A DNA stretch of 64,000 nt. It comes from Acidimicrobium ferrooxidans. GTDB lineage: Bacteria > Actinomycetota > Geothermincolia > Fen-727 > Anoxymicrobiaceae. The notes beneath the pieces were generated by a model. That model saw only the letters and a program-made list of their open reading frames with translations, searched no databases and was not told the DNA's origin. The stretch lies in contig DYIU01000004.1 of the NCBI GenBank assembly GCA_020723485.1, positions 172,448 through 236,447 on the forward strand, read 5' to 3'. Each line of letters starts with the position of its first letter. Position 1 is the stretch's first letter. Shown in pieces: positions 1-64,000 of the stretch. Position numbers and translations under genes: made by a program.

Positions 1-2745
1 GTCCGCGGTCTTGGTTATCTTGATGTCGGGCTTGAGGACGTCGACCGAGGCCTTGTCCGTGCAGGTGACCTCCTTCTTGAGCGCGTCGGCGCCCGTGGCG
101 GTGGCCAGGTTGGTCACGTCTGAGGTGGGGTTGGCGGTCTTGGTGAGGGTCTTGGTCTCACCCACGTCCAGGTCGAACGGGCCGCCGATGGCCCCCAGCA
201 CGTCGTCCGTGACCATCACGCCGAAGAGCTTGCAGTCCCCGGTGTTCTCCACCTTGAAGCTGTAGGTCACAAGGTCACCGGAGTGGATCAGCGTGGGGTC
301 CGCGGTCTTGGTTATCTTGATGTCGGGCTTGAGGACGTCGACCGAGGCCTTGCTCTCGTTGGACTTTACCTGGCTCCTGAGCTCGTCCGTGCCTATCGCG
401 ATTCCGACGTTGTCCGTGTCCACGCTCACCGCGACGGTAGTCTGCACCGTCTTGGAAGCGCCCGCTGCGAGGTCGAAAGGCGCGCCCACGAGGCCCAGTA
501 CGTCGTCGTAGACCTGGATGTCCTTTATCAGGCAGTCACCGGTATTCTCCACCAGGTACTTGTAGGTCACCAGGTCGCCGGAGTGTATCACCGTGGGGTC
601 CGCCGTCTTGGTGAGCTTCAGCCCAGGGTTGATGACGTCCACAGATGCCTTGCTCTCGTTGGACTTGATCGGGTTCCTGAGCTCGTCTGTGCCGGAGGCG
701 GTGCCGACGTTATCGGTGTCCACGCTCACAGCGACCGTCTTCTCGACTGTCTTGGACTCACCCACATCCAGGTCGAACGGAGCACCGACCGGGCCCAGCT
801 TGTCATCGGTCACCTGGATGCCCGTTATCTTGCAGTCGCCGGTGTTCTCCACCAGGTATTTGTAGGTGACGTTCGCGCCCGCATAGATCATCGTCGGGTC
901 CGCGGTCTTAGTGATCTTGAGGCCGGGATTGATGACGTCAACCGAGGCCTCGCTCTTATTTGAATTGACCAGGTTCTTCAACTCGTCGTAGCCGGACGCC
1001 GTGCCCACGTTCGTCGTGTCCACGCTCACGGCCACCGTCGTCTCGACGGTCTTGGACTCGCCGGCGGCCAGGTCGAACATGGACCCCACCGTGCCGAGCA
1101 CCGAGTCGTTGACCAGTATTCCGACGATGCTGCAGTCCCCGGTATTCTCCACCAGGTACTTGTAGGTGACGTTCGCGCCCGCGTAGATCTTGGTCGGGTC
1201 CGCGGTCTTAGTGATCTTGAGCCCCGGGTTGATGACGTCCACAGAAGCCTTGCTCTCGTTGGACTTGACCTCCTGGCCCACGGGGTCCTTTCCGGCGGCC
1301 ACCCCGGTATTGGTCGTGTCCACGCTGAGGGCAACCGTCGTCTCCACCGTCTTGGACTCGCCGACGCCCAGGTCGAACGGGGCGCCGACAGCTCCGAGCT
1401 TGTCGTCGGTAACCTGGATGCCCGTTATCTTGCACTCGCCGGTGTTCTCGACCAGGTACTTGTAGGTCACATTCTGACCGGCGTAGATCTTGGTGGGGGT
1501 TGCGGTCTTCGTTATCTTCAGACCAGGCTTCAGTATGTCGAGGGTGTGCTCCGACTGGCCCGATATCTGCCTCCCGCACGGGGCGGTCGCGGTGACGGTG
1601 GCCGTGTTCTTGAGCGGGTCCGGGTCGCCGGCCTGTATCGTGTACTTCTTCTCGATTCCTACCGAGGCACCGACTGCGAGGTTTGCAGCCGAACCGATGT
1701 TCCCCAGCTTGTCGTCCGTCACCTGGACGTTCGTGAGAGCCGAGTCGCCCGTGTTCGTGACCTTGAACTTATATGTGACCTCCTCGCCCACGAGCGCGGA
1801 GGCCGGGCCGGACTTCTCTATCTTTATCCCGGGCTTGCGGACGTCGAGCGAGTGGTCGTCGACGTCGCTGATGGACCGTCCGCACGCGGTGTCAGCCGTT
1901 ACCGTAGCGGTGTTCTTCAGCGGGTCGGGGTCGCCGGCCTGGACAGTGTACTTCTTCTCCCACTCGTTTGAGGCCCCGGCGGCCAGGCTCGCCAACGTGC
2001 CGATATCGCCGAGCCTGTCGTCGGTCACCTTTACGTTGGTCAGCGCCTTGACGCTGCCGTTCGTGACGGTGAACTTGTAGGTGATCTCGTCTCCGACGCA
2101 AGCCCAATCGGGCCCGGTTTTGACAATCTCAACCTTAGGTATATAGATAGTGTGCGTGTCGGTGTCCTGGACGGTGAAACCCTGGCCGCTGCGGAAGTTG
2201 TATATCACCGTGGCAGTGTTCACCAGGCTGTTGCCGCTGTAGTCCAGCGGAATAGTGTAGGGGATGTCGAACTCTACCACTTCGTTCGGCATGAGGTTAC
2301 TGGGTATGTGGTAGGGGTCGGGGCCGAGCACGTCGTCGATGAACGTCGGGTTGGTGAGCTTCAGCTTGCCGGTGTTCTTTATATAGAAGTGGTAGTTGAT
2401 GGTGTCGCCCGGGCAGGCGAAATCCGGACCGCTCTTGACGAGGTCGATCGCGGGCTTCAGGACTGTGACGGTGTGGTCGTCAGTGTCGGTGACCGTGCTG
2501 CCCCAGTTAGTGGTCCCTGTGACCGTGGCGGTGTTGACCAGCGTGGTGGGAGTGCTCATGTTCGTCGGGTAGTTGACATTGAACGACCTGCTGCCCCCGG
2601 CATTGATGTTGCCCAGGTTGTTGTTGACTCCGAGCAGAGGGTCGGTGACCGTGACGTTATATAGCCTCACATCCCCCGTATTGGTCACTGAGAAGCTGTA
2701 GACGATATTGCTGAAGACCTCGACCTCCGTCGGTCCACTCTTGGT
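1..2745 (-). repeat. Tandem ~300-bp repeats inside the DUF11 gene
   Basis: Domain boundaries recur near 33, 333, 633, 933, 1233, 1531, 1837, 2141 and 2458. The five copies nearest the left edge keep an exact 300-bp period, while those nearer the start codon are more diverged and slightly longer. Positions 1-55 and 301-355 look identical across the boundary segment, which suggests recent unequal crossing-over or gene conversion. The gene may well continue with further copies beyond the edge. Confidence 0.9.
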
Positions 2746-3099
2746 CAACTGGACCCCGGGGCAGAATGTCTGCGTCTGGTCAAGGGGGGGCGTCTCTATC
2801 TGCTGCGTGGACTCGGTCACGTGGTCCGTGTTCTCGGGCACGACCGGGGCGCTTGACTCCGGCTCGGGTGGAACGATGCCCGCGTCGTGGTCCTGCGACA
2901 GAGGCGCACTCTGCTCGGGCATGGTACTGCCCGGGTCGCTGGCCTGCGCCAGCGCGCCGAAAGGCACCAGCGCTGTGACGAGCATGAGAACCAGCAGCAC
3001 GCACATGAACCTGCCGAGAAGTTCGCGCGGGTAGCGATGCTTTCTTGCGGTCCCGTCACGAGATTCACTCGCGGGGTTTCTTGGTGCCCTGTCCTTCAT
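1..3099 (-). CDS. Secreted DUF11/CARDB-type repeat surface protein, C-terminus cut by window edge
   Basis: An open frame of 1033 codons runs from an ATG at 3099 off the left edge with no stop. GGAGG stands 5 nt before the ATG. The N-terminus has a basic stretch, then a hydrophobic core (about residues 32-52) ending in ALA-QA, which looks like a Sec signal peptide. A Pro/Glu/Thr/Ser-rich linker follows, then about nine tandem domains of roughly 100 residues. Each domain carries motifs such as KTADPT, VTYKYLVENTGDC and VTDDKLG, typical of DUF11/CARDB Ig-like modules of adhesin-like or cell-wall proteins. It lies 278 nt downstream of the L,D-transpeptidase gene on the same strand. I expect an extracellular stalk or adhesin; the anchoring C-terminus is not in the window. 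The 278 nt upstream hold no other gene. Confidence 0.9.
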   Translation of the reverse strand, partial: MKDRAPRNPASESRDGTARKHRYPRELLGRFMCVLLVLMLVTALVPFGALAQASDPGSTMPEQSAPLSQDHDAGIVPPEPESSAPVVPENTDHVTESTQQIETPPLDQTQTFCPGVQLTKSGPTEVEVFSNIVYSFSVTNTGDVRLYNVTVTDPLLGVNNNLGNINAGGSRSFNVNYPTNMSTPTTLVNTATVTGTTNWGSTVTDTDDHTVTVLKPAIDLVKSGPDFACPGDTINYHFYIKNTGKLKLTNPTFIDDVLGPDPYHIPSNLMPNEVVEFDIPYTIPLDYSGNSLVNTATVIYNFRSGQGFTVQDTDTHTIYIPKVEIVKTGPDWACVGDEITYKFTVTNGSVKALTNVKVTDDRLGDIGTLASLAAGASNEWEKKYTVQAGDPDPLKNTATVTADTACGRSISDVDDHSLDVRKPGIKIEKSGPASALVGEEVTYKFKVTNTGDSALTNVQVTDDKLGNIGSAANLAVGASVGIEKKYTIQAGDPDPLKNTATVTATAPCGRQISGQSEHTLDILKPGLKITKTATPTKIYAGQNVTYKYLVENTGECKITGIQVTDDKLGAVGAPFDLGVGESKTVETTVALSVDTTNTGVAAGKDPVGQEVKSNESKASVDVINPGLKITKTADPTKIYAGANVTYKYLVENTGDCSIVGILVNDSVLGTVGSMFDLAAGESKTVETTVAVSVDTTNVGTASGYDELKNLVNSNKSEASVDVINPGLKITKTADPTMIYAGANVTYKYLVENTGDCKITGIQVTDDKLGPVGAPFDLDVGESKTVEKTVAVSVDTDNVGTASGTDELRNPIKSNESKASVDVINPGLKLTKTADPTVIHSGDLVTYKYLVENTGDCLIKDIQVYDDVLGLVGAPFDLAAGASKTVQTTVAVSVDTDNVGIAIGTDELRSQVKSNESKASVDVLKPDIKITKTADPTLIHSGDLVTYSFKVENTGDCKLFGVMVTDDVLGAIGGPFDLDVGETKTLTKTANPTSDVTNLATATGADALKKEVTCTDKASVDVLKPDIKITKTAD

Positions 3100-3377
3100 C
3101 TTAACCTCCGTCCCTGGAAAGCCTCCGCTTGAAGCGATGGACCATTTGCTCCTGCCGGTGCCTGAGGGCAAGGTTGGAGGCGTTGTGCGGGCAGCGCGAA
3201 GCCGGGATGATGATTGCTGACAAATCCCCCAAAACCTGCGTCATCAAGCGCTTTATTCTAATCACACGGAGGGCTCGAAAAGTATGAACCGGAAGAGTTA
3301 AAAGACCGTGGGCGGCCAAAAGGGTGCGAACGATGAAATAGCGGAATGAGCGAAGGCGCCCTGATGGGGCCCGGGCA

Positions 3378-4451
3378 CTACTCCAGGATGAAGACGGGCG
3401 CTCCAACGTTGACGGTCTCGTAGAGCACTCTGGCGTCTTCGTTCTTCATCCTTATGCACCCGTGCGAAGCCTTCTCCCCGAGCGACTTCACGAACGGCGT
3501 GCCGTGGATGCCTATGCCCCCGCCAATGTCGATCCAGTAGTCGCCGAGTGGATTGTCCTTTCCCGGCGGCTGGGGTATCCCCTGCTTGTCTTCAGCCCAC
3601 TCCGACGTGGGGAGCCAGGTCGGGTTCTTCTCCTTGTAAGTGACGTGGAACTTGCCCGTAGGCGTGGGATACCGGTCGGTCCCGATGGCGATGAGGTAGT
3701 CGTCGATGTATTTCTCCCTTTCGTAGAGAGACAGACTGAACTCGCTGAGCCTTATCACGATTATCCGGCCGATGTCCTTTTCCGTGAGCTCGGGGTGCAC
3801 GTACTCGACGACTATCGGTACCCGCCTCTCCGTCGAGGGCAGCTCCTTCAGCACGTCGCGGTCGGTCTCGTCCACCCTGACGCGTATCCCGTTCTGCGAG
3901 GGGATTATGTCCGGGCTGCCGGAAGCCACGCTAATGCGCGCGCTCGTGGAGTCTATGTTTATCTGCTCGGCGATGCCGGTCACGAGCGCCCTGAGTTTCT
4001 TCTCACTGCAAGTAAAGAGCACCGGCACGTCGACCTGGTTTGAGATGCCGAACAACCTCTTGAAAAGCCTGACGGGGAGCAGGTCCTCCCTGCCCTTGAG
4101 ATAGGCGGCGTACGCCATCCCCTCCGGGTCCGAGCGCACGTCGTATGATTTCGGGGGCAGGGGAAACTCCTTGTCGGCGTAGTAGAGTACGAGGTCCTCG
4201 GAAAGCGGCTTTGCCTTGGCCCTGGCGACCTCGAGAGCTTCAGCCTTGCTCATCCCCCCCACGGGCTCGCCCGCTATGGTGACACCCTTGAACACCTTGC
4301 CGGAGTTCACCAGCTCGAGGACCACAGCGACGCAGAATAGCACGAGAAGCACGAACACCAGCAGCACGATCACGAGCCTCGCCCTGGGCGGGACCCTGAA
4401 GCGCCTTCGTCTTCCTGCCGGTCTCGCCGGCTCTGCCTGCTCTTCTTTCAC
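3378..4451 (-). CDS. L,D-transpeptidase (YkuD family) with N-terminal membrane anchor
   Basis: This 357-residue protein has a basic N-terminus and one transmembrane helix (about residues 26-46). A central region resembles the peptidoglycan-binding/PG_binding_4-like domain found in many exported L,D-transpeptidases. The C-terminal YkuD catalytic domain has the signature HGTPF (H316) followed by SHGCIRM, with catalytic Cys at about 332. The family makes 3-3 cross-links in peptidoglycan or attaches proteins to it, outside the membrane. It starts 13 nt after the amidohydrolase stop, so it is probably in that operon. The large repeat protein lies downstream, so a cell-envelope role for the pair is plausible but inferred. 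Confidence 0.92.
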   Translation of the reverse strand: MKEEQAEPARPAGRRRRFRVPPRARLVIVLLVFVLLVLFCVAVVLELVNSGKVFKGVTIAGEPVGGMSKAEALEVARAKAKPLSEDLVLYYADKEFPLPPKSYDVRSDPEGMAYAAYLKGREDLLPVRLFKRLFGISNQVDVPVLFTCSEKKLRALVTGIAEQINIDSTSARISVASGSPDIIPSQNGIRVRVDETDRDVLKELPSTERRVPIVVEYVHPELTEKDIGRIIVIRLSEFSLSLYEREKYIDDYLIAIGTDRYPTPTGKFHVTYKEKNPTWLPTSEWAEDKQGIPQPPGKDNPLGDYWIDIGGGIGIHGTPFVKSLGEKASHGCIRMKNEDARVLYETVNVGAPVFILE

Positions 4452-4464
4452 ACCTGTGCTTTGC

Positions 4465-5397
4465 TCAGATCCCCAGGAGCCTCGCGAACGCGTCCCCCAT
4501 TATGATGCGCTTCTCTTCGTCGGTGAAGCTCACGTCGGGGCACGCCGAGAGGTCGGGCTCCTTTATGGCGCTCACCCACCTGTCCAACGGACATAAGACG
4601 TTGAGGTACGGCCCGTCGGTTCCGAAGAACACGCGCCACGGCCCCAGGTCGTCGATGATCCGGCGCAGCATCGTGTAGAACTCACCGGGTCGCTCGTTGA
4701 ACGTAGCCTGCCAGTCCGAGAAATCGAAGTAGATGTTCGGTTTCCTGTTGGCCACGAACAGGGCCTCGTGCCACAGCAGGTGGCCCACGTGCGCCATGAT
4801 TATGGAGAGGTCAGTGAAGTCGGCGGCGACGTCGTCCACGTGTATCGGCTTGGAGAAGCGAGCCTTCATCGGCAGGGGCTGGTTCCCTGTATGGAACAGC
4901 ACCGGGATGCCGTACTCAACGCACGCCTCGTAGAGCGGGTAGCACGCCTCGTCGTGCGGGAAGAACCCCGAGGTCGGGTGGAGCTTCAGCCCTTTCATCC
5001 CCCAGTCTTCCACGCCCTTGCGGAACGCCTCCAGGGCGCCGTCGCGCCTCGGGTCGATGCTGAAAAAGGAGAGCAGTCGGTCCGGAAAGCGCGCGGCGGC
5101 CTCGGCGACGACCCTGTTCTGCTCCAGTATCGGGACGTCGGGCTCCCCCGCCTGCAGGCCGGTGTCGTGTGTGAAGACGCAGGTCTTGTCGATGCCGGCG
5201 GCGTCCATGCCGGCGACGAGCTTCTCCCCCGTAGAATCCGCCAGCACCGGCATAAGGTTGTTGATGAGCTCGGCCGGGTCGGGATAGACCCCGGTCAGCT
5301 TCCCCATGGGCTGCGTGGCCACCCTGGCCATGCCGATGAAGAAGCTCATGTCGTGCCATCCATCGTCGACCAGATGACAGTGACCGTCGATGATCAT
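4465..5397 (-). CDS. Amidohydrolase family 2 (ACMSD-like TIM-barrel) protein
   Basis: The 310-residue protein starts with MIIDGHCHL, the metal-binding HxH of amidohydrolase-2 enzymes. Later come GLKLHP, LFHTGN, a MAHVGHLLW segment and a C-terminal FGTDGPYL Asp motif, all in the order expected for a metal-dependent hydrolase or decarboxylase barrel. The start ATG at 5397 is preceded by GAGGGGGTGG. It follows the AbfD-like gene after 51 nt and precedes the L,D-transpeptidase by 13 nt. The family includes decarboxylases and hydrolases of carboxylated or aromatic substrates. The substrate here cannot be read from sequence; the neighbouring gene hints at a hydroxy-acid or aromatic route. Confidence 0.88.
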   Translation of the reverse strand: MIIDGHCHLVDDGWHDMSFFIGMARVATQPMGKLTGVYPDPAELINNLMPVLADSTGEKLVAGMDAAGIDKTCVFTHDTGLQAGEPDVPILEQNRVVAEAAARFPDRLLSFFSIDPRRDGALEAFRKGVEDWGMKGLKLHPTSGFFPHDEACYPLYEACVEYGIPVLFHTGNQPLPMKARFSKPIHVDDVAADFTDLSIIMAHVGHLLWHEALFVANRKPNIYFDFSDWQATFNERPGEFYTMLRRIIDDLGPWRVFFGTDGPYLNVLCPLDRWVSAIKEPDLSACPDVSFTDEEKRIIMGDAFARLLGI

Positions 5398-5448
5398 CTC
5401 GTGCCACCCCCTCGGCTCGCCCTTCAGACCCGGTGCGTTCGAACCAGG

Positions 5449-6888
5449 CTAACCCAGGTCGTAAGGGACCTCCTCGATACCGGCCAGCCACCTGGCCAGC
5501 TGCTTCTTGGGCTCCATGTCGTATGTCCGGAGTATCGCGATGTCCTCCATTATCGGGGAGCCGCCGCCGTGCACACCGGCGTACTGCATCACCCCGGCCA
5601 TGCCGCTGCAGGTGTAGTCGCTGACCCACGCGTACAGCTTGTACATGTCCTCCGGGCTCACCCCGTCGACACGCTTCAGGTACTTCTTCACCAGGTCGCC
5701 CACCTCGGGGCTCACGAACTCCTTGTCGTACGGAAGCGTGGCCGGGAGTCCTCCGGCTATCTCACAGAGCAGGTCGTACTCGTGGTAGATGTTGACGCCG
5801 GCGTGCTTCCTCGCCACGTTGCAGAAGACCACGTCAGGTATCTGCGTCCCGGATGGGGACTTGATCGACTTCACCGCGGCGGCTATCCCGCAGCCATAGA
5901 CGATCTCGGCGGTGCTGATGAGCTCGGCGAGCTTGGAGTGGATGTGGTCTTCCTTGTCGATGCCGCTATACTCCGCGACCATCGCCGCGGTTCCCATTAT
6001 CACGTCGGTGACCGCCGGCTTGCAGCCCGTGTAGGAATGACGGTGGTAGAGCGAGAACAGCAGGGCTAGCTGGCCGCCGAACTCGGCTTCGCCGCAGAGG
6101 AACACGCGCTCCCACGGCACGAAGACATCGTCGAAGATGGTGAGGGACTCGATCTCACCCTTGCCTGAGTGAAGGCCGGCTATCTCCGGCACGCGGTCCC
6201 TGTAGCGCGACCCCCTGCACACGAGCTTCACGCCGGGGTGGTCACCGGGCACCGCGACTGCCACGGCCCAGTCACCTTCGTTCGGGCGCAGGAACCTGGT
6301 GGGTATGGCGATTATCTCCTCGGCGAGCGGAGCGAAGGAGTTGTGCGCCTTGGCTCCCCTGATGACAATGCCGTCCTTCTTCTTCTCAATAACCCTCAGG
6401 TAGAGGTCCGGGTCCGTCTGCTCGGCAGGCCTACGCCCGCGGTCGCCCTTGACGTCGGACTGGGCGCAGCACCCGACCTTGTCGCCCTTCTGGAATTCCT
6501 TCATGTAGGCCAGGAACCTGTCGTGGTACTCGGTCCCGTGAGCCTGGTCGCACATGTTGGTTATTACGGAGAGGGCGTTCAGTGAGTCTATCCCCATGCA
6601 CCTCGCTATGCAGGCCCCGGCCATCCGCGCGGATACGCGGGTCATCTCCTGCTTGGCCATGAGGTCCTCGGGGCTCTGGTGGATGTTGCAGAACCGGTTG
6701 ATGGTCTCGCCGGTAAGATGCGACTTGCACTTCGTAAGGTGCTCGTACTCGGGAATCTTGGTCATGTCGAAGGTGAGGTCGAGTATCTCCTGGCCGGGGA
6801 TGTTGTCCCTGCCCAGCACCTCGCCTCCCATGTAGACGTTGGGCTTCATCGCCAGCAGGCTCTCGTGGTACTCCTCTTTCGTCCGCAT
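5449..6888 (-). CDS. 4-hydroxybutyryl-CoA dehydratase / vinylacetyl-CoA isomerase family (AbfD-like) flavoprotein
   Basis: The 479-residue protein belongs to the 4-hydroxyphenylacetate 3-hydroxylase/4-hydroxybutyryl-CoA dehydratase family. Counted from the ATG at 6888, it keeps C-x3-C (C93, C97, in CIARCMG) and H-x6-C (H282, C289, in HRHSYTGC). These match the four ligands of the labile [4Fe-4S] cluster in the characterised dehydratase, so a radical-type dehydratase is favoured over a monooxygenase. A TTG lies one codon upstream; the ATG is the more likely start, with GGTGG before it. Downstream is an amidohydrolase gene. The natural substrate may be 4-hydroxybutyryl-CoA or an analogue; the exact reaction is inferred. 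Confidence 0.88.
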   Translation of the reverse strand: MRTKEEYHESLLAMKPNVYMGGEVLGRDNIPGQEILDLTFDMTKIPEYEHLTKCKSHLTGETINRFCNIHQSPEDLMAKQEMTRVSARMAGACIARCMGIDSLNALSVITNMCDQAHGTEYHDRFLAYMKEFQKGDKVGCCAQSDVKGDRGRRPAEQTDPDLYLRVIEKKKDGIVIRGAKAHNSFAPLAEEIIAIPTRFLRPNEGDWAVAVAVPGDHPGVKLVCRGSRYRDRVPEIAGLHSGKGEIESLTIFDDVFVPWERVFLCGEAEFGGQLALLFSLYHRHSYTGCKPAVTDVIMGTAAMVAEYSGIDKEDHIHSKLAELISTAEIVYGCGIAAAVKSIKSPSGTQIPDVVFCNVARKHAGVNIYHEYDLLCEIAGGLPATLPYDKEFVSPEVGDLVKKYLKRVDGVSPEDMYKLYAWVSDYTCSGMAGVMQYAGVHGGGSPIMEDIAILRTYDMEPKKQLARWLAGIEEVPYDLG

Positions 6889-7047
6889 CAACGATCACCA
6901 CCTGTTCATATTGATTGCCATCGGACGAGCAAATATGCGTCTACCGCTTGTGCGCGGCATGGTCTCAGGTGTCACGCCGCCCGTCTGGTCAGGGGCCCGG
7001 CGACATCAAGATTATTACTTGCGGGGACAAAAGACAATGACAGAATC

Positions 7048-7137
7048 GCACAGCGGGGTCAGGTCGTTTTGTTGCATTTCAAGCGCTTCGTCAGCATGGG
7101 ACCGTAGATGCAACAAAGCGACCTGACCCCGCTGTGC
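7048..7137. repeat. Palindromic element A (GGGGTCAG core, 30-bp arms)
   Basis: The arms at 7048-7077 and 7108-7137 are inverted copies with one mismatch, around a 30-bp loop. They begin gcacagcggggtcaggtcg and continue to a gttgcat tail. The element lies in the gap between the AbfD-like gene start (6888) and the end of the small gene at 7153. It could fold into a long hairpin in RNA or act as a terminator, but it lacks a T-run. Related cores occur near 11449, 13475, 26860 and 54762. Confidence 0.9.
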
Positions 7138-7152
7138 AGCGACTGGTCGGGG

Positions 7153-7389
7153 TTATTCGACAGGGACCCAGTTTTCGTTCTCGCAGAACCTCATCGTGTA
7201 TCCGATGTAGCTGTCGAGAAGCAGAGCGGACTGCTCCAACTTCGTCCCGTGCGACTGGAGCATCATCTCCCCGAGAACTTTCGAGGCGTCCCTCATCAGG
7301 CTCTTCACGACACCCCTGAACAGCCTCAGCTCCTCCTCCGGCGGGACGATGTTCTCTGCCGGGTCCATCCTGCTGAGCTCGAGTTCCAT
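7153..7389 (-). CDS. Small helical hypothetical protein downstream of glutamate dehydrogenase
   Basis: The 78-residue acidic protein is predicted mostly helical and has no signal peptide or membrane segment. AAGGGGG precedes the ATG at 7389 by about 12 nt, slightly long for a ribosome binding site. It lies 78 nt downstream of the glutamate dehydrogenase gene on the same strand and probably shares its transcript. It stops just before the palindromic element A. I do not recognise the family. Confidence 0.6.
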   Translation of the reverse strand: MELELSRMDPAENIVPPEEELRLFRGVVKSLMRDASKVLGEMMLQSHGTKLEQSALLLDSYIGYTMRFCENENWVPVE

Positions 7390-7467
7390 TTTGGTTCAAG
7401 CCCCCTTTCGCGTTGAACGCGGCGGCGGTTGACACCGTCGTTTCGCCCCGGGCGGCCCGGGACCGGC

Positions 7468-8718
7468 CTACAACCAGCCGCGCAGCTTCATCGCTTCTAT
7501 CACTCTCTGAACGGCGACCACGTAGGCGGCCTTGCGCTCGTTGACGCCGTATTTCATCGAGGTCTCGACCACCGAGTGGTAGGCCTCGGTCATCTTCTCG
7601 GCCAGGCGCCTGTCGACCTCGTCCTCCGACCACTTGAACAGGGAGAAGTTCTGCACCATCTCGAAGTAGGAGATGGTAACCCCGCCCGCGTTACAGAGGA
7701 AGTCAGGAAGGACGTGTATGCCTTTCTCGTAGAGCACGTCATCCGCCTCCGGTGTGGTGGGGCCGTTCGCGAGCTCTCCGACGATGGCGGCCTTGATGTT
7801 CGGCGCGTTCGCGGCGGTTATGACGTTCTCAAGAGCCGACGGCAGGAGGATATCGACATCAAGCTCGAGGAGCTCCTCGTTGGAGACCGGCTCTGTCCCC
7901 GGGAACTCGATGACCGACGTCGTCTCCTTCTTGTGCTCCATTATCCTGAAAGGATCGAGGCCGTCACTGCTGTAGATACCGCCCCTGGAATCGCTCACGG
8001 CGACTATCTTGCTGCCGAAGAGGTCCCTCGCAAGGTGGGCGGCGTAGTAGCCGGCGTTGCCGTAACCCTGGATAGCGAAGGTGGCGTCACGCAGGTCGAT
8101 CTCCAGGCGCTCGGCGGCTTCCCTGACCACGTACATTCCGCCCCGGGCCGTGGCGTCCGCCCTGCCGACCGAGCCCCCGACGCTGAGCGGCTTGCCGGTG
8201 ACAACCCCGAACTGGTTCTTGCCGGCTATCTTCGAATACTCGTCCATCATCCACGCCATCACCTGCGGGGTGGTGTAGACGTCGGGGGCGGGTATGTCCT
8301 TGTCCGGCCCTATGAACTGCCATACCGCGTCGATGTATCCGCGGCTGAGGCGCTCCAGCTCGCCCGCCGACATGTTCTTGGTGTTGCATACTACGCCGCC
8401 CTTCGCGCCTCCCAGCGGCAGGTCCACCAGCGCGCATTTCCATGTCATCCAGGCAGCGAGCGCCCTGACCGTATCGATGGTCTCCTCCGGGTGGAATCGT
8501 ATGCCGCCTTTGGTAGGGCCCCTCGCGGAGTTGTACTGTATGCGGTATCCCTCGAAGACCTTGACCGCACCGTCGTCCATGCGTACGGGTATCTGTACCC
8601 GGAGCTCCCTCATCGGGGACCTCAGAACGGCGTGGATCTCTTCGTCGAGTTCCAGGATCGTCGCGCATCCATCGAGCTGGCACTGCGCCATTTCGAAGGG
8701 GTTCTGAACATCCGTCAT
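7468..8718 (-). CDS. gdhA: Glu/Leu/Phe/Val dehydrogenase (glutamate dehydrogenase)
   Basis: The 416-residue protein has the N-terminal substrate domain with [11 protein letters not shown], the catalytic-lysine region [10 protein letters not shown], and the Rossmann domain with [14 protein letters not shown]. Length and motifs fit hexameric bacterial NAD(P)-dependent glutamate dehydrogenase, which interconverts glutamate with 2-oxoglutarate plus ammonia. Start choice: an ATG four codons upstream (8730) overlaps the sequence GGAGGTTGAG, which is itself an ideal ribosome binding site for the ATG at 8718, so I use 8718. A TATAAT hexamer about 195 nt upstream may be its promoter. Coenzyme specificity cannot be decided by eye. 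Confidence 0.92.
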
Positions 8719-8819
8719 CTCAACCTCCATCGTCGAGTTGCGGCCCCGCCGGTTTCCGCCATGGATTCACCGGCCCAGGCGACCGCCGGAGAGCGCTCGC
8801 GCTCCCCGTGTCAGGGCAC

Positions 8820-8890
8820 AAAAAAACCGCTCGACTTTGAGCTGGAGGTCGGGCTTCATTGCCCAACAGGCCGGGGCCCTCATGGCCCCG
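8820..8890 (-). terminator. Candidate terminator region after the dicluster Fe-S gene
   Basis: Read on the minus strand, a 7-bp GC stem (8872-8878 with 8884-8890, 5-nt loop) is followed by a weak GCTC/GAGC hairpin (8829-8842) and then seven T residues (8826-8820). The T-run supports intrinsic termination of the gene ending at 8954. The stem directly before it is short, so this is only a candidate. Confidence 0.35.
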
Positions 8891-8911
8891 CCATCAACCA
8901 ACCTTGACTAG

Positions 8912-8917
8912 ATTATA
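8912..8917 (-). promoter_or_regulatory. Candidate -10 box upstream of glutamate dehydrogenase
   Basis: The minus strand reads TATAAT within an AT-rich island in otherwise GC-rich DNA. I see no convincing -35 hexamer, and it would give a leader of about 190 nt. Confidence 0.3.
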
Positions 8918-8953
8918 TATAACCCGGCGGGCGCAACCAACAGGGCAGCCCGG

Positions 8954-9814
8954 TCACGTATTATTTCGCGGGCGGGAAATGAGGTCCGGCGGACAGAAGA
9001 CGAGCTCGAAGCCTTCTTTCCTCCTGGGTGAGGCCGCTCCGTTGGGACAGTATACGAAGCACTGCCCGCAGCCGAGGCATTTCGACGGATCGGAGACCGC
9101 CTTCCCGTCGCGCACTTCGATGGCCCCGAAATAGCAGCGGGTGGTGCAGTCTACCGGGCATTCCCCCGGCCCCAGGCACCTGTCCGCGTCATGCACCGCG
9201 TAGCTGGTCCCGGGCAGAAACACGCTGGTGCCCCTCCGCAGCTGGTTGCGCAGCGGTACGCAGTAATCCGGCAGGCAGTGACAGTAGCTGACCACGAATC
9301 CGTGGGAATCGAACATGCCCCACGCGTTGAGAACCCTCCCCCGCTCGTGCCAGAAGCGGGCCTTCTCGATGAGTTCGTCGGCTCCCACCCGCCTGTACAT
9401 GGAGGGATAGTTATAGAGGTGTCCCTTACCCCAGTCGCCGATCATCACGCAGGTGTAGTTCGGGTCCACGCCTTCGACCAGCTCGCCGTCGATGTTGTTC
9501 TCACCGTGACGGCACTCGCAGATGCCCACTGCCATCAACATGCCTTCGTCTTCGAGGTTCCGCACCAGGTTCTCGATCTCGGCGGGTGTCAGGACTTCGC
9601 CGTGAATTGCAGGGAGTACCAGGCGGTAAGCAGTCCAGTCGAGCGCGGCCCTGGTTACCTTGTGTCCGTAGAGCCAGTCCTGGTCCGTCAACCATCCAAG
9701 GACTTTCATCAGCAGAAACTCGTACCTCGCGCCGATGATATCCAGCGGGAACGGGATGTGCTGGTGTGCGCGCCTGCCGGAATGGTCGAGGTGAGCCAGC
9801 ATGTTGTACTCCAT
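8954..9814 (-). CDS. Dicluster 4Fe-4S binding protein of unknown function
   Basis: The 286-residue protein has a Cys-rich middle (GICECRHGENN, SYCHCLPDYC) and a C-terminal ferredoxin-like domain. That domain carries CLGPGECPVDCTTRC and CLGCGQCFVYCP, which suggests two [4Fe-4S] clusters. It has no export signal and is probably a cytoplasmic electron carrier or a subunit of a redox enzyme. An upstream in-frame TTG at 9832 exists; I prefer the ATG at 9814, preceded by a purine-rich CGGAAGAGA. A TATAAT at 9841-9846 sits just upstream. It is divergent from the acyl-CoA synthetase operon. Specific function not recognised. Confidence 0.8.
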   Translation of the reverse strand: MEYNMLAHLDHSGRRAHQHIPFPLDIIGARYEFLLMKVLGWLTDQDWLYGHKVTRAALDWTAYRLVLPAIHGEVLTPAEIENLVRNLEDEGMLMAVGICECRHGENNIDGELVEGVDPNYTCVMIGDWGKGHLYNYPSMYRRVGADELIEKARFWHERGRVLNAWGMFDSHGFVVSYCHCLPDYCVPLRNQLRRGTSVFLPGTSYAVHDADRCLGPGECPVDCTTRCYFGAIEVRDGKAVSDPSKCLGCGQCFVYCPNGAASPRRKEGFELVFCPPDLISRPRNNT

Positions 9815-9940
9815 TCTCTTCCGGGTCCTCAACGCTGCGAATTATATAAGATGTCCTGTTTTGCTGTTCCCAGCCGAGCGAGATGGATTAATATATTCCT
9901 GCCTCTGGCGGTACCTCAGGTGCGAAAGGAGTGGTTGGCA

Positions 9941-11449
9941 ATGACGATCAACATCGGCAGCTACCTCACCAATCGAGCGATGCTCAACCCCGACAAGGAG
10001 GCCATCGTCTGCGAGGGCGTGCGCTACACCTGGTCGGAGGCCAACGCCGAGGCCAACAAGCTCGCGCACGCCATGAAGAAGCTGGGAATAGGCCACCAGG
10101 ACAGGGTGGCGATACTCGCCCTGAACGAGCCCGAGTACCTGAGCATGTTCTACGGCCTGGGAAAGATCGGCGCCATCCTGGTGCCCATCAACTACCGCAT
10201 CGCCGGCCCGGAGATGCAGTACATCCTGGAGAACAGCGGGGCCAGGATACTGGTGTTCGGCCCCGAGTACGCCGACGTCGTGGATTCCTTCCGCTCGGAC
10301 GTCCAGATGGAGGAGTTCATCGCCCTCGGCGACTCGAAGCCCGAATGGGCGCTCTCCTACAACGAGCTCACGGGAGAGGTCCCCGACGATGAACCCGAGC
10401 TCGTCGGGGGTGGGGACGACGTCCTCTCCATACTCTACACGTCGGGCACGACCGGGCGGCCGAAAGGCGCGATGCTCACCCACCAGAACTACTTCGTGGG
10501 CTCCACGAACATCATTGCCACGGTGGGGCACCTCGGCGACACCGCCCTGCTGGTCCTCCCTCTCTTCCACATCGGCGGACTCGCCAATGTCCCGCTGGGC
10601 ACCCAGGCCGGCGTCAGGGCCGTCATGCTGAAGAGCCTTGACCCCAAGAGGTTCCTCGAGCTCATCGAGGAGGAGGGGGTCAACGTGTTCGGCTCGGTGC
10701 CGGTGCTGCTCCAGCTGCTCAAGATGGTGCCGGACTTCGAGAAGTACGACTGGAGCTCGGTCAAGATGGTGTTCGTGTACGCGGCCCCGCTCCCCGTCGC
10801 TCTGCTCGAGGAGTACGCCGAGGCGGGCATCGAGGTACGGAACCTCTACGGGCTCACCGAATCCTGCGGCATGGGCACGGTCATCGACGGCGAGCACTCG
10901 ATGACCAAGGCGGGCTCTTGCGGCCTCCCCGAGTTCTTCTCAGAGATAAAGCTCGTGGGCGATGACGGGAACGAGGTCGGGCCGGATGAGCTCGGCGAGG
11001 TGCTCATCCGGGGCGAGTTCGTGATGAAGGGTTACTGGAACAACCCGGAGGCTACCGCCGAGACGATAAGGGACGGCTGGCTGCACACCGGCGACATCGG
11101 CAGGAAGGACGCCGACGGGTTCCTCTACATAATGGACCGGAAGAAGGACATGATAATCTCCGGCGGCGAGAACATCTACCCGGCCGAGATAGAGGACCTG
11201 CTGATGCGGCACCCCAAGATCCAGGACGCCGGCGTGATCGGCTTCCCGGACGACCTCTGGGGGGAGGCGGTCCGGGCGGTAGTGGTAGTCGCCCCGGGTG
11301 AGACCCTGACCGAGGAAGAGCTGATCGAGTGGACCAAGGGCAAGATAGGCAAGTTCAAGATGCCCAAGTCCGTAGTCTTCACCGAGGCGCTCCCCCGGAC
11401 GCCGACCGGCAAGATTCTCAAGCGCGAGCTGCGCGACATGTTCAATTAG
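9941..11449 (+). CDS. Acyl-CoA synthetase (AMP-forming, ANL superfamily)
   Basis: The 502-residue protein has the AMP-binding P-loop YTSGTTGRPKGA, the A5-type NLYGLTESCG, the LHTGDIG motif and the C-terminal lysine motif PRTPTGKILKRELR. It therefore activates a carboxylic acid to its CoA thioester using ATP. AAAGGAG stands 9 nt before the ATG at 9941; the open frame extends far upstream but that part is antisense to the Fe-S gene and is not coding. It is the first gene of a probable operon with a FixC-like flavoprotein and a FixX-like ferredoxin, which suggests fatty or aromatic acid activation linked to acyl-CoA oxidation. Chain length specificity is unknown. Confidence 0.93.
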   Translation: MTINIGSYLTNRAMLNPDKEAIVCEGVRYTWSEANAEANKLAHAMKKLGIGHQDRVAILALNEPEYLSMFYGLGKIGAILVPINYRIAGPEMQYILENSGARILVFGPEYADVVDSFRSDVQMEEFIALGDSKPEWALSYNELTGEVPDDEPELVGGGDDVLSILYTSGTTGRPKGAMLTHQNYFVGSTNIIATVGHLGDTALLVLPLFHIGGLANVPLGTQAGVRAVMLKSLDPKRFLELIEEEGVNVFGSVPVLLQLLKMVPDFEKYDWSSVKMVFVYAAPLPVALLEEYAEAGIEVRNLYGLTESCGMGTVIDGEHSMTKAGSCGLPEFFSEIKLVGDDGNEVGPDELGEVLIRGEFVMKGYWNNPEATAETIRDGWLHTGDIGRKDADGFLYIMDRKKDMIISGGENIYPAEIEDLLMRHPKIQDAGVIGFPDDLWGEAVRAVVVVAPGETLTEEELIEWTKGKIGKFKMPKSVVFTEALPRTPTGKILKRELRDMFN

Positions 11450-11480
11450 GGTCAGACCACTTTCGTTGCGTGAGCAACAA
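11449..11480. repeat. Solo half-element B of the GGGGTCAG palindrome family
   Basis: The segment starts at the last base of the synthetase stop codon and reads GGGTCAGACCACTTTCGTT. It nearly matches one arm of element C at 13475-13506 but has no inverted partner nearby. A small internal hairpin, GTTGC-GTGA-GCAAC, has a GNRA-like loop. Confidence 0.75.
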
Positions 11481-11534
11481 TAAACACATCTTCAACATGA
11501 AGGGTGCGGGACTGGCCTGGGAGAGGGAGCCGAA

Positions 11535-13202
11535 GTGAGCGAATATGACGTCATCGTGGTCGGGGCCGGGTTCGGAGGCCCGGTCGCGGCGAAGAAATGC
11601 GCCGAGGCCGGCCTTCGCACCGTGATGCTGGAGCGCGGCGAGCGCGTGGGCCAGAAGGTGATATCCGGTCTCACCATCCCCTTCTACGGGTTCATATTCG
11701 GCCCCGCTTTTATCAGAGACGGCAACCCGCCCATCGAGCGCCCCGCGGACGGGATAATCAACTACATCGTGAAAGACATCGAGACGGGCGACATCGAGAT
11801 AGACGATACGCTGAAGATACCCAAGCCCCTCTCGCCGGTGCTCGCCTTCGGCTATAACGCATACTGCCAGCCGTTCTGCGAGTGGGAGGCGGACCGCGCG
11901 GTCGAGTCCGGGGTCGAGCTCCGCACCTCCACGGTGGCGGTCGACGTCCTCAGGGAGGACGGCGCGGTGGCCGGTGTGGTCACCGACGGGGGAGAACGCC
12001 TCGGCGCGAAGGTCGTGATAGACGCCGAGGGGTGCCAGGGCCTGCTGGCCATCAAGGCGGGGGTGCGGAAGAAGTACCCGCCCGACGTCATATCCCTGGC
12101 GGACTGCTACGACTACGAGATGTCGAAGGCCGACGTGGACCGGATATTCGGCCATACCCTGCGCTTCTGCTGGGGCTGGGACGAGCAGAAGGTCGCGCCC
12201 CCGCTCGGGTACGGCAACGGCCTGATGGTCTGGCCTTACAGGCAGAGCCTGCATTTCATTCAGGACCAGTGCCTCAAGACCGGCAGCGGGAAGGTCCCCA
12301 GCCTCAAGGACTTCGACGATTACCACCGCAACATCACCAGCGGCCTGCCGTGGTGGAGCGAGGAAGTGGCTCCTCACATACGCCTGCGCACGAGGATCTG
12401 GGACGGCTTCGAGATATTCGTGGGCCTCGACGACGAGCTCCGGGGAATGCCCAACCATGCCGACGGCATGATACTGATCGGCGACGCGGCCGGGCTCGAG
12501 AGCACGGAGCTCTGCGACGGGGTGCCTGCCGCATGGTTCTCCGCGGAGATCGCGGCGGACGTGGCCATCGACGCGATCCGGGCCGGCGATACCACGGCTT
12601 CTTTCCTGAAAAGATACGACGAGCGTATCAAGGCGCACCCCATAATCCAGTGGTCGATCTCAACGACGAACCGCCACGACCTGAGGTACGCGCAGGAGAA
12701 CCATGACATCGACATGCTTCGGAAGCTGGTCCACGACGGCTGGGGGCTTGGCGGCTTCGCCTCTATCACCACTCCGCTGCTGAGGATGATATTCGATTCG
12801 ATAAGCGAGGACCCGTCGATCCTCTCGAGCTGGATACGCATGTTCCCGCGCTACTACTACAACTGGGCGCACGAGCGCTACGGTGACGCGCCGGGAGGGC
12901 GCGAACGCCCCCGCGGAGTGCAGACGCTCGGGCACAGGGCGTTCGCCGCTTTCATGCGCTCGATGGACAGGTTCCTCCAGCGGTTCTCCTCGCCCGTCGC
13001 TAAGGCTGCGGCGTTCATGACGCCGGCGACGTCCGCCGCGAATCCCGTCATGAGGTTCCTCCTGCCGCGCGTCGAGCCGTTCTACCTGGCGGCGCTGAAG
13101 CTGCTCGAGCCGGTCACCGATCCCCTGAGCAGGAAGCTGGTCAGCTTCGTCACCCGCGCCGATCCCGCGATCTTCGACAGTCCTCCAGGAAGGGGGGAAT
13201 AA
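11535..13202 (+). CDS. FixC-like FAD-dependent oxidoreductase (ETF:quinone oxidoreductase-related)
   Basis: The 555-residue protein opens with the FAD-binding GAGFGGPVAAKKCAEAG and has a C-proximal GDAAG motif (ILIGDAAGLES) closing the FAD site. It resembles FixC/geranylgeranyl-reductase-like flavoproteins but carries a longer C-terminal extension of about 130 residues. The start is GTG at 11535 after GGGAG. The next gene, 1 nt downstream, encodes a FixX-like ferredoxin, so the two probably form an electron-transfer complex. Such complexes normally pass electrons from acyl-CoA dehydrogenases via ETF to quinone. No ETF genes are in the window, so the donor is unknown. Confidence 0.85.
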   Translation: MSEYDVIVVGAGFGGPVAAKKCAEAGLRTVMLERGERVGQKVISGLTIPFYGFIFGPAFIRDGNPPIERPADGIINYIVKDIETGDIEIDDTLKIPKPLSPVLAFGYNAYCQPFCEWEADRAVESGVELRTSTVAVDVLREDGAVAGVVTDGGERLGAKVVIDAEGCQGLLAIKAGVRKKYPPDVISLADCYDYEMSKADVDRIFGHTLRFCWGWDEQKVAPPLGYGNGLMVWPYRQSLHFIQDQCLKTGSGKVPSLKDFDDYHRNITSGLPWWSEEVAPHIRLRTRIWDGFEIFVGLDDELRGMPNHADGMILIGDAAGLESTELCDGVPAAWFSAEIAADVAIDAIRAGDTTASFLKRYDERIKAHPIIQWSISTTNRHDLRYAQENHDIDMLRKLVHDGWGLGGFASITTPLLRMIFDSISEDPSILSSWIRMFPRYYYNWAHERYGDAPGGRERPRGVQTLGHRAFAAFMRSMDRFLQRFSSPVAKAAAFMTPATSAANPVMRFLLPRVEPFYLAALKLLEPVTDPLSRKLVSFVTRADPAIFDSPPGRGE

Positions 13203-13203
13203 A

Positions 13204-13473
13204 GTGGGCAGCCAAGCCGACAGGTTCCCGGGAATAGAGTGGGTCGAGGGTGCCGGCGATTTCATAAAGATCGACACCGAGCTGTGCGACGCCTGCGCGA
13301 GATGTCTGAAGGTCTGCCTCGCGGACTGTTTCGAGATCTCCGAGAAGAAGGCCCGGGTCAGGAGCCTGGCCGGCTGCCTCGAGTGCGCGTCCTGCTGGTT
13401 CGTGTGCGAGCGCGGCGCCATCGACTTCAACTGGCCGCCCGGCGGCAAGGGCTACAAGAGCCTATGGGGCTAA
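13204..13473 (+). CDS. FixX-like ferredoxin
   Basis: The 89-residue protein has CDACARCLKVC and CLECASCWFVC, enough cysteines for two [4Fe-4S] clusters or one with extra residues, in the FixX/NapF-like ferredoxin fold. The start is GTG at 13204, with AGGAAGGGGGGA before it. It begins 1 nt after the FixC-like gene, so translation is likely coupled. It should pass electrons between the flavoprotein and its partner. The stop TAA is followed after one base by palindromic element C. Confidence 0.88.
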   Translation: MGSQADRFPGIEWVEGAGDFIKIDTELCDACARCLKVCLADCFEISEKKARVRSLAGCLECASCWFVCERGAIDFNWPPGGKGYKSLWG

Positions 13474-13474
13474 T

Positions 13475-13590
13475 GGGGTCAGACCACTTTCGTTCCGTTA
13501 GCAACAATGGCCACATCAACCACAGCAGGAGCACTATGATGTTGTTCGTGTCAATCAGTGTTGCTAACGGAACGAAAGTGGTCTGACCCC
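13475..13590. repeat. Palindromic element C (perfect 32-bp arms)
   Basis: The arms at 13475-13506 and 13559-13590 are perfect inverted copies that begin GGGGTCAGACCACTTTCGTT and end in GCAACA. The loop is 52 bp. The element fills the gap between two convergent genes: one base separates it from the ferredoxin TAA, and its last base is the first base of the heliorhodopsin stop triplet. The RNA hairpin could end transcription from both sides. Confidence 0.95.
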
Positions 13591-14384
13591 TATCGGTTCG
13601 CGAGGGTGCCCCCGAACACCTGCCAGGCCAGCGCCGACTTCGCGGCCAGGCTCAGGATGATATAGACCTTTTCGCCGAACAGGTAGTCCTCCCACGGACC
13701 CACCTTCTTGTACTGAAGAACCATGTTGACCGCGAAGATATTGAAAAAGATGAACAGCGACACGAGGATGTAATAGACGAAAGTGGGAATCTCGTTCGCC
13801 GGGTCGCTCGCCGCCTTCGCGAACACTATCGCTATGACGACCCAGGGTATTATCCCGGCGATGCACCCGAAGATGAACGCGGTCCAGTTGGTCTTCTCGG
13901 TCGCCTGGTTGTGAAGCTCCATCATCCACCCGAACAGTATCATCATCGCGTTCATGAAAAAGATCAGTATGAGGCTCACCAGGTCGTCGAGCCCTGACAG
14001 CATGGCGATGACCACGATCATCAGTGACGCGGTTATGGAGTACTCGATCCACCTGCCGTAGTTCGCTCCCTTCAGCAGGTTACCCTTGTACCATTCGAAT
14101 ATGCCGGGAGACGCGATGAGCAGGAGCGCGATCCCGCTGAGCAGCAGGAAGAGCGCCACGAGAGGGCCTATCCTCACCTGCCAGAGCTCGTCGCTGTACG
14201 GCACCGCCCTGCCCAGCGCCTGGCTGTACCTCAGGTATCGCAGTGACACCGGCAGCTTGAAGTCGCTGCTGAGCACCAGCATCAGAATCCCCTGGACTAT
14301 CAGCGCGAACCCGACCGCGGCGTTCCAGATCCTGAGGTTCCGGAACCGCTTCTCCATGGGCTGCTTCTGCACCTCGTCGGCCAT
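13590..14384 (-). CDS. Heliorhodopsin
   Basis: The 264-residue protein with seven predicted membrane helices matches the heliorhodopsin family in order. It has RWIEYSITAS with the counter-ion Glu at 114, NAMMILFGWMME, FIFGCIAGIIPW, FVYYILVSLFIFFN, and the last helix SLAAKSALAWQVF with the retinal-binding Lys at 249. In the family the N-terminus faces the cytoplasm, opposite to type-1 rhodopsins, and slow photocycles suggest a sensory or enzyme-modulating role. Against the 48C12 protein as I remember it, His23 and His80 align to Leu28 and Leu87. AAAGGAG precedes the ATG. It is divergent from the gene at 14566. No retinal synthesis gene is visible nearby. Confidence 0.93.
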   Translation of the reverse strand: MADEVQKQPMEKRFRNLRIWNAAVGFALIVQGILMLVLSSDFKLPVSLRYLRYSQALGRAVPYSDELWQVRIGPLVALFLLLSGIALLLIASPGIFEWYKGNLLKGANYGRWIEYSITASLMIVVIAMLSGLDDLVSLILIFFMNAMMILFGWMMELHNQATEKTNWTAFIFGCIAGIIPWVVIAIVFAKAASDPANEIPTFVYYILVSLFIFFNIFAVNMVLQYKKVGPWEDYLFGEKVYIILSLAAKSALAWQVFGGTLANR

Positions 14385-14565
14385 GGCGTGCTCCTTTCAC
14401 CAAGTGTCATCAGCACCGTTGAACTGAGATCTACTGGATGCGAGGCCGTCCCTTCACCCGAATCCCGTTGCCGGCCGGCCCCGATAGATGTTTCTCCGGG
14501 AACGGGCCTCATCCTGTCCGGCCCGGAATATAATAGTGGCGCGGCAATGCACCGGAGGTGGCGGG

Positions 14566-15630
14566 ATGAAGAAGGTCAGAATATACGGCGCCGGGATGTC
14601 GGGCATGATAGCGGCAGTGAACCTGGCGCGGGACGGGTACGAGGTCGAGGCGTTCGACGGAGAGAGCGGTTACGGCGGCTCCAGGATATACAACCCCTCC
14701 GCCCACACCACACCGATCGACATCGGCCGCACGAGTGAGTACGTCGGCATCGACCTCAGCCCGGTGTTTCACCCCCTTCTCGCCTGCCCCTGGTATTACA
14801 ACGAGACAAAGGCCCAGGCTCCCGCCGGAAGGCTGTTCACGGTCGAGAGGGGCAGCCGTCCCGGGAGCATCGACACCATGCTCTACGCCATGTGCCTCGA
14901 GCTCGGGGTGGAGTTCCACTTCGACGCCCCCCTCGACAAAGACGACATACCGAAGCTCGATCCCGGCACGATAATCGCCTGCGGCCTGATCCCGTCGGCC
15001 TACGAGATGCTCGACATCCCTTACCTGAGGTGGTACGGATGGCTCTCGCGCGGGGAGTGCGGCTTCAGCAACTACGCCTGGATCTACCTCGACCCCGCCA
15101 TCACCGAGTTCGGGTACCTGTCCTCGGTGAACAACTACTACTTCGACTTCTTCTACTCCACCAGGCCTGTCGGCCGTGACGCCCTCGACCGGTACGTCGA
15201 CCGGATGCGGCGCAGCGAAGGGGTCGAGCACCGCGAGTGGGAGTACGTCTCAGGCGCCGTCCCTCTGGGAAGGCCCGATAACCCGAGCCTGTTCCGCGGC
15301 GACCTCATCATGTGCGGGACCATCTCCGGTGCGATGGACCCGGTGATGTGGTTCGGCATCCTGGGCGCCATAATGACCGGCAGGATAGCGGCGATGGCGG
15401 TGAGCGACCGCGCGGCGGCGGCCTCGGAGTTCGCCCGTTTCACGAAGCGCTTCCGGGCGGCCTGGTACTTCAAGAACCACGTGTTCAACTACATCAGGCC
15501 GCACGTGAGCGCGATGGAAAAGGCGATCAACCTCATAGGAGTGCCACGCGTGGAGCACATGGTGGGCGTGGTCGAGAGGCGGAACCTCCCCGGATCCATT
15601 CCCGGGTACGCCATGCTCGGGCTGCGGTGA
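14566..15630 (+). CDS. NAD(P)/FAD-binding oxidoreductase
   Basis: The 354-residue protein begins with the dinucleotide-binding motif KVRIYGAGMSGMIAAVNLARDG, split here only by family wobble, and an acidic end of beta-2 (EAFDGES). A late LIMCGTISGAMDPVMWFG segment occupies the place of the second FAD contact in geranylgeranyl-reductase-like proteins. GGAGGTGG stands before the ATG at 14566; a TATAAT at 14529-14534 could be its -10 box. It is divergent from the heliorhodopsin and 10 nt from the convergent TetR gene. The substrate is not recognisable. Confidence 0.75.
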   Translation: MKKVRIYGAGMSGMIAAVNLARDGYEVEAFDGESGYGGSRIYNPSAHTTPIDIGRTSEYVGIDLSPVFHPLLACPWYYNETKAQAPAGRLFTVERGSRPGSIDTMLYAMCLELGVEFHFDAPLDKDDIPKLDPGTIIACGLIPSAYEMLDIPYLRWYGWLSRGECGFSNYAWIYLDPAITEFGYLSSVNNYYFDFFYSTRPVGRDALDRYVDRMRRSEGVEHREWEYVSGAVPLGRPDNPSLFRGDLIMCGTISGAMDPVMWFGILGAIMTGRIAAMAVSDRAAAASEFARFTKRFRAAWYFKNHVFNYIRPHVSAMEKAINLIGVPRVEHMVGVVERRNLPGSIPGYAMLGLR

Positions 15631-15640
15631 ACGGGGCTTC

Positions 15641-16261
15641 CTAGTAGTGGGACTCTGAAGCGGGGTGTGCCAGAGCCCCGTCGAGCAGTATCGTCATCAC
15701 GGTGCCCATCCACTCGACCAGGGCTTTCTCCGGGTTCGATTCGACGTACAGCCTGCGCGCGATCTCGAGGATTATCGCGTTGACCAGGACGGCGGCCTGC
15801 CGCACGTTCAGGTCGGCCTTGAGGAAGCCCTTCCTCACCCCGTGCCTCAGGTAGCTCTCGGTGTAGAGCGCGATGACGTCGAACGCGGCGCTGACCCGCC
15901 TGGCGGCCTCGTCGTCGAGGCCCATCGACTCGTAGAAGATAGCTCCCTGCGCGTACGGGTGGTTCAGGTAGAAACGCAGGAGTTTCTCGCCTATGCGCCA
16001 CACCTGGAACGCGTAGTCCTCGAGCGTCTCGGATGAGTCGGGCACCTCCTCGGACAGCGTAGCGTCGAAGGCGCTCATGATCTCCTCGATGATGTCGGAA
16101 AAGGCCTCGAGCTTGGTCCGGTAGAACCGGTAGAACGTCCCGGTGCTTATCTTGGCCGCTCCCGCTATGTCGGCCTCAGAGGCGGCACAGTAGCCCTTGT
16201 CCCTGAACACCTGGTATGCGGCGTCGAGTATCCGCTTCTTCGTCCTGTCGGAACTTGCCAT
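15641..16261 (-). CDS. TetR/AcrR family transcriptional regulator
   Basis: The 206-residue protein has a typical TetR N-terminal HTH: RILDAAYQVFRDKGY, then ADIAGAAKISTGTFYRFYRTK. It is followed by a helical ligand-binding domain. No ribosome binding site precedes the ATG at 16261; instead a -10 hexamer ends only 6 nt upstream, which suggests a leaderless mRNA. It is divergent from the CoA-transferase-GNAT gene 127 nt away, the usual arrangement for a local repressor. Its effector may be an acyl-CoA, but this is inference. Confidence 0.92.
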   Translation of the reverse strand: MASSDRTKKRILDAAYQVFRDKGYCAASEADIAGAAKISTGTFYRFYRTKLEAFSDIIEEIMSAFDATLSEEVPDSSETLEDYAFQVWRIGEKLLRFYLNHPYAQGAIFYESMGLDDEAARRVSAAFDVIALYTESYLRHGVRKGFLKADLNVRQAAVLVNAIILEIARRLYVESNPEKALVEWMGTVMTILLDGALAHPASESHY

Positions 16262-16267
16262 ACAGAG

Positions 16268-16296
16268 ATTCTAGACACAATGGGCCGCCGCTTCAA
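16268..16296 (-). promoter_or_regulatory. Leaderless promoter of the tetR gene
   Basis: On the minus strand TTGAAG (16296-16291), a 17-nt spacer and TAGAAT (16273-16268) are followed after 6 nt by the ATG at 16261. The expected start site coincides with the first codon. Confidence 0.6.
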
Positions 16297-16335
16297 TCGC
16301 CGGCTCGAAGGAATCGCGCCCCGCGCACAAAAAGC

Positions 16336-16341
16336 TAGAAT
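16336..16341 (+). promoter_or_regulatory. Candidate -10 box of the CoA-transferase gene
   Basis: TAGAAT lies 47 nt before the ATG at 16389, with a ribosome binding site GGAGG between them. No clear -35 hexamer is seen. The segment between the two divergent -10 boxes is the likely TetR operator. Confidence 0.4.
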
Positions 16342-16388
16342 AGGAAGAAAGCCGGCTCGACCGCCTCGGTCTGGAACCTGGAGGAACG

Positions 16389-18275
16389 ATGGACCTGGAA
16401 TCCTGCGGGAGGAACCTGGAACAGCTCAAGAGCGAATATCCCGAGAAGTTCGTGCCCGTGGAGAGGGTGTTCGACGCAATCCGCAGGGGCGACCACCTGT
16501 TCGTCGGGACCGGGTGCGGGGAGCCGCAGTACCTCATAAGCGCCCTGGCGGACTACGTGGCCTCAAACCCCAAGGCATTCTTCGACACCGAGGTCTTCCA
16601 CGTCTGGACACTGGGCGTCGCCCCGTATGCCGACGACAAGTTCCGGCAGAACTTCAGGCACAACTCCTTCTTCATCGGGGAGAACACAAGGGACGCGGTC
16701 AACACCGGGCTCGCGGATTACACTCCCATCTTCCTCTCACAGGTGCCCGAGCTGTTCCACCGGAAGTTCATCCCCATCGACGTCGCCCTGATACAGACCT
16801 CGCCGCCCGACAACAACGGGTACATGAGCCTTGGGGTCAGCGTCGACATAACAAAGGCCGGCGTCGAGAACGCCTCAGTCGTCATAGCCCAGGTGAACTC
16901 CCACATGCCGCGGGTACACGGTGACACATTTGTGCACGTCACGGACGTCGACTTCCTGGTGCCCCACGACGAGCCGCTCCTGGAGTACACGCCGACCGTG
17001 TCGGACGAGCTTGCGAGAGAGATAGGGAAATACGTCGCCCGGATAGTCGAGGACGGCGACACGGTGCAGATCGGATACGGCAGCATCCCCAACGCGATCC
17101 TCGCGAACCTCACCGACAAACACGACCTGGGCGTTCATACCGAGCTCCTCAGTGACGGCATAGCGTCGCTCATGAAGAGCGGGGTCGTCAACAACTCGAT
17201 GAAGTCCTTCGAACGCGGGAAGACGGTTGCGACCTTCTGCATGGGCACGGCCGACACCTACGAGTACATAAACGACAACCCCAGCGTGGAGTTCAGGCCG
17301 ATCGACTACACCAACAACCCGCTGAACATAGCGCGGAACACCAAGATGACGGCGATCAACGCCGCCCTGCAGATAGACCTGACCGGCCAGGCCACAGCCG
17401 AGTCCATCGGGACGATGTTCTACAGCGGCGTTGGCGGGCAGGCGGACTTCATGCGGGGCGCCGTGCTCTCGCCCGGCGGCAAGACCATACTCACCCTCCC
17501 TTCAACGGCCGGTGACATCTCGAGGATACTCCCCTCCATCCAGGAAGGCGCGGGGGTGACACTCACCAGGGGCGATATCCATTACGTGGTGACGGAATAC
17601 GGCATAGCTTACCTCCACGGCAAGAACGTCAGGGAGCGGGCGATGGAACTCATCTCCATCGCGCATCCGAAGTTCAGGCCGTGGCTGATCGAAGAGGCGA
17701 AGAAACTGAGGCTCATATACGCCGACCAGGCGTTCATACCCGGGAAGGCGGGAGAGTACCCCGAGGAGCTCGAGGCTTACCGCACGACGAAAGACGGCGT
17801 CGAGGTGCTCTTGAGGCCGGTCAAGATAAGCGACGAGCCCCTGCTCAAGGACTTCTTCTACTCGCTCTCGGACAACAGCATGTACCGGAGGTTCATCTCG
17901 CAGCGCCAGGACATGCCCCACGAGCGTCTCCAGGAGTTCACCGCCATCGACTGGACAAAGGAGACCGTCCTGCTCGCGGTGGTGCAGGAAGGCGACAAGG
18001 AAGACATCGCCGGCATCGGCCAGTACACCGTCAACACCGGGGCATACGCGGCGGACGTCGCTTTCGTGGTGACGGACAAACACCAGAACAAGGGGATCGG
18101 CACCGAGCTGCTCGGATACCTCACACAGCTCGCGAAGAGACAGGGTCTGCTCAGCTTCACTGCCGAGGTCCTGGTCGAGAACAAGCCGATGCTGCACCTC
18201 TTCGAGAAGATGTTCGACGTGGACAAGACGGTGGACTCGGGGATCTACTACCTGTCCATGAGCCTGGGTACGTAA
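16389..18275 (+). CDS. Acetyl-CoA hydrolase/4-hydroxybutyrate CoA-transferase family with C-terminal GNAT domain
   Basis: Residues 1-470 form the class I CoA-transferase fold, with GVHTELLSDG carrying the expected catalytic Glu (E252) and GVGGQADFMRGA near the end. From about residue 478 (VEVLLRPVKISDEP) a GNAT acetyltransferase domain follows, including the acetyl-CoA loop region KHQNKGIGTELLGY. Such fusions are known in anaerobes, where the GNAT part may acetylate proteins or the partner domain. The family moves CoA between acetyl-CoA and acids such as 4-hydroxybutyrate or butyrate. GGAGG precedes the ATG. It is divergent from the TetR gene, which probably regulates it. Confidence 0.92.
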   Translation: MDLESCGRNLEQLKSEYPEKFVPVERVFDAIRRGDHLFVGTGCGEPQYLISALADYVASNPKAFFDTEVFHVWTLGVAPYADDKFRQNFRHNSFFIGENTRDAVNTGLADYTPIFLSQVPELFHRKFIPIDVALIQTSPPDNNGYMSLGVSVDITKAGVENASVVIAQVNSHMPRVHGDTFVHVTDVDFLVPHDEPLLEYTPTVSDELAREIGKYVARIVEDGDTVQIGYGSIPNAILANLTDKHDLGVHTELLSDGIASLMKSGVVNNSMKSFERGKTVATFCMGTADTYEYINDNPSVEFRPIDYTNNPLNIARNTKMTAINAALQIDLTGQATAESIGTMFYSGVGGQADFMRGAVLSPGGKTILTLPSTAGDISRILPSIQEGAGVTLTRGDIHYVVTEYGIAYLHGKNVRERAMELISIAHPKFRPWLIEEAKKLRLIYADQAFIPGKAGEYPEELEAYRTTKDGVEVLLRPVKISDEPLLKDFFYSLSDNSMYRRFISQRQDMPHERLQEFTAIDWTKETVLLAVVQEGDKEDIAGIGQYTVNTGAYAADVAFVVTDKHQNKGIGTELLGYLTQLAKRQGLLSFTAEVLVENKPMLHLFEKMFDVDKTVDSGIYYLSMSLGT

Positions 18276-18425
18276 GAGCCCTCGGAGCCCGCGACCTGCA
18301 AGAACGGAGCAGTCTCCTCCTCCCCCTTTAACAGGCCGGCCCTTATATGACAGAATCTGAATGCCAGGGGGCGGCTTCCAGTAACTCAGCACTCAGAGAC
18401 TTCACGCTGCGCGGGGGTGAGCACG

Positions 18426-19823
18426 ATGGGCGGCAGGGCTGCGATAATCGGTTCAGGGGTCGGCGGAGCGGCGGCCGGAGCGCTGCTGGCAAAGCGAGGG
18501 TACGAAGTCGACCTTTTCGAGACCCACTCTTTCGGCGGCGGCCGCTGCGCGTCGATGGAGCGTGACGGATACACGGTCGATTTTGGCGTGCACATGTTCA
18601 GCCGCGGGGACGCCGGTCCCCACGGCGAGGTAAACCGCCTCGTCGGAGGCGACCTGCGGTGGATAACAAGGGACCCGCCCTGCCGCGTGATGGGAAAGAC
18701 GGAATTCGACTATCCGCTCGACATCAGGGCACTTTCGACACAGGTGGGTGTCGCCAGGAAACTCGGGGTCCGTCCGCGCAACTACCTCGGGGCATTCCGA
18801 CTGTTCAGGAGCCTCATGGCGGGGCGGGACGTGGACGCCAACGACTCCACGACCCTCAGGGATTACGTGTCCCGTTTCACAGACGACGTCATGATACACA
18901 CCTTCATGAACTGCCTGTGCCAGCTCTATTTCGCATTGTCATATATCGAGGCGTCGGCCGGGGAGTTCATATGGTCTTTCTCCCGGATGTTCAACGACGC
19001 GAGCTTCGGCTACCCGCGCGGAGGTTCCGGGAACATCCCGCTGTCGTTCCTCGGGTCGCTCGAGCGCCTGGGCGGAAAGGTGCACTTCGGGGAGCCGGTG
19101 AGGCGCCTCCATACCAGGGGGGGCCGCGTAACAGGAGTCGAGACAGAGCGTGGAGAATACCCCGCCGATATCGTCGTCTCGAATGCCGGCATCCGTGGGA
19201 CTGTCGAACTCGCCGGCAGGGACAGCGTCGGAAACGAGTTCGCCGAGCGCTCTGACAGGTACCGCGACTCGAACGCCTACGTGACCTTGAAGCTCGCTCT
19301 CGAAAGAAAGGTAGTGCCGTACCCGGTGGTCTTCTACATGCCGGACCTGCCGCCGGAGAGGATATTCGCGCACCTCGAGGACAGGACCGTCCCCGATGAC
19401 CCGTACATCTTCATGCCTGTTCCCACCAATCATGACGGCTCCCTCTCCCCGGAGGGGACCCAACTCGTCATCGCCGGCACGGCCGTTCCGGCCGACGCCG
19501 AGCCGGAGCTCTGTAACGCGATACTGGACCGTGTGTACGGGAGGATCCTGGACCTCTTCCCGGGGATAGAGGGCGCGATACTGTGGCAGTCCCGGACGGT
19601 CAGCGGGGATACGCGGGAGCTCACGTCACATAGAGCCGGCGAGTGCATCGGACTGGCACAGGTCCCCGGCCAGGTCGGAGAATCCCGGCCCGGACACCGC
19701 ACGCCCGTTGAAGGGCTGTTCCTCGTCGGCGCCGACGCGGGGGCCCGCGGCATCGGGACGGAGATGGCATCAGGCAGCGCTTTAAGCCTCATGCAGGCCG
19801 TCGCACAGAATGAGATGAGGTAG
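18426..19823 (+). CDS. CrtI/phytoene dehydrogenase-like FAD oxidoreductase
   Basis: The 465-residue protein starts with GSGVGGAAAGALLAKRGYEV, the FAD-binding motif, and FGGGRCASM. The C-terminal end GLFLVGADAGARGIGTEMA matches the second FAD motif of COG1233 carotenoid-desaturase-like proteins. I choose the ATG at 18426, with GGGGGTGAG before it; a GTG at 18417 lies inside that ribosome binding site. The stop overlaps the start region of the next, related gene, so they are co-transcribed and probably coupled. No phytoene synthase is nearby, so carotenoid desaturation is only one possibility. Confidence 0.82.
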   Translation: MGGRAAIIGSGVGGAAAGALLAKRGYEVDLFETHSFGGGRCASMERDGYTVDFGVHMFSRGDAGPHGEVNRLVGGDLRWITRDPPCRVMGKTEFDYPLDIRALSTQVGVARKLGVRPRNYLGAFRLFRSLMAGRDVDANDSTTLRDYVSRFTDDVMIHTFMNCLCQLYFALSYIEASAGEFIWSFSRMFNDASFGYPRGGSGNIPLSFLGSLERLGGKVHFGEPVRRLHTRGGRVTGVETERGEYPADIVVSNAGIRGTVELAGRDSVGNEFAERSDRYRDSNAYVTLKLALERKVVPYPVVFYMPDLPPERIFAHLEDRTVPDDPYIFMPVPTNHDGSLSPEGTQLVIAGTAVPADAEPELCNAILDRVYGRILDLFPGIEGAILWQSRTVSGDTRELTSHRAGECIGLAQVPGQVGESRPGHRTPVEGLFLVGADAGARGIGTEMASGSALSLMQAVAQNEMR

Positions 19824-19828
19824 TGAAC

Positions 19829-21160
19829 ATGAGAGTCGTCGTTGTAGGCGCGGGAGCGGCCGGACTGGCGGCAACGCACGCCCTGCGCAAGGCCGGGGCA
19901 GACGTCACCACCTTCGAGGCCGGGGACGCGCCCGGAGGCCGTGCCCGGTGCTTCGAGAAAGAGGGGTTCATCTTCGACACCGGCGCCCAGTTCATGGCGA
20001 ACGTCTGCCTCACCCAGATAAGGCTGTGCGAGGAGATGGGTATCGGGGCCGAGATAATACCGTTCAACCTGAAGGTGGCGTTCTGGAGAGACGGCAGGTC
20101 CTACTCCCTTCCCGGAACGGGTGGTGCGGCGGAAGCCGTACGCGGCATCCCGGAGCTCATGCGTTTCCGCGGCCTTCCCTGGAGGGTATACCCCCAGATG
20201 GCGAAGGTCGCCCTGGCCATGGTCAAGAGGTACGTAAACGTCGACATCGCGGCAATGAACCCGGAGTGCCTGATGGACCTGGCCGACACCAGCGTGGCGG
20301 AATTCACGCTGGAGCACGGCGGCAGGGAGGCCCTCGAATGGGCCATGGGGCCGATGGTGTCCTCCCTCACCCTGGGCGAAGCCGACGAGGTGTCTATACC
20401 CCACCTCATCGGCCTGATGGGACTCTACAAGGGGCTCCTGCTCCTCGAGAGGGGCATCGGGTCGCTACCCGCCGCACTGCACGAGCGCTGCAGCGAATCG
20501 ATAAGGCTCGGCACCCCTGTCAAAGAGATAGTCATCGACGGCGGCGCGGTCAGGGGGGTCGAGACCGCCGAGGGCTTCATGGAGGCCGACCACGTCATCT
20601 GCGCGACCACGGCCGGCGCCGCGCTCAAGCTGATGCCGGGACTTCCTGACACCATCAGAAAGCCCCTGGAGAAGATAAGGTACAGCTCCACCGTCCATGT
20701 AATGGTCGCGTTCGAAGAGCGGCTGCTTCCTGAAGGCCTGTACGCGCTGTCACTTCCGGCGCAGGCGGAGAGCTTCCTGCCCGGGCTCAACGACTGCAGC
20801 GGCAAGTCGCCCTATTTCGCGCCGCCGGGCCGGGGGCTGTCCCACTGCGTCACCTTCGGGCGGAGGGGACGCAAGGTGGCAGGGCTCTCCGACGAAGAGG
20901 CCACGGCCGCTGTCCTGAAGGAGCTCGAGCGCTTCGTCGGGCGCGTGCCGAAGCCGGTGCTGACCGAGGTGGTGCGCTGGGACGAGGCGATATGCCTCGA
21001 GCCGCCGGGGCAGTTCCCCGCGATGTACTGCCTGAAGCGCAACAACATCAGGGACGTCGCCGGACTCCACCTGGCCGGAGAGTACATGTACCTGGTCTCG
21101 TGCGTCGAAGGCGCACTGCGCAGCGGCGAGGACGCCGCGGCGGCGGTACTGGCCGATTAG
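19829..21160 (+). CDS. CrtI/protoporphyrinogen oxidase-like FAD oxidoreductase
   Basis: The 443-residue protein has RVVVVGAGAAGLAATHALRK, APGGRARCFE, and a C-terminal GLHLAGEYMYLVSCVEGAL segment typical of amine-oxidase-fold desaturases. A GTG at 19823 overlaps the previous stop, but GAGGT is placed better for the ATG at 19829. It is paralogous to the gene at 40879-42228, with shared phrases such as LIxxLPDTIRKPLE and ESPGQFPA or EPPGQFPA. The substrate is unknown; a hydrophobic ring or polyene is typical for the family. Confidence 0.82.
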   Translation: MRVVVVGAGAAGLAATHALRKAGADVTTFEAGDAPGGRARCFEKEGFIFDTGAQFMANVCLTQIRLCEEMGIGAEIIPFNLKVAFWRDGRSYSLPGTGGAAEAVRGIPELMRFRGLPWRVYPQMAKVALAMVKRYVNVDIAAMNPECLMDLADTSVAEFTLEHGGREALEWAMGPMVSSLTLGEADEVSIPHLIGLMGLYKGLLLLERGIGSLPAALHERCSESIRLGTPVKEIVIDGGAVRGVETAEGFMEADHVICATTAGAALKLMPGLPDTIRKPLEKIRYSSTVHVMVAFEERLLPEGLYALSLPAQAESFLPGLNDCSGKSPYFAPPGRGLSHCVTFGRRGRKVAGLSDEEATAAVLKELERFVGRVPKPVLTEVVRWDEAICLEPPGQFPAMYCLKRNNIRDVAGLHLAGEYMYLVSCVEGALRSGEDAAAAVLAD

Positions 21161-21174
21161 CGGCAGCGGCTCTT

Positions 21175-22146
21175 TCAGAACCGCCCCAGTATCTCCTCCG
21201 CCTGGGCCACCATGCCGTCCAGGAGCTCCGCGCAGGTGGGAACGTCATTGATGAGACCGATGGACTGGCCGACCGCGAGGGGCGCCATGTCCACGTCGCC
21301 GACCTCCCAGGCGGTCTTCGACCTCTCCCCCAGCATGAACGGCAGGATGTCCTCGAACGTACCCTGCCCCGCTTCGACGTCGAGCACCTTCTGGGCTATG
21401 ACGTTCTTGAGGCAGCGCATCTGCAGGTTGAGCGTCTTGCATATCATGGTGGTCTCGTACTCCTGCCTGCGTACGAGCTCCTCTTTGATCTTGTCATTGG
21501 CCAGGCATTCCTTCGTCGCGATGAACCTGGAGGCCATCATCACGCCTGAGCCCCCGAGGACCAGCGCCGCGGCGAGCCCCCGCCCGTCGGCTATCCCCCC
21601 GGCGGTTATGACCGGCATGCCGATGGTCTCGCTGATGCGAGGGGTAAGGACCATTGTCGTCACGTCGTCATCCAGCGGGTGCCCGCCCTCCTCGATACCC
21701 GCGGCGATGACCGCGTCGTAGCCTGCCGACTCCGCGTGCTTAGCGTGACGCACAGCCCCGAGCTTGTGTATCAGCCTGACGCCCGCCTCCCTGGCCCTGG
21801 ACATCGCGTCGGGACCCAGGTACCGGTCGAGCGGAGTCCCGGATATCTCTATGGCGGTAACGGCCTCGTCGCAGCACACGTCGAAGTACTCCTGGTGCAG
21901 CTCCTTGGTGATACGCACCGAGGGCATCAGGGTTATGTTCACGCAGAACGGTTTGTCTGTCAGGCTTCTGGTCTCCTTTACCGCCTCGCGGAACTCCTCC
22001 CCGGAGTCGTAATTGCCCGCCGTGAGATTGCCGAGCCCCCCGGCGTTCGAGATGGCCGCGCACAACTCGGGCTTGGCCAGCCACATCATGCCGCCGCACA
22101 TTATCGGGTGCTTTATACCGAACAGCTCCGTCATCCTGGTCTGCAA
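21175..22146 (-). CDS. Nitronate monooxygenase / FabK-like FMN protein
   Basis: The 323-residue TIM-barrel protein has HPIMCGGMMWLA, GGLGNLTAG, the phosphate-binding AGGIADGRGLAAALVLGGSGV and SRFIATKE, all typical of the 2-nitropropane dioxygenase/enoyl-ACP reductase II family. Start choice: AAGGAGGAG lies 4 nt before a TTG at 22146, whereas an ATG upstream at 22185 has no such site, so I use the TTG. The family oxidises alkyl nitronates or reduces enoyl-ACP with FMN; which applies cannot be told here. It is convergent with the CrtI-like pair. Confidence 0.88.
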   Translation of the reverse strand: MQTRMTELFGIKHPIMCGGMMWLAKPELCAAISNAGGLGNLTAGNYDSGEEFREAVKETRSLTDKPFCVNITLMPSVRITKELHQEYFDVCCDEAVTAIEISGTPLDRYLGPDAMSRAREAGVRLIHKLGAVRHAKHAESAGYDAVIAAGIEEGGHPLDDDVTTMVLTPRISETIGMPVITAGGIADGRGLAAALVLGGSGVMMASRFIATKECLANDKIKEELVRRQEYETTMICKTLNLQMRCLKNVIAQKVLDVEAGQGTFEDILPFMLGERSKTAWEVGDVDMAPLAVGQSIGLINDVPTCAELLDGMVAQAEEILGRF

Positions 22147-22319
22147 AGCGCTCCTCCTTGTACTTTCAAGGCACGTTTTCCGCATTGAGGATATCAGTAT
22201 CGGTCCGGACTTGCAGGCGGCGGATGTCTCCCTCGGAGCGGGCAGCCGGCCACGGGCCGCCGCGGTGTTCAGACAGCCGGCGCTGAAGCCGATATACGGA
22301 CTGAGGGGAGGGCCTCGAG

Positions 22320-22646
22320 ATGAAACGTTCGAAAAAGAAGCCCCGGGGCGACTCGGTATGGCGCCGTGAGCTCATACCCGAGGATTCCGTCTGGCGCAAG
22401 GAGCTCATACCCGAGGATTCCGTCTGGCGCAAGGAGCTCATCCCAGAGGACTCGTTCCTGAGAAAAGACCTCCTGGCCTTCGCCCGGAAAAGCTCGCGCT
22501 GCCGTGAGTGCCCGGTCCTCATGATCCCCGACGAGCGCAAGTGCTCCCGCTTCGAAGTCATCCCGGACGACATCTGGAACGGGGTGGAATCGTGCCCCCT
22601 CTACGAGGAGAAGCACGGGCCCGAGCCGGGAATCTCAACCGTCTAG
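22320..22646 (+). CDS. Small protein with 11-residue tandem repeats and a Cys-rich tail
   Basis: The 108-residue protein begins with a lysine-rich stretch, followed by three to four copies of an 11-residue unit close to DSVWRKELIPE (33-bp DNA repeats, about 22350-22480). The tail has CRECP, a lone Cys about 14 residues later, and ESCPLYEE, so four cysteines that could bind zinc. GGGAGGG precedes the ATG. Its stop TAG overlaps the stop of the convergent lipoprotein gene inside a shared CTAG. I recognise no family. The conserved W and charged residues suggest a short repeated binding motif. Confidence 0.7.
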   Translation: MKRSKKKPRGDSVWRRELIPEDSVWRKELIPEDSVWRKELIPEDSFLRKDLLAFARKSSRCRECPVLMIPDERKCSRFEVIPDDIWNGVESCPLYEEKHGPEPGISTV

Positions 22647-24352
22647 TCCGAGTACGTCACCGTTATCGACTCAAGCCCGACCCGCGCGGAGCCGTCGCTC
22701 GCGAGAAAAGCCCTTACCCTCAGGGTACCCGGCCCGATGTCTTTCGCGAACGCCGACGCGGCGCCGTCCACCTCTGACCCGCTGTTGGACTGGTCCGGGC
22801 CCGCGGCCTTTGCCCAGGTCGAACCGTCGTAGTAGTACCAGTCCTTCCCGTCGGGGGACAGCTGGTAGGTGACCTTCCCGGCGCTCCCGGACGCCGGGAC
22901 CTCCCTGAAACCGGTGAGCTTCTCGTATGCGACCCCGCTCCTGGTCGTCACCGAAGGCCGCCCGGTCGAATAGGCGGCGGGCGGGTACTTCGCGACCAGG
23001 CCCGCATAGTCTACAGTCTCGTCGGCGTCCAGTCGTGAGAAACCGACCGTGTAGATGTTGTCGATGACGTCCACCTCGGTGGAGCGCGTGGCTTCGAAGT
23101 AGTCCTTCCGGTCGAAGGTCTTCGGAAAGCCCGCGGACATCTTCGAGTCCGGCGCATACCGCACCGTCTCGATCCGTGAATCGGACCCCGTGGTACAGGA
23201 AGCCGCTATGCACCCTGATGAATCGACCGAGCCCCGCCACGCGTCGGGAGGGCTGTAGTCCCTCATGCCCTCCTGCTCGTATACCCTGGGCCACGAGGCC
23301 TTCTGCTCACCCTGGCTCGTGTAGCGGGTCACCAGCAGCCTGCCCGGCGTCTCCGGGTACCCCAGGTCGCCGGGGCCCTGGGTCACCCCGACCAGGCAGT
23401 AGTCGCCGTCGGCCGCCTGGGAAACCGCGTAGTACTCGTCATCCGACCCCGGAGAAGCACCCCACCGCCTGGGCCATCCGGCCACAGGATTGCCAGCCGC
23501 GTCGAGCTTGTACAGCACCGCGTCCCGGCTCATGCTGGGGAGAGGCTCCGCGCCAGTGTATCCCGCCACGACAAGGTTGCCGCCTGAATCCTCGATGAGG
23601 TCGTATGACAGGTTCTGCGCGGCCTCCACCCGGTATGTCCTGGGCCACCCCGGCACCGGCGTGCCGTCATGCCCGTACTTTAGGACCAGCACGTTCTCCC
23701 TCTGGTATGGGCCGCTGGCCCCGCAGGCGACCACGTCCCCCTTCGAGTCTACTGTCACCCCCATCGCCCACGCCCGCGAACCGGCGTTGGTGTACTGCGG
23801 CCAGCCCGGCAGCGCCTTGCCGTCTTCGTCAAACCTCCAGATGCCGGCGAACCAGGTCTCGCCGTCTATCGAGTAGCCCGCGACGGTTATGCTCCCGTCC
23901 GCGCCGACGAATACGTCCTGCCCCTCGTTCCAGGGGTGCGCGTCACTTATCAGTTTCGGCCACCCGGGACGCGCCTCCCCGTTGCGGTCGTATCGGGCGA
24001 TTATCAGCTCTCCCTTGAGGCCAGGTACGCTCGTGGCGAGGTCGGTCACCGAGCCGACCACGACAACGTCCCCCTCAGGTGTGACGGCGCAGTCGTGGAA
24101 TTCGGGACCTCGGCCCGGCCTTGAGTCCTTGTAGTATGCCGTCCAGTAAGTGTCCCTGGGCAGTCGCTTGAGCCTGGCGCCGGCTTCCTCGCCGCCGACA
24201 CTCAAAACGTCAGGGCTGAACGTGTAGTCGGAGGCCTTGCTGAAGTCCCACGTCGGCCCCTTTCCGCATCCCGGTGTAAACACGCATACGGCCGCCGCCA
24301 GTGCAACCGCCAGGAATGCGGTGAGCACCGAGCGGAACATCCTGGTTCCCAT
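22643..24352 (-). CDS. Beta-propeller lipoprotein with WP-rich repeats
   Basis: The 569-residue protein has a signal peptide ending in a lipobox-like TPGC (Cys about 29), so it is probably lipid-anchored outside the membrane. Residues 80-430 contain about six blades with the recurring phrase PGWP and D/N-G turns such as GDVVVVGS and GNLVVAGY, as in bacterial SBBP/delta-60-type propellers. The C-terminal 120 residues form a beta-rich domain. GGGAGGAG directly before the ATG at 24352 decides this start over an upstream open stretch. It shares a CTAG stop overlap with the repeat-protein gene. The ligand is unknown. Confidence 0.85.
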   Translation of the reverse strand: MGTRMFRSVLTAFLAVALAAAVCVFTPGCGKGPTWDFSKASDYTFSPDVLSVGGEEAGARLKRLPRDTYWTAYYKDSRPGRGPEFHDCAVTPEGDVVVVGSVTDLATSVPGLKGELIIARYDRNGEARPGWPKLISDAHPWNEGQDVFVGADGSITVAGYSIDGETWFAGIWRFDEDGKALPGWPQYTNAGSRAWAMGVTVDSKGDVVACGASGPYQRENVLVLKYGHDGTPVPGWPRTYRVEAAQNLSYDLIEDSGGNLVVAGYTGAEPLPSMSRDAVLYKLDAAGNPVAGWPRRWGASPGSDDEYYAVSQAADGDYCLVGVTQGPGDLGYPETPGRLLVTRYTSQGEQKASWPRVYEQEGMRDYSPPDAWRGSVDSSGCIAASCTTGSDSRIETVRYAPDSKMSAGFPKTFDRKDYFEATRSTEVDVIDNIYTVGFSRLDADETVDYAGLVAKYPPAAYSTGRPSVTTRSGVAYEKLTGFREVPASGSAGKVTYQLSPDGKDWYYYDGSTWAKAAGPDQSNSGSEVDGAASAFAKDIGPGTLRVRAFLASDGSARVGLESITVTYSD

Positions 24353-24436
24353 CTCTCCTCCCAATCGAATGGCCGCCTCAGGCCCTGTGGACCGGTCCCG
24401 CGTACGCACTGATTAATATGAAGCCTGCCGCCGCGA

Positions 24437-24465
24437 TTATCAACATCCGGCGCCGGGGTTATACT
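24437..24465 (+). promoter_or_regulatory. Leaderless promoter of the HTH_42 gene
   Basis: TTATCA (24437-24442), a 17-nt spacer and TATACT (24460-24465) are followed after 7 nt by the ATG at 24473. No ribosome binding site is present, which fits a leaderless transcript. Confidence 0.6.
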
Positions 24466-24472
24466 TGTCACC

Positions 24473-25606
24473 ATGCGAAAGCCGGCACCTGCCCCATCCG
24501 GACTCAACCTCTCGCGGGCACTGCTGGAGAGGTCCGCCCGCCAGCGGCTGACTGAGCGCGCCGGGTCTAAGGAGTTGAAGGGCGTTGTCCGGGCGCTGTG
24601 CGGGGTCAACGCTCAGCAGGGCAGCGCGATGATGCTCTCCCTGAGGGCGCGGCTCGAAGGGCTGGAGCGCGCGCACGTGGAGTCAGCTGTCGAAGCCGGG
24701 GCCCTCGTCCGCGCGTGGACCTTCAGGGGGACCATGCACCTGCTGGACCCTGATGACCTCCGCGGCTTTCTCCCTCTCCTCGCGCCGGCTCTCATCAAGG
24801 CGAGTGAAGGCAGGTACCGGCAGCTCGGGCTGACCGTCGGCCTCCGGGAGCGGGCCCTCTCGGCCGTGCCGGAGATTCTCTCCGCCTCTGGCCGCCTGAC
24901 GCGTTACGAGCTCGCAGAGGCGCTCGCTGAACGCGGCATAGGGGTGGACAGCAAGGGGCAGGCCCTGATCCACCTCATAAGGTTCGTCGCCCTGAACGGC
25001 CTCATATACATCGGTCCCGACAACAGGAAAGGCGAACCCACCTACATACTCCTCGACCCCCCGGCGCCGGCGGGAGATATGGGGGACGGAGGCGAGCTTG
25101 CGGGGCTCGCCCTGCGCTACCTCGAGGGGTACGGCCCGGCCGACGCGCGGGATTTTGCGGCATGGTCGGGTGTGAACCTCTCGAGGGCGGGGAAATCGTG
25201 GGACGCGCTCGGGGCCGACGGCTCTATCCGCGAGGTCCGGGTGGATGGGCGCGAGCTCTCACTGCCGGCCTCGAAGGTCGGTCGCCGGCGCGAGAGCCCG
25301 GCCGGCGTGCGCGTGGTTCGCCTCCTCCCGGCGTTCGACACGTACGTGCTCGGGTACGCCGCCCGCGAGCTTGTGGTGCCCGAGGCGCGGAAGTCCGACG
25401 TATTTCACGGGGGCCAGACGGTCCCGGTCATGCTGGTGGACGGAGCTGCCGCCGGGACCTGGCGGTACGAGAGGAGCGGGCGCAAGATGCGCATAAGGGT
25501 ACGCCCGTTCGGTTCCTTCGGGCCCGCAGTCAGGAAAGGCATCTCCGCTGAAGCCGAGGACATAGGGCGTTTCTTCGATTCAGCGGTGACCCTGGATGTA
25601 GAATAA
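24473..25606 (+). CDS. Winged-helix DNA-binding protein (HTH_42, AlkZ/YcaQ-related)
   Basis: The 377-residue protein fits the HTH_42 family: an N-terminal ALCGVNAQQGSAM segment in the place of the QxQ-type motif, RAWTFRGTMHLL, and a C-terminal LLPAFDTYVLGY. Characterised relatives are DNA glycosylases that release bulky or cross-linked alkyl lesions. Here the motif reads N-x-Q rather than Q-x-Q, so catalytic activity is uncertain. It appears to be translated from a leaderless mRNA. The next gene starts 35 nt downstream on the same strand. Confidence 0.85.
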   Translation: MRKPAPAPSGLNLSRALLERSARQRLTERAGSKELKGVVRALCGVNAQQGSAMMLSLRARLEGLERAHVESAVEAGALVRAWTFRGTMHLLDPDDLRGFLPLLAPALIKASEGRYRQLGLTVGLRERALSAVPEILSASGRLTRYELAEALAERGIGVDSKGQALIHLIRFVALNGLIYIGPDNRKGEPTYILLDPPAPAGDMGDGGELAGLALRYLEGYGPADARDFAAWSGVNLSRAGKSWDALGADGSIREVRVDGRELSLPASKVGRRRESPAGVRVVRLLPAFDTYVLGYAARELVVPEARKSDVFHGGQTVPVMLVDGAAAGTWRYERSGRKMRIRVRPFGSFGPAVRKGISAEAEDIGRFFDSAVTLDVE

Positions 25607-25641
25607 CCGTAGCCGGAACGTTCAAGAGGGGGTGGCTGACC

Positions 25642-26757
25642 ATGAAGGTACTGGTCCTTGGTGGAGCGGGCGACATGGGTTCCAGGACCGTCGAGGACCT
25701 GGCCGGAGCGCAGGGCGTCGAACAGGTCACCGTCGGCGACAGGAACGCGCCCGTGGCCCGCGCACTCGCCGAGCGCCTGGCCGGCTCCGCGGCCCGTGTG
25801 AGCGCGCTGGAGGTCGACGCCATGGACCACGCGGGGCTCGTACGGGCGATGTCCGAGCACGACGTCGTAGCCTCGGCGCTGGGTCCTTTCTTCCTCTTCG
25901 AGACAAGGCTCGTGAAGGCGGCCATCGAGGCCGGCGTCGATTATGTGAGCATCTGCGACGACTGGTCCGCTGCCCAGGACACGATAATCAGGTTCGACGG
26001 CCCGGCCAGGGCCGCAGGCAGGACGGTGGTGACCGGCTGCGGGGTCAGCCCCGGCATGTCGAACGTCGCCGTCCGCTACCTGTGTGACCAGCTCGACCTC
26101 GCGCGCCGCGCCGAGATCTTCGTGTACATGCCCATGGACTCGGGCGAGGGCGAGGCGGTCACTCAGCACACGCTCTTCATCTTCGGCACCGTCGTGCCCG
26201 TCTTCCGCGGCGGGGCTACCCTGATGCTCCCGGCCGGGAGCATCTCGAGGACGGTCGAGTTCCCGCGGTTCGGCGAACTGAAGGTCTGGAACATCGGACA
26301 CGGCGAGCCGGTGACCGTCCCTCGCCACGTCCCGGAGCTCGAGGAAGTGAGCATCATGCTCGGGATGGGGCGGGGCACCGGGCTCGTCGCCGCGCTCGGG
26401 AGGCTGGGCGCCTTCGCCACTCCCCGCAGGGTTGAGCGCATGGCCCGGGCCTTCATGAAGCTCTCGCCCCCGATGCCGGAGGTCCCGCCGGAGGGCGCTA
26501 TGAGGGTCGACGTCCATGGGGAGAAGGACGGCAGGCCCGCCACCGTGAGGATCTGCGGGACGGGGACCATGCGAGACGCGACCGGCATCGCTCTCTCGAT
26601 CGGAGCGCAGCTCCTCGCCGCGCGCAGGCTGACCGTGGAAGAGGGCGGCGTATACGGCCCGGAGGGCTGCTTCGAGGCGACCGACTTCCTCGAGATGATG
26701 GCGGGCTGCGGGGTAAACGCCTTTTCCGACCTCGCCCTCCGCGAGCGGATAAACTGA
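25642..26757 (+). CDS. Saccharopine dehydrogenase-like NAD(P)-binding protein
   Basis: The 371-residue protein has the Rossmann motif VLVLGGAGDMGSRTVEDLA, a GDRN acidic end, and the family phrase CGVSPGMSNVAVRYL. The fold matches the Lys9/saccharopine dehydrogenase family, which includes carboxynorspermidine and other opine-type reductases as well as uncharacterised lipid-linked members. A GAGGGGG ribosome binding site precedes the ATG. It follows the HTH_42 gene closely. The substrate is not identifiable from sequence. Confidence 0.85.
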   Translation: MKVLVLGGAGDMGSRTVEDLAGAQGVEQVTVGDRNAPVARALAERLAGSAARVSALEVDAMDHAGLVRAMSEHDVVASALGPFFLFETRLVKAAIEAGVDYVSICDDWSAAQDTIIRFDGPARAAGRTVVTGCGVSPGMSNVAVRYLCDQLDLARRAEIFVYMPMDSGEGEAVTQHTLFIFGTVVPVFRGGATLMLPAGSISRTVEFPRFGELKVWNIGHGEPVTVPRHVPELEEVSIMLGMGRGTGLVAALGRLGAFATPRRVERMARAFMKLSPPMPEVPPEGAMRVDVHGEKDGRPATVRICGTGTMRDATGIALSIGAQLLAARRLTVEEGGVYGPEGCFEATDFLEMMAGCGVNAFSDLALRERIN

Positions 26758-26820
26758 GGCCGCAGCCGGCCCTTCGTCAGGAGCCGTTGACCGCGCTCTT
26801 CAAGCAATAGTAGGATTGCG

Positions 26821-26848
26821 TGCGCGCGGCGGACCGTGACCGCGCGCA
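26821..26848 (+). terminator. GC-rich hairpin after the saccharopine dehydrogenase-like gene
   Basis: Perfect 9-bp arms TGCGCGCGG (26821-26829) and CCGCGCGCA (26840-26848) with a 10-nt loop, followed by ATTTG. It lies 64 nt after the stop. The T-run is weak, so it may be a terminator or only a stable hairpin. Confidence 0.45.
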
Positions 26849-26859
26849 ATTTGAAAAAC

Positions 26860-26886
26860 GCAACAAGGGACTTGACCCCATGTTGC
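26860..26886. repeat. Solo element D related to the GGGGTCAG palindromes
   Basis: Short arms GCAACA (26860) and TGTTGC (26881) flank AGGGACTTGACCCCA. The sequence parallels the right arm of element A. It lies 19 nt before the start codon at 26905, so it would be in the 5' leader of the operon. Confidence 0.55.
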
Positions 26887-26904
26887 AGTGCGGGAGCGCA
26901 GTCC

Positions 26905-27282
26905 ATGGCCCTTGATACCGAAAAGGCATTCGAGTTCCTTCAGATGAATTACGAGTACGGGCTCCTCGACGAGGTCGGCTCCCTGGTGGGCGACGCCCTG
27001 GACATCGCGATGGGCGACCTCGGGATTGACATGGAAGACGTCCTGAACAGGCTGGACGGCGCCGACGAGCGTACCATCGAGAGGCTCAATGACACTTTCG
27101 CCAGGTGGTCCAACCTCTTCTTCAGAATGGCCGCGAACAGGACTCTCACAAGGCTCCAGGCGCGGCTGTTGAAGGTCCCGGTCGTGAGACGGGCAGCCGT
27201 GCGCGCGGCCGCGGCGCTCCTGCGCAGGAAGCTCGCCGGCCCTGGGCCGCGGGCATCGGGGGCGGGAGCGTCCTGTGGCTGA
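26905..27282 (+). CDS. Small helical protein at the head of an FAD/Fe-S oxidoreductase operon
   Basis: The 125-residue protein has an acidic helical N-terminal half (MALDTEKAFEFLQMNYEYG, then LDIAMGDLGID) and a strongly basic C-terminal half rich in Arg and Ala. GGGAG precedes the ATG at 26905. Its last 8 nt overlap the start of the FAD oxidase gene, so the two are translationally coupled. I do not recognise the family. The context suggests a small subunit, assembly factor or membrane-associating partner of the oxidoreductase. Confidence 0.65.
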   Translation: MALDTEKAFEFLQMNYEYGLLDEVGSLVGDALDIAMGDLGIDMEDVLNRLDGADERTIERLNDTFARWSNLFFRMAANRTLTRLQARLLKVPVVRRAAVRAAAALLRRKLAGPGPRASGAGASCG

Positions 27283-28756
27283 CAGGGGGGGCGCTTTCCT
27301 GAACAGCCTCGCGGGCGCCGTCCCGGGCGAAGCCATCATCAGCGATGCGGCGAGGCTCGAGGAGTACGCGGCCTCCCGGCCACCGACCGCATCGGACCCG
27401 CCGGCACTCGCCGTCAGGCCTCGCTCCTCCGAGGAGGTCAGGTCGGTCGTCGCGGCGGCGGCGGAAGCGGGGGTGAGCCTCGTACCCGTGTCCTCGGGTG
27501 CGCCACACGTGAAAGGAGGCTCGGCGCCGCACTCCGGAGACGTGGTTGTCGATCTTTCGGGGATGGACCGCATCCTGCACTTCGACAGGCGCAACAGGGT
27601 GGCGGTCATAGAGCCGGGGGTCACGTTCCCGGCCCTGGAGGAGGAGGCCGCCCGCGAGGGGCTGAGGCCCATGACGCCTCTTCTCCCCCGCCCGAACAAG
27701 TCCGTTCTCGCAAGCTACCTTGAGAGAGAACCGATTACAGTCCCGAAGTACCACTGGGACATGACAGACCCCCTGCTTTGCGTCGAGGTGGTGTTCGGCA
27801 CCAGTGACGTCTTCAGGACGGGTTCCGCGGCCGGCCCCGGGTGCCTCGAGGACCAGTGGGCCGCCGGGAACGCCCAGAAGAACCCCATGGGGCCCGCGGC
27901 CACGGACCTGGCCAGGCTCGTCCAGGGGGCGCAGGGCACGATGGGCATCGTGACATGGGCCTCGGTACGCCTGGAGCTCGAGCCCTGCCTCAGGAGGTTC
28001 GGCATCGCCACCTCGGACAGCACGGCGCCGCTCCTCCAGTTCGCCTCGCAGCTCGCCAGGAGGAAGCTGGGCGACGAGCTGGTGCTCCTCGACTCCACAA
28101 ATGCTTCGTGCATCCTGGGAGAGAACGGTCCGGGGGAGAGCCCGGGGCGGTTCCTGCTCGTCTACTGCGTGTCCGGGCTGCCTGGCTACCTCCCCGAGGA
28201 GAAGGTCGCCTACCAGGAGCGCGACATAGCCGTCATCGCTGAACGTGCCGGGCTCCGGCCCCAGTATGGGGACCGGGCGGAAGAGCTGGGGGCGATGCTC
28301 TCTCACCCGTGCGCGGGGCCGAACTGGAAAACGAGGATGAAGGGCGCAAGCCTTGACGTGTTCTTCCTTGCGACTGCCGAACCCGCCCCGGGCCTCGTGG
28401 ATGCGATGTACGAAGTCGCCGGCCGGTACGGGCTGGGCGAAAGAGACGTGGGCATCTACATCCAGCCCGTCATGCAGGGCCGCTCCTTCCACGTCGAGTT
28501 CAACATCTTTTTCGACCCGGGCGACGCCGGGGCCGCGGCGAGGGTCTCGGATGCAGCCGGGGAGGCGGCCGGGCTCCTCGCGGGGAAAGGCGCGTTCTTC
28601 TCGAGGCCGTACGAGCCGTGGGTCGACGTGGCGTACGCCCGGTGCCCCGACACGGTCGGCGCCCTGCGGAAGCTGAAGGGCATCTTCGATCCCGGTGACA
28701 TAATGAGCCGCGGGAAGCTCTGCTTCAAGGGGGGTGAGACCCCTGGCACTCGATGA
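27275..28756 (+). CDS. FAD-linked oxidase (GlcD/PCMH-type)
   Basis: The 493-residue protein has the FAD-binding type-4 (PCMH) domain with LAVRPRSSEEVRSVVAAA, SSGAPHVKGG and VVVDLSGMDRIL, then TDLARLVQGAQGTMGIVTWA. The C-terminal segment FDPGDIMSRGKLCF is typical of the FAD-oxidase C domain. The GTG start overlaps the previous gene by 8 nt. The next gene encodes a CCG-domain Fe-S protein, so together they resemble glycolate oxidase or D-lactate dehydrogenase subunits D and F. The substrate is probably a 2-hydroxy acid (inference). Confidence 0.85.
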   Translation: MADRGGAFLNSLAGAVPGEAIISDAARLEEYAASRPPTASDPPALAVRPRSSEEVRSVVAAAAEAGVSLVPVSSGAPHVKGGSAPHSGDVVVDLSGMDRILHFDRRNRVAVIEPGVTFPALEEEAAREGLRPMTPLLPRPNKSVLASYLEREPITVPKYHWDMTDPLLCVEVVFGTSDVFRTGSAAGPGCLEDQWAAGNAQKNPMGPAATDLARLVQGAQGTMGIVTWASVRLELEPCLRRFGIATSDSTAPLLQFASQLARRKLGDELVLLDSTNASCILGENGPGESPGRFLLVYCVSGLPGYLPEEKVAYQERDIAVIAERAGLRPQYGDRAEELGAMLSHPCAGPNWKTRMKGASLDVFFLATAEPAPGLVDAMYEVAGRYGLGERDVGIYIQPVMQGRSFHVEFNIFFDPGDAGAAARVSDAAGEAAGLLAGKGAFFSRPYEPWVDVAYARCPDTVGALRKLKGIFDPGDIMSRGKLCFKGGETPGTR

Positions 28757-30020
28757 GTTCCGCGACGACATGATGTCATGTGTGCGCTGTTCCTCGTGCA
28801 AGTGGATACCCTTCAACCAGATGAAGAGCGCCCGCTTCGCGAAGAACTGTCCCTCGATAGCGCGGCACGGCTTCCATTCGTACTCGGGCTCGGGACGCGT
28901 CAACATGGGCCTCTCTCTCCTTGAGGGCAGGAGCGAGCTCACCGAGAAGGTGAGCGAGGTCATCTACAGCTGCCAGATGTGCGGGGCCTGCGACACTCAC
29001 TGCAAGGTCTACCGCGAGGTAATAGACATCAACGACGTCCTGCTCGAGCTCAGGGCGAAATGCGTGGAGGACGGCGAGCTGCTGCTCGAGCACATGGCAG
29101 TGATAGACGCGCTCAAGCGCGAGAACAACATGCTGGGCGAGCCAAAGGCAGCCAGGGGCGAGTGGGCTCGAGGGCTGGGATTGAAGGACGTCAACACGGA
29201 AACGGTGGAAGTGATGTTCCACGCCGGGTGCCGGTTCTCGTACGACAGGGACCTCTGGCCGGGTGTCCGCGGGTCGGTGAGGCTGCTCCAGGCCGCGGGC
29301 TTCGAGGTCGGGACCGCCGGGGCGGAGGAGTCGTGCTGCGGCGGCCGGGCCTACGAGCTGGGCTACCGGGGCGAGGCGCGCAACTTCTTCGAGGACATGC
29401 TCGCCAGGGTCAGGTCGTCCGGGGCGAAGATGCTGGTGACCGCGTGCGCCGACGGCTACGCGGCGTTCAAGTACCTGTACCCGCTGGAGGGGGTGGACCT
29501 CCCGGTCGAGGTCTTCCACGTCACACAGGTGCTCGAGCGCGCCGTCTCCGGGGGGCGCCTGAGGCCGGGCCGCCTGCCCTGCAAGGTCACCTACCACGAC
29601 CCATGCCACCTGGGGAGGATGGGCGAGCCGTTCCTCGGCCGCTGGGAGGGCGACAAGAGGCTGCGCCTGAGGAGCATGAGCCGGACCGGGAAGAATGGCG
29701 TCTACCAGCCTCCGCGGAGCGTCCTCGGCTCCATCCCGGGGCTCGAGCTCGTCGAGATGGAGAGGATAAAGCAGTACGCCTGGTGCTGCGGGGCCGGGGG
29801 CGGCGTGATCGACGCGTTCCCGGAATACGCCGCATGGACGGCGGCGGAGCGCCTCGAGGAGGCCGCCTGCACCGGCGCCGAGGCGCTGGTCACCTCCTGC
29901 CCCTGGTGCGAGCGCGCTTTCCTGGACGCCGCGCGGGAAACAGGCTCTCCGATGGCGGTCCGCGACCTGAACGAGCTCCTGCTCGAGGCCTGCGGGGAAA
30001 GCGAGGGCGGTGACCCGTGA
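28734..30020 (+). CDS. CCG-domain (HdrD/GlcF-like) Fe-S oxidoreductase subunit
   Basis: The 428-residue protein has N-terminal cysteines CVRCSSCKW and CQMCGACDTHC for [4Fe-4S] clusters. Two CCG-type domains follow: CCGGRAYELGY with a preceding HAGC, and HDPCHLGRMGEP with CCGAGGG, then TSCPWCERAF. The start is GTG at 28734, overlapping the FAD oxidase by 23 nt; the ribosome binding site directly abuts it, so the true start may be slightly further in. It should carry electrons from the FAD subunit to a quinone, ferredoxin or disulfide acceptor. Confidence 0.88.
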   Translation: MRPLALDEFRDDMMSCVRCSSCKWIPFNQMKSARFAKNCPSIARHGFHSYSGSGRVNMGLSLLEGRSELTEKVSEVIYSCQMCGACDTHCKVYREVIDINDVLLELRAKCVEDGELLLEHMAVIDALKRENNMLGEPKAARGEWARGLGLKDVNTETVEVMFHAGCRFSYDRDLWPGVRGSVRLLQAAGFEVGTAGAEESCCGGRAYELGYRGEARNFFEDMLARVRSSGAKMLVTACADGYAAFKYLYPLEGVDLPVEVFHVTQVLERAVSGGRLRPGRLPCKVTYHDPCHLGRMGEPFLGRWEGDKRLRLRSMSRTGKNGVYQPPRSVLGSIPGLELVEMERIKQYAWCCGAGGGVIDAFPEYAAWTAAERLEEAACTGAEALVTSCPWCERAFLDAARETGSPMAVRDLNELLLEACGESEGGDP

Positions 30021-31654
30021 TACCGGAGAAGGCTTACGCCGAGCTCGAGAAAGCCATCGGCGCGGACAACGTCACCCGCGAGCCGGCCATGCTCGACAGC
30101 TATTCCTGGCAGCCGTTCCTCAACATGAGCGGCGAGCTCTGGGTGGCCAGGCCGGCGGCGGTGGTCCTCCCTGCCTCCACAGAGGAGGTCCAGGAGGTCG
30201 TCAGGGCCTGCAACCGCAACGGCCTCAAGCTCAAGGCGCTCTCCACGGGATGGGGCGCGCAGGGGGGCGCATCCGGGGACGATACCGTGCTCATCGACCT
30301 GCGGCGCATGGACCGCATAATCGAGATAGACGAGAAGAACATGTACGCGGTAGTCGAGCCGTACGTCTGCGGCGGCGAGCTGCAGGCCGAGTGCTGGAAG
30401 CGCGGCCTCAACACCCACATCGTGGGCGCCGGGCCGCACGCTTCTCCACTGGCGGGCGCCACATCCATGCACGGGTGCGGGAACGACAGCATCTCCATGA
30501 GCACGAGCTCGCGCAACGTGCTCGGTGTCGAGTGGGTCCTACCCTCCGGCGAGGTCCTGAGGCTCGGCTCCCCCGGCTCAGGCGCGGGCTGGTTCTGCGG
30601 TGACGGGCCCGGCCCTTCGCTGCGGAGCATCATGCGGGGCACCTCCGGGGCCTTCGGCGGGTTCGGGGTCTTCACGAAGGTGGCGCTGAAGCTCTACCAC
30701 TGGCCCGGGCCTCCCACCGTCGAGTCGGAGGGGACCGTCCTCGACTCCACGGGAGAGCTGCCTGAGTGCATGAGCTTCTTCAACTGCAGCTTCGCCGGCG
30801 AGCAAGACTCGGTCGAGGCGATGTACCGTATAGGCGAGGCCGAGATAGGGTGCATCCAGGTGAGGATGGTCACATCAGAGTTCATCCTGCTCATTATGCC
30901 GCACCTGTTCCCGAAGCTGGTCCGGAAAGGCGGCGCGATACTGGAGTTCCTGAACGAGGCCATGGCCTCGCCGTTCACCATACTGCTCGCAGGGAATTCT
31001 CCCGGGGAGCTCGCCTACCAGGAGAAGGTGCTCCACGAGATCATCAGGTCGTGCAACGGGATTGCGATGGACATGAGCAGGATAGGCCCGGCCCGCAGGC
31101 TGATGGGGATGAACCTGCTGCGGTGCACCATTTTCCCCACCGTGTTCAGGTTCGGGAACATGTTCGCAACGAACCTGGACGGGAACGAAGCACTGGATAC
31201 GCAGAATGCCTGGACCCACACCATGGAGGGGTATAAGTCCGCTTACGTCAGGGCCGGAGGCCTGATAGACGACGGCGGTGAGAACCCGTACATGATCAAC
31301 TACGAGAACAACCTCTACGGCCACTGCGAGACCATATACCTCTACGACCACCGCAACCGGGAGCACCTGGAGTCGCTCGAACCGCTGGGATTCGACACCA
31401 CGCTCGCGGCCATCGAGCAGTGCAACGTGCCGCTCGCCGCTTTCGAGCCTGTCACACGCAAACTTATGAGCCCTCTCGCCTGCGACTTCAACGAGTGGCA
31501 GAAGAAGATATCCGCGGCGTTCGACCAGAACGGCGTCTCAGACACCAGGCTGTACACTGACGAGGAAGATCCCGATTACGACAGGATCGACCCCGCGAAG
31601 CTCGAGAAGCTGAAGGAGTTGCAGGCCCGCTTCCGTGGGAAGGAAAGGCGATAG
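30017..31654 (+). CDS. Second FAD-linked oxidase (PCMH-type) in the same operon
   Basis: The 545-residue protein has LPASTEEVQEVVRACNRNG, the FAD-site LSTGWGAQGGASGDDTVLIDL and ATSMHGCGNDSISMSTSSRN, all PCMH features. Its GTG start overlaps the Fe-S gene stop by 4 nt. It is only distantly similar to the upstream FAD oxidase, so the operon has two different flavoproteins flanking one CCG subunit. The C-terminal half (residues 250-545) differs from GlcD and resembles flavin-dependent hydroxylase/vanillyl-alcohol-oxidase-type domains only loosely. The substrate is unknown. Confidence 0.82.
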   Translation: MIPEKAYAELEKAIGADNVTREPAMLDSYSWQPFLNMSGELWVARPAAVVLPASTEEVQEVVRACNRNGLKLKALSTGWGAQGGASGDDTVLIDLRRMDRIIEIDEKNMYAVVEPYVCGGELQAECWKRGLNTHIVGAGPHASPLAGATSMHGCGNDSISMSTSSRNVLGVEWVLPSGEVLRLGSPGSGAGWFCGDGPGPSLRSIMRGTSGAFGGFGVFTKVALKLYHWPGPPTVESEGTVLDSTGELPECMSFFNCSFAGEQDSVEAMYRIGEAEIGCIQVRMVTSEFILLIMPHLFPKLVRKGGAILEFLNEAMASPFTILLAGNSPGELAYQEKVLHEIIRSCNGIAMDMSRIGPARRLMGMNLLRCTIFPTVFRFGNMFATNLDGNEALDTQNAWTHTMEGYKSAYVRAGGLIDDGGENPYMINYENNLYGHCETIYLYDHRNREHLESLEPLGFDTTLAAIEQCNVPLAAFEPVTRKLMSPLACDFNEWQKKISAAFDQNGVSDTRLYTDEEDPDYDRIDPAKLEKLKELQARFRGKERR

Positions 31655-31674
31655 ACCGGGGAAAGGGGCGCGGC

Positions 31675-32829
31675 GTGGGTGAGAGAAAGTATGAGCTCGA
31701 CTGGCTCCGGGTACTTGCAGTGTTGCTCCTGTTCTTCTTCCACTCGGCCCGGGTGTTCGACTTCGGGGACTTCTACGTAAAGAACACGACTTTGAGCTTC
31801 GGCATGGAGGCGTTCGTCGTATTCCTCGACCTGTGGTTCATGCCCCTGTTCTTCGCCATCGCGGGAGCCTCAGCGTTCTTTGCCCTCGCCAGGCGCTCAG
31901 GGGGGCAGTTCCTCGCCGAGAGGGCCAAGAGGCTCCTCGTCCCGCTCTTCTTCGGAATCCTGGTGATAGTCCCTCCGCAGGTCTTCTGCGTGTACCTGCA
32001 GAAGCCGGGAAATCCCGCCTCTTACCTCTCTTTCTGGAAGTACCAGTTCAGCGTGCCGCCGTTCACCGTGATAATCGCAGGGAAGGTTGACGATGCCCTC
32101 ATCGCGGCACGTACGTGGGAGACCGGGCACCTCTGGTTCATCCAGTACCTGTTCGTCTTCTGCGTGGTCGCGCTTCCCCTGCTGCTGGCCATCCGGAAGG
32201 GGCGGCTGAAGGGCGCGAGCGAAAGTCTCGCCGCGTTCTGCGAGAAACACTGCTGGGGCATATATCTCCTGGCCGTGCCGGTCATGCTCGCCACGGTGGG
32301 CATGCTCGCGTTCAATCAGAACATAGGGAGGCTCTTCCTGGTGGTGCCTTTCGTGCTGGGATTCCTGGTCTACTCGAACCCGGGTTTCGGGAAGGCGATC
32401 GACAGGAACCGGCGTTACGCGCTTGCACTGGCTCTGGTGTCGACCACCATGTTCGGGGTCGCGGCGGCCGTGCTGGAGCCCGAGTTCGACAGCGCCCCGC
32501 TTCTTTGGGGCTCCATCGCGGGCCTGTTGACCTGGCTGTGGCTGCTGACGTTCCTCGGGCTGGGCCGAAAGCACCTGAACTTCAGGAACCGATTCCTGGG
32601 GTATGCGAACGAGGGGTCCTACCCGTTCTACATCCTGCACCAGACGGTCATAGTCCTGCTGGCGCTGGGCATCGTGGAGCTGGCGGTCGCATGGCCGGTG
32701 AAGTACCTGCTGCTGGTCGCGGCGTCGTTCGTGATAACGCTCGGTATATACGACCTGCTGGTAAGGCGCTGGGGGCCGGTGAGGTTCCTGTTCGGGATGC
32801 GCCCTAAGAAGGCTGCTCCTGGCCCTTAG
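31675..32829 (+). CDS. Acyltransferase-3 family membrane protein
   Basis: The 384-residue protein has about ten transmembrane helices. The N-terminal YELDWLRVLAVLLLFFFHSAR carries the family's conserved R and H, then FFAIAGASAFFAL and GHLWFIQYLFVF. It resembles the OpgC/OatA-type O-acyltransferases that modify exported glycans or lipids. The start is GTG at 31675. It lies 20 nt after the second FAD oxidase and may be in the same transcript. Confidence 0.85.
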   Translation: MGERKYELDWLRVLAVLLLFFFHSARVFDFGDFYVKNTTLSFGMEAFVVFLDLWFMPLFFAIAGASAFFALARRSGGQFLAERAKRLLVPLFFGILVIVPPQVFCVYLQKPGNPASYLSFWKYQFSVPPFTVIIAGKVDDALIAARTWETGHLWFIQYLFVFCVVALPLLLAIRKGRLKGASESLAAFCEKHCWGIYLLAVPVMLATVGMLAFNQNIGRLFLVVPFVLGFLVYSNPGFGKAIDRNRRYALALALVSTTMFGVAAAVLEPEFDSAPLLWGSIAGLLTWLWLLTFLGLGRKHLNFRNRFLGYANEGSYPFYILHQTVIVLLALGIVELAVAWPVKYLLLVAASFVITLGIYDLLVRRWGPVRFLFGMRPKKAAPGP

Positions 32830-32986
32830 CGGCCTTGACGTCCTCGACTATCCAGCCGACCGGCATCCCGACCGCCACAAGCGCGACGAGCAGGATGGTG
32901 AGCCAGAGAGGGGCCAGCCACACGCACAGTGCGGCCACGACCCCCACTCATATGATGAATGCGGCAACCCGTCCCAACCATTTCAC
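32804..32986 (-). pseudogene. Small two-helix membrane protein gene interrupted by an in-frame TGA
   Basis: A 60-codon frame starts with GTG at 32986 behind a good AGGGGG site. It encodes VKWLGRVAAFII, then TGA at 32950-32948, then a hydrophobic stretch including CVWLAPLWLTILLVALVAVG and a charged tail ending at TAG 32806-32804. The frame reads naturally through the TGA, where TGG (Trp) would fit a helix. Either the gene is freshly inactivated, or the base is an assembly error, or translation restarts at the GTG right after the TGA, which has no ribosome binding site. It overlaps the end of the acyltransferase gene by 26 nt on the opposite strand. Confidence 0.5.
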
Positions 32987-33074
32987 AGCCGGTTCCCCCT
33001 GTTCATCAGAAGAAGTTACTCTACAGTGTAATATATTCTCGGTACCCACGTGAAAGCCACTCAGGGAGGCTCAT

Positions 33075-35177
33075 TTGAAATATCCGCATCTTTTCAGTGA
33101 AGGCAGGATCGGCTCGGTCACAATCAGGAACCGCGTGGTGATGCCTGCCATGGCCACTGGGATGGCCAATTATGACGGGACCCCCTCGGAGCAGCTCACC
33201 GCGTACTACGAGGAGAGGGCGAAGAACGGCCTCGGCCTGCTCATCACTGGCATCGTAAGGGTGAACTATCTCCACGGGGGCACCCTGCCCAGACAGCTCG
33301 CGCTGACAGACGACAGGCACATCACTCCGTTCTCCGAAATGGTGGAGAAGGTACAGGCCCACGGCACAAGGATATTCTGCCAGCTCCACCACCCCGGGCG
33401 ACAGGGGCTGTCGCTTATGGGCTCGGCCGGGCCCTCGATCGAATGGATTGGGCGCGTCTGGCCTGGCTTCTACGACCTCCTGCCGGCACTCATGCCCATG
33501 ACCGGCAGGCTCCCCGGCGTCTCGGAGCTCCTCATCAAGTACATGCGCTGGCCCGCGGTGGTGGCCCCGTCCAACGTGCCGAGCACGCTCTACAACCAGA
33601 GGACGCGCGCCCTGCGCACCCGTGAGGTGCGGGGCCTCGAGCGCGACTTCATCCGCGCGGCCGTGCGCGCGCAGCTGGCCGGCGTCGACGGTGTAGAGCT
33701 CCACGGGGCCCACGGCTACCTCATACAGCAGTTCCTGAGCCCTTACACGAACAGGAGGACCGACGAATACGGCGGCAGCCTCGAGAACCGCCTGCGCTTC
33801 CTCATGAACATCATCGAGGGCATCAGGCGGGAGTGCGGAGATGACTTCCCGATAGCGGTCAGGTTGGCGGTCGACGAGTTCTACCGGTGCATCGGCAAGC
33901 CGGGGCAGGGCCTGGAGCTCGATGAGGGTGTTGAGCTAGCGCGCAGGCTGGAGCAGGCGGGCATCGACGCGATAGACGTTTCTTCGGCGAACTACGAGAC
34001 GACCAATTACTGGCTCGAGCCGATGCGCTTCGAGGACGGCTGGCGCAAGAACCTTGCGCGCGCGGTCAAGGAGGCGGTGTCGATACCGGTCATCGCCGCG
34101 AACCTCATCCGCTCCCCCGAGCAGGCCGAGGCGCAGTTGGCCGAAGGCACCCAGGACTTCGTGGCGCTCGGCAGGCCCATGCTCGCGGACCCGGCCTGGG
34201 CGGCCAAAGCCGCGGGCGGTCGCGCCGGCGAGATAAGGCGGTGCATCTCGTGCCTCCGCTGCATCGAGTCGCTCGAGTCCGAGGGCCAGAAAGGCCTCAG
34301 CATGGAGTGCGCCGTGAATCCCCGCCTCGGCAGGGAGAGAGAGAAGGCCGAGCCGCCGAAGGATGGTGAAGGGCGCAACGTGGTGGTCATCGGTGCCGGC
34401 CCTGCCGGGATGTCGGCCGCCGAGGTGCTGGCTGCCCGCGGCTTCCAGGTCACAGTCTTCGAGCGGAGCGGTTCGGCCGGAGGCCAGTTGAAGCTCGCGA
34501 GCGTGCCGCCGGGCAAGAAGAAGATCGACTGGTGCGTGGAGGACCTCCAGGCAGCATGCGAGCGCGGCGGGGTCGAGTTCCGGTTCGGCTCCGAGCCGTC
34601 GGTCTCAGACATCGAGGCCCTCAGCCCTTCCGCCGTCCTGGTCGCCACCGGCGCAGTCCCGGCGGTCCCCGGCATCCCGGGGGCGGACAGGGAGAACGTT
34701 TGCACCGTGAACGACGTCCTCCAGGGCGGGGTAACGCTCGAGGGCAAGCGGGTCGCCGTCATCGGCTCCGGGCTCACCGGCCTCGAGACTGCGGAGAAGC
34801 TCGCCGCGGACGGCAACAGCATCATCGTGGTGGAGATGTGCAGGGAGATAGGCCCCGGCGTCTACTTCCAGAGCCTGGATGACGTGCTGGACCACCTGGA
34901 TGGGGCCGAGCTCATCTCCTCCCACAGGCTGGTCGAGATCGCGGACGGGGAGATAATCCTCGAACACGTGAAGTCGGGAAAGCGGACGACCAGGCAGGTC
35001 GACCAGGTGGTCCTCGCGGTCGGTGTCTGCAGCGATGACTCCCTGGCCGGCGAGCTGAAGCCGCGGTTCTCGAGGGTGGGGGCTGTCGGCGATGCCCGTG
35101 AGCCGGGACGCATCTACAGCGCCGTGCGCGACGGGTTCGACACCGCCTGGGACCTCCAGGTCACGCGGCTTCCCTGA
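33075..35177 (+). CDS. 2,4-dienoyl-CoA reductase / old-yellow-enzyme family (FadH-like)
   Basis: The 700-residue protein has an N-terminal FMN TIM-barrel with RVVMPAMATGMANYDG, LHHPGRQG, ELHGAHGYLIQQFLSP and VALGRPMLADP. A [4Fe-4S] motif CISCLRC plus later CAVNP follows, then a C-terminal FAD/NAD domain with VVVIGAGPAGMSAAEVLAARG and VAVIGSGLTGLETAEKLA. This is the full FadH architecture. The start is TTG at 33075, supported by GGGAGG 4 nt before it. The family reduces conjugated enoyl-CoA or other enoates using NAD(P)H. Its 3' end overlaps the convergent permease gene by 17 nt. Confidence 0.92.
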   Translation: MKYPHLFSEGRIGSVTIRNRVVMPAMATGMANYDGTPSEQLTAYYEERAKNGLGLLITGIVRVNYLHGGTLPRQLALTDDRHITPFSEMVEKVQAHGTRIFCQLHHPGRQGLSLMGSAGPSIEWIGRVWPGFYDLLPALMPMTGRLPGVSELLIKYMRWPAVVAPSNVPSTLYNQRTRALRTREVRGLERDFIRAAVRAQLAGVDGVELHGAHGYLIQQFLSPYTNRRTDEYGGSLENRLRFLMNIIEGIRRECGDDFPIAVRLAVDEFYRCIGKPGQGLELDEGVELARRLEQAGIDAIDVSSANYETTNYWLEPMRFEDGWRKNLARAVKEAVSIPVIAANLIRSPEQAEAQLAEGTQDFVALGRPMLADPAWAAKAAGGRAGEIRRCISCLRCIESLESEGQKGLSMECAVNPRLGREREKAEPPKDGEGRNVVVIGAGPAGMSAAEVLAARGFQVTVFERSGSAGGQLKLASVPPGKKKIDWCVEDLQAACERGGVEFRFGSEPSVSDIEALSPSAVLVATGAVPAVPGIPGADRENVCTVNDVLQGGVTLEGKRVAVIGSGLTGLETAEKLAADGNSIIVVEMCREIGPGVYFQSLDDVLDHLDGAELISSHRLVEIADGEIILEHVKSGKRTTRQVDQVVLAVGVCSDDSLAGELKPRFSRVGAVGDAREPGRIYSAVRDGFDTAWDLQVTRLP

Positions 35178-36477
35178 ACGGGTGCTCCAGGCGCCGCAGG
35201 GCCCGCGCCAGTGGCGTCTCCAGGGCGCGTATCCTGCGCTCGAGCTCCTCGATGTCCCCTGAAAGCCAGGTCTTGTGCCGGAGCGCGAACATGACGTAGC
35301 CCGCGAGCGTCATGGCTGTCCCGATGAGCACGGCCTCGAGGCCGAGGGAAGGCAGCTGGCCCGCGGCGGTGATGAATCCCACCACCGGTATGAGGACACC
35401 CCCCGGGAGCTTGACGCCGTCGCCCGGCCATTTTTTCACCGCCAGCTTGAACGCCCCGGCGTTCACCACCAGCATCGCGTAGATGGCGGTGACGTTCGAC
35501 AGGTTCACGATGAGCGTGCCTCCCCGCGCTACGGCGATGAGCACCGCCCCGATGGAAGCCGCCAGCAGCACGCTGAAGACCGGGTGCCCGCCCTTGGACA
35601 TGCGCCCGGCGCCCGGGGGGATGTCCCCCTGCTTGGCGAGCCTTATCATGAGCTCGCTCGCGCCCAGGATGTCGGCGTTCGCAGCGGTGAGCGTCGAGAC
35701 GCACGCCGCCAGCGCGATGAGCGGTCCGCCCCAGGAGCCCATGAGCGCCGTGGCGGCCTTGCCCAGGCCTGCTGAGCCGAAGTTGCTCTCGCCGCTCGCC
35801 AGCATCGCCAGGATCACACCCACGTAGACCGTGGCGGTTATGGCCATCGAGAGGACGATCGCCCGGGGGACGGTCTTCTTGGGGTCTTTCACCGAACCCG
35901 CCATGTTCGTGACCACGTTGAAACCGGTGTAGGCTGTGAAGAGCATGGCCGTGGTGGTGAACACCGACTGCGCCCCTCCCGGGAAGAACGGCGTCAGGTC
36001 GATAGCCCCGATGTGGGCGAGCCCGTAGCCGATGAACACCAGGAGGATAGCGACCTTGAACGACACGAGCCACGTCTCGGCCTTCCCCACCAGGTCGGCG
36101 GGGCCCAGGTTCAGAAGCGCTATGCCGAGGACGGCCAGGAGCGAGGCCGCGACGGGATCCAGCCCCTTGACGAAGTACTCGTTGAGGTACGAGCCGAACG
36201 ACAGCAGCACGAAAGCGGTAAGAAGGGCTGCGTTCAGGTAGAAGCCCCACATGACGATGAACCGCCAGCCCGGTGAGAGTATGTCACCCAGCGGAGCGTA
36301 GCCGGAGTCGCCAGGCTTCGAGCGGCTGGATACGACGACGAACGATAGCGCGGAAAGGAGCATCACCACCCCAGCCGCGACGTAGGCGAGTATCGCGGCG
36401 GGCCCGGCCTGGTCCACCGCCATGCCGGAGAGCGTGAACACGCCCCCGCCGATCATCGTCCCCACGCAGAAGGCCAC
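35161..36477 (-). CDS. APC-family amino acid permease
   Basis: At least 438 residues with about twelve transmembrane helices; TM1 holds GTMIGGGVFTLSG, the APC substrate-binding unwound segment, and later FTAYTGFNVVTNMAGSVKDPKKTVPRA is typical of the family. The GTG at 36477 has no ribosome binding site and would cut off half of TM1. The frame stays open upstream to a CTG at 36549, which has GGGAGAAG 5 nt before it and overlaps the stop of the Cys-rich gene, so translation may begin at that CTG. A short C-terminal coiled helix ends the protein. Substrate unknown. Confidence 0.88.
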   Translation of the reverse strand: MAFCVGTMIGGGVFTLSGMAVDQAGPAAILAYVAAGVVMLLSALSFVVVSSRSKPGDSGYAPLGDILSPGWRFIVMWGFYLNAALLTAFVLLSFGSYLNEYFVKGLDPVAASLLAVLGIALLNLGPADLVGKAETWLVSFKVAILLVFIGYGLAHIGAIDLTPFFPGGAQSVFTTTAMLFTAYTGFNVVTNMAGSVKDPKKTVPRAIVLSMAITATVYVGVILAMLASGESNFGSAGLGKAATALMGSWGGPLIALAACVSTLTAANADILGASELMIRLAKQGDIPPGAGRMSKGGHPVFSVLLAASIGAVLIAVARGGTLIVNLSNVTAIYAMLVVNAGAFKLAVKKWPGDGVKLPGGVLIPVVGFITAAGQLPSLGLEAVLIGTAMTLAGYVMFALRHKTWLSGDIEELERRIRALETPLARALRRLEHPFREAA

Positions 36478-36541
36478 GCAGGGGATGAGGCCTATCTTGT
36501 GGGTTGCCTCCCCCGGCGCGGCGCCCGCCTGCTCGGATGGG

Positions 36542-36757
36542 CTACTCAGGGCACTTCTCCCATGCGTGCACCCCGTAGACCTTCTGGTAAGCGACGCACT
36601 TCTCGCAGTCCTTTTCGACCTTCTTCAGTATCCACCTCAGGAACCCCATGCCCTTCAAGCGCGCCGGCCTGCACATGGGGCACTTCGAGCGGCAGAACTC
36701 TGCGTCTGCGAGGGTCTTCTCGTCAAACTCGGCGGGCGTTCGGTTCTCCCCCTCCAT
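36542..36757 (-). CDS. Small Cys-rich protein upstream of the permease
   Basis: The 71-residue acidic protein has CRSKCPMC and, later, CEKC plus a terminal Cys (EKCPE), enough for a zinc-binding site. GGAGG stands 7 nt before the ATG at 36757. The stop TAG lies within a few bases of the probable permease start, so the two genes are likely coupled. Family not recognised. The 157 nt further upstream hold no gene. Confidence 0.7.
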   Translation of the reverse strand: MEGENRTPAEFDEKTLADAEFCRSKCPMCRPARLKGMGFLRWILKKVEKDCEKCVAYQKVYGVHAWEKCPE

Positions 36758-36914
36758 GACCTGGCCTCCTCATTCAGGCTCGGGCGACTCCAGGTGCTCT
36801 CATGACGACATGATTCTACAGGAATCAAGGCAAGGTTGGCTGGTCATCCGGCGGGCGCGTCACTTTGCAGGGATATCCGGGTGTCCTCGGCATTCCCCTT
36901 CTCTCCCTGTTCGA

Positions 36915-38306
36915 CTACTGCCTGACCCCCGCTACTTCGTTGAGCCAGTCGAGCTTTACCTGGCAGCCGAAGCGTGTGGCGCCTATCTGGCAGTGGGCCC
37001 CCGCGCCCTCCGCGTTCGTGAACAGCACGTACTCCCTGGGGCATGTCAGTGTCTCGTAGATGTCTCTGGTCATGCTGCCGTATTTCTCCACATCCTGCTC
37101 CGCGTCACAGACGAGGGTGTCGGCGGTTATCTTCCCGCTGACCCCGTCGAGGGAGTACTCGAGCAGCTTCAGCGGGAACTTGCTCGGGCTGTCCACGCCG
37201 AGCACGAACATCCCGTTCTGCACGAACCAGGTCATCTGGACGTTCCCTTTCATCGCGTAAGTAAAACCTTCGTCTATCTGTTTCGGGGCCTTCTCGAGCA
37301 CCTCTTTCACGGCCTCTTTCGTGACCTTGAAGTCCGGGTCGCCCGAGAACTCCGCCATCGCCGGGCCGAACTGCTTGAGGACGACCTGTGCCATGTCCAT
37401 CGCGGGGTCGAGGATGAGCGCCTTCAACCGGTGCTCGTAGGCCGCGGCGCGCGCCGCCAGGTAGCCGCCCATGCTGATTCCCCACAGGGCTATTCTCTTC
37501 GGGTCGACGTCCTTGCGCGAGACCGCGTAGTCGACGACCGGGGACACCACCTTCTCCCAGTCCGGCCTGAAATGCAGGCCCTGCTCGCGCACTACCCGGC
37601 CCTGGCCGGGCCCCTCGAAGGTCAGTACGTTGTAGCCCCTCTCGAGCGCGGCCCTGGCCCCGCCGGAATACAGCTCCTCCTGGGTGCCGTCGAAGCCGGT
37701 CTGCATGATGAGGAGCGGCCTCCTCTTCCCGCTCGTGTCCACCCTGTAGAAATACCCCGGGAGAGTCGTATCCTCGTACTTGATGCCGACCTCCTCGACC
37801 GGCGGCTCGAAGAGCTTGCCCGCGTTCCTGAAGCACTGCCGCGCCTTCTGTGATGTCTCCCTGATGCGCGGGTCCGACGGGTCGCCGTGCAGGTAGAACT
37901 CGGCCATGTTGTAGTAGGTGTTGCACCGGAGGTAGGCGTCCCTGGCGCTGGTCGCATCGCCGCGCGCGAGCGATTCGTCCGCCACCCCCCGGAGGCGCTC
38001 CGCGGTGGAGTTCCACGCGTTGTACCAGGTCGTGAAGTCGCCCTGCTCGAGCTGCGACTCGTCAACCTGCATTGCGGCTTCCAGGCACTCCCCGATATCG
38101 GCTGCGCCGTACGCGGAGGCACCGAGAGCCCTCAGTACCTGGAACTGGAGCTCCGGGCTCTTGAACACCAGCCCGTTCTGCGCCGCCGGCGCCTTGAAAT
38201 CCGGCTTGTAAGCTTCTTTGGTAGACGTGGACGAACTGCCGCCGCAACCCGCGAGAGCCGTAAAGATGAGCGCCGCCGCGAGCAGCGCGCAAGAAAGCTT
38301 CTTCAT
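36915..38306 (-). CDS. Alpha/beta hydrolase lipoprotein
   Basis: The 463-residue protein begins with a signal peptide and the lipobox LAGC (about residues 17-20), so it is probably lipid-anchored outside the membrane. A helical domain follows to about residue 170, then an alpha/beta hydrolase core with the nucleophile elbow GISMGGY, an acidic residue in LVCDAEQD, and a catalytic His in GAGAHCQIG. The layout is similar to FrsA/dienelactone-hydrolase-like esterases. GGAGG precedes the ATG at 38306; an open stretch upstream lacks such a site. The substrate is unknown. Confidence 0.87.
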   Translation of the reverse strand: MKKLSCALLAAALIFTALAGCGGSSSTSTKEAYKPDFKAPAAQNGLVFKSPELQFQVLRALGASAYGAADIGECLEAAMQVDESQLEQGDFTTWYNAWNSTAERLRGVADESLARGDATSARDAYLRCNTYYNMAEFYLHGDPSDPRIRETSQKARQCFRNAGKLFEPPVEEVGIKYEDTTLPGYFYRVDTSGKRRPLLIMQTGFDGTQEELYSGGARAALERGYNVLTFEGPGQGRVVREQGLHFRPDWEKVVSPVVDYAVSRKDVDPKRIALWGISMGGYLAARAAAYEHRLKALILDPAMDMAQVVLKQFGPAMAEFSGDPDFKVTKEAVKEVLEKAPKQIDEGFTYAMKGNVQMTWFVQNGMFVLGVDSPSKFPLKLLEYSLDGVSGKITADTLVCDAEQDVEKYGSMTRDIYETLTCPREYVLFTNAEGAGAHCQIGATRFGCQVKLDWLNEVAGVRQ

Positions 38307-38393
38307 GCCTTCCTCCGGTGTGATACTGTCGTGTAGGTTATCGACACGCCGCGCCGTCATGTTGAACACACGTGCTGAGATCGGGGGTAACGC

Positions 38394-38789
38394 ATGAACA
38401 AGAAGTTCGAGAGGGCCAGGAAGGTCGGGATGATCTCGTTCATCTCGAAGGTGCCTGGCGGCATCGAGGCCGACGCGGTCCTGCGCGGCGCGGCGGACAG
38501 CGGCAACCGCTCAGGCTGGGACCCGCACTTCGACTTCGTGATGGAGGTCCGGACGCCTGATGGCGGCTCGTTCGAGGCGCGTTTCAGGCGCATCATCCCG
38601 GCCGGGCTCGTCCCCAACTTCCAGCTCGGACGCGTGTACAGGGTCGTATATGACCCTCAGGACCGCAACCAGGTATCGTTCATCTCATATGTTTCGGAAA
38701 GCGGCGAGACAGTGGACTTCCGCGGGTTCCCGCTCCGCATAAAAGGCATGGAGGACACCGAGATGACGCCCGGCGGGGGCCTGGAATAG
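38394..38789 (+). CDS. Hypothetical protein, DUF3592-like size
   Basis: The 131-residue soluble, beta-rich protein has segments such as FDFVMEVRTPDGGSFEARF and GRVYRVVYDPQDRNQVSF, which resemble small proteins that describe a conversion-type domain in actinobacteria. There is no signal peptide or catalytic motif. GGGGG lies 9 nt before the ATG. It is 29 nt upstream of the amidohydrolase gene and divergent from the lipoprotein hydrolase. Function unknown. Confidence 0.7.
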   Translation: MNKKFERARKVGMISFISKVPGGIEADAVLRGAADSGNRSGWDPHFDFVMEVRTPDGGSFEARFRRIIPAGLVPNFQLGRVYRVVYDPQDRNQVSFISYVSESGETVDFRGFPLRIKGMEDTEMTPGGGLE

Positions 38790-38818
38790 GGCACGCGGCC
38801 GGCAGCGGAGGTGAGCTC

Positions 38819-39847
38819 ATGACAAAACGGATGATAGTCGACGTACAGAACCACTTCCTTCCCCCCGAGACGATCGCCGATGAACTTCAGTCGGGGATGG
38901 TCGACGTCAGCATGAACCCGCCGGTGCTCAGGTGGCATGGAGTCACCCTCGCGGGCTCCGAAGACATGGTCAACCTCGAGCTGCACATGCGGGTCTGCGA
39001 GGAGGCCGGACTGACGCACGTCATGCTTAGCGAGACCATGTTCCTCACGCCCGCCCGAGAGGTCCTCGGCGTCCCCGCAGTCGAATCGGCCAGGAAAGCG
39101 AACGACGCCTACGCGAGGGTCCAAAGCGAGTATCCACACCTCGCCTTTCCGCTGGGCACCGTGAGGCCACACGACGGGAGGGACGCCGCCGACGAAGCAA
39201 GAAGGTGCGTGGAGGAGCTGGGCTTCAAGGGAATGGCTATCGACTCGAGCTACGGCACGAACGACCTCGCGTTCGTCCACGAGCCCGAGACCTATCCTTT
39301 CTGGGAGTACGTGAGCGGGGCCGGCATCCCGGTCTTCATGCACCCGCCGTTACTGTCATACGGATGGGGGCTCATGGACCGCTACAGGCTCGACGAGACG
39401 GTCGCGCGCCCGAACCAGACCGCCCTCTGCGTCGCCCTGATGATACTCACGGGCTTCCTGGACAAGTTCGCCGACCTGCGGCTGGTGCTTCCGCACATGG
39501 GCGGGAGCCTCCTGATGGTGCTCCCGAGGCTGCAGTTCGGCCACCGGCTGGGCTACGAGCAGTTCCTCGGCTACCAGAAGGCCCGGAACGAGAGAGCGCC
39601 GGTCGAGTACATGAAGAGGAACATCTGGGTGGATACGATGGGTTTCGACGCGCCCGGCATCCGTCACGCTATAGACGTGTTCGGATTGGAGCGCGTCCTG
39701 CTGGGAACGGACTACGGCCCCCTGCCGATGAGCCCGGCGGAACACATCAGGATAGTCACTGAAGATCTCGGCCTGTCAGTGGATTCGCAGGACATGATAC
39801 TCGGCCTCAACGCTAAGGAGCTCTTCGGGCTGCCCGCCCCGACATAA
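38819..39847 (+). CDS. Amidohydrolase family 2 protein (second copy)
   Basis: The 342-residue TIM-barrel protein has RMIVDVQNHFLP at the N-terminus (an N-x-H replaces the usual H-x-H), GFKGMAIDSSYG, VFMHPPLL, LVLPHMGGSL and LLGTDYGPLP. These are the ACMSD-like metal and catalytic positions. GGAGGTGAGCTC precedes the ATG. It is a distant paralogue of the gene at 4465-5397. The altered first metal motif is also seen in some decarboxylase relatives. Substrate unknown. Confidence 0.87.
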   Translation: MTKRMIVDVQNHFLPPETIADELQSGMVDVSMNPPVLRWHGVTLAGSEDMVNLELHMRVCEEAGLTHVMLSETMFLTPAREVLGVPAVESARKANDAYARVQSEYPHLAFPLGTVRPHDGRDAADEARRCVEELGFKGMAIDSSYGTNDLAFVHEPETYPFWEYVSGAGIPVFMHPPLLSYGWGLMDRYRLDETVARPNQTALCVALMILTGFLDKFADLRLVLPHMGGSLLMVLPRLQFGHRLGYEQFLGYQKARNERAPVEYMKRNIWVDTMGFDAPGIRHAIDVFGLERVLLGTDYGPLPMSPAEHIRIVTEDLGLSVDSQDMILGLNAKELFGLPAPT

Positions 39848-39870
39848 GACGCGACGTTCCAGGGGCGGGT

Positions 39871-40725
39871 CTAGCGCCTGATGCCCATCATCTTGTGGAA
39901 CACGCCGGCCTTTAGGGCGAAAGCCATGGCCTTGTGGTAAAGCCACGGGGAAAGCCGGTGAAGGTCCCACAGGAAGCCGTGGTGGCTCCATGGGACTATG
40001 ACGATGGGCCTGTTGCGCTCGAGCCCGCGCAGGGCGGCGGCGGCCACGACGGCCGGGTCCGCGCCCTTCTCCTCGTAGTACTTCTCTATCTCGGGCTTTG
40101 CGCTCCTCCCGGTGCGGTCGTAGATGTGAAGCTTGCCGTCCTTGATGACGTTGGTCTTGATGTCGCCGGGGCATAGAAGGGTCACGTTCACGTTATGCTC
40201 CGTAAGCTCGATGCGCATCGTCTCGCCGAGGGCCTCGACGCCGAACTTGGTCATGTTGTAGGCCGACGAGAAAGGCAGCGGGGCCAGGCCCGCGTCGCTC
40301 GCGGTGATGAGCACCGACCCCTTGCGCCGCTCCGCCATCTTCGGCACGAAGAGGTTGAGCATGTAGATGACGCCCCACAGGTTGATGCCCACAACCCATT
40401 CGAATTCCTCGAGCGTCGTCTCCAGGAACCGCCCGCCGAGCCCCACCCCGGCGTTCTGGCAGAGTATGTCAACGTGCCCGTACTTCTCGAAGAACGAGTC
40501 GGCGAACGCCTTGACGTCGTCGAGCTTGGAGTGGTCGACGCGGTAGCCGCCCACCTCTACACCCTTTTCACGGAGCTCGCCCGCGACCTGGTCGATGCGC
40601 TCCTGGAGGATATCGGTTATGACTATGGTCGCTGCGCCCGCGTCCGCGAGCGCGTGCGCGAGGGCACGCCCGATTCCCGAACCCGCACCCGTGACTACCG
40701 CTGTTTTTCCCTGGAAGAAGCTCAT
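39871..40725 (-). CDS. Short-chain dehydrogenase/reductase
   Basis: The 284-residue protein has the SDR cofactor motif TGAGSGIGRALAHALA, the NAG motif (QNAGVG), catalytic Ser in ITASDAG and the YNMTK pair. The C-terminus is extended and ends with a hydrophobic, basic segment. GAGGT lies before the ATG. The 153 nt upstream contain a possible degenerate GGGGTCAG copy (near 40805). Substrate unknown; membrane-associated lipid or steroid-like alcohols are common for such long SDRs. Confidence 0.9.
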   Translation of the reverse strand: MSFFQGKTAVVTGAGSGIGRALAHALADAGAATIVITDILQERIDQVAGELREKGVEVGGYRVDHSKLDDVKAFADSFFEKYGHVDILCQNAGVGLGGRFLETTLEEFEWVVGINLWGVIYMLNLFVPKMAERRKGSVLITASDAGLAPLPFSSAYNMTKFGVEALGETMRIELTEHNVNVTLLCPGDIKTNVIKDGKLHIYDRTGRSAKPEIEKYYEEKGADPAVVAAAALRGLERNRPIVIVPWSHHGFLWDLHRLSPWLYHKAMAFALKAGVFHKMMGIRR

Positions 40726-40878
40726 GCCCGACCTCGCTTAGCTCGTTGGTGCAGTAGATTCCAGCCCCGGAAAGAGACCTGATAATCTTATCACTCAACC
40801 GCCGGGGGTCAGAACAGTCGGGCCAGGCTGGCAACGGAACCAACAGCCAACGGAGCTATCAGTTGCCGGCCCCGCTAC

Positions 40879-42228
40879 CTATGAATCCCCGATGACCATG
40901 TTGGCGGCCTTCTCTCCCGTCGCGAACGCACCTTCCGTGCAGGCGATAAGGAACAGGTGCTCGCCTGCCAGGTACAGCCCCTTCACGTCCCTGGTGTGGT
41001 GCTCCAGGAATTCGTGGATGGCCGGAAACTGCCCGGGGGACTCCAGGTTGATCGCCCTGTCCCACCGGATGCACTCGGTAAACATGGGCTCATCCGGCAT
41101 TTTCAGCCAGAACTTCTGGACCTCTTTGATAACACGCCTGCGCCGCTCTTTCTCGGGGAGTCGGCTGAGTTCCTCGTCGTGCCATCCACCTGTAAAGCAG
41201 TACAGCAGTCCAGCGCCGTCCGGTGCGGTCTTCATTCCGCCCGTTCCGGCAAGCTCGAAGATCGTGCTCAGGATCGAGTTCTCGCGCCTGGGGATCATCG
41301 TAACAGCCAGGTATTCGGGTGTAACCCTCTTTTCCAGGCCGAAGATGTAGTTGTAGCTCGAGCTGTATCCGCAGGTCTCGAGGGGTTTGCGGATGGTATC
41401 CGGCAGGTCCGGGATGAGCTGCCTCGTCAGAACGGCATCGGTGGTGCAGATGACCTGGTCAGCCTCCATGAACCCCTCACCGGTCTCCACTCCCTTGACC
41501 CGGTTGTCCTCGAGGACCACCCTGGTGACCGGCGTGGAGAGCCGGACATCATCCTTCACTACTTCATAAAGCGCCTCGTTGATTGAACCCATACCGTTTT
41601 CCATGACGCATACGCCCCTTCCGACGTATGCAAGTGCGGTGAGGTGCGCAATAGTGACATCTTCGGGGCGTGCCAGCACCATGGTTCCAAGGACCGGAGA
41701 GAAAAAATAGTCCAGGATCTCGGGCCCGCCGTGCTCGAGTGCGAACTGCGCCGTGCTTACATCCCCCAGTTCAAGGAGCGGACTGAAATCCCTGGTCTTG
41801 CGGTCGATCCTGCGCATGTATCGCAGCATGGCGAGCCCCACTTTAGCCATCTGCGGATAAGCCTTGATGGGCCACCCCCTGAATCTGAGGTTTTCTGGAA
41901 TGCTGTTCACCATTTCCAGGGGTTTGCCCATGAAGAGCGTGTACATCTTTCCGTTTCGCCAGAAGCCGATCCTCATGTTATCCGCCGTGAACACCTGGTC
42001 TGACATCCCGAGCTCTCTCACCAGCTTCTGAGTCACGGTCCACTGCTTCTCGGTCAACCCGGCGCCGATGGGTAGGAGAAACCCGTCCCTGCGCATGTTC
42101 CAGCAGCGTCCGCCGGGCCGGTCACTGGCCTCGAGGACCACATAGTCAACCCCGGCTTTCTTCAGGGTATAGGCAGCGGTCAAGCCGGCACAACCTGCTC
42201 CTATTACCACGACCTGCTTATCTCCCAT
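40879..42228 (-). CDS. CrtI-like FAD-dependent oxidoreductase (third copy)
   Basis: The 449-residue protein has VVVIGAGCAGLTAAYTLKK, RPGGRCWNMRRDGF and a C-terminal GLYLAGEHLFLIACTEGA, the amine-oxidase/phytoene-desaturase signature. It is clearly paralogous to the gene at 19829-21160. GGGAG precedes the ATG at 42228; the open frame runs further upstream through non-coding DNA that includes element F. DNA here is visibly less GC-rich than the other paralogue. Substrate unknown. Confidence 0.85.
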   Translation of the reverse strand: MGDKQVVVIGAGCAGLTAAYTLKKAGVDYVVLEASDRPGGRCWNMRRDGFLLPIGAGLTEKQWTVTQKLVRELGMSDQVFTADNMRIGFWRNGKMYTLFMGKPLEMVNSIPENLRFRGWPIKAYPQMAKVGLAMLRYMRRIDRKTRDFSPLLELGDVSTAQFALEHGGPEILDYFFSPVLGTMVLARPEDVTIAHLTALAYVGRGVCVMENGMGSINEALYEVVKDDVRLSTPVTRVVLEDNRVKGVETGEGFMEADQVICTTDAVLTRQLIPDLPDTIRKPLETCGYSSSYNYIFGLEKRVTPEYLAVTMIPRRENSILSTIFELAGTGGMKTAPDGAGLLYCFTGGWHDEELSRLPEKERRRRVIKEVQKFWLKMPDEPMFTECIRWDRAINLESPGQFPAIHEFLEHHTRDVKGLYLAGEHLFLIACTEGAFATGEKAANMVIGDS

Positions 42229-42401
42229 GATTGTCTCCCGCGCGTCGAACCCATTGACTTCTGGTCTGGAGCATCCCCAGGACAATATCAGGCAGTCGAA
42301 AGTGACGCAATAAAGGATCGAGTTCGCACTGTTCTTCAATGCCCCCGAAGTATCTGGTGGTAATGGTCCAACCCTGGGAGATGTGCGGCCGGTTCCCAGC
42401 G

Positions 42402-42564
42402 CCCCGCAGGTTTGAATCACAATAATTAACAATAGTATATAGTAATATCAATATTTATCACCACCCACAGCCTCAGCACGATTTTCCAGTTCGGACTGTT
42501 AATATTGAGGCTGGCTGTAAGGATTGTTAATTACTGACCACTTTTGTGATTCAAACCTGCGGGG
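42402..42564. repeat. Palindromic element F (CCGCAGGTTTGAATCACA ends)
   Basis: The left arm (42402-42433) and right arm (42523-42564) are inverted copies, except that the right arm has an extra 10-bp CTGACCACTT. Between the arms is AT-rich DNA. It shares its end sequence with element G at 62741. It lies upstream of the CrtI-like gene and about 240 bp downstream of the antitoxin. Confidence 0.9.
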
Positions 42565-42569
42565 AAACT

Positions 42570-42638
42570 GGTCGATACCCGGTTCGGTGGGGAGAACTCC
42601 CCCAGGCCCCGGGTCGCCGGTCGATGCCCGGTTCGGTG
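42570..42638. repeat. Pair of 20-bp direct repeats
   Basis: GGTCGATACCCGGTTCGGTG at 42570-42589 recurs with one change at 42619-42638. They lie directly beside element F and may mark a duplication or a protein-binding site. Confidence 0.8.
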
Positions 42639-42660
42639 CCATGGACGTGGAAACAGAGAA

Positions 42661-42684
42661 TGGAGCGGGAGATGCGCCTCGTTC
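42661..42684 (-). other. Possible 3' fragment of a tRNA-Gly gene
   Basis: The minus strand ends with TCTCCCGCTCCA, as does the tRNA-Gly at 45521, and the preceding GAACGAG resembles its T-arm. About 18 of 24 positions match. This could be a remnant of tRNA-targeted integration, but no integrase is present. Confidence 0.35.
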
Positions 42685-42759
42685 AAAGAACACACATACC
42701 ATGTGGAACGCCCGGGGCAAATCTGTTGGAGAACGCGACTTCACCTGCAAAAACGCAGC

Positions 42760-42819
42760 ATTGTTGCTCATCGTTGAAAGGCGCTTCTCAAAGAAGCGAT
42801 CGGTGAGCTCAAGCCGCAT
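42760..42819 (-). pseudogene. Possible N-terminal stub of a RelE/ParE-like toxin
   Basis: An ATG at 42819 overlaps the end of the antitoxin gene, as in toxin-antitoxin operons, and reads MRLELTDRFFEKRLSTMSNN, which resembles a RelE-superfamily N-terminus. The remaining open frame, down to 42499, runs into the tRNA fragment, the direct repeats and element F and has no family features. The toxin has probably been truncated. Confidence 0.3.
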
Positions 42820-43078
42820 TTCGCTTGTTCAACTTCCGCCTGGCTTCTTTGACTGACAGCGTCTTGCCCTCTTCCACTTCCACCAAGCCTTCCATGATGG
42901 CGTCGCGAAGTCCATCGCTGTTCTCGACCACGAGGCCAATCAGGTCTTCTTCAGAAAAGGACAGCAGAAGGGCTTTTGGCTTGCCGTTCGATGTGATCAC
43001 AACGGGGCCCTTTTCCTCCAGTGAGTTGAGGTACTCGGACAACTTCGCCTTTACGGACCTCGTGTTCACTATTTCCAT
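42809..43078 (-). CDS. Phd/YefM-type antitoxin
   Basis: The 89-residue protein begins MEIVNTRSVKAKLSEYLNSL and has GPVVITSNGKPKALLL, the Phd/YefM DNA-binding fold. A C-terminal acidic, then basic, tail normally wraps the toxin. GGAGGG lies 8 nt before the ATG at 43078. No intact toxin gene follows; only a short stub is seen. It may be an orphan antitoxin that still represses its own promoter. Confidence 0.85.
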   Translation of the reverse strand: MEIVNTRSVKAKLSEYLNSLEEKGPVVITSNGKPKALLLSFSEEDLIGLVVENSDGLRDAIMEGLVEVEEGKTLSVKEARRKLNKRNAA

Positions 43079-43275
43079 CCTGAGTCCCTCCAGATTATGG
43101 TGACTACATCTGTGACTACAATTGCAATGTCGAGACGACCTGGTCAAGGATCACATTCCGTAACGCTGGTCCCGGTCTATGTCCTCTCTCCTGGCCCGTC
43201 ACTCTTCTTTGGGTAGGAGTTCCTGGTTCTGGTATCATCTTTGCCACGGCGAAGCCGACACGAGGAGGATCCCGG

Positions 43276-44190
43276 ATGAACGAAGAGGATCGGCGGGTTG
43301 CGAACATGCCAAGCAGGAGGTCAGTGCTGGTGACAGGGGCCTCGAGCGGCATCGGCTGGGCGACATCGCTCGAGCTGTCACGTAAGGGCTGGCGGGTGTT
43401 CGCAGCGGTGAGGAAGGAGGAAGACGCCGCGAGGCTGCGGGAAGCCTCCTCCGGGCGCATCGAACCCGTCCTTATGGACATCGCGGACTACGAGAGCGTA
43501 CGCAGGGGAGCGGCAGAGGTCGAGGAGACACTGGGGGTCGCGGGCCTGGACGCGCTGTTCAACAACGCCGGCATCTCGGTACAGGGTCCCATGGAGATAG
43601 TACCCATCGAGATGTTCGAGCAGCAGGTCCGGGTGAACGTCTTCGGCAACCTGTTCGTCTCCCAGGCTTTCCTACCGCTCATCCGCAGAGCGAGGGGACG
43701 CATCGTGTTCATGAGCTCGGAGAGCGGGAGGGTCACTATCCCGCTGGTGGGGCCGTACTCCGCCTCGAAGTTCGCGCTCGAGGCCGTGGCCAACGCCCTT
43801 CGGGTCGAGCTCAGACCGGCGGGCGTGAACGTGTCGCTCGTGGAAGCGGCGACCGTCAAGACGCCGATGTGGGAGAAGATAGACGCGACCTCCGAGAGAT
43901 TCCTCTCCGGGCTCAGCCACGCGTCGAGAGCGCTGTACTCCGACGAGCTGAACACCCTCGCGGTGGTCCCCGCGCGGCAGGCACAGATGGGCATCCCGAT
44001 GGAGAAGGTAGTGCGCGTGATCGAGCGTGCGCTGACCGAGCCCGGGCCGAAGGCGCGTTACGTCATCGGATGGGAGGCCTGGTTCTTCATCCTGAGCTAC
44101 GCGATACTCCCGACACGGTTGATGGACAGGATATCGAGCAGGCTGGTCCGTTCGCTGGGAAGATGGTGGGGCCGGCTTCCTGACCGGTAG
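43276..44190 (+). CDS. Short-chain dehydrogenase/reductase
   Basis: The 304-residue protein has VLVTGASSGIGWATSLELSRKG, NNAGISVQG, the catalytic FMSSESGRV and the YSASKFALEA pair. GAGGAGG precedes the ATG at 43276. The C-terminal basic and hydrophobic region (WFFILSYAIL) suggests membrane association. The enoyl-CoA hydratase gene follows after about 40 nt on the same strand. Substrate unknown. Confidence 0.9.
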   Translation: MNEEDRRVANMPSRRSVLVTGASSGIGWATSLELSRKGWRVFAAVRKEEDAARLREASSGRIEPVLMDIADYESVRRGAAEVEETLGVAGLDALFNNAGISVQGPMEIVPIEMFEQQVRVNVFGNLFVSQAFLPLIRRARGRIVFMSSESGRVTIPLVGPYSASKFALEAVANALRVELRPAGVNVSLVEAATVKTPMWEKIDATSERFLSGLSHASRALYSDELNTLAVVPARQAQMGIPMEKVVRVIERALTEPGPKARYVIGWEAWFFILSYAILPTRLMDRISSRLVRSLGRWWGRLPDR

Positions 44191-44231
44191 TGAGCGGGTC
44201 GATCGGACTGAACCGAAAGGGGATGGCACGC

Positions 44232-45248
44232 ATGGGATACAGGTTCCTGAAGACCGGCAAGGTCGGCCGGACCCTCTGGGTGGAGCTGCACAACCCGCAC
44301 GTGAACTTCCTGACCGTCGAGATGCTCGAAGAGCTGCATCACCTCCTGGCCGAGGTCGGGGATGACCCCACCGTGCGGGTGCTTGTCCTCACCGGCGGCA
44401 TAGAGGACGTCTACATCCTGCACTTCTCCATACCGGAGCTGCACCGCATCGTGGAAGAGAGCAGGACCTCGCCGCTCACCGGTCTCTCGAGGTCCGCTGC
44501 GGGCAGGTTCCTGATGGAGGGCTTCATCACGCTCAGCATGCTCGCGATGGACCACCTCCCCTGGCTCGAGAGGTTGAACCTCAAGATGGCGAAGGCTAAC
44601 AGCGGGCGCATGTTCTCGTACTTCCTCTGGTTACAGATGCACCGCCTCTACCTCGCCGTTGAGCGCCTGGAAAAGGTGACCATCGCCGCGATAAACGGGC
44701 CGTGCAACGGGGGGGGCACCGAGCTGACCACGTGCTTCGATTTCCGGTTCATGGTGGGCGACCAGGGGTTCAAGCTGGGTCAGCCCGAGGTGCTCATCAA
44801 CATCATTCCCGGCGGCGGCTCCAGCCAGCGGCTACCCAGGCTGATAGGCAAGGCGAAGGCGTTGGAGTGGATGCTGTCGGGCAGCCAGCTGGAGCCGCTG
44901 GAGGCCAAGCGGATCGGGCTGCTGACGGACGTCTTCGAGAAAGCCGGGTTCCGCGAGCGGGTCCAGGAGTTCGCCGACCTGATGTCCAGGAGGCCTCCGT
45001 TAGCGGTGAAGGCGCTGAAGCGGGCCGTTCACCGCGGGACTGACACGTTCCTGGTGCGCGGGCTCGCGATCGAGCTGCTGGAGGGCATGCGCTGCTTCGA
45101 CAGCTCCGATACGGACAGGGCGATGAAAGCGTACGCAAGGCTGCTGGAGGAGAAGGTGGACGTCCCCCCCGAGCAGCGCATCGACCCCGACGAACTGATG
45201 GACACTATGCTCGAAGCGAGGTACCTGGACGGCTTCGAGGGACGGTGA
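44232..45248 (+). CDS. Enoyl-CoA hydratase/isomerase family protein
   Basis: The 338-residue crotonase-fold protein has AINGPCNGGGTELTTCFDFRFM, the oxyanion-hole segment, and GQPEVLINIIPGGGSSQRLPRLIG. An insert of about 40 residues after the first strands makes it longer than usual. AAAGGGG lies 9 nt before the ATG at 44232; upstream GTG (44190) and ATG (44223) are less well placed. Several typical acidic catalytic residues are present but I cannot assign hydratase versus isomerase. It follows an SDR on the same strand. Confidence 0.85.
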   Translation: MGYRFLKTGKVGRTLWVELHNPHVNFLTVEMLEELHHLLAEVGDDPTVRVLVLTGGIEDVYILHFSIPELHRIVEESRTSPLTGLSRSAAGRFLMEGFITLSMLAMDHLPWLERLNLKMAKANSGRMFSYFLWLQMHRLYLAVERLEKVTIAAINGPCNGGGTELTTCFDFRFMVGDQGFKLGQPEVLINIIPGGGSSQRLPRLIGKAKALEWMLSGSQLEPLEAKRIGLLTDVFEKAGFRERVQEFADLMSRRPPLAVKALKRAVHRGTDTFLVRGLAIELLEGMRCFDSSDTDRAMKAYARLLEEKVDVPPEQRIDPDELMDTMLEARYLDGFEGR

Positions 45249-45520
45249 ACCGCGGTGCTGCGAGGCTGCCGGGACGCGCTGCCGGCGACTGCGCAACGCA
45301 CTGAAAGGATCAGTCGTCGTAGAAATCGAGCGGGTCGAGGTCGTGCCAACACGAAGACAAGCGTACTGTTTCTGCAGAAGTCTGAGGATGACCAAGATGA
45401 CCGATTCGATTATCCAATCTTCCACCATGAGAAAGTCGTAAAGTATCAATAGAAGGCTTCCGCTGCAGGGTTGGTTTTCGGTGGAGCCTACAACTCCAGG
45501 GACCGCGCCAGGAAAAAGGA

Positions 45521-45596
45521 TGGAGCGGGAGACGGGTCTCGAACCCGCGACCTGGAGCTTGGAAGGCTCCCGCTCTACCAACTGAGCTACTCCCGC
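45521..45596 (-). tRNA. tRNA-Gly (UCC)
   Basis: The minus strand folds as a standard cloverleaf: acceptor GCGGGAG/CTCCCGC, a D-arm with TAGCTCAGTTGGTAGAGC, the anticodon loop CTTCCAA (UCC), GGTTCGAGACC and an encoded CCA. The 270 nt between it and the enoyl-CoA hydratase (45249-45520) are less GC-rich; I see no supported gene there. Confidence 0.95.
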
Positions 45597-45688
45597 TTGA
45601 GAGTAATTAAAGCATTGGCACAGCCCGTTCTCAAGCCTGCTCGCGCTCCGCCGGAGCTGTGCTATTCTTTCTGCAGTGTCGTGAGATT

Positions 45689-46507
45689 GTGCCGGGAGGG
45701 ACGCTGGTTTTCGCACTCGTTGGAGACCTCGAGATCAACTATGAGCTCACGGGCTCGGGCGATGCCCTCGTGCTCATCATGGGTCTTACCGGGAGCCTCG
45801 AGTGGTGGGACCCCCTGTTCCTCTCCTCACTTGCCGGGCGCCTGAAGTTGCTCACCTTTGATAACCGGGGGGCGGGGCGCACGGTCACCCCGGAAGAGGG
45901 CGATATCACCTGCGCGCAGATGGCCGACGATACGGCCGGGCTCATGGACGCTCTTCGCATCGAGCGCGCGCACGTGCTGGGTTTGTCCATGGGAGGGATG
46001 ATAGCCCAGGAGCTCGCGCTCAGGCACCCGGAGAAAGTCAATCGCCTGGTCTTATGCTCCACGAACTGCGGGGCAAGCGGCTCCGTGTTCGCGACACGCG
46101 AGGTGTTGAAGAAGCTGGCGGAGCGCACGGGCACCCCCCAGACCCAGGTCGAGAACTTCTGCTCGCTCACCTTCTGTGCCGACTGGCTCGAGTCCCACTC
46201 CGACGAGGTCTCGGAGTTCAGCGAGCGCTATCTCCGGTCTCCCGCCACGGACCATAACGCGGACCGGCAGCTCCAGGCCACCATCACGTTCGACGCCTGC
46301 GGGCGGATCCCGGACATCGCCCGGCCGACGCTGGTGGCGTGCGGCACCGATGATATAATCATCCCCCCGGAGAACTCCCACATCATCGCCGGGCGCATCC
46401 CCGGGGCGAAGCTCATCGAGTACGAGGGCGCCGGGCACGGCTTCATCTGGGAGCGCAGGGACGAGTTCCTGGCGGACCTGCTCGGCTTCCTGGACGGGAG
46501 CCGTTAG
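45689..46507 (+). CDS. Alpha/beta hydrolase (tandem copy 1)
   Basis: The protein of about 272 residues has GLTGSLEWWDP, FDNRGAGRT, the nucleophile elbow GLSMGGMIAQELALRHPEKV and a catalytic His in GAGHGF. It is closely related to the next gene. The start is uncertain: GTG at 45689 is used here, but GGGAGGGACG stands in front of a CTG at 45704 that aligns with the initiator Met of the paralogue, and another GTG lies at 45659. It may hydrolyse an ester or C-C bond; the substrate is unknown. Confidence 0.85.
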   Translation: MPGGTLVFALVGDLEINYELTGSGDALVLIMGLTGSLEWWDPLFLSSLAGRLKLLTFDNRGAGRTVTPEEGDITCAQMADDTAGLMDALRIERAHVLGLSMGGMIAQELALRHPEKVNRLVLCSTNCGASGSVFATREVLKKLAERTGTPQTQVENFCSLTFCADWLESHSDEVSEFSERYLRSPATDHNADRQLQATITFDACGRIPDIARPTLVACGTDDIIIPPENSHIIAGRIPGAKLIEYEGAGHGFIWERRDEFLADLLGFLDGSR

Positions 46508-46529
46508 AGGACTTCGACAGGAGGGCGAC

Positions 46530-47324
46530 ATGGAGTATGCGCGGGTCGGCGATCTCAACATGTGCTACGAGCTCCGGGGCGAGGGGCCTCCGCTGGTCAT
46601 GATCATGGGTCTTACCGCGAGCATGGACTGGTGGGACCCGTGGATAGCCGACGAGCTCTCGAAGCGCTTCCGTCTCCTCATGTTCGACAACCGCGGCGCG
46701 GGCCGCACCGAGACCCCTGAAGAGGGCGAGTTCTCCTGTGCGCAGATGGCGGACGACACCGCCGGGCTGATGGACGCTCTCGGCATCGAGCGCGCGCACG
46801 TGCTGGGCGTGTCCATGGGAGGGATGATAGCCCAGGAGCTCGCGCTCAGGCACCCGGAAAAGGTCGACAGGCTCGTGCTCTGCGTGACCTTCTGCGGCGG
46901 GAAAAACACCGTGTACGCCAGCCAGGAGGTCCTGGCCAAGATGGCGGACGCGAGCGGGACAACGGACGATTTCCTGCGCCGGATACTCTCCATCATGTTC
47001 CCGGCTGACTGGCTCGAGGCTAACGAGCCCCATTTCGAGGAGTTCAAGGAGCGGTACCTGCGGGCGCCGTGCACGCCGCACAACACGGTACGGCAGTTCA
47101 TGGGCACAGCGAAGCTCGATACATACGACCTGCTGCCGACAATCACCAGGCCGACGCTCGTGATGTGCGGGGCCGAAGACGTGCTCATCCCGCCCGAGAA
47201 CTCGAGGACCATCGCGGGCCGGATACCGGGCGCCAAGCTCGTCGAGTTCCCGGGAGCGGGCCACGGTTTCCAGAGCCAGATGCCCGAAGAGTTCGTGAGA
47301 AACGTGAGGGAGTTCCTGGGCTGA
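46530..47324 (+). CDS. Alpha/beta hydrolase (tandem copy 2)
   Basis: The 264-residue paralogue of the preceding gene has the same DNRGAGRTxTPEEG, GVSMGGMIAQELALRHPEKV and GAGHGF motifs. GACAGGAGGG lies before the ATG. The gene follows copy 1 after 22 nt. The stretch around the nucleophile elbow is nearly identical in DNA between the two copies, showing a recent duplication or gene conversion while the cap domains have diverged. Confidence 0.9.
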   Translation: MEYARVGDLNMCYELRGEGPPLVMIMGLTASMDWWDPWIADELSKRFRLLMFDNRGAGRTETPEEGEFSCAQMADDTAGLMDALGIERAHVLGVSMGGMIAQELALRHPEKVDRLVLCVTFCGGKNTVYASQEVLAKMADASGTTDDFLRRILSIMFPADWLEANEPHFEEFKERYLRAPCTPHNTVRQFMGTAKLDTYDLLPTITRPTLVMCGAEDVLIPPENSRTIAGRIPGAKLVEFPGAGHGFQSQMPEEFVRNVREFLG

Positions 47325-47360
47325 CGCCCGCTGCCCGGGCGGGGCTTCGCCGGGACCGGT

Positions 47361-48167
47361 CTAGCCGGCTTTTTCAGCCAGGAGCTTCTCCGGGAGCCTG
47401 GCGCACGGCTCCTCCGAGAGGCCGCGGTCCTCGTAGACCTTGGCGAAGCCTTCCTGGATGTCGAAGATGCCGTCGAAGAAGTCTACTATCCACCCGATGG
47501 CCTTGTTGGAGAAGACCATGCCCCAGTGCCCCACCGGCCAGTTGACAGTCTTGTTGTAGCCGCACTCGAGTATCCCGGAGCTCCGCGGGATTATCATCTC
47601 GTCGAAGTTGCTGATGATGGAGAGGCACTTCCGGTTCCTGCAGCGCGCCGGGTCGCTGTTCAGGTCCTCGATGAACTTGCCCCCGGGCATCAGCTGACGC
47701 CCGGCCTTGGTCATCAGCCCGAAGACCGCCCAGTACACCCCGTGATGCGGGGTGCCGAGGTAGACCGCCCGGTGGACGTACTTCCACCCCCCCATCTTCT
47801 GCAGGTAGTACCTGGCGATAACACCGCCGAGGCTGTGGCCGACAAGGTTGACCTTCTCCGCGTCAAAGCGGTACCGGGCCTTCTGCACCTCGACGGCGAG
47901 TATCGCGGCCGAGCGCTTGACGTCACCGGTCTGGAGGTACGGGAGGTCGGCCTCGCATGTGTCGAATCCCTCCACCTCCAGGCGGTTGCGGAAGTAGAGG
48001 CCGTGGAACGGCGGCGCGCCGTAGCCCGGCACGTAGATGATGGGAAAGCGCTCGAGCCCGGCTTCCAGGTGGGCCCTCCTGGTGAGGTTTATCTCGTCCT
48101 CGAGCTCGCGCTCGATATCCAGACCTTCGAGGTCGTGATGCTTCTTCTTGCTCTTCTTCTTCGCCAT
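47361..48167 (-). CDS. Lipase/triacylglycerol-lipase-like alpha/beta hydrolase
   Basis: The 268-residue protein begins with a Lys-rich segment (AKKKSKKKHH), then FPIIYVPGYGAPP and the nucleophile elbow GHSLGGVIARYYLQ, then YLGTPHHG, features of bacterial lipases and PGAP1-like hydrolases. A C-terminal H follows in VGHWGM. The ATG at 48167 has GGAGG but at a long distance (about 15 nt); an upstream GTG (48224) is the alternative. It lies 60 nt downstream of plsC. Confidence 0.83.
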   Translation of the reverse strand: MAKKKSKKKHHDLEGLDIERELEDEINLTRRAHLEAGLERFPIIYVPGYGAPPFHGLYFRNRLEVEGFDTCEADLPYLQTGDVKRSAAILAVEVQKARYRFDAEKVNLVGHSLGGVIARYYLQKMGGWKYVHRAVYLGTPHHGVYWAVFGLMTKAGRQLMPGGKFIEDLNSDPARCRNRKCLSIISNFDEMIIPRSSGILECGYNKTVNWPVGHWGMVFSNKAIGWIVDFFDGIFDIQEGFAKVYEDRGLSEEPCARLPEKLLAEKAG

Positions 48168-48227
48168 ACGGTCCGGCTGGCGCCTCCTGCTAGGCAATGA
48201 AATCCGAGGCGTGCGTCCGACCACTCC

Positions 48228-48989
48228 TCAGACGGCGTCTTTCACGAAGTCGAACGGCGTCTCGCCGGTGAGAAACTTATCAAGCTCTTCACCATCATAT
48301 AGTTTGATTACAATCCGTCTTATCCTTCCCGCGACGCGGTCAATGAGGGCCTTCGTCAGCGGCTCATCGTAGAACGGGCTGAGATCTATCGGGAGGCCGA
48401 TGCGCACCGTCACGCCCTTGTAGGTGATGAGCCTGAGCCCGTCCTTCGCGCCGGGGACCTTGACGTACGCGTTCACCAGGAAACCAGGTATCTTGGGCAG
48501 CTCCTTCTCCTCCTCCGGCACTACGGCTATGGGGACGACCGGGACCCTGTTGTCGAGGGCCAGCTTCGCGAACCCGGTCTTGAAGTTGGCTATCTTGGTC
48601 ACGCGGTTGGGGTTGAAGAACGACTGGACCCCCTCGGGGAATATCCCCACCAGTTCTCCCTTCTCGAAGAGCTGGTTCGCCTTCGAGATATTCTTGTCGC
48701 TCTCCTCGCCCCCGTAGATGGAGAGGGGGAACGCGCCGGCCGCCTCGGAGAGCTGCTTGACTATCGGTATCTTGAACCCGTATGAGGCCTCTGCGAAGTT
48801 TATGAACCGCTCGACCTGCGTGGCTATCACCACCGGGTCGAGGAGCGAGCGGTGGTTGCAGACCAGCAGTGCCGGTCCTTCCTCGGGGACGTTGTCCGCG
48901 CCCTGGGACTTGACGCGATAGTGGAAGTCGACGAGCGGCCCCACGAACGTCCTCATGGTCTCGTAGAAGAGCATGCTGCCTATCTCCAT
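48228..48989 (-). CDS. 1-acyl-sn-glycerol-3-phosphate acyltransferase family (PlsC-like)
   Basis: The 253-residue protein has the acyltransferase H-x4-D motif NHRSLLD (H46, D51) and GIFPEG (about 115), with VVPIAVVP later. This is the LPLAT fold that moves acyl groups in phospholipid synthesis at the inner face of the membrane. It is in the same orientation as the lipase gene after it. The family assignment is firm; the acceptor is not certain. Confidence 0.9.
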   Translation of the reverse strand: MEIGSMLFYETMRTFVGPLVDFHYRVKSQGADNVPEEGPALLVCNHRSLLDPVVIATQVERFINFAEASYGFKIPIVKQLSEAAGAFPLSIYGGEESDKNISKANQLFEKGELVGIFPEGVQSFFNPNRVTKIANFKTGFAKLALDNRVPVVPIAVVPEEEKELPKIPGFLVNAYVKVPGAKDGLRLITYKGVTVRIGLPIDLSPFYDEPLTKALIDRVAGRIRRIVIKLYDGEELDKFLTGETPFDFVKDAV

Positions 48990-49097
48990 CTTCCGAGCTC
49001 CGTCCGCTTCTCGCCGGGCTGCCCGCCGGGCTCACCCGTGGATAGTATTCTAAGGCATTGGCAGTTTCATGTAATCGCTTTAGTACTCGGAAAGCGG

Positions 49098-49904
49098 CTA
49101 AGGATTCTTTACCTCGTCAGGTGCGACGGGAACGTATGATTCAAAGACGTCCGGTCGCAGGGCTTCCACTCCACCAGTCCTTGTGATGTATACAAGCGAT
49201 AGTGCAACGCCGACAACAGGCTTGATGAGGACCGCTGACAAAACGCCCCAGATTGCCGAACGGATAATCGCAGCACTGCTATAGGATGCGAAACCGCGTG
49301 TTACTGTGTTGAAGAGGTCCAACAACAGACTCGCGAGGAAAGGTATGAGGAGTATGATCGCAAGCGTTAACGCTCCCTTCCACAAAACAGGTCTCATTAG
49401 CCTTTTACTCTCAGAGAGCGCATTCCCGCTCCTAAAATCGCCTAAGACCCTTGCCGGAATTGCACACAAGAACAGGGCAGAGAAGATAATGCCCGGGACT
49501 ACGAGCAGGAGAAGCCCGCACAGAACTGCAAAGGCATATAGCAAGCTGACTCCTAGAACTCCCCAAAACACGTGCATCTTCCTTGCCCAGGTAAGTGCAT
49601 GGGTCCAGCTAAGTGTACGACCGTCAAGGGTGTGGGCTGTCAGCACTGGAAGTATACACTCGAGATAGGTCCCTAAGACGATTGAGACAATAACAAGAGC
49701 GAACTCGAACACTCCAACTGAAGCATTCCTACCGTGCACATCCTGGATGTATAGGATTGAAAGAAGCATTCCCGGAACTGCTGCAAGAGCCGCAGGCACG
49801 ATGAACCGTCCTGGATGGCGGTAACACATCGCGAACGCGCCGGCCAGTACCTGCCAGGGTTGCAGCAAATCATCTTTTCCCGCGTCTGGAAGCGTTTCGT
49901 TCAC
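49098..49904 (-). CDS. Integral membrane protein of unknown function, AT-richer than its surroundings
   Basis: The 268-residue protein has about six transmembrane helices with the loop-helix features CYRHPGRFIVPAALAA, LLVVPGIIFSALFLCAIPARVL and LSESKRLM. This layout is like the glycerophosphoryl-diester-phosphodiesterase membrane domain/YciC-like proteins. Codon use is visibly poorer in G and C than that of flanking genes, and the gene lies directly beside tRNA-Pro, so it may be a recent arrival. Function unknown. Confidence 0.75.
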   Translation of the reverse strand: MNETLPDAGKDDLLQPWQVLAGAFAMCYRHPGRFIVPAALAAVPGMLLSILYIQDVHGRNASVGVFEFALVIVSIVLGTYLECILPVLTAHTLDGRTLSWTHALTWARKMHVFWGVLGVSLLYAFAVLCGLLLLVVPGIIFSALFLCAIPARVLGDFRSGNALSESKRLMRPVLWKGALTLAIILLIPFLASLLLDLFNTVTRGFASYSSAAIIRSAIWGVLSAVLIKPVVGVALSLVYITRTGGVEALRPDVFESYVPVAPDEVKNP

Positions 49905-49922
49905 TTACGTTGCCTCAGGAAA

Positions 49923-50000
49923 TGGTCGGGGTGGGCGGATTCGAACCGCCGGCCTCAGCGTCCCAAACGCTGCGCGCTAACCTGGCTGCGCTACACCCCG
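49923..50000 (-). tRNA. tRNA-Pro (UGG)
   Basis: The minus strand has the acceptor CGGGGTG/CACCCCG, the anticodon stem CAGCG/CGCTG with loop TTTGGGA (anticodon UGG), GGTTCGAATCC and an encoded CCA. It is followed by palindromic element E. Confidence 0.95.
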
Positions 50001-50044
50001 TCAGGACAAAGGTAACAGGTTATGTTGCTCCTGACCACTGATGA

Positions 50045-50212
50045 TGGTGTCGGACGTTTGCATCACAGTAAGTACCACTATTTCAAGCAAGCAACACAAG
50101 CAACATGAGAAACGCTCCTTGCGGCTTCGAGAGCCTCAATTATGCGCTTCCCGTTGAAGTATGATTCATCGGTCAACTATTGTTGATTCTGTGATGCAAA
50201 CGTCCGACACCA
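50045..50212. repeat. Palindromic element E (24-bp arms, GTTTGCATCACA ends)
   Basis: The arms at 50045-50068 and 50189-50212 are perfect inverted copies of TGGTGTCGGACGTTTGCATC plus ACAG. About 120 bp lie between them. The right arm ends one base from the stop codon of the zinc-ribbon gene (50214). The upstream side carries CTGACCACTG, the core shared with the other elements. There is no gene between tRNA-Pro and 50214. Confidence 0.92.
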
Positions 50213-50213
50213 A

Positions 50214-51827
50214 TCAATCTTTAGACTCGGTTACTTTCCAGGGGCTGTCTGTCTTATCGCGCTGGAGCGTGTAGGTGACGGTGTTCTTCTGGTTGGTGAC
50301 GATGTTGACAGGGGTCTGGCCCTGGTAGATCGTGTAGTTCCAGGTCTCCTCGGTCTCGATGGTCGCCACCCGCGGGGCCAGCACCTTGGAGTCGAGGTAC
50401 TTGAGGCTCCTCAGGTCGGAGGCCTGGTGCAGCCCCCTGGTTGCAAGGTCCGCTACCTGCGCCAGGTCCTGCTCGAGCTGCTTCCCGCCCGCAACGGCCG
50501 CAAGCCCCACCGGGTTCAGGTTGAAGAAGGCGTCGCTGCGCACCGCGAAGTAGTTCTGGAGCGACGTCTTGAGGTCGTTCTCCATCGCCGGTCCGGTGTC
50601 CAGCGAGACGCTGACGGTCTCCGGGGCGTAGAACTCCTTTGTCTCCGAGTCCATGCCGGGCATCTTCGCCTCTATCTCGTGCCAGCCCTCGGGGAGGTTG
50701 CGCAGGTCGAGCCCGCTCTCCACCCGCGTGTAGCGCGCCCTGACCGAGCCGTCGTCTCCCCCTCCGAATATCCAGTAGAGGTGCACGGCGGCCCTCGCGA
50801 TGTCCCCGGCGAAGCTCTTGCTCTGGGAGACTACCTGGTCCCATGAGTCCACTATCTGCTGCCACGACACGTTCCCGGTCTGCAGGCGCTCCAGGGTGTT
50901 CTTCACGTCCTCGGCTACCATGTCGAGGTCGCGCAGGAACGTCTTGAGGTCGAGAACGGAGTTCTCGAACGTGCGCAGGAGCTTCCGCACGTATTCGACG
51001 GCCTCGTCGAAGTCGTCCGGGAAGTCCTTGAGAGACAGTGCCTCCTTGAGGTCCTCGTCCTCCTCGGCTACCCCGGCGAGCATGCCGTCTACGTATATCC
51101 TGGCCCCGAGCGGCGCCACTATCGCCCTGGTCGGGCCCTCGGACAGCTTCACCTTCCAGCTTGTCGCGGGCCACGTCCCGCCGTCCTCCACCGCGAAGAT
51201 GTTGACGTCGTAAGTCTTCTCCTTGTACTGGAGCGTGGCGACGTAGGCGGACCCCTCCTCGGGGTCGGGCTGGGTGTAGCGGCCGAAGAGCCTGTTCTCC
51301 AGGTCGCGCTTCCTGACGCTGAAATCCTCGAGCCGTCCCAGGCTCTCACTCTGGAGCTCCTGCCAACCGACGAAGAACTCCTCGGTGCCGAACCTCCCGG
51401 ACTGCTGCGAGACCATCTCGTAAGCGTAACTGTACTGCCCGTGCTGGAGCCTGCCGAGGTAGCGCTCTATGGCGGCCTGGGGTGTATGGCCCGCCGCGAT
51501 GACGAACAGGGTGATGAGGAGCGCTATCACGAGGAGCAGCGTGAGCGGCACCCATATCTTGACCCACCGGGGCACCTTCGCCACGGCGTCGCCGGCCTTG
51601 ACCGCCCACGGCTCCACCTTCTTCGGCTCCCCGCGGGTCTTCTTCTTCTCGGCCCTGTAGGCCGCCCTGCGCGCCTTCCTGTCGAGGGGGGCCGCGCAGC
51701 TCGTGCAGAACTTCGCTCCGGGCTCCACCTCGGCGCCGCAGCCCGGGCAGGTCCGGGGCCTCTCTGTCTCTTCGGGGCTCATCGGCTGCCCCTCCCGGTC
51801 CATCGTACCTTCGCCGGAATCGTCCAT
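50214..51827 (-). CDS. Zinc-ribbon membrane-anchored protein
   Basis: The 537-residue protein has an N-terminal zinc ribbon CPGCGAEV...CTSCAAPL, a basic linker and one transmembrane helix (about residues 93-112). A large extracytoplasmic region follows with an IERYLGRLQHG start typical of TcaA-like/NTF2-like domains, and a helical segment around residues 250-330. It ends in a beta-rich part (ETWNYTIYQGQTP). TcaA-type proteins act in the cell envelope. It starts 4 nt after the next zinc-ribbon gene, so they form an operon. Confidence 0.82.
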   Translation of the reverse strand: MDDSGEGTMDREGQPMSPEETERPRTCPGCGAEVEPGAKFCTSCAAPLDRKARRAAYRAEKKKTRGEPKKVEPWAVKAGDAVAKVPRWVKIWVPLTLLLVIALLITLFVIAAGHTPQAAIERYLGRLQHGQYSYAYEMVSQQSGRFGTEEFFVGWQELQSESLGRLEDFSVRKRDLENRLFGRYTQPDPEEGSAYVATLQYKEKTYDVNIFAVEDGGTWPATSWKVKLSEGPTRAIVAPLGARIYVDGMLAGVAEEDEDLKEALSLKDFPDDFDEAVEYVRKLLRTFENSVLDLKTFLRDLDMVAEDVKNTLERLQTGNVSWQQIVDSWDQVVSQSKSFAGDIARAAVHLYWIFGGGDDGSVRARYTRVESGLDLRNLPEGWHEIEAKMPGMDSETKEFYAPETVSVSLDTGPAMENDLKTSLQNYFAVRSDAFFNLNPVGLAAVAGGKQLEQDLAQVADLATRGLHQASDLRSLKYLDSKVLAPRVATIETEETWNYTIYQGQTPVNIVTNQKNTVTYTLQRDKTDSPWKVTESKD

Positions 51828-51831
51828 GCTT

Positions 51832-52500
51832 TCAGCCCCCCTGGCTCATGAGCAGGAGCTGCCGCCCCCGGTCGTACGTGGTGAATATGATGCCCAGCAC
51901 CAGGAGCAGCAGGAATATGAGGGTCGCAACCTGGGCTCCCGCCGGGACTACCTGCACTACCTTGAGGTTCTTCATGAGCGACTTCAAAAGGAGGCTCAGG
52001 CCGAACGCCGCCCCCCACACCAGGAACATGAAGCCGAGGAAGAAGGTGATGAGGTGCGTCTCGAGCACCCTGCGCCTGGTCCCGATGCCCGCGACCATCA
52101 TGAGCGATATCACGAGCGGGATTATGTTCAGGAAGAAGAGCACCCGGGCCACGATTATGTCCCACCCGGTGAAGCTCCGCGAGACGAGGGACAGCCCCAG
52201 CACCTCGACCCTTATGAACGCCCACGGCGCGAACACCATCGCCATCATGAGCACGATGGCGAACGACATGATGATGGGCCCCCTGCGCATCCAGGCGATG
52301 GAGAGCGCCCTGGCGAACGTGGTGGGCTGCGCCGCGGCCTCTCCCTCGACGGCTGCCTCCACCTCACCGGCTCCCCGGACGAGTTCGCCCTCAGGCCCCG
52401 CTCCGGGGAGCTCCCGCTCCTTCAGCGGGGCGGCGCACTCCCTGCAGAACTTGCTGTCCTCGAGGTTCTCGGCGCCGCAGTTCTCGCACCGCATCATCAT
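51832..52500 (-). CDS. Zinc-ribbon multi-pass membrane protein
   Basis: The 222-residue protein has an N-terminal zinc ribbon CENCGAEN...CRECAAPL followed by about four transmembrane helices. Three ATGs in a row begin it; GGGGG precedes the first. It lies 94 nt downstream of the AOR gene on the same strand. Such zinc-ribbon/membrane proteins often take part in envelope stress or membrane organisation in Gram-positive relatives, but the function here is unknown. Confidence 0.8.
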   Translation of the reverse strand: MMMRCENCGAENLEDSKFCRECAAPLKERELPGAGPEGELVRGAGEVEAAVEGEAAAQPTTFARALSIAWMRRGPIIMSFAIVLMMAMVFAPWAFIRVEVLGLSLVSRSFTGWDIIVARVLFFLNIIPLVISLMMVAGIGTRRRVLETHLITFFLGFMFLVWGAAFGLSLLLKSLMKNLKVVQVVPAGAQVATLIFLLLLVLGIIFTTYDRGRQLLLMSQGG

Positions 52501-52594
52501 CGACCCCCTTGTAAGAAACAGCCCGGCAATGCGTCTACACTGTCCGGGCTGTCCCGCTAAACCTTACGACCGCCCGCGCGGCCGCGGGCCCGCT

Positions 52595-54649
52595 CTAGAG
52601 CTTCTCGAGCGCGTCGGCGACGTCGGAGAGGCCGAGCCTCTCGAGCCGGTCGCGCCTGGGGATGCCCCTCTCGTCGAACCCGCGGAGCCGGTAATAGTCC
52701 TCGAGCATATAATCGTAGTCGACGAACCTGCTCTTTAGCTCCTCGATGGACGCTTTCTTGAGGTCGGTCCCGCCGATCCAGGGCAGAAGCTTGCCGACCG
52801 TCGTCAGCACCTTGAAGAGGTGCGGGAGCAGGAACTTGCGGGTCATCTCCTTGTTGGAGTCCGCTATCTTCTGGTTTCTTATCTTGAAGCGCGTGGTCAT
52901 GCTCATCATGGGGAAGAGGACCTTGGCGAGGTTCGAGGTGTAGCCCTCGAGGTGTGGGACCAGGATGCGCTCGGGGATCATGTCGTCGGCCTTCCTCGCG
53001 CCGCAGAGGTTGCCGATGGCGCGCTTTGTATACCAGGCGCGGTTGCCAACATCCATGAGCTCTTCCTTGGTGTATCCGGCCCCGGTGACCGCGTTCACCA
53101 TGTCCCGGAATATCTCGATGCCGTCCATCGACCACCAGGCGTACAGGCAGATGACGGCCGAGCCCGCCAGCTGTCCCCAGGCCTGCGCCGCGATGGTCTG
53201 CGCCGCCTTGCCCTCGCGCCTCTGTGGCTTGGTGCCCTTCACGCCTACGGCCTTGAAGCTCACGTTCCCGAGCTCGGCCATCAGGTTGTCGTCGTTCACG
53301 TGGCAGGCGCCGCGTATGCCCGTGCCGTAGGTGAGGGCCATCGACCAGAGGGCCCTCGGGTCGTGCATGGGGGCTTCCAGGCCCTTGACGTGTATGGCGT
53401 ACTCCTCGCCCCCGTATTTCTTCGAGAGCGCCCTGCTCCCTTCGGCGAGCTGGTCGCCGAACCCTTCCCGCTTCGCCGTCATCTCGACCAGCTTCACCAG
53501 GAGTTCGGGCTTGTTCCAGCCCAGCTCGAGGCCGCCCGTGTCCTCCTTCGTGATGAGCCCGCGCTCGTACGCCTCGGTGGCGTAGGCGATGGTGCTCCCG
53601 GTGGAGATGCAGTCGATGCCGTACCGGTCGGTCAGCTCGTTGGCCTTGGAGACGGCCTCGAGGTTGTCGCACCGCTGCAGCGTCCCCAGGCCGGCCGCGC
53701 CCTCGTACTCGAGGCCGGGGCCCTCTTCCATTGCGAACGGCCCGGCATCTATCTTGACGACCCGCTTGCAGGCGACCGGGCACCCGTAGCAGGCGTGGGT
53801 CTTGGTCATTATCTTCTCTGCGACGGTCACGCCGGAGAGGGCGTCCATGCCCTTCTCCCACTGCGCCTCGCGCCAGTTCTTGACCGGCACGTCCGAGATG
53901 GCCATCCCCATCTCCATGTGGACGTTGGAGCCGAAGGCGTGCAGCCCGTCCGCGGTGATGCTGGTCTTTATCTCGAATATGCAGCGCTCGCGCACCGCCT
54001 TGTATGCCTCCTCGTCGGCGATGGGGGTCTTGGACTTTCCGCGGAACGCGACGGCCTTGAGCTTCTTGGAGCCCATCACCGCCCCCATCCCCGTGCGCCC
54101 GGCCAGGCTCCCCTTGTCGTTCACAATGGCGGCGAACTTGACCATGTTCTCGCCGCCCTGGCCGATCGACATCACGCGGGCGCGCTTGTCCGTCTCGGCC
54201 GTGACCAGCTCCTCGGTCTCGAATGCGTCCTTGCCCCACAGGTGCGAGGCGTCGCGTATCTCCACCCCTTCGTCGGTCACGTAGAGGTAGACGGGCTTCT
54301 CGGAGGCGCCGGTGATTATTATCCCGTCGTATCCGGTGGCCCTGAACTGGGGAGAGACCTGGCCCCCCATGCTGGACTCGCCCCAGATGCCGGTGAGCGG
54401 CGAGCGCGCGCACACCTCGAGGCGGGAGCAGCCGGGGAGGGTCGTCCCGGCCAGCGGGCCGTGCATTATCATGAGCGGGTTGTCAGGCCCCAGTGGGTCC
54501 GTGTCCCAGGCCCCCATGTCAAAGAACAGCTTTGCCGCGAGCCCCGAACCGCCGAGGTACTTGCGGTAGAGCTCGGGAGCTATCTCCATATCCTCGGTGG
54601 TCCCCGTCGTGAGGTCGACCCTGAGTATCTTCCCGTAGTATCCGTTCAA
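52595..54649 (-). CDS. aor: Aldehyde:ferredoxin oxidoreductase (tungsten-type)
   Basis: The 684-residue protein has the AOR N-domain (MNGYYGKILRVDLTTG, CSRLEVCARSPLTG) and the [4Fe-4S] ligands C287, C290 and C294 in ACYGCPVACKR. A fourth Cys lies in NLCGARKADD. GRTGMGAVMGSKKLKA binds the tungsto-bispterin. It oxidises an aldehyde to an acid and reduces ferredoxin, or works in reverse on activated acids; some family members belong to benzoyl-CoA reductase complexes. The start is a TTG at 54649 behind GGGGGGA. It is apparently the first gene of the run into the zinc-ribbon pair. The substrate cannot be read from sequence. Confidence 0.93.
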   Translation of the reverse strand: MNGYYGKILRVDLTTGTTEDMEIAPELYRKYLGGSGLAAKLFFDMGAWDTDPLGPDNPLMIMHGPLAGTTLPGCSRLEVCARSPLTGIWGESSMGGQVSPQFRATGYDGIIITGASEKPVYLYVTDEGVEIRDASHLWGKDAFETEELVTAETDKRARVMSIGQGGENMVKFAAIVNDKGSLAGRTGMGAVMGSKKLKAVAFRGKSKTPIADEEAYKAVRERCIFEIKTSITADGLHAFGSNVHMEMGMAISDVPVKNWREAQWEKGMDALSGVTVAEKIMTKTHACYGCPVACKRVVKIDAGPFAMEEGPGLEYEGAAGLGTLQRCDNLEAVSKANELTDRYGIDCISTGSTIAYATEAYERGLITKEDTGGLELGWNKPELLVKLVEMTAKREGFGDQLAEGSRALSKKYGGEEYAIHVKGLEAPMHDPRALWSMALTYGTGIRGACHVNDDNLMAELGNVSFKAVGVKGTKPQRREGKAAQTIAAQAWGQLAGSAVICLYAWWSMDGIEIFRDMVNAVTGAGYTKEELMDVGNRAWYTKRAIGNLCGARKADDMIPERILVPHLEGYTSNLAKVLFPMMSMTTRFKIRNQKIADSNKEMTRKFLLPHLFKVLTTVGKLLPWIGGTDLKKASIEELKSRFVDYDYMLEDYYRLRGFDERGIPRRDRLERLGLSDVADALEKL

Positions 54650-54754
54650 TTGTGGTCCCCCCTCTGGTCAAATTCGACGGGCCTATTCTACAGTATCGCC
54701 CTTACTCTATGGAATGAATTACGCCCGTTTGGACTGTGCCCCGGTGCATCCTGA

Positions 54755-54783
54755 CTTAAACCGGGGTCAGGCCGCGATTTAAG
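54755..54783. repeat. Possible element H (GGGGTCAGGC core)
   Basis: CTTAAA (54755) and TTTAAG (54778) flank CCGGGGTCAGGCCGCGA. The core matches elements A and C but the arms are short. It lies between the AOR and ABC transporter genes, which are divergent. The remaining part of this 239-bp gap holds no gene. Confidence 0.45.
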
Positions 54784-54888
54784 CCCCGCTCCAGCCGCAC
54801 GGGAGGTCGTCTCGCCGACGGGTGCTTTCACTGCTATCATTTACGAGATCGATCAGCCGGGAGCTGCGCGTGAGAAGAGGAGGCTCGA

Positions 54889-55803
54889 GTGCCGGCTATC
54901 TCAGTGGTCGAACTTCATAAGAGCTACGGTGCGGTCAAAGCCGTGGATGGCGTTTCCTTCGAGGTCGAGGACAGGGAGATCTTCGGAATCCTGGGGCCGA
55001 ACGGGGCGGGCAAGACCACCACCCTGGAGATAATCGAGACCCTCAGGGAACCGGACTCAGGAGAGATCACCGTCGGCGGCATGGACGTTAGAAAAGACGC
55101 GCGCGCCATCAAGGAGCTCATCGGGGTCCAGCTCCAGACGACCGTCTTCTTCGACAACCTGACCGTGCGCGAGACGGTCGACCTCTTCAGCTCGTTCTAC
55201 AGGAACCAGGTCGGTACGGAATCGCTCCTCGAGCTCGTCAGCCTCGAGGACAAGGCGGGCTCCATGCTGGATGAGCTCTCCGGGGGACAGCACAAGCGGG
55301 TCTCGATAGCCCTGGCGCTGGTCAACGACCCCAGGATAGTCTTCCTCGACGAGCCGACCACCGGGCTCGATCCCCAGGCGCGCCGAAACATCTGGGAGAT
55401 TGTGGAGCAGCTCCGGGACAGGGAGAACACGGTCGTTATCACGACCCATTACATCGAAGAGGCCGAGTACCTCTGCGACAGGGTCGCGATCATGGACCAC
55501 GGCAGGATAATCGCCATGGGCAGCCCCGACGAGCTCATCGACCGCCACTCACCGGAGAGCAACATCAGCTTCCGGCTGGAGCCCCTTCTCTCCGCCGACC
55601 TCATCGCGGCGATACCCGGGGTGAGCGACGTGCGGAGCGTCAACGGCGGATACGAGGTTACCACACTGGTGCCGCAGGAGACGCTCATCGGCATCTTCAA
55701 AGCGGCCTACGACAACGGGTCCACCGCGGACGACGTGAGCATGAAGAGGGCCACGCTCGAGGACGTCTTCCTGAAGATCACCGGCAGGAGGATAAGGCAG
55801 TGA
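54889..55803 (+). CDS. ABC transporter ATP-binding protein
   Basis: The 304-residue protein has Walker A GPNGAGKTTTLE (36-47), the signature LSGGQHKR, Walker B IVFLDEPTTGLD and the H-loop ITTHYIEEAEYLCDRV. It belongs to the ABC-2/DrrA-type exporter family. GGAGG stands 5 nt before the GTG start at 54889. Its stop overlaps the permease start by 4 nt. Substrate unknown; relatives export drugs, lipids or polysaccharides. Confidence 0.95.
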   Translation: MPAISVVELHKSYGAVKAVDGVSFEVEDREIFGILGPNGAGKTTTLEIIETLREPDSGEITVGGMDVRKDARAIKELIGVQLQTTVFFDNLTVRETVDLFSSFYRNQVGTESLLELVSLEDKAGSMLDELSGGQHKRVSIALALVNDPRIVFLDEPTTGLDPQARRNIWEIVEQLRDRENTVVITTHYIEEAEYLCDRVAIMDHGRIIAMGSPDELIDRHSPESNISFRLEPLLSADLIAAIPGVSDVRSVNGGYEVTTLVPQETLIGIFKAAYDNGSTADDVSMKRATLEDVFLKITGRRIRQ

Positions 55804-56885
55804 AGAGGTTCACGAAGTTCTTCGGCGCGAGCCTCAAGATGACGTACCGCGACAAGATAGCCCTCTTCTGGATGTTCCTCTACCCGCTCCTGCTCATGCT
55901 GCTGCTGGGAGCGATATTCGGGCGCTCCGGGCAGGCCAACATCAATCTCGGGGTCGTGGACCTCGATAAGACCCCCATCACGATGGGGGTTCAGAGCGCG
56001 CTCAAGGGGATAAAGGCCTTCAGCATAGAGAAGGGGAGCAAGGAGAAGCTGCTGCAGGACCTCTCAGATGGGAAGCTGAACGCGGTCCTGGTGCTCGACA
56101 AGGGGTTCTACGACTCGGTGACCAGCGGGGAGCCCGGCAAGGCGGTCATCTACGTCGACCAGTCGAGCGTGACCGTCGCGGACATCACCTACAGCTCCGT
56201 TAACCAGGTGCTCGACAAGATAGTCCAGGGGATGGCCAACATTCCGACCCTGGTCGAGGTAAAGCGCGAGTCGGTCGTCTCCAGCGAGCTCAGCTACGTC
56301 GACTTCATAGTCCCCGGCATACTTGCGATGACGCTCATGACCTCGGGCCTGATGGGCCTGAGCCTCGAGTTCGTCAACTATCGCGAAAAAGGCATACTCC
56401 GGCGGATAAAGGTGTCGCCCCTGCCGCTTTCCCGGTTCATAGGGAGTGAGCTCTCCGCCGCGCTCGTGATGGCGCTCATCCAGGCGGCCATCCTTCTGCT
56501 GGTAGGCTGGCTGGTGTTCAAGATCCACATCCGGGGCAACCCTGTCTACATCGTGATACTGGTCATCATCGGGGCGGCCTCGTTCCTCGCACTGGGGTTC
56601 CTCATCTCCTCTCTCACCAGGGCGCTCAAGACGGCGCAGATGGCCTCGAACGCCATCGCGTTCCCGATGATGTTCCTCTCGGGCGTCTTCTTCCCGCTCG
56701 CGATACTTCCAAGCTTCCTTGCCACCATAGCGAAGCTGCTGCCGCTCTACTACCTCGGTGACGCGCTTCGCGAGGTCATGATACGCGGCAAAGACCTCAT
56801 GGCCGTCTGGCCGGACATAGCGGTACTGGTGGGGATGGGGCTGGTCTGTTTCCTCGTCTCGATCAAGCTCTTCCGCTGGGAATGA
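55800..56885 (+). CDS. ABC-2 type transporter permease
   Basis: The 361-residue protein has an N-terminal helix, an extracytoplasmic domain of about 150 residues and about five further transmembrane helices with EKGILRRIKVSPLP and NAIAFPMMFLSGVFFPLAILP. This is the ABC2_membrane_3/YhgE-like fold. The GTG start overlaps the ATP-binding gene by 4 nt, so the two genes are translationally coupled and form one exporter. Confidence 0.92.
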   Translation: MKRFTKFFGASLKMTYRDKIALFWMFLYPLLLMLLLGAIFGRSGQANINLGVVDLDKTPITMGVQSALKGIKAFSIEKGSKEKLLQDLSDGKLNAVLVLDKGFYDSVTSGEPGKAVIYVDQSSVTVADITYSSVNQVLDKIVQGMANIPTLVEVKRESVVSSELSYVDFIVPGILAMTLMTSGLMGLSLEFVNYREKGILRRIKVSPLPLSRFIGSELSAALVMALIQAAILLLVGWLVFKIHIRGNPVYIVILVIIGAASFLALGFLISSLTRALKTAQMASNAIAFPMMFLSGVFFPLAILPSFLATIAKLLPLYYLGDALREVMIRGKDLMAVWPDIAVLVGMGLVCFLVSIKLFRWE

Positions 56886-56959
56886 CCCCCGGCTCTTTCC
56901 ACGACCGACCCTCCCAGTAATAGAATAAGACGTGACTCCAGATCACTTGGGAGGCTTGA

Positions 56960-57934
56960 TTGGCGGAGCTCAGGTGGAACCCGCTGTTGAAGACATGGGT
57001 CATAATGTCTGCCCACCGGCAGGCCAGGCCACTGCTCGAGACCGGCGCCTGCCCCTTCTGCCCCGGCTCGGGCAAGGTCCCCGACGACTACGAGATCTAT
57101 GCCTACGACAACGACTTCCCGTCGCTGATGCTCGACCCTCCGGAACCAGACATCGAGGGCGACGAGCTCATCGGGGTGCGCCCGGCGTTCGGCAAGTGCG
57201 AGGTCACGCTTTACTCGCCAAAGCATGACGTGACCCTGCCGGAGCTCCCGCTCGACCACGTGGGCAGGCTGGTCGACCACTGGGAACAGCGCTACCGCGA
57301 GCTCGGCGCGATAGAGGGCATCGACTTCGTGTTCATCTTCGAGAACCGCGGCGAGGCCGTGGGCGTCACGATGCTACACCCCCACGGCCAGATATACGCC
57401 TACCCGTACATCCCGCTCCGGGTGCAGGCCGAGCTCGACTCGTGCAGGGAATACTACGAGAAGAGCGGGGGCTGTCTCCTGTGCGAGCTCGCGCGCCACG
57501 AGCGGGAGGACGGCTCCCGCATGGTCTACCACGAGTCCGGGTACTCCGTGTTCGTCCCGCCGTTCGCCGAGTACCCGTTCCAGGTCTACATAATCCCGGA
57601 GCTCCACACAAGCTCTCTCTCGTCGATGGCGCCGGACGAGAAGCTCGGCCTCGCGAAGGCGCTGAAAGTAATCACCGGGGCGTACGACAGCCTCTTCGGC
57701 GTGCCTTTCCCGTACATGATGTGCATGTACCAGAACCCGACTGACGGCGGGCTGTACCCCCACTACCACTTCCACATCGAGTTCTTCACCCCGATGCGCG
57801 ACCGGGACAAGCTCAAGTACAACGCCTCCTCGGAAACCGGGGCCTGGGCCACCATCAACGACACGAGGCCCGAGGACAAGGCCGCCGAGCTCCGCGAGAA
57901 GGTGACTGAGCAGCTGGAACGGCTCGACGGGTGA
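56960..57934 (+). CDS. galT: Galactose-1-phosphate uridylyltransferase
   Basis: The 324-residue protein has zinc-site CPFCPG (C31, C34), the active-site HPHGQ (H140-P-H142) and later HYHFHIEFF. It exchanges UMP between UDP-glucose and galactose-1-phosphate in the Leloir pathway. The start is TTG at 56960 with GGGAGG 5 nt before. A TAGAAT hexamer at 56921 may be its -10 box. It is first in the galT-galK-galE run. Confidence 0.95.
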   Translation: MAELRWNPLLKTWVIMSAHRQARPLLETGACPFCPGSGKVPDDYEIYAYDNDFPSLMLDPPEPDIEGDELIGVRPAFGKCEVTLYSPKHDVTLPELPLDHVGRLVDHWEQRYRELGAIEGIDFVFIFENRGEAVGVTMLHPHGQIYAYPYIPLRVQAELDSCREYYEKSGGCLLCELARHEREDGSRMVYHESGYSVFVPPFAEYPFQVYIIPELHTSSLSSMAPDEKLGLAKALKVITGAYDSLFGVPFPYMMCMYQNPTDGGLYPHYHFHIEFFTPMRDRDKLKYNASSETGAWATINDTRPEDKAAELREKVTEQLERLDG

Positions 57935-58042
57935 GCGGCGGGCCGGCGGCTTTCAGTTTGCGCCTCCACTCGGGTAAAATCGAACCCCGGAACCGCGCTC
58001 CGGCGCGGACCCGGGGGCCGGAAGACGCGGACGGGGGTCTGG

Positions 58043-59203
58043 ATGCTTGAAGAATCGGAGATAAGACAGAGGTTCCTCGACTTCGAAGCGCGCTTCGGGC
58101 GGGGAGGGGTCATTGACCTCTACTACGCGCCAGGGCGTGTGAACCTCATCGGCGACCACACCGACTACAACGGCGGGTACGTGCTCCCCATAGCGGTGGA
58201 GCAGGGCACATACCTGATGATAAGGGCGTCGGAGCTCTCCCCGGCGCGGCTTTACTCCGAGAACGTGATGCTCGACGCCCGCATCTTCCCCGCCGACCTG
58301 ACCCCGGCCGAAGACTGGGCGGATTACGTCAGGGGCGTGTACTTCTACGCGCGGGAATTCTGCCGCGACCTGCCGCCGTTCGACGCGCTGTTCTTCGGGG
58401 ACCTTCCGCTGGAAGCGGGGCTCTCCTCCTCTGCATCCATCGAGGTGGCGACCGCCCTCGGGCTGGAAAGCCTCGGGTGTAAGCTCGCCAGGGAGGATGT
58501 GGTAAAGGTCGCCCTGAAGTCGGAGAACGATTTCGTCGGCATGCCCTGCGGCGTAATGGACCAGTTCAGTGTCACCTACGCGAAAGCCGGGCACGCCCTG
58601 TTCCTCAACAGCGGGAGCCTCGAATACCGCCAGGTGCCTTACACCCTGCAGGAGTGCGCCCTCGTGGTCGGCAACACCGGCGTTCGCCGAAACCTGCTGG
58701 AGACCGACTACAGGCGCCGCAGATCGGAGTGTGAGGAGGCGCTCGACCTCCTGTCGAAAAAGCTCGGGCCGAGGAAGAACCTGGCCGAGGTCACCATCAA
58801 CGAATTCGAGAGGGCGCGGTACTCCCTGCCCCCGCTGCTGGAGAAGCGCGCCGAGCACGTCATTTACGAGAACGTCCGGGTCGAAGAAGCGGCGAGGTGC
58901 CTGGAAGCGGGTGACTCCGCCACCCTGGGACACCTGATGAACCGGTCGCACGAGTCCCTGCGCGACCTGTTCGAGGTCTCATGCCAGGAGCTGGACGCCC
59001 TGCAGGAGGTCTCGATCGACCAGCAGGGGGTGCTCGGAGCCCGGATGACGGGTGCGGGCTGGGGAGGGTGCGTAATCGTGCTCATCAAGAAGGACATGGT
59101 GGAAAGATACCTGAGAAGGGTCCCGGGACTATACTGGCAGTCTACCCACTACGACGCGGAGTTCGTCGTCACCTCGCCCGGCGGCGGCGCCAGGAAGCTC
59201 TGA
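58043..59203 (+). CDS. galK: Galactokinase
   Basis: The 386-residue GHMP kinase has the galactokinase signature GRVNLIGDHTDYNGGYVLP (31-49), the ATP-binding GLSSSASIEVATALG and the GAGWGGCVIVL C-terminal motif. It phosphorylates galactose at C1. It lies 108 nt after galT and 10 nt before galE. A GGGGGT site precedes the ATG. Confidence 0.96.
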   Translation: MLEESEIRQRFLDFEARFGRGGVIDLYYAPGRVNLIGDHTDYNGGYVLPIAVEQGTYLMIRASELSPARLYSENVMLDARIFPADLTPAEDWADYVRGVYFYAREFCRDLPPFDALFFGDLPLEAGLSSSASIEVATALGLESLGCKLAREDVVKVALKSENDFVGMPCGVMDQFSVTYAKAGHALFLNSGSLEYRQVPYTLQECALVVGNTGVRRNLLETDYRRRRSECEEALDLLSKKLGPRKNLAEVTINEFERARYSLPPLLEKRAEHVIYENVRVEEAARCLEAGDSATLGHLMNRSHESLRDLFEVSCQELDALQEVSIDQQGVLGARMTGAGWGGCVIVLIKKDMVERYLRRVPGLYWQSTHYDAEFVVTSPGGGARKL

Positions 59204-59213
59204 GGAGTACGCT

Positions 59214-60200
59214 ATGAGAGTCCTGGTCACAGGAGGAGCCGGGTACATCGGCTCAGTGATGTGCCGGATGCTGCAGGACGCAGGTCATACAGTGCTGGCC
59301 CTCGACGACCTCTCCGAGGGGCACAGACAGGCTGCCGCGGGCGTCGGGCTCGCCGTGGTCGACCTCAGGGACCGGGGCGCCGTAGTGGAGACCTGCAGGC
59401 GGTTCAGGCCCGAGGGGTGCATGCACTTCGCGTCTCGGAGCCTCGTGGGCGTCTCGATGGAAAAGCCCCTCGAGTACTTCGAGAACAACCTCACCGGCGG
59501 CCTGAACCTGTTGCGAGGCCTGGTCGAGAGCGGCTGCGGGTGGGTCGTGTTCTCTTCTTCGGCTGCGACCTACGGGGTGCCGGTCAACGTCCCGATATCC
59601 GAGGACGAGCCGGTCTCCCCGATCAACCCCTACGGCATGTCCAAGGTCTTCGTCGAACGGATACTCGGTGAGCTCGACAGGAAGGGCGACCTGAGGTTCG
59701 CCTCTCTGCGCTACTTCAACGCCGCCGGCGCCGACCCGGTCCATGACCTGGGAGAGGACCACGACCCGGAGACGCACGTCATCCCCAACGTCATCGCCGC
59801 GGCGCTCGGGAAGCTGCCGAGCGTCTCGGTCTTAGGCACGAACTACCCCACAACGGACGGCACGTGCGTGCGGGATTACATCCACGTGGTGGACCTCGCC
59901 AGGGCCCACCTGCTCGCGCAGGAGCATCTCTCGGGCGGCGGAGGGAGCCGCGTGTATAACCTCGGAAACGGCAGCGGCTTCTCCGTCCGCGAGGTGATAG
60001 AGGTCGTCAAGACGGTCTCGGGGAGGCAGTTCGAGGTTGTCGAAGCGCCCCGCAGGCCGGGCGACCCACCGGCGCTGGTCGCTTCGTCCGAGCGCATACG
60101 CTCAGAGCTGGGCTGGTCGCCGGAGTACGCCGACCTGGTGCAGATCGTCCAGACCGCCTGGGACTGGCACAGCGCCCACCCCGACGGTTACGAACGGTAA
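59214..60200 (+). CDS. galE: UDP-glucose 4-epimerase
   Basis: The 328-residue extended SDR has GGAGYIGSVMC (7-17), the catalytic SSSAA and Y140-x3-K144 (YGMSK), and RYFNAAGAD. It interconverts UDP-galactose and UDP-glucose with bound NAD, which completes the Leloir set. The stop is one base from the convergent phosphodiesterase gene. Confidence 0.95.
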   Translation: MRVLVTGGAGYIGSVMCRMLQDAGHTVLALDDLSEGHRQAAAGVGLAVVDLRDRGAVVETCRRFRPEGCMHFASRSLVGVSMEKPLEYFENNLTGGLNLLRGLVESGCGWVVFSSSAATYGVPVNVPISEDEPVSPINPYGMSKVFVERILGELDRKGDLRFASLRYFNAAGADPVHDLGEDHDPETHVIPNVIAAALGKLPSVSVLGTNYPTTDGTCVRDYIHVVDLARAHLLAQEHLSGGGGSRVYNLGNGSGFSVREVIEVVKTVSGRQFEVVEAPRRPGDPPALVASSERIRSELGWSPEYADLVQIVQTAWDWHSAHPDGYER

Positions 60201-60201
60201 G

Positions 60202-60852
60202 TCACAGCAGCGCTCGGAGTTCCACGAATCGGTCGGTGATGATGCCGTCTATCCCCCAGCCCCGGAGCTTCTCGAAATCCGCATCGTCGTTGACCGTCCA
60301 GGCGTAGACCTCGAGACCGAACTCGTGAGCGTTGCTGACAAGCTCCTCGTCGATGCCGTTGAAGTACGGGAGTATGACCTCGGCCCCGATGTCCATCGCG
60401 GTCTCGAGCTTCTTCTCCTGGGGGAACGGCATTCGGTAGACGTATCCGGTCCTCACGCGCGGGAACATCTCCTTCAGGCCGTCCAGGAACCTCGCCCCGA
60501 AGGAGGTCACAAGCGTGTCGTCCTCTATCCTGTACGCAGTGAGCAGTTCCACGAGGACGCTCATCGAAGCGTCCTTGACCTCGATGTCGAAAGCCACCCA
60601 CCCGGCCAGGCTCTCGAGAACGTCGCGCAGCAGCGGCCTTTCCGGGGCGTGCCTGGCCAGCTCCGCGGCGGTCATCCGGCTGACCGCGCGTCCCCAGACG
60701 GTCGGGTCGTGGCACAGCACCAGCTCGCCGTCAGCGGTCATGCGGACGTCGGTCTCTATCATCCGGACCCCGGCGCGGACGGCCTCCTCGATCGCCTCCA
60801 GAGTGTTGTCCTTCCCGAAGCCGCGTCCGCCGCGGTGCGCTACCAGTCGCAA
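60202..60852 (-). CDS. Glycerophosphodiester phosphodiesterase
   Basis: The 216-residue TIM-barrel protein has HRGG (H6, R7), IETDVRMTADGELVLCHDP (E33, D35, H48) and VYAWTVND, the complete GDPD catalytic set. GGAGGTGGGAC directly precedes a TTG at 60852 that I take as the start; a GTG at 60870 is an alternative. It hydrolyses glycerophosphodiesters to glycerol-3-phosphate plus an alcohol. It has no signal peptide, so it is cytoplasmic. It is convergent with galE. Confidence 0.92.
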   Translation of the reverse strand: MRLVAHRGGRGFGKDNTLEAIEEAVRAGVRMIETDVRMTADGELVLCHDPTVWGRAVSRMTAAELARHAPERPLLRDVLESLAGWVAFDIEVKDASMSVLVELLTAYRIEDDTLVTSFGARFLDGLKEMFPRVRTGYVYRMPFPQEKKLETAMDIGAEVILPYFNGIDEELVSNAHEFGLEVYAWTVNDDADFEKLRGWGIDGIITDRFVELRALL

Positions 60853-60978
60853 GTCCCACCTCCAGTTCACGACAAGAAGGATAGTACACAATCGCCCGTA
60901 GGAATGCAGGACACCTGACTGGCCCCGGCGGGCATCCGGCCGCCGCGCCGGAGGTTGCGCGTGGCGGAATACACGTTG

Positions 60979-60987
60979 TGCTATACT
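60979..60987 (+). promoter_or_regulatory. Extended -10 promoter of the lipid kinase gene
   Basis: TGCTATACT is an extended -10 (TGn + TATACT) 25 nt before the GTG start at 61013, with a ribosome binding site GAGGAGGT between. No good -35 is seen, as is usual for extended -10 promoters. Confidence 0.5.
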
Positions 60988-61012
60988 TTCCATTGCTCTC
61001 GAGGAGGTAGAC

Positions 61013-62008
61013 GTGACAAACCCTGAAAAGCAGCGATTCGTCGACCGCATAAAGAGCCTCGAAGAACGCCTGCTCATGGTGGTGAACCCCGTGAGCAAGA
61101 AGGGCGCCGAGAGGGCCGCAGGCGTGCGAAGGATGGTACGCAAGGAGGGCATGGACCTGGACGAGACCTCCACGGACCACCCGGATGACGTCGGCTCGAC
61201 CATCGAGTTCTGGTCCAAGCGGTTCGGCGGCTCCCGCGTGATAATGGTGGTGGGCGGCGACGGGGCCATAAACCAGGTCGTTAACAACGTAATGCTCTCC
61301 AAGGCCAACAAGAACGTCATCCTGGTGCCGGTGCCCGCCGGGACCGCCAACGACTTCTGCAGGGCGATGAAGCTGGACTCGGTCGAGACCAGCCTCGCTG
61401 CCCTCTCCGACTTCAAGGTGCGCACCATCGACATAATGAAGATCGAGGTCGAGGGCGTCGCCCGGGCGCGCCAGCTCAGGTACTGCAGCAACATCATCGG
61501 CTTCGGGCTGGACGCGGACCTGGCACGCCGCTCGCAGAAGTACAAGAGGTTCGGCGTGCCCGGCTACTGGTACGCCTCGCTCAAGCACGCGGTGGGACTC
61601 ATATTCAAGGGGGTTCCCACGTACAACGTGCGCCTGAAGGCAAGCGGGCTCGAGTACGAAGGGCCGATCATCGGGATCATGGTAGCCAACATCTCGCAGT
61701 ACGCGCGCACTTTCAGGATAGCCCCCGGGGCACAGCCGGACGACGGTAAGCTCTACGTGACCCTCGCCAAGCCCATGAGCATGCCGAAGACCTTCGTCGC
61801 GGCGATGTCCATCCAGCTGGGAATGCACGACAGGTTCAAGCAGGTGAACGTCTTCGACTGCCAGGAGTTCGAGATGGAGCTCCTCGACGACGCGTACTCC
61901 CAGGAGGACGGTGAGGTCTACTTCTACCCGAGGGGTACAGTCTTCCATATCACCCTCGACAACCAGGCGCTCGACATTATCACGCCTACCGGCGCCGGCA
62001 GGTCCTGA
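61013..62008 (+). CDS. Diacylglycerol/lipid kinase family protein
   Basis: The 331-residue protein has the DAGK catalytic motif VVGGDGAINQVVN (GGDG 81-84), LVPVPAGTANDFCRAM and a C-terminal DGEVYFYP. It phosphorylates a lipid such as diacylglycerol using ATP, in the inner leaflet. GAGGAGGTAGAC precedes the GTG start. The next gene starts 4 nt downstream, so the two form an operon. Confidence 0.92.
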   Translation: MTNPEKQRFVDRIKSLEERLLMVVNPVSKKGAERAAGVRRMVRKEGMDLDETSTDHPDDVGSTIEFWSKRFGGSRVIMVVGGDGAINQVVNNVMLSKANKNVILVPVPAGTANDFCRAMKLDSVETSLAALSDFKVRTIDIMKIEVEGVARARQLRYCSNIIGFGLDADLARRSQKYKRFGVPGYWYASLKHAVGLIFKGVPTYNVRLKASGLEYEGPIIGIMVANISQYARTFRIAPGAQPDDGKLYVTLAKPMSMPKTFVAAMSIQLGMHDRFKQVNVFDCQEFEMELLDDAYSQEDGEVYFYPRGTVFHITLDNQALDIITPTGAGRS

Positions 62009-62012
62009 CGCG

Positions 62013-62714
62013 ATGCCGGACACCGGGGACAACCTGAACATCCTTTTCATCTGCGCGGGCAACATCATGCGCAGCGTGATATCCGAGTGCCTCCTTCTGG
62101 CGCGGGCCTCGGAGCTGCTGGGACCCAACGCCTGCGTGATCACGTCCGAATCCTGCGGCCTCGAGGCCGAGCAGGACGCCCCGCCGCACGGCGACGCGCG
62201 GATGGCTCTCGAATACCTGGGGGTGCCGATGCTCGACACCGCCGCGGCCCGGGCGGACGAGTACCACATGAGGCGCTGCGACCTCGCGGTCACCATGACG
62301 CGCCAGCAGTCCTACATCCTCGCGAACAGGTTCGGCGAGCAGATGCGCAAGTACTTCTCTATGATGGAGATCAACGGGGCGATAGAGACGCTCCTCGAGC
62401 TCAGGGGGGTCAGCCAGGGAGACCGGGACTGGGCGGCGGAGGCGCGCGGCCTTCCCCGCGAGGAGCTCGCGAGGAAGTTGAAGGGCGCGGCCGGGGCGCT
62501 GCAGAGCGCGGAGCGAGTACTGATGAGGCCGCTCGCCGGGGTGCCGCTGAACATCGTGGAGCTCCTCACCCTGTTCTCACCGTGCTTCCACCAGGTGAGC
62601 GGCGTACACGACCCCATAGGGGGCACCGCCGAGGAGACCTACCGCTGCGCGAGGTTACTGGACGAGCAGGTCACGCTCCTGCTCAACGGCCTCCTCGCCC
62701 TCGCCCTGACCTGA
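62013..62714 (+). CDS. Low-molecular-weight protein tyrosine phosphatase-like protein
   Basis: The 233-residue protein has the LMW-PTP P-loop CAGNIMRS (C14-x5-R20) and the C-terminal DPIGG (HDPIGGTAEETYRCA), which holds the general-acid Asp. It is longer than usual for the family (about 150 residues), with an insert of roughly 60 residues in the middle. It could dephosphorylate proteins or act on small phosphates. It follows the lipid kinase gene after 4 nt. Confidence 0.85.
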   Translation: MPDTGDNLNILFICAGNIMRSVISECLLLARASELLGPNACVITSESCGLEAEQDAPPHGDARMALEYLGVPMLDTAAARADEYHMRRCDLAVTMTRQQSYILANRFGEQMRKYFSMMEINGAIETLLELRGVSQGDRDWAAEARGLPREELARKLKGAAGALQSAERVLMRPLAGVPLNIVELLTLFSPCFHQVSGVHDPIGGTAEETYRCARLLDEQVTLLLNGLLALALT

Positions 62715-62740
62715 CAATCGGGTCCTCACGAGTGTGTCGC

Positions 62741-62901
62741 GCCGCAGGTTTGAATCACACTGGCAACAGTTGTTGACAGAAGTGGTCCCTGACCACGGAA
62801 TTCACCCAAACCGGGGCACGAAAGCCGCAACGGGCGTTCCTCCTGTTGTTCTGAATAACATTTGATGAGTACTGTTAACTTTTGAGATTCAAACCTGCGG
62901 C
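62741..62901. repeat. Palindromic element G (GCCGCAGGTTTGAATC ends)
   Basis: The arms at 62741-62756 and 62886-62901 are inverted copies of GCCGCAGGTTTGAATC. The inner left part continues CACACTGGCAACAG. Inside is a small hairpin GTGGTC-CCT-GACCAC (62782-62796), the same core seen in elements C, E and F. It fills most of the gap between two convergent operons. Confidence 0.9.
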
Positions 62902-62953
62902 TCGTGTCCTTAATCGAGTTCACGCGTAATAAGATTAGGCTTGACCTCAATAT

Positions 62954-63559
62954 TCATTGCAGGACTTGTCCCCCTTCGTGCTCGAGGAACTGGCGCATCG
63001 CTCGGAGCGCCTTGCCGCGGTGGCTTATCGCGTTCTTCTCCTCCAGGGTGAGCTCGGCCATCGACCGTTCGAAGCCTGCAGGCAGGAATACGGGGTCGTA
63101 CCCAAAGCCTCCAGACCCCCGCCTCTCCTCGAGGATAACGCCTTCGCATTCACCGTGAGCCAGGCGCTCCTCACCGCCGGGGATCACCAGCGCTATGACG
63201 CAGGCGAACCGGGCGGTCCGTGCCGCCGCCGGGACGCCTTCGAGCTCGGAGAGCAGCCTGTCCATGTTGCGCTCCGGGTCGCCCTCGGGCCCCGCGTACC
63301 GCGAGGAGCTCACGCCCGGCCGGCCGCCGAGACGGTCCACCAGGAGTCCGGAGTCGTCCGCGAGCGCGGGGCTGCCGAAACGCTCCGCCACGGCGCGGGC
63401 CTTGATGAGGGCGTTCTCCTCGAGCGTCGCGCCGGTCTCCTCAGGCTCGGGGAACTCGTCGAAATCCTCGAAGTTGAGCAGCCGCAGGCCGGGCATCGAG
63501 AGCGCCTCTTCTATCTCGCGGATCTTTCCCTTGTTCCGCGTGGCTATGATCAGTTCCAT
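62954..63559 (-). CDS. rdgB: XTP/dITP diphosphatase
   Basis: The 201-residue protein has the N-terminal IIATRNKGKIREI, ADDSGLLVDRLGG with the catalytic Asp, and GGFGYDPVFLP, then ISHRGKALRAM. It cleaves non-canonical purine nucleoside triphosphates to keep them out of DNA. It is encoded 31 nt after rph in the same direction, a common bacterial gene pair. Confidence 0.96.
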   Translation of the reverse strand: MELIIATRNKGKIREIEEALSMPGLRLLNFEDFDEFPEPEETGATLEENALIKARAVAERFGSPALADDSGLLVDRLGGRPGVSSSRYAGPEGDPERNMDRLLSELEGVPAAARTARFACVIALVIPGGEERLAHGECEGVILEERRGSGGFGYDPVFLPAGFERSMAELTLEEKNAISHRGKALRAMRQFLEHEGGQVLQ

Positions 63560-63590
63560 GAATCTGTCCGCGGGGTGGGCACGGCCCGGC

Positions 63591-64000
63591 TCATGCCTCG
63601 TCCGCCAGGAGCGTCTTCTGGTATTCGATTAGCTCCGAGATGCCCGAAAGACCCATTTCCACCATTGTTTCCAAGTCCGCGCGCTTCAGAGCCTTCCTCT
63701 CGGAGGTGCCCTGAATCTCGATGATCTCCCCGGAGTCGTTAGCTACCAGGTTGAGGTCCACCTCCGCGTGGAAGTCCTCCTCGAAGCACAGGTCCAGGCA
63801 CGGGACGCCGTTCAGCACCCCGACGCTGACCGCGGCCAGGTGGCCTGTTGCCGGGTCCGTAGAGATGGCGCCCTCGTCGATCATCGTCCGGAACGCGTCG
63901 CGAAGGGCGACGTAAGCCCCGGTAATGGCAGCGGTACGCGTGCCGCCGTCGGCCTCTATTACGTCGCAGTCCACCCAGAAAGTCCTGTCCGGGAAGGCGG
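63591..64000 (-). CDS. rph: Ribonuclease PH, N-terminus cut by window edge
   Basis: The open frame enters from the right edge and encodes WVDCDVIEADGGTRTAAITGAYVAL, interrupted here only for length; it then has AVSVGVLNG, LDLCFEEDFHAEVDLNLVAN and IIEIQGTSE, all ribonuclease PH motifs. The enzyme trims tRNA 3' ends by phosphorolysis. About 136 C-terminal residues are present. The stop TGA is at 63591-63593, with rdgB 31 nt downstream. Confidence 0.95.
   Translation of the reverse strand, partial: AFPDRTFWVDCDVIEADGGTRTAAITGAYVALRDAFRTMIDEGAISTDPATGHLAAVSVGVLNGVPCLDLCFEEDFHAEVDLNLVANDSGEIIEIQGTSERKALKRADLETMVEMGLSGISELIEYQKTLLADEA

Follow-up and report, generated by a model that had tools for sequence, protein, structure and literature searches.

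What would a light-sensing protein do in an apparently anaerobic bacterium, and from where would it take its retinal? The question is raised by a gene of an uncultured actinobacterium (Actinomycetota, class Ca. Geothermincolia), found in a stretch of 64,000 nucleotides that we analysed as a whole and call the window. An earlier note, made from the sequence letters, had read the gene as a heliorhodopsin (HeR) beside a metabolic operon, with no retinal pathway in sight. Here, we examine the protein, its cofactor supply, its variation among relatives and its gene neighbours.

Identity and surroundings of the heliorhodopsin gene

The gene, its two hallmark codons and its adjoining elements are as follows.

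13590..14384, minus strand: heliorhodopsin of 264 residues, with seven helices and an ECL1 beta-hairpin (PF18761, NF038020, AlphaFold2 model)
14043..14045, minus strand: codon of E114, the TM3 counter-ion (TaHeR E108, 48C12 E107), invariant in 139 HeRs
13638..13640, minus strand: codon of K249, the Schiff-base lysine (TaHeR K238, 48C12 K241), invariant in all aligned HeRs reaching the column
9935..13473, plus strand: operon of an acyl-CoA synthetase, a FixC-like flavoprotein and a FixX/HgcB-like ferredoxin, convergent to the HeR gene and not co-transcribed with it
13475..13590, no strand: 35-nt inverted repeat, 97% complementary, with a 46-nt loop, between the HeR gene and the convergent ferredoxin gene

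The window gene is confirmed as a genuine heliorhodopsin. Its reading frame begins with ATG after a good Shine-Dalgarno sequence (GAAAGGAG) and ends with TAG at 13592-13590. The profile search proposed in the earlier note gave 324.5 bits with Pfam PF18761 (cut-off 26.7) and 334.3 bits with the HeR model NF038020 of NCBIfam (cut-off 100). The closest solved structures by sequence are all heliorhodopsins, TaHeR with E=1.4e-74 and 48C12 with E=4e-59.

The structural modelling, also proposed there, agrees. The AlphaFold2 model, built from a 75-row alignment of HeR loci, has a pLDDT of 92.7 and a pTM of 0.88, and contains the seven helices and the family ECL1 hairpin (strands 43-54 and 59-71). In a Foldseek search of the PDB, heliorhodopsins alone are on top, with TM 0.90 and 1.2 Å for TaHeR (6is6), while the type-1 rhodopsins follow at TM 0.54-0.66. 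No rival seven-helix family makes a better match in that search.

E114 and K249 had been numbered correctly and both are in place in the model. The SALAWQVF helix is present too, and in the alignment S245 and K249 form the SxxxK of TM7. TaHeR, from Thermoplasmatales archaeon SG8-52-1 (6is6/7u55), is 51% identical and has in common the counter-ion, the lysine and the R105/E227 pair. By homology, the topology is predicted to be inverted, with the N-terminus inside. Heliorhodopsins with all-trans-retinal absorb maximally at about 530-556 nm (PMC7807009).

The HeR gene looks monocistronic, because the operon converges on it from one side and the gene of an FAD protein diverges on the other, and the window locus holds no co-transcribed partner gene. 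The acyl-CoA synthetase/FixC/FixX operon does adjoin it, as had been noted without strands, but membership in the FixC operon is rejected, the HeR gene lying on the opposite, minus strand and convergent. The same convergent acyl-CoA synthetase/FixC-like order adjoins the HeR gene at locus L093 (genome G005).

The inverted repeat starts at 13590, the final base of the HeR stop TAG, and folds as RNA with −75.9 kcal/mol (z −11). A related 28-mer lies at 11448-11475, and a search of the repeat against plasmids gave no match. It could be a MITE- or REP-like element, or a two-way transcription terminator.

Retinal supply in the class

We searched 31 genomes of Ca. Geothermincolia, all draft assemblies and mostly metagenome-derived where named; hot springs or fens are the source of some named relatives. 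HeR scores above the curated cut-off in 23 of them. At L075, on a 7.7-kb contig (G018:C52), HeR is represented by just two weak fragments that lie apart, from a decayed or very divergent HeR. The window has these further genes that bear on its metabolism.

52595-54649: AOR, with AFOR_N and AFOR_C domain matches
5449-6891: the ‘AbfD-like’ protein, a member of the HpaB/4-BUDH family keeping the C-x3-C and H-x6-C motifs
18417-19823, 19823-21160 and 40879-42432: three CrtI/HpnE-like flavoproteins of the amine-oxidoreductase family, in a genome without phytoene or squalene synthase

The AOR and the AbfD-like dehydratase, which had been pointed out earlier, are thus real. The haem-copper oxidase COX1, taken here as the mark of an aerobic respirer, is above the cut-off in 0/31 class genomes, with eight controls positive. 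Phytoene/squalene synthase (PF00494) is likewise found in 0/31, with 7/14 control genomes positive.

RPE65-type cleavage enzymes occur in none of 39 relatives, with two controls positive, and Blh/BCD in none of the same number. The first Blh/BCD search had no positive control, so the profile was checked on other HeR carriers and was positive in two haloarchaeal HeR genomes. The organism hence lacks the combination by which we define a retinal producer, phytoene synthase with either Blh/BCD or RPE65.

The reading of an apparently anaerobic genome with no known retinal route is therefore supported, and it holds class-wide. Since neither pathway genes nor COX1 are found across the class, scavenging of retinal is the simplest and most likely reading for these apparent anaerobes. 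According to Shihoya 2019 as quoted in PMC9296517, HeR quickly takes up external retinal, and organisms lacking the pathway make use of it. Saccharibacteria are a further precedent for scavenging (PMC9296517), and Bathyarchaeota have HeR with an incomplete retinal pathway (PMC7110647).

The puzzle of a light sensor with no cofactor source is thus real but not unique to this genome. HeRs of strict anaerobes are published for MORN-HeR Firmicutes (PMC8612252) and the Bathyarchaeota (PMC7110647), so that HeR in anaerobes, or without retinal genes, is not new. Unlike those, the window HeR has no MORN or Zn-finger fusion, and the gene absence was checked here across a class.

Retinal made in-house, by an unrecognised and perhaps oxygen-independent pathway using the CrtI/HpnE-like flavoproteins, is an unlikely source. 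Several such proteins are encoded in the window itself and HeR is retained class-wide, but they score far under the CrtI/CrtD cut-offs (e.g. 90 bits against 238.1). Moreover, the lack of phytoene synthase in all the class genomes means that known enzymes would supply neither a C40 nor a C30 carotenoid precursor, and the known carotenoid-cleaving enzymes require O2. For the low scores and the missing phytoene synthase, we rejected these CrtI-like neighbours as a retinal pathway.

Leucines in place of the cavity histidines

The residue survey of the earlier note was right on E114 and K249 and missed the most unusual feature of the protein, the exchange of both Schiff-base-cavity histidines for leucines. 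The alignment identifies three replaced positions.

14301..14303, minus strand: codon of L28, replacing a cavity histidine (H23 of both TaHeR and 48C12)
14124..14126, minus strand: codon of L87, replacing the other cavity histidine (TaHeR H82, 48C12 H80)
14031..14033, minus strand: codon of T118, replacing a serine (48C12 S111, TaHeR S112)

The two cavity histidines are usual in the family, though not a published condition of membership. About 140 HeRs are readable at both positions, 126 being His-His, 13 Leu-Leu (12 distinct records, since L018 and L135 are one) and one Leu-His. The last, L172 (G057), has Glu at the Q26 position and is a possible intermediate of the switch.

Other residues go with the leucines. 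Thr stands at S111 (48C12 numbering) in 10 of the 13 Leu-Leu HeRs and in 0/126 His-His ones, and in two class clades A77G accompanies T111 in 8/8 (1/126 among His-His). N16, Y92, R104, E107, E149, E230, S237 and K241 are invariant in the Leu-Leu HeRs. Compared with the family founder 48C12 (6su3, 6uh3), the window HeR conserves all other residues of the hydrogen-bond network, whereas the replacement of H23, H80 and S111 breaks the proposed H80-H23-Q26-W246 relay.

Published work sees in the cavity histidine pair a likely terminal acceptor of the proton and a relay to W246 (PMC9726877). In that study the O state is lost in H80F, though M is still formed by TaHeR carrying both H23F and H82F, and the pair may therefore be less important than has been proposed. 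Our literature search returned no paper on natural Leu-Leu HeRs; an earlier mention in Kovalev 2020 or Pushkarev 2018 is possible, and the variant is probably, though not demonstrably, new to the literature.

The Leu-Leu HeRs fall into three groups in a tree built without the trait columns. They are the window HeR with L093, L090, L088 and L091; L092 with L073, L087, L089 and L085; and L135 with L145 from another actinobacterial family. At minimum three changes are needed, two of them in Ca. Geothermincolia, and the starred branches force three. The class HeRs make one clade in a 61-row tree (support 99/99), and a 140-row quick tree does not resolve them as a single group.

A recombined N-terminal Leu-Leu segment shared between class clades A and B is unlikely, because both the N-half and C-half trees separate the two. 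The AU test keeps the clades apart with p=0.028 for the N half and p=0.0005 for the C half.

Selection has maintained the variant. Among pairs other than window/L093, excluded for ambiguous bases, dN/dS of the Leu-Leu HeRs is 0.085-0.171 for pairs from the class, with 0.313 for the L135/L145 pair, and that of His-His pairs is 0.086-0.166. The leucine codons vary synonymously (CTG, CTC, CTT, CTA, TTG) while the leucine itself is retained. Since its dN/dS within the class is as low as that of the His-His pairs, the Leu-Leu HeR is a variant under purifying selection and not one in decay.

Conceivably, the opsin needs no retinal and acts as a scaffold in the membrane or senses another ligand, and the missing retinal genes and the lost histidine relay of the Leu-Leu forms would suit such a role. 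We doubt it, as purifying selection acts on the Leu-Leu HeRs and every one of them has both K249 and E114, which an apo-protein would have no reason to keep.

Relaxed selection in a decaying opsin is a very improbable cause of the His-to-Leu changes. Function-linked residues are lost, and the fragments in G018 suggest that HeR may decay in some class members. Against this, the within-class dN/dS matches that of His-His pairs, the two positions change in concert and always to Leu, this has happened on at least three occasions, and S111T and A77G track the change.

A contaminant or mis-binned contig is highly improbable: the window genome (3.36 Mb) is a draft, but it is 95% complete with 0.11% contamination, the window lies on a contig of 335 kb, the nearest HeRs belong to this same family and class, and L093 has the same convergent neighbours.

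Gene partners in relatives and a proposed function

In three class relatives, the HeR gene is followed by a gene for Pyr_excise, a UV-dimer glycosylase of the T4 endonuclease V type.

L083:9627-9974, on the HeR strand: Pyr_excise
L074:8180-8533 (L074 is the same as L045), on the HeR strand: Pyr_excise
L088:6782-7162, on the HeR strand: Pyr_excise

The match to PF03013 is about 95 bits in L083 and L088. In all three, Pyr_excise is the next gene 3′ of HeR, after a gap of 12-28 bp. These are the only Pyr_excise genes in the 31 class genomes, each next to HeR, and the pairs span two families and both His-His and Leu-Leu HeRs. The pairing is absent from the window genome and from 28/31 class genomes.

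A coupling of HeR to UV-damage repair through photolyase is already known (PMC9769723), the sole relevant match in our literature search on HeR and pyrimidine dimers. There, TfHeR of Trichococcus goes with a class II CPD photolyase. The class pairs resemble it in linking HeR to a gene for UV-dimer repair, but their partner is a DNA glycosylase, and no such gene stands beside the window HeR.

Two further neighbours were seen. In L088, a homologue of the window HpaB/AbfD-like protein (L088:8034-9521, G004) precedes HeR by 27 bp in the same orientation, making an apparent AbfD-like/HeR/Pyr_excise operon. At 10 loci of f5, the other main family of the class, a gene for an XRE-cupin regulator (about 180 aa) is located upstream of HeR in the same orientation, at most a few hundred bases away (L073, L077, L078, L080, L081, L082, L085, L087, L089 and L092). 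We rejected it as a correlate of Leu-Leu, since it is found with His-His and Leu-Leu HeRs alike.

Taken with the retinal searches, we consider it probable that the window protein is a vertically inherited HeR of Ca. Geothermincolia that would bind external retinal and act as a non-pumping light sensor or regulator. Light would isomerise the retinal and the Schiff base would hand its proton to E114. The proton could not reach the H80/H23 pair proposed for 48C12, because both cavity histidines are leucines, and may be held on E114 or on a water cluster of E114, R111 and E238.

The signal would then leave by a cytoplasmic network of R111, E238, Y99 and N21 rather than by the H80-H23-Q26-W246 relay, and the output would pass through the cytoplasmic face to a putative partner. 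A proton path ending at E114 or its water cluster, modelled on work with His-containing HeRs, is put forward with less assurance than the sensor role itself. The output might serve the avoidance or repair of light damage, as is hinted by the relatives that pair HeR with the UV-dimer glycosylase.

More tentatively still, the Leu-Leu HeRs may form a functional class that arose convergently and runs a different photocycle. Without a histidine acceptor, the Schiff-base proton would stay on or near the counter-ion and give a distinct signalling state. Formation of the holo-protein, needing both scavenged retinal and light, could in that case report nearness to an oxic and lit zone.

The role of the cavity histidines is a debated centre of the HeR mechanism, and the literature consulted here probes it by laboratory mutants and simulations. 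At least three times, both histidines have been replaced in nature, and close His-His sisters are available for comparison (e.g. L082/L094 against L087/L092 in one family). Hence, H23 and H80 as proton acceptor and signal relay can be tested in natural pairs. Moreover, purifying selection keeps the opsin in an apparently anaerobic class for which no route of pigment synthesis is known. As this holds for the class as a whole, we argue that retinal may be a traded, vitamin-like cofactor.
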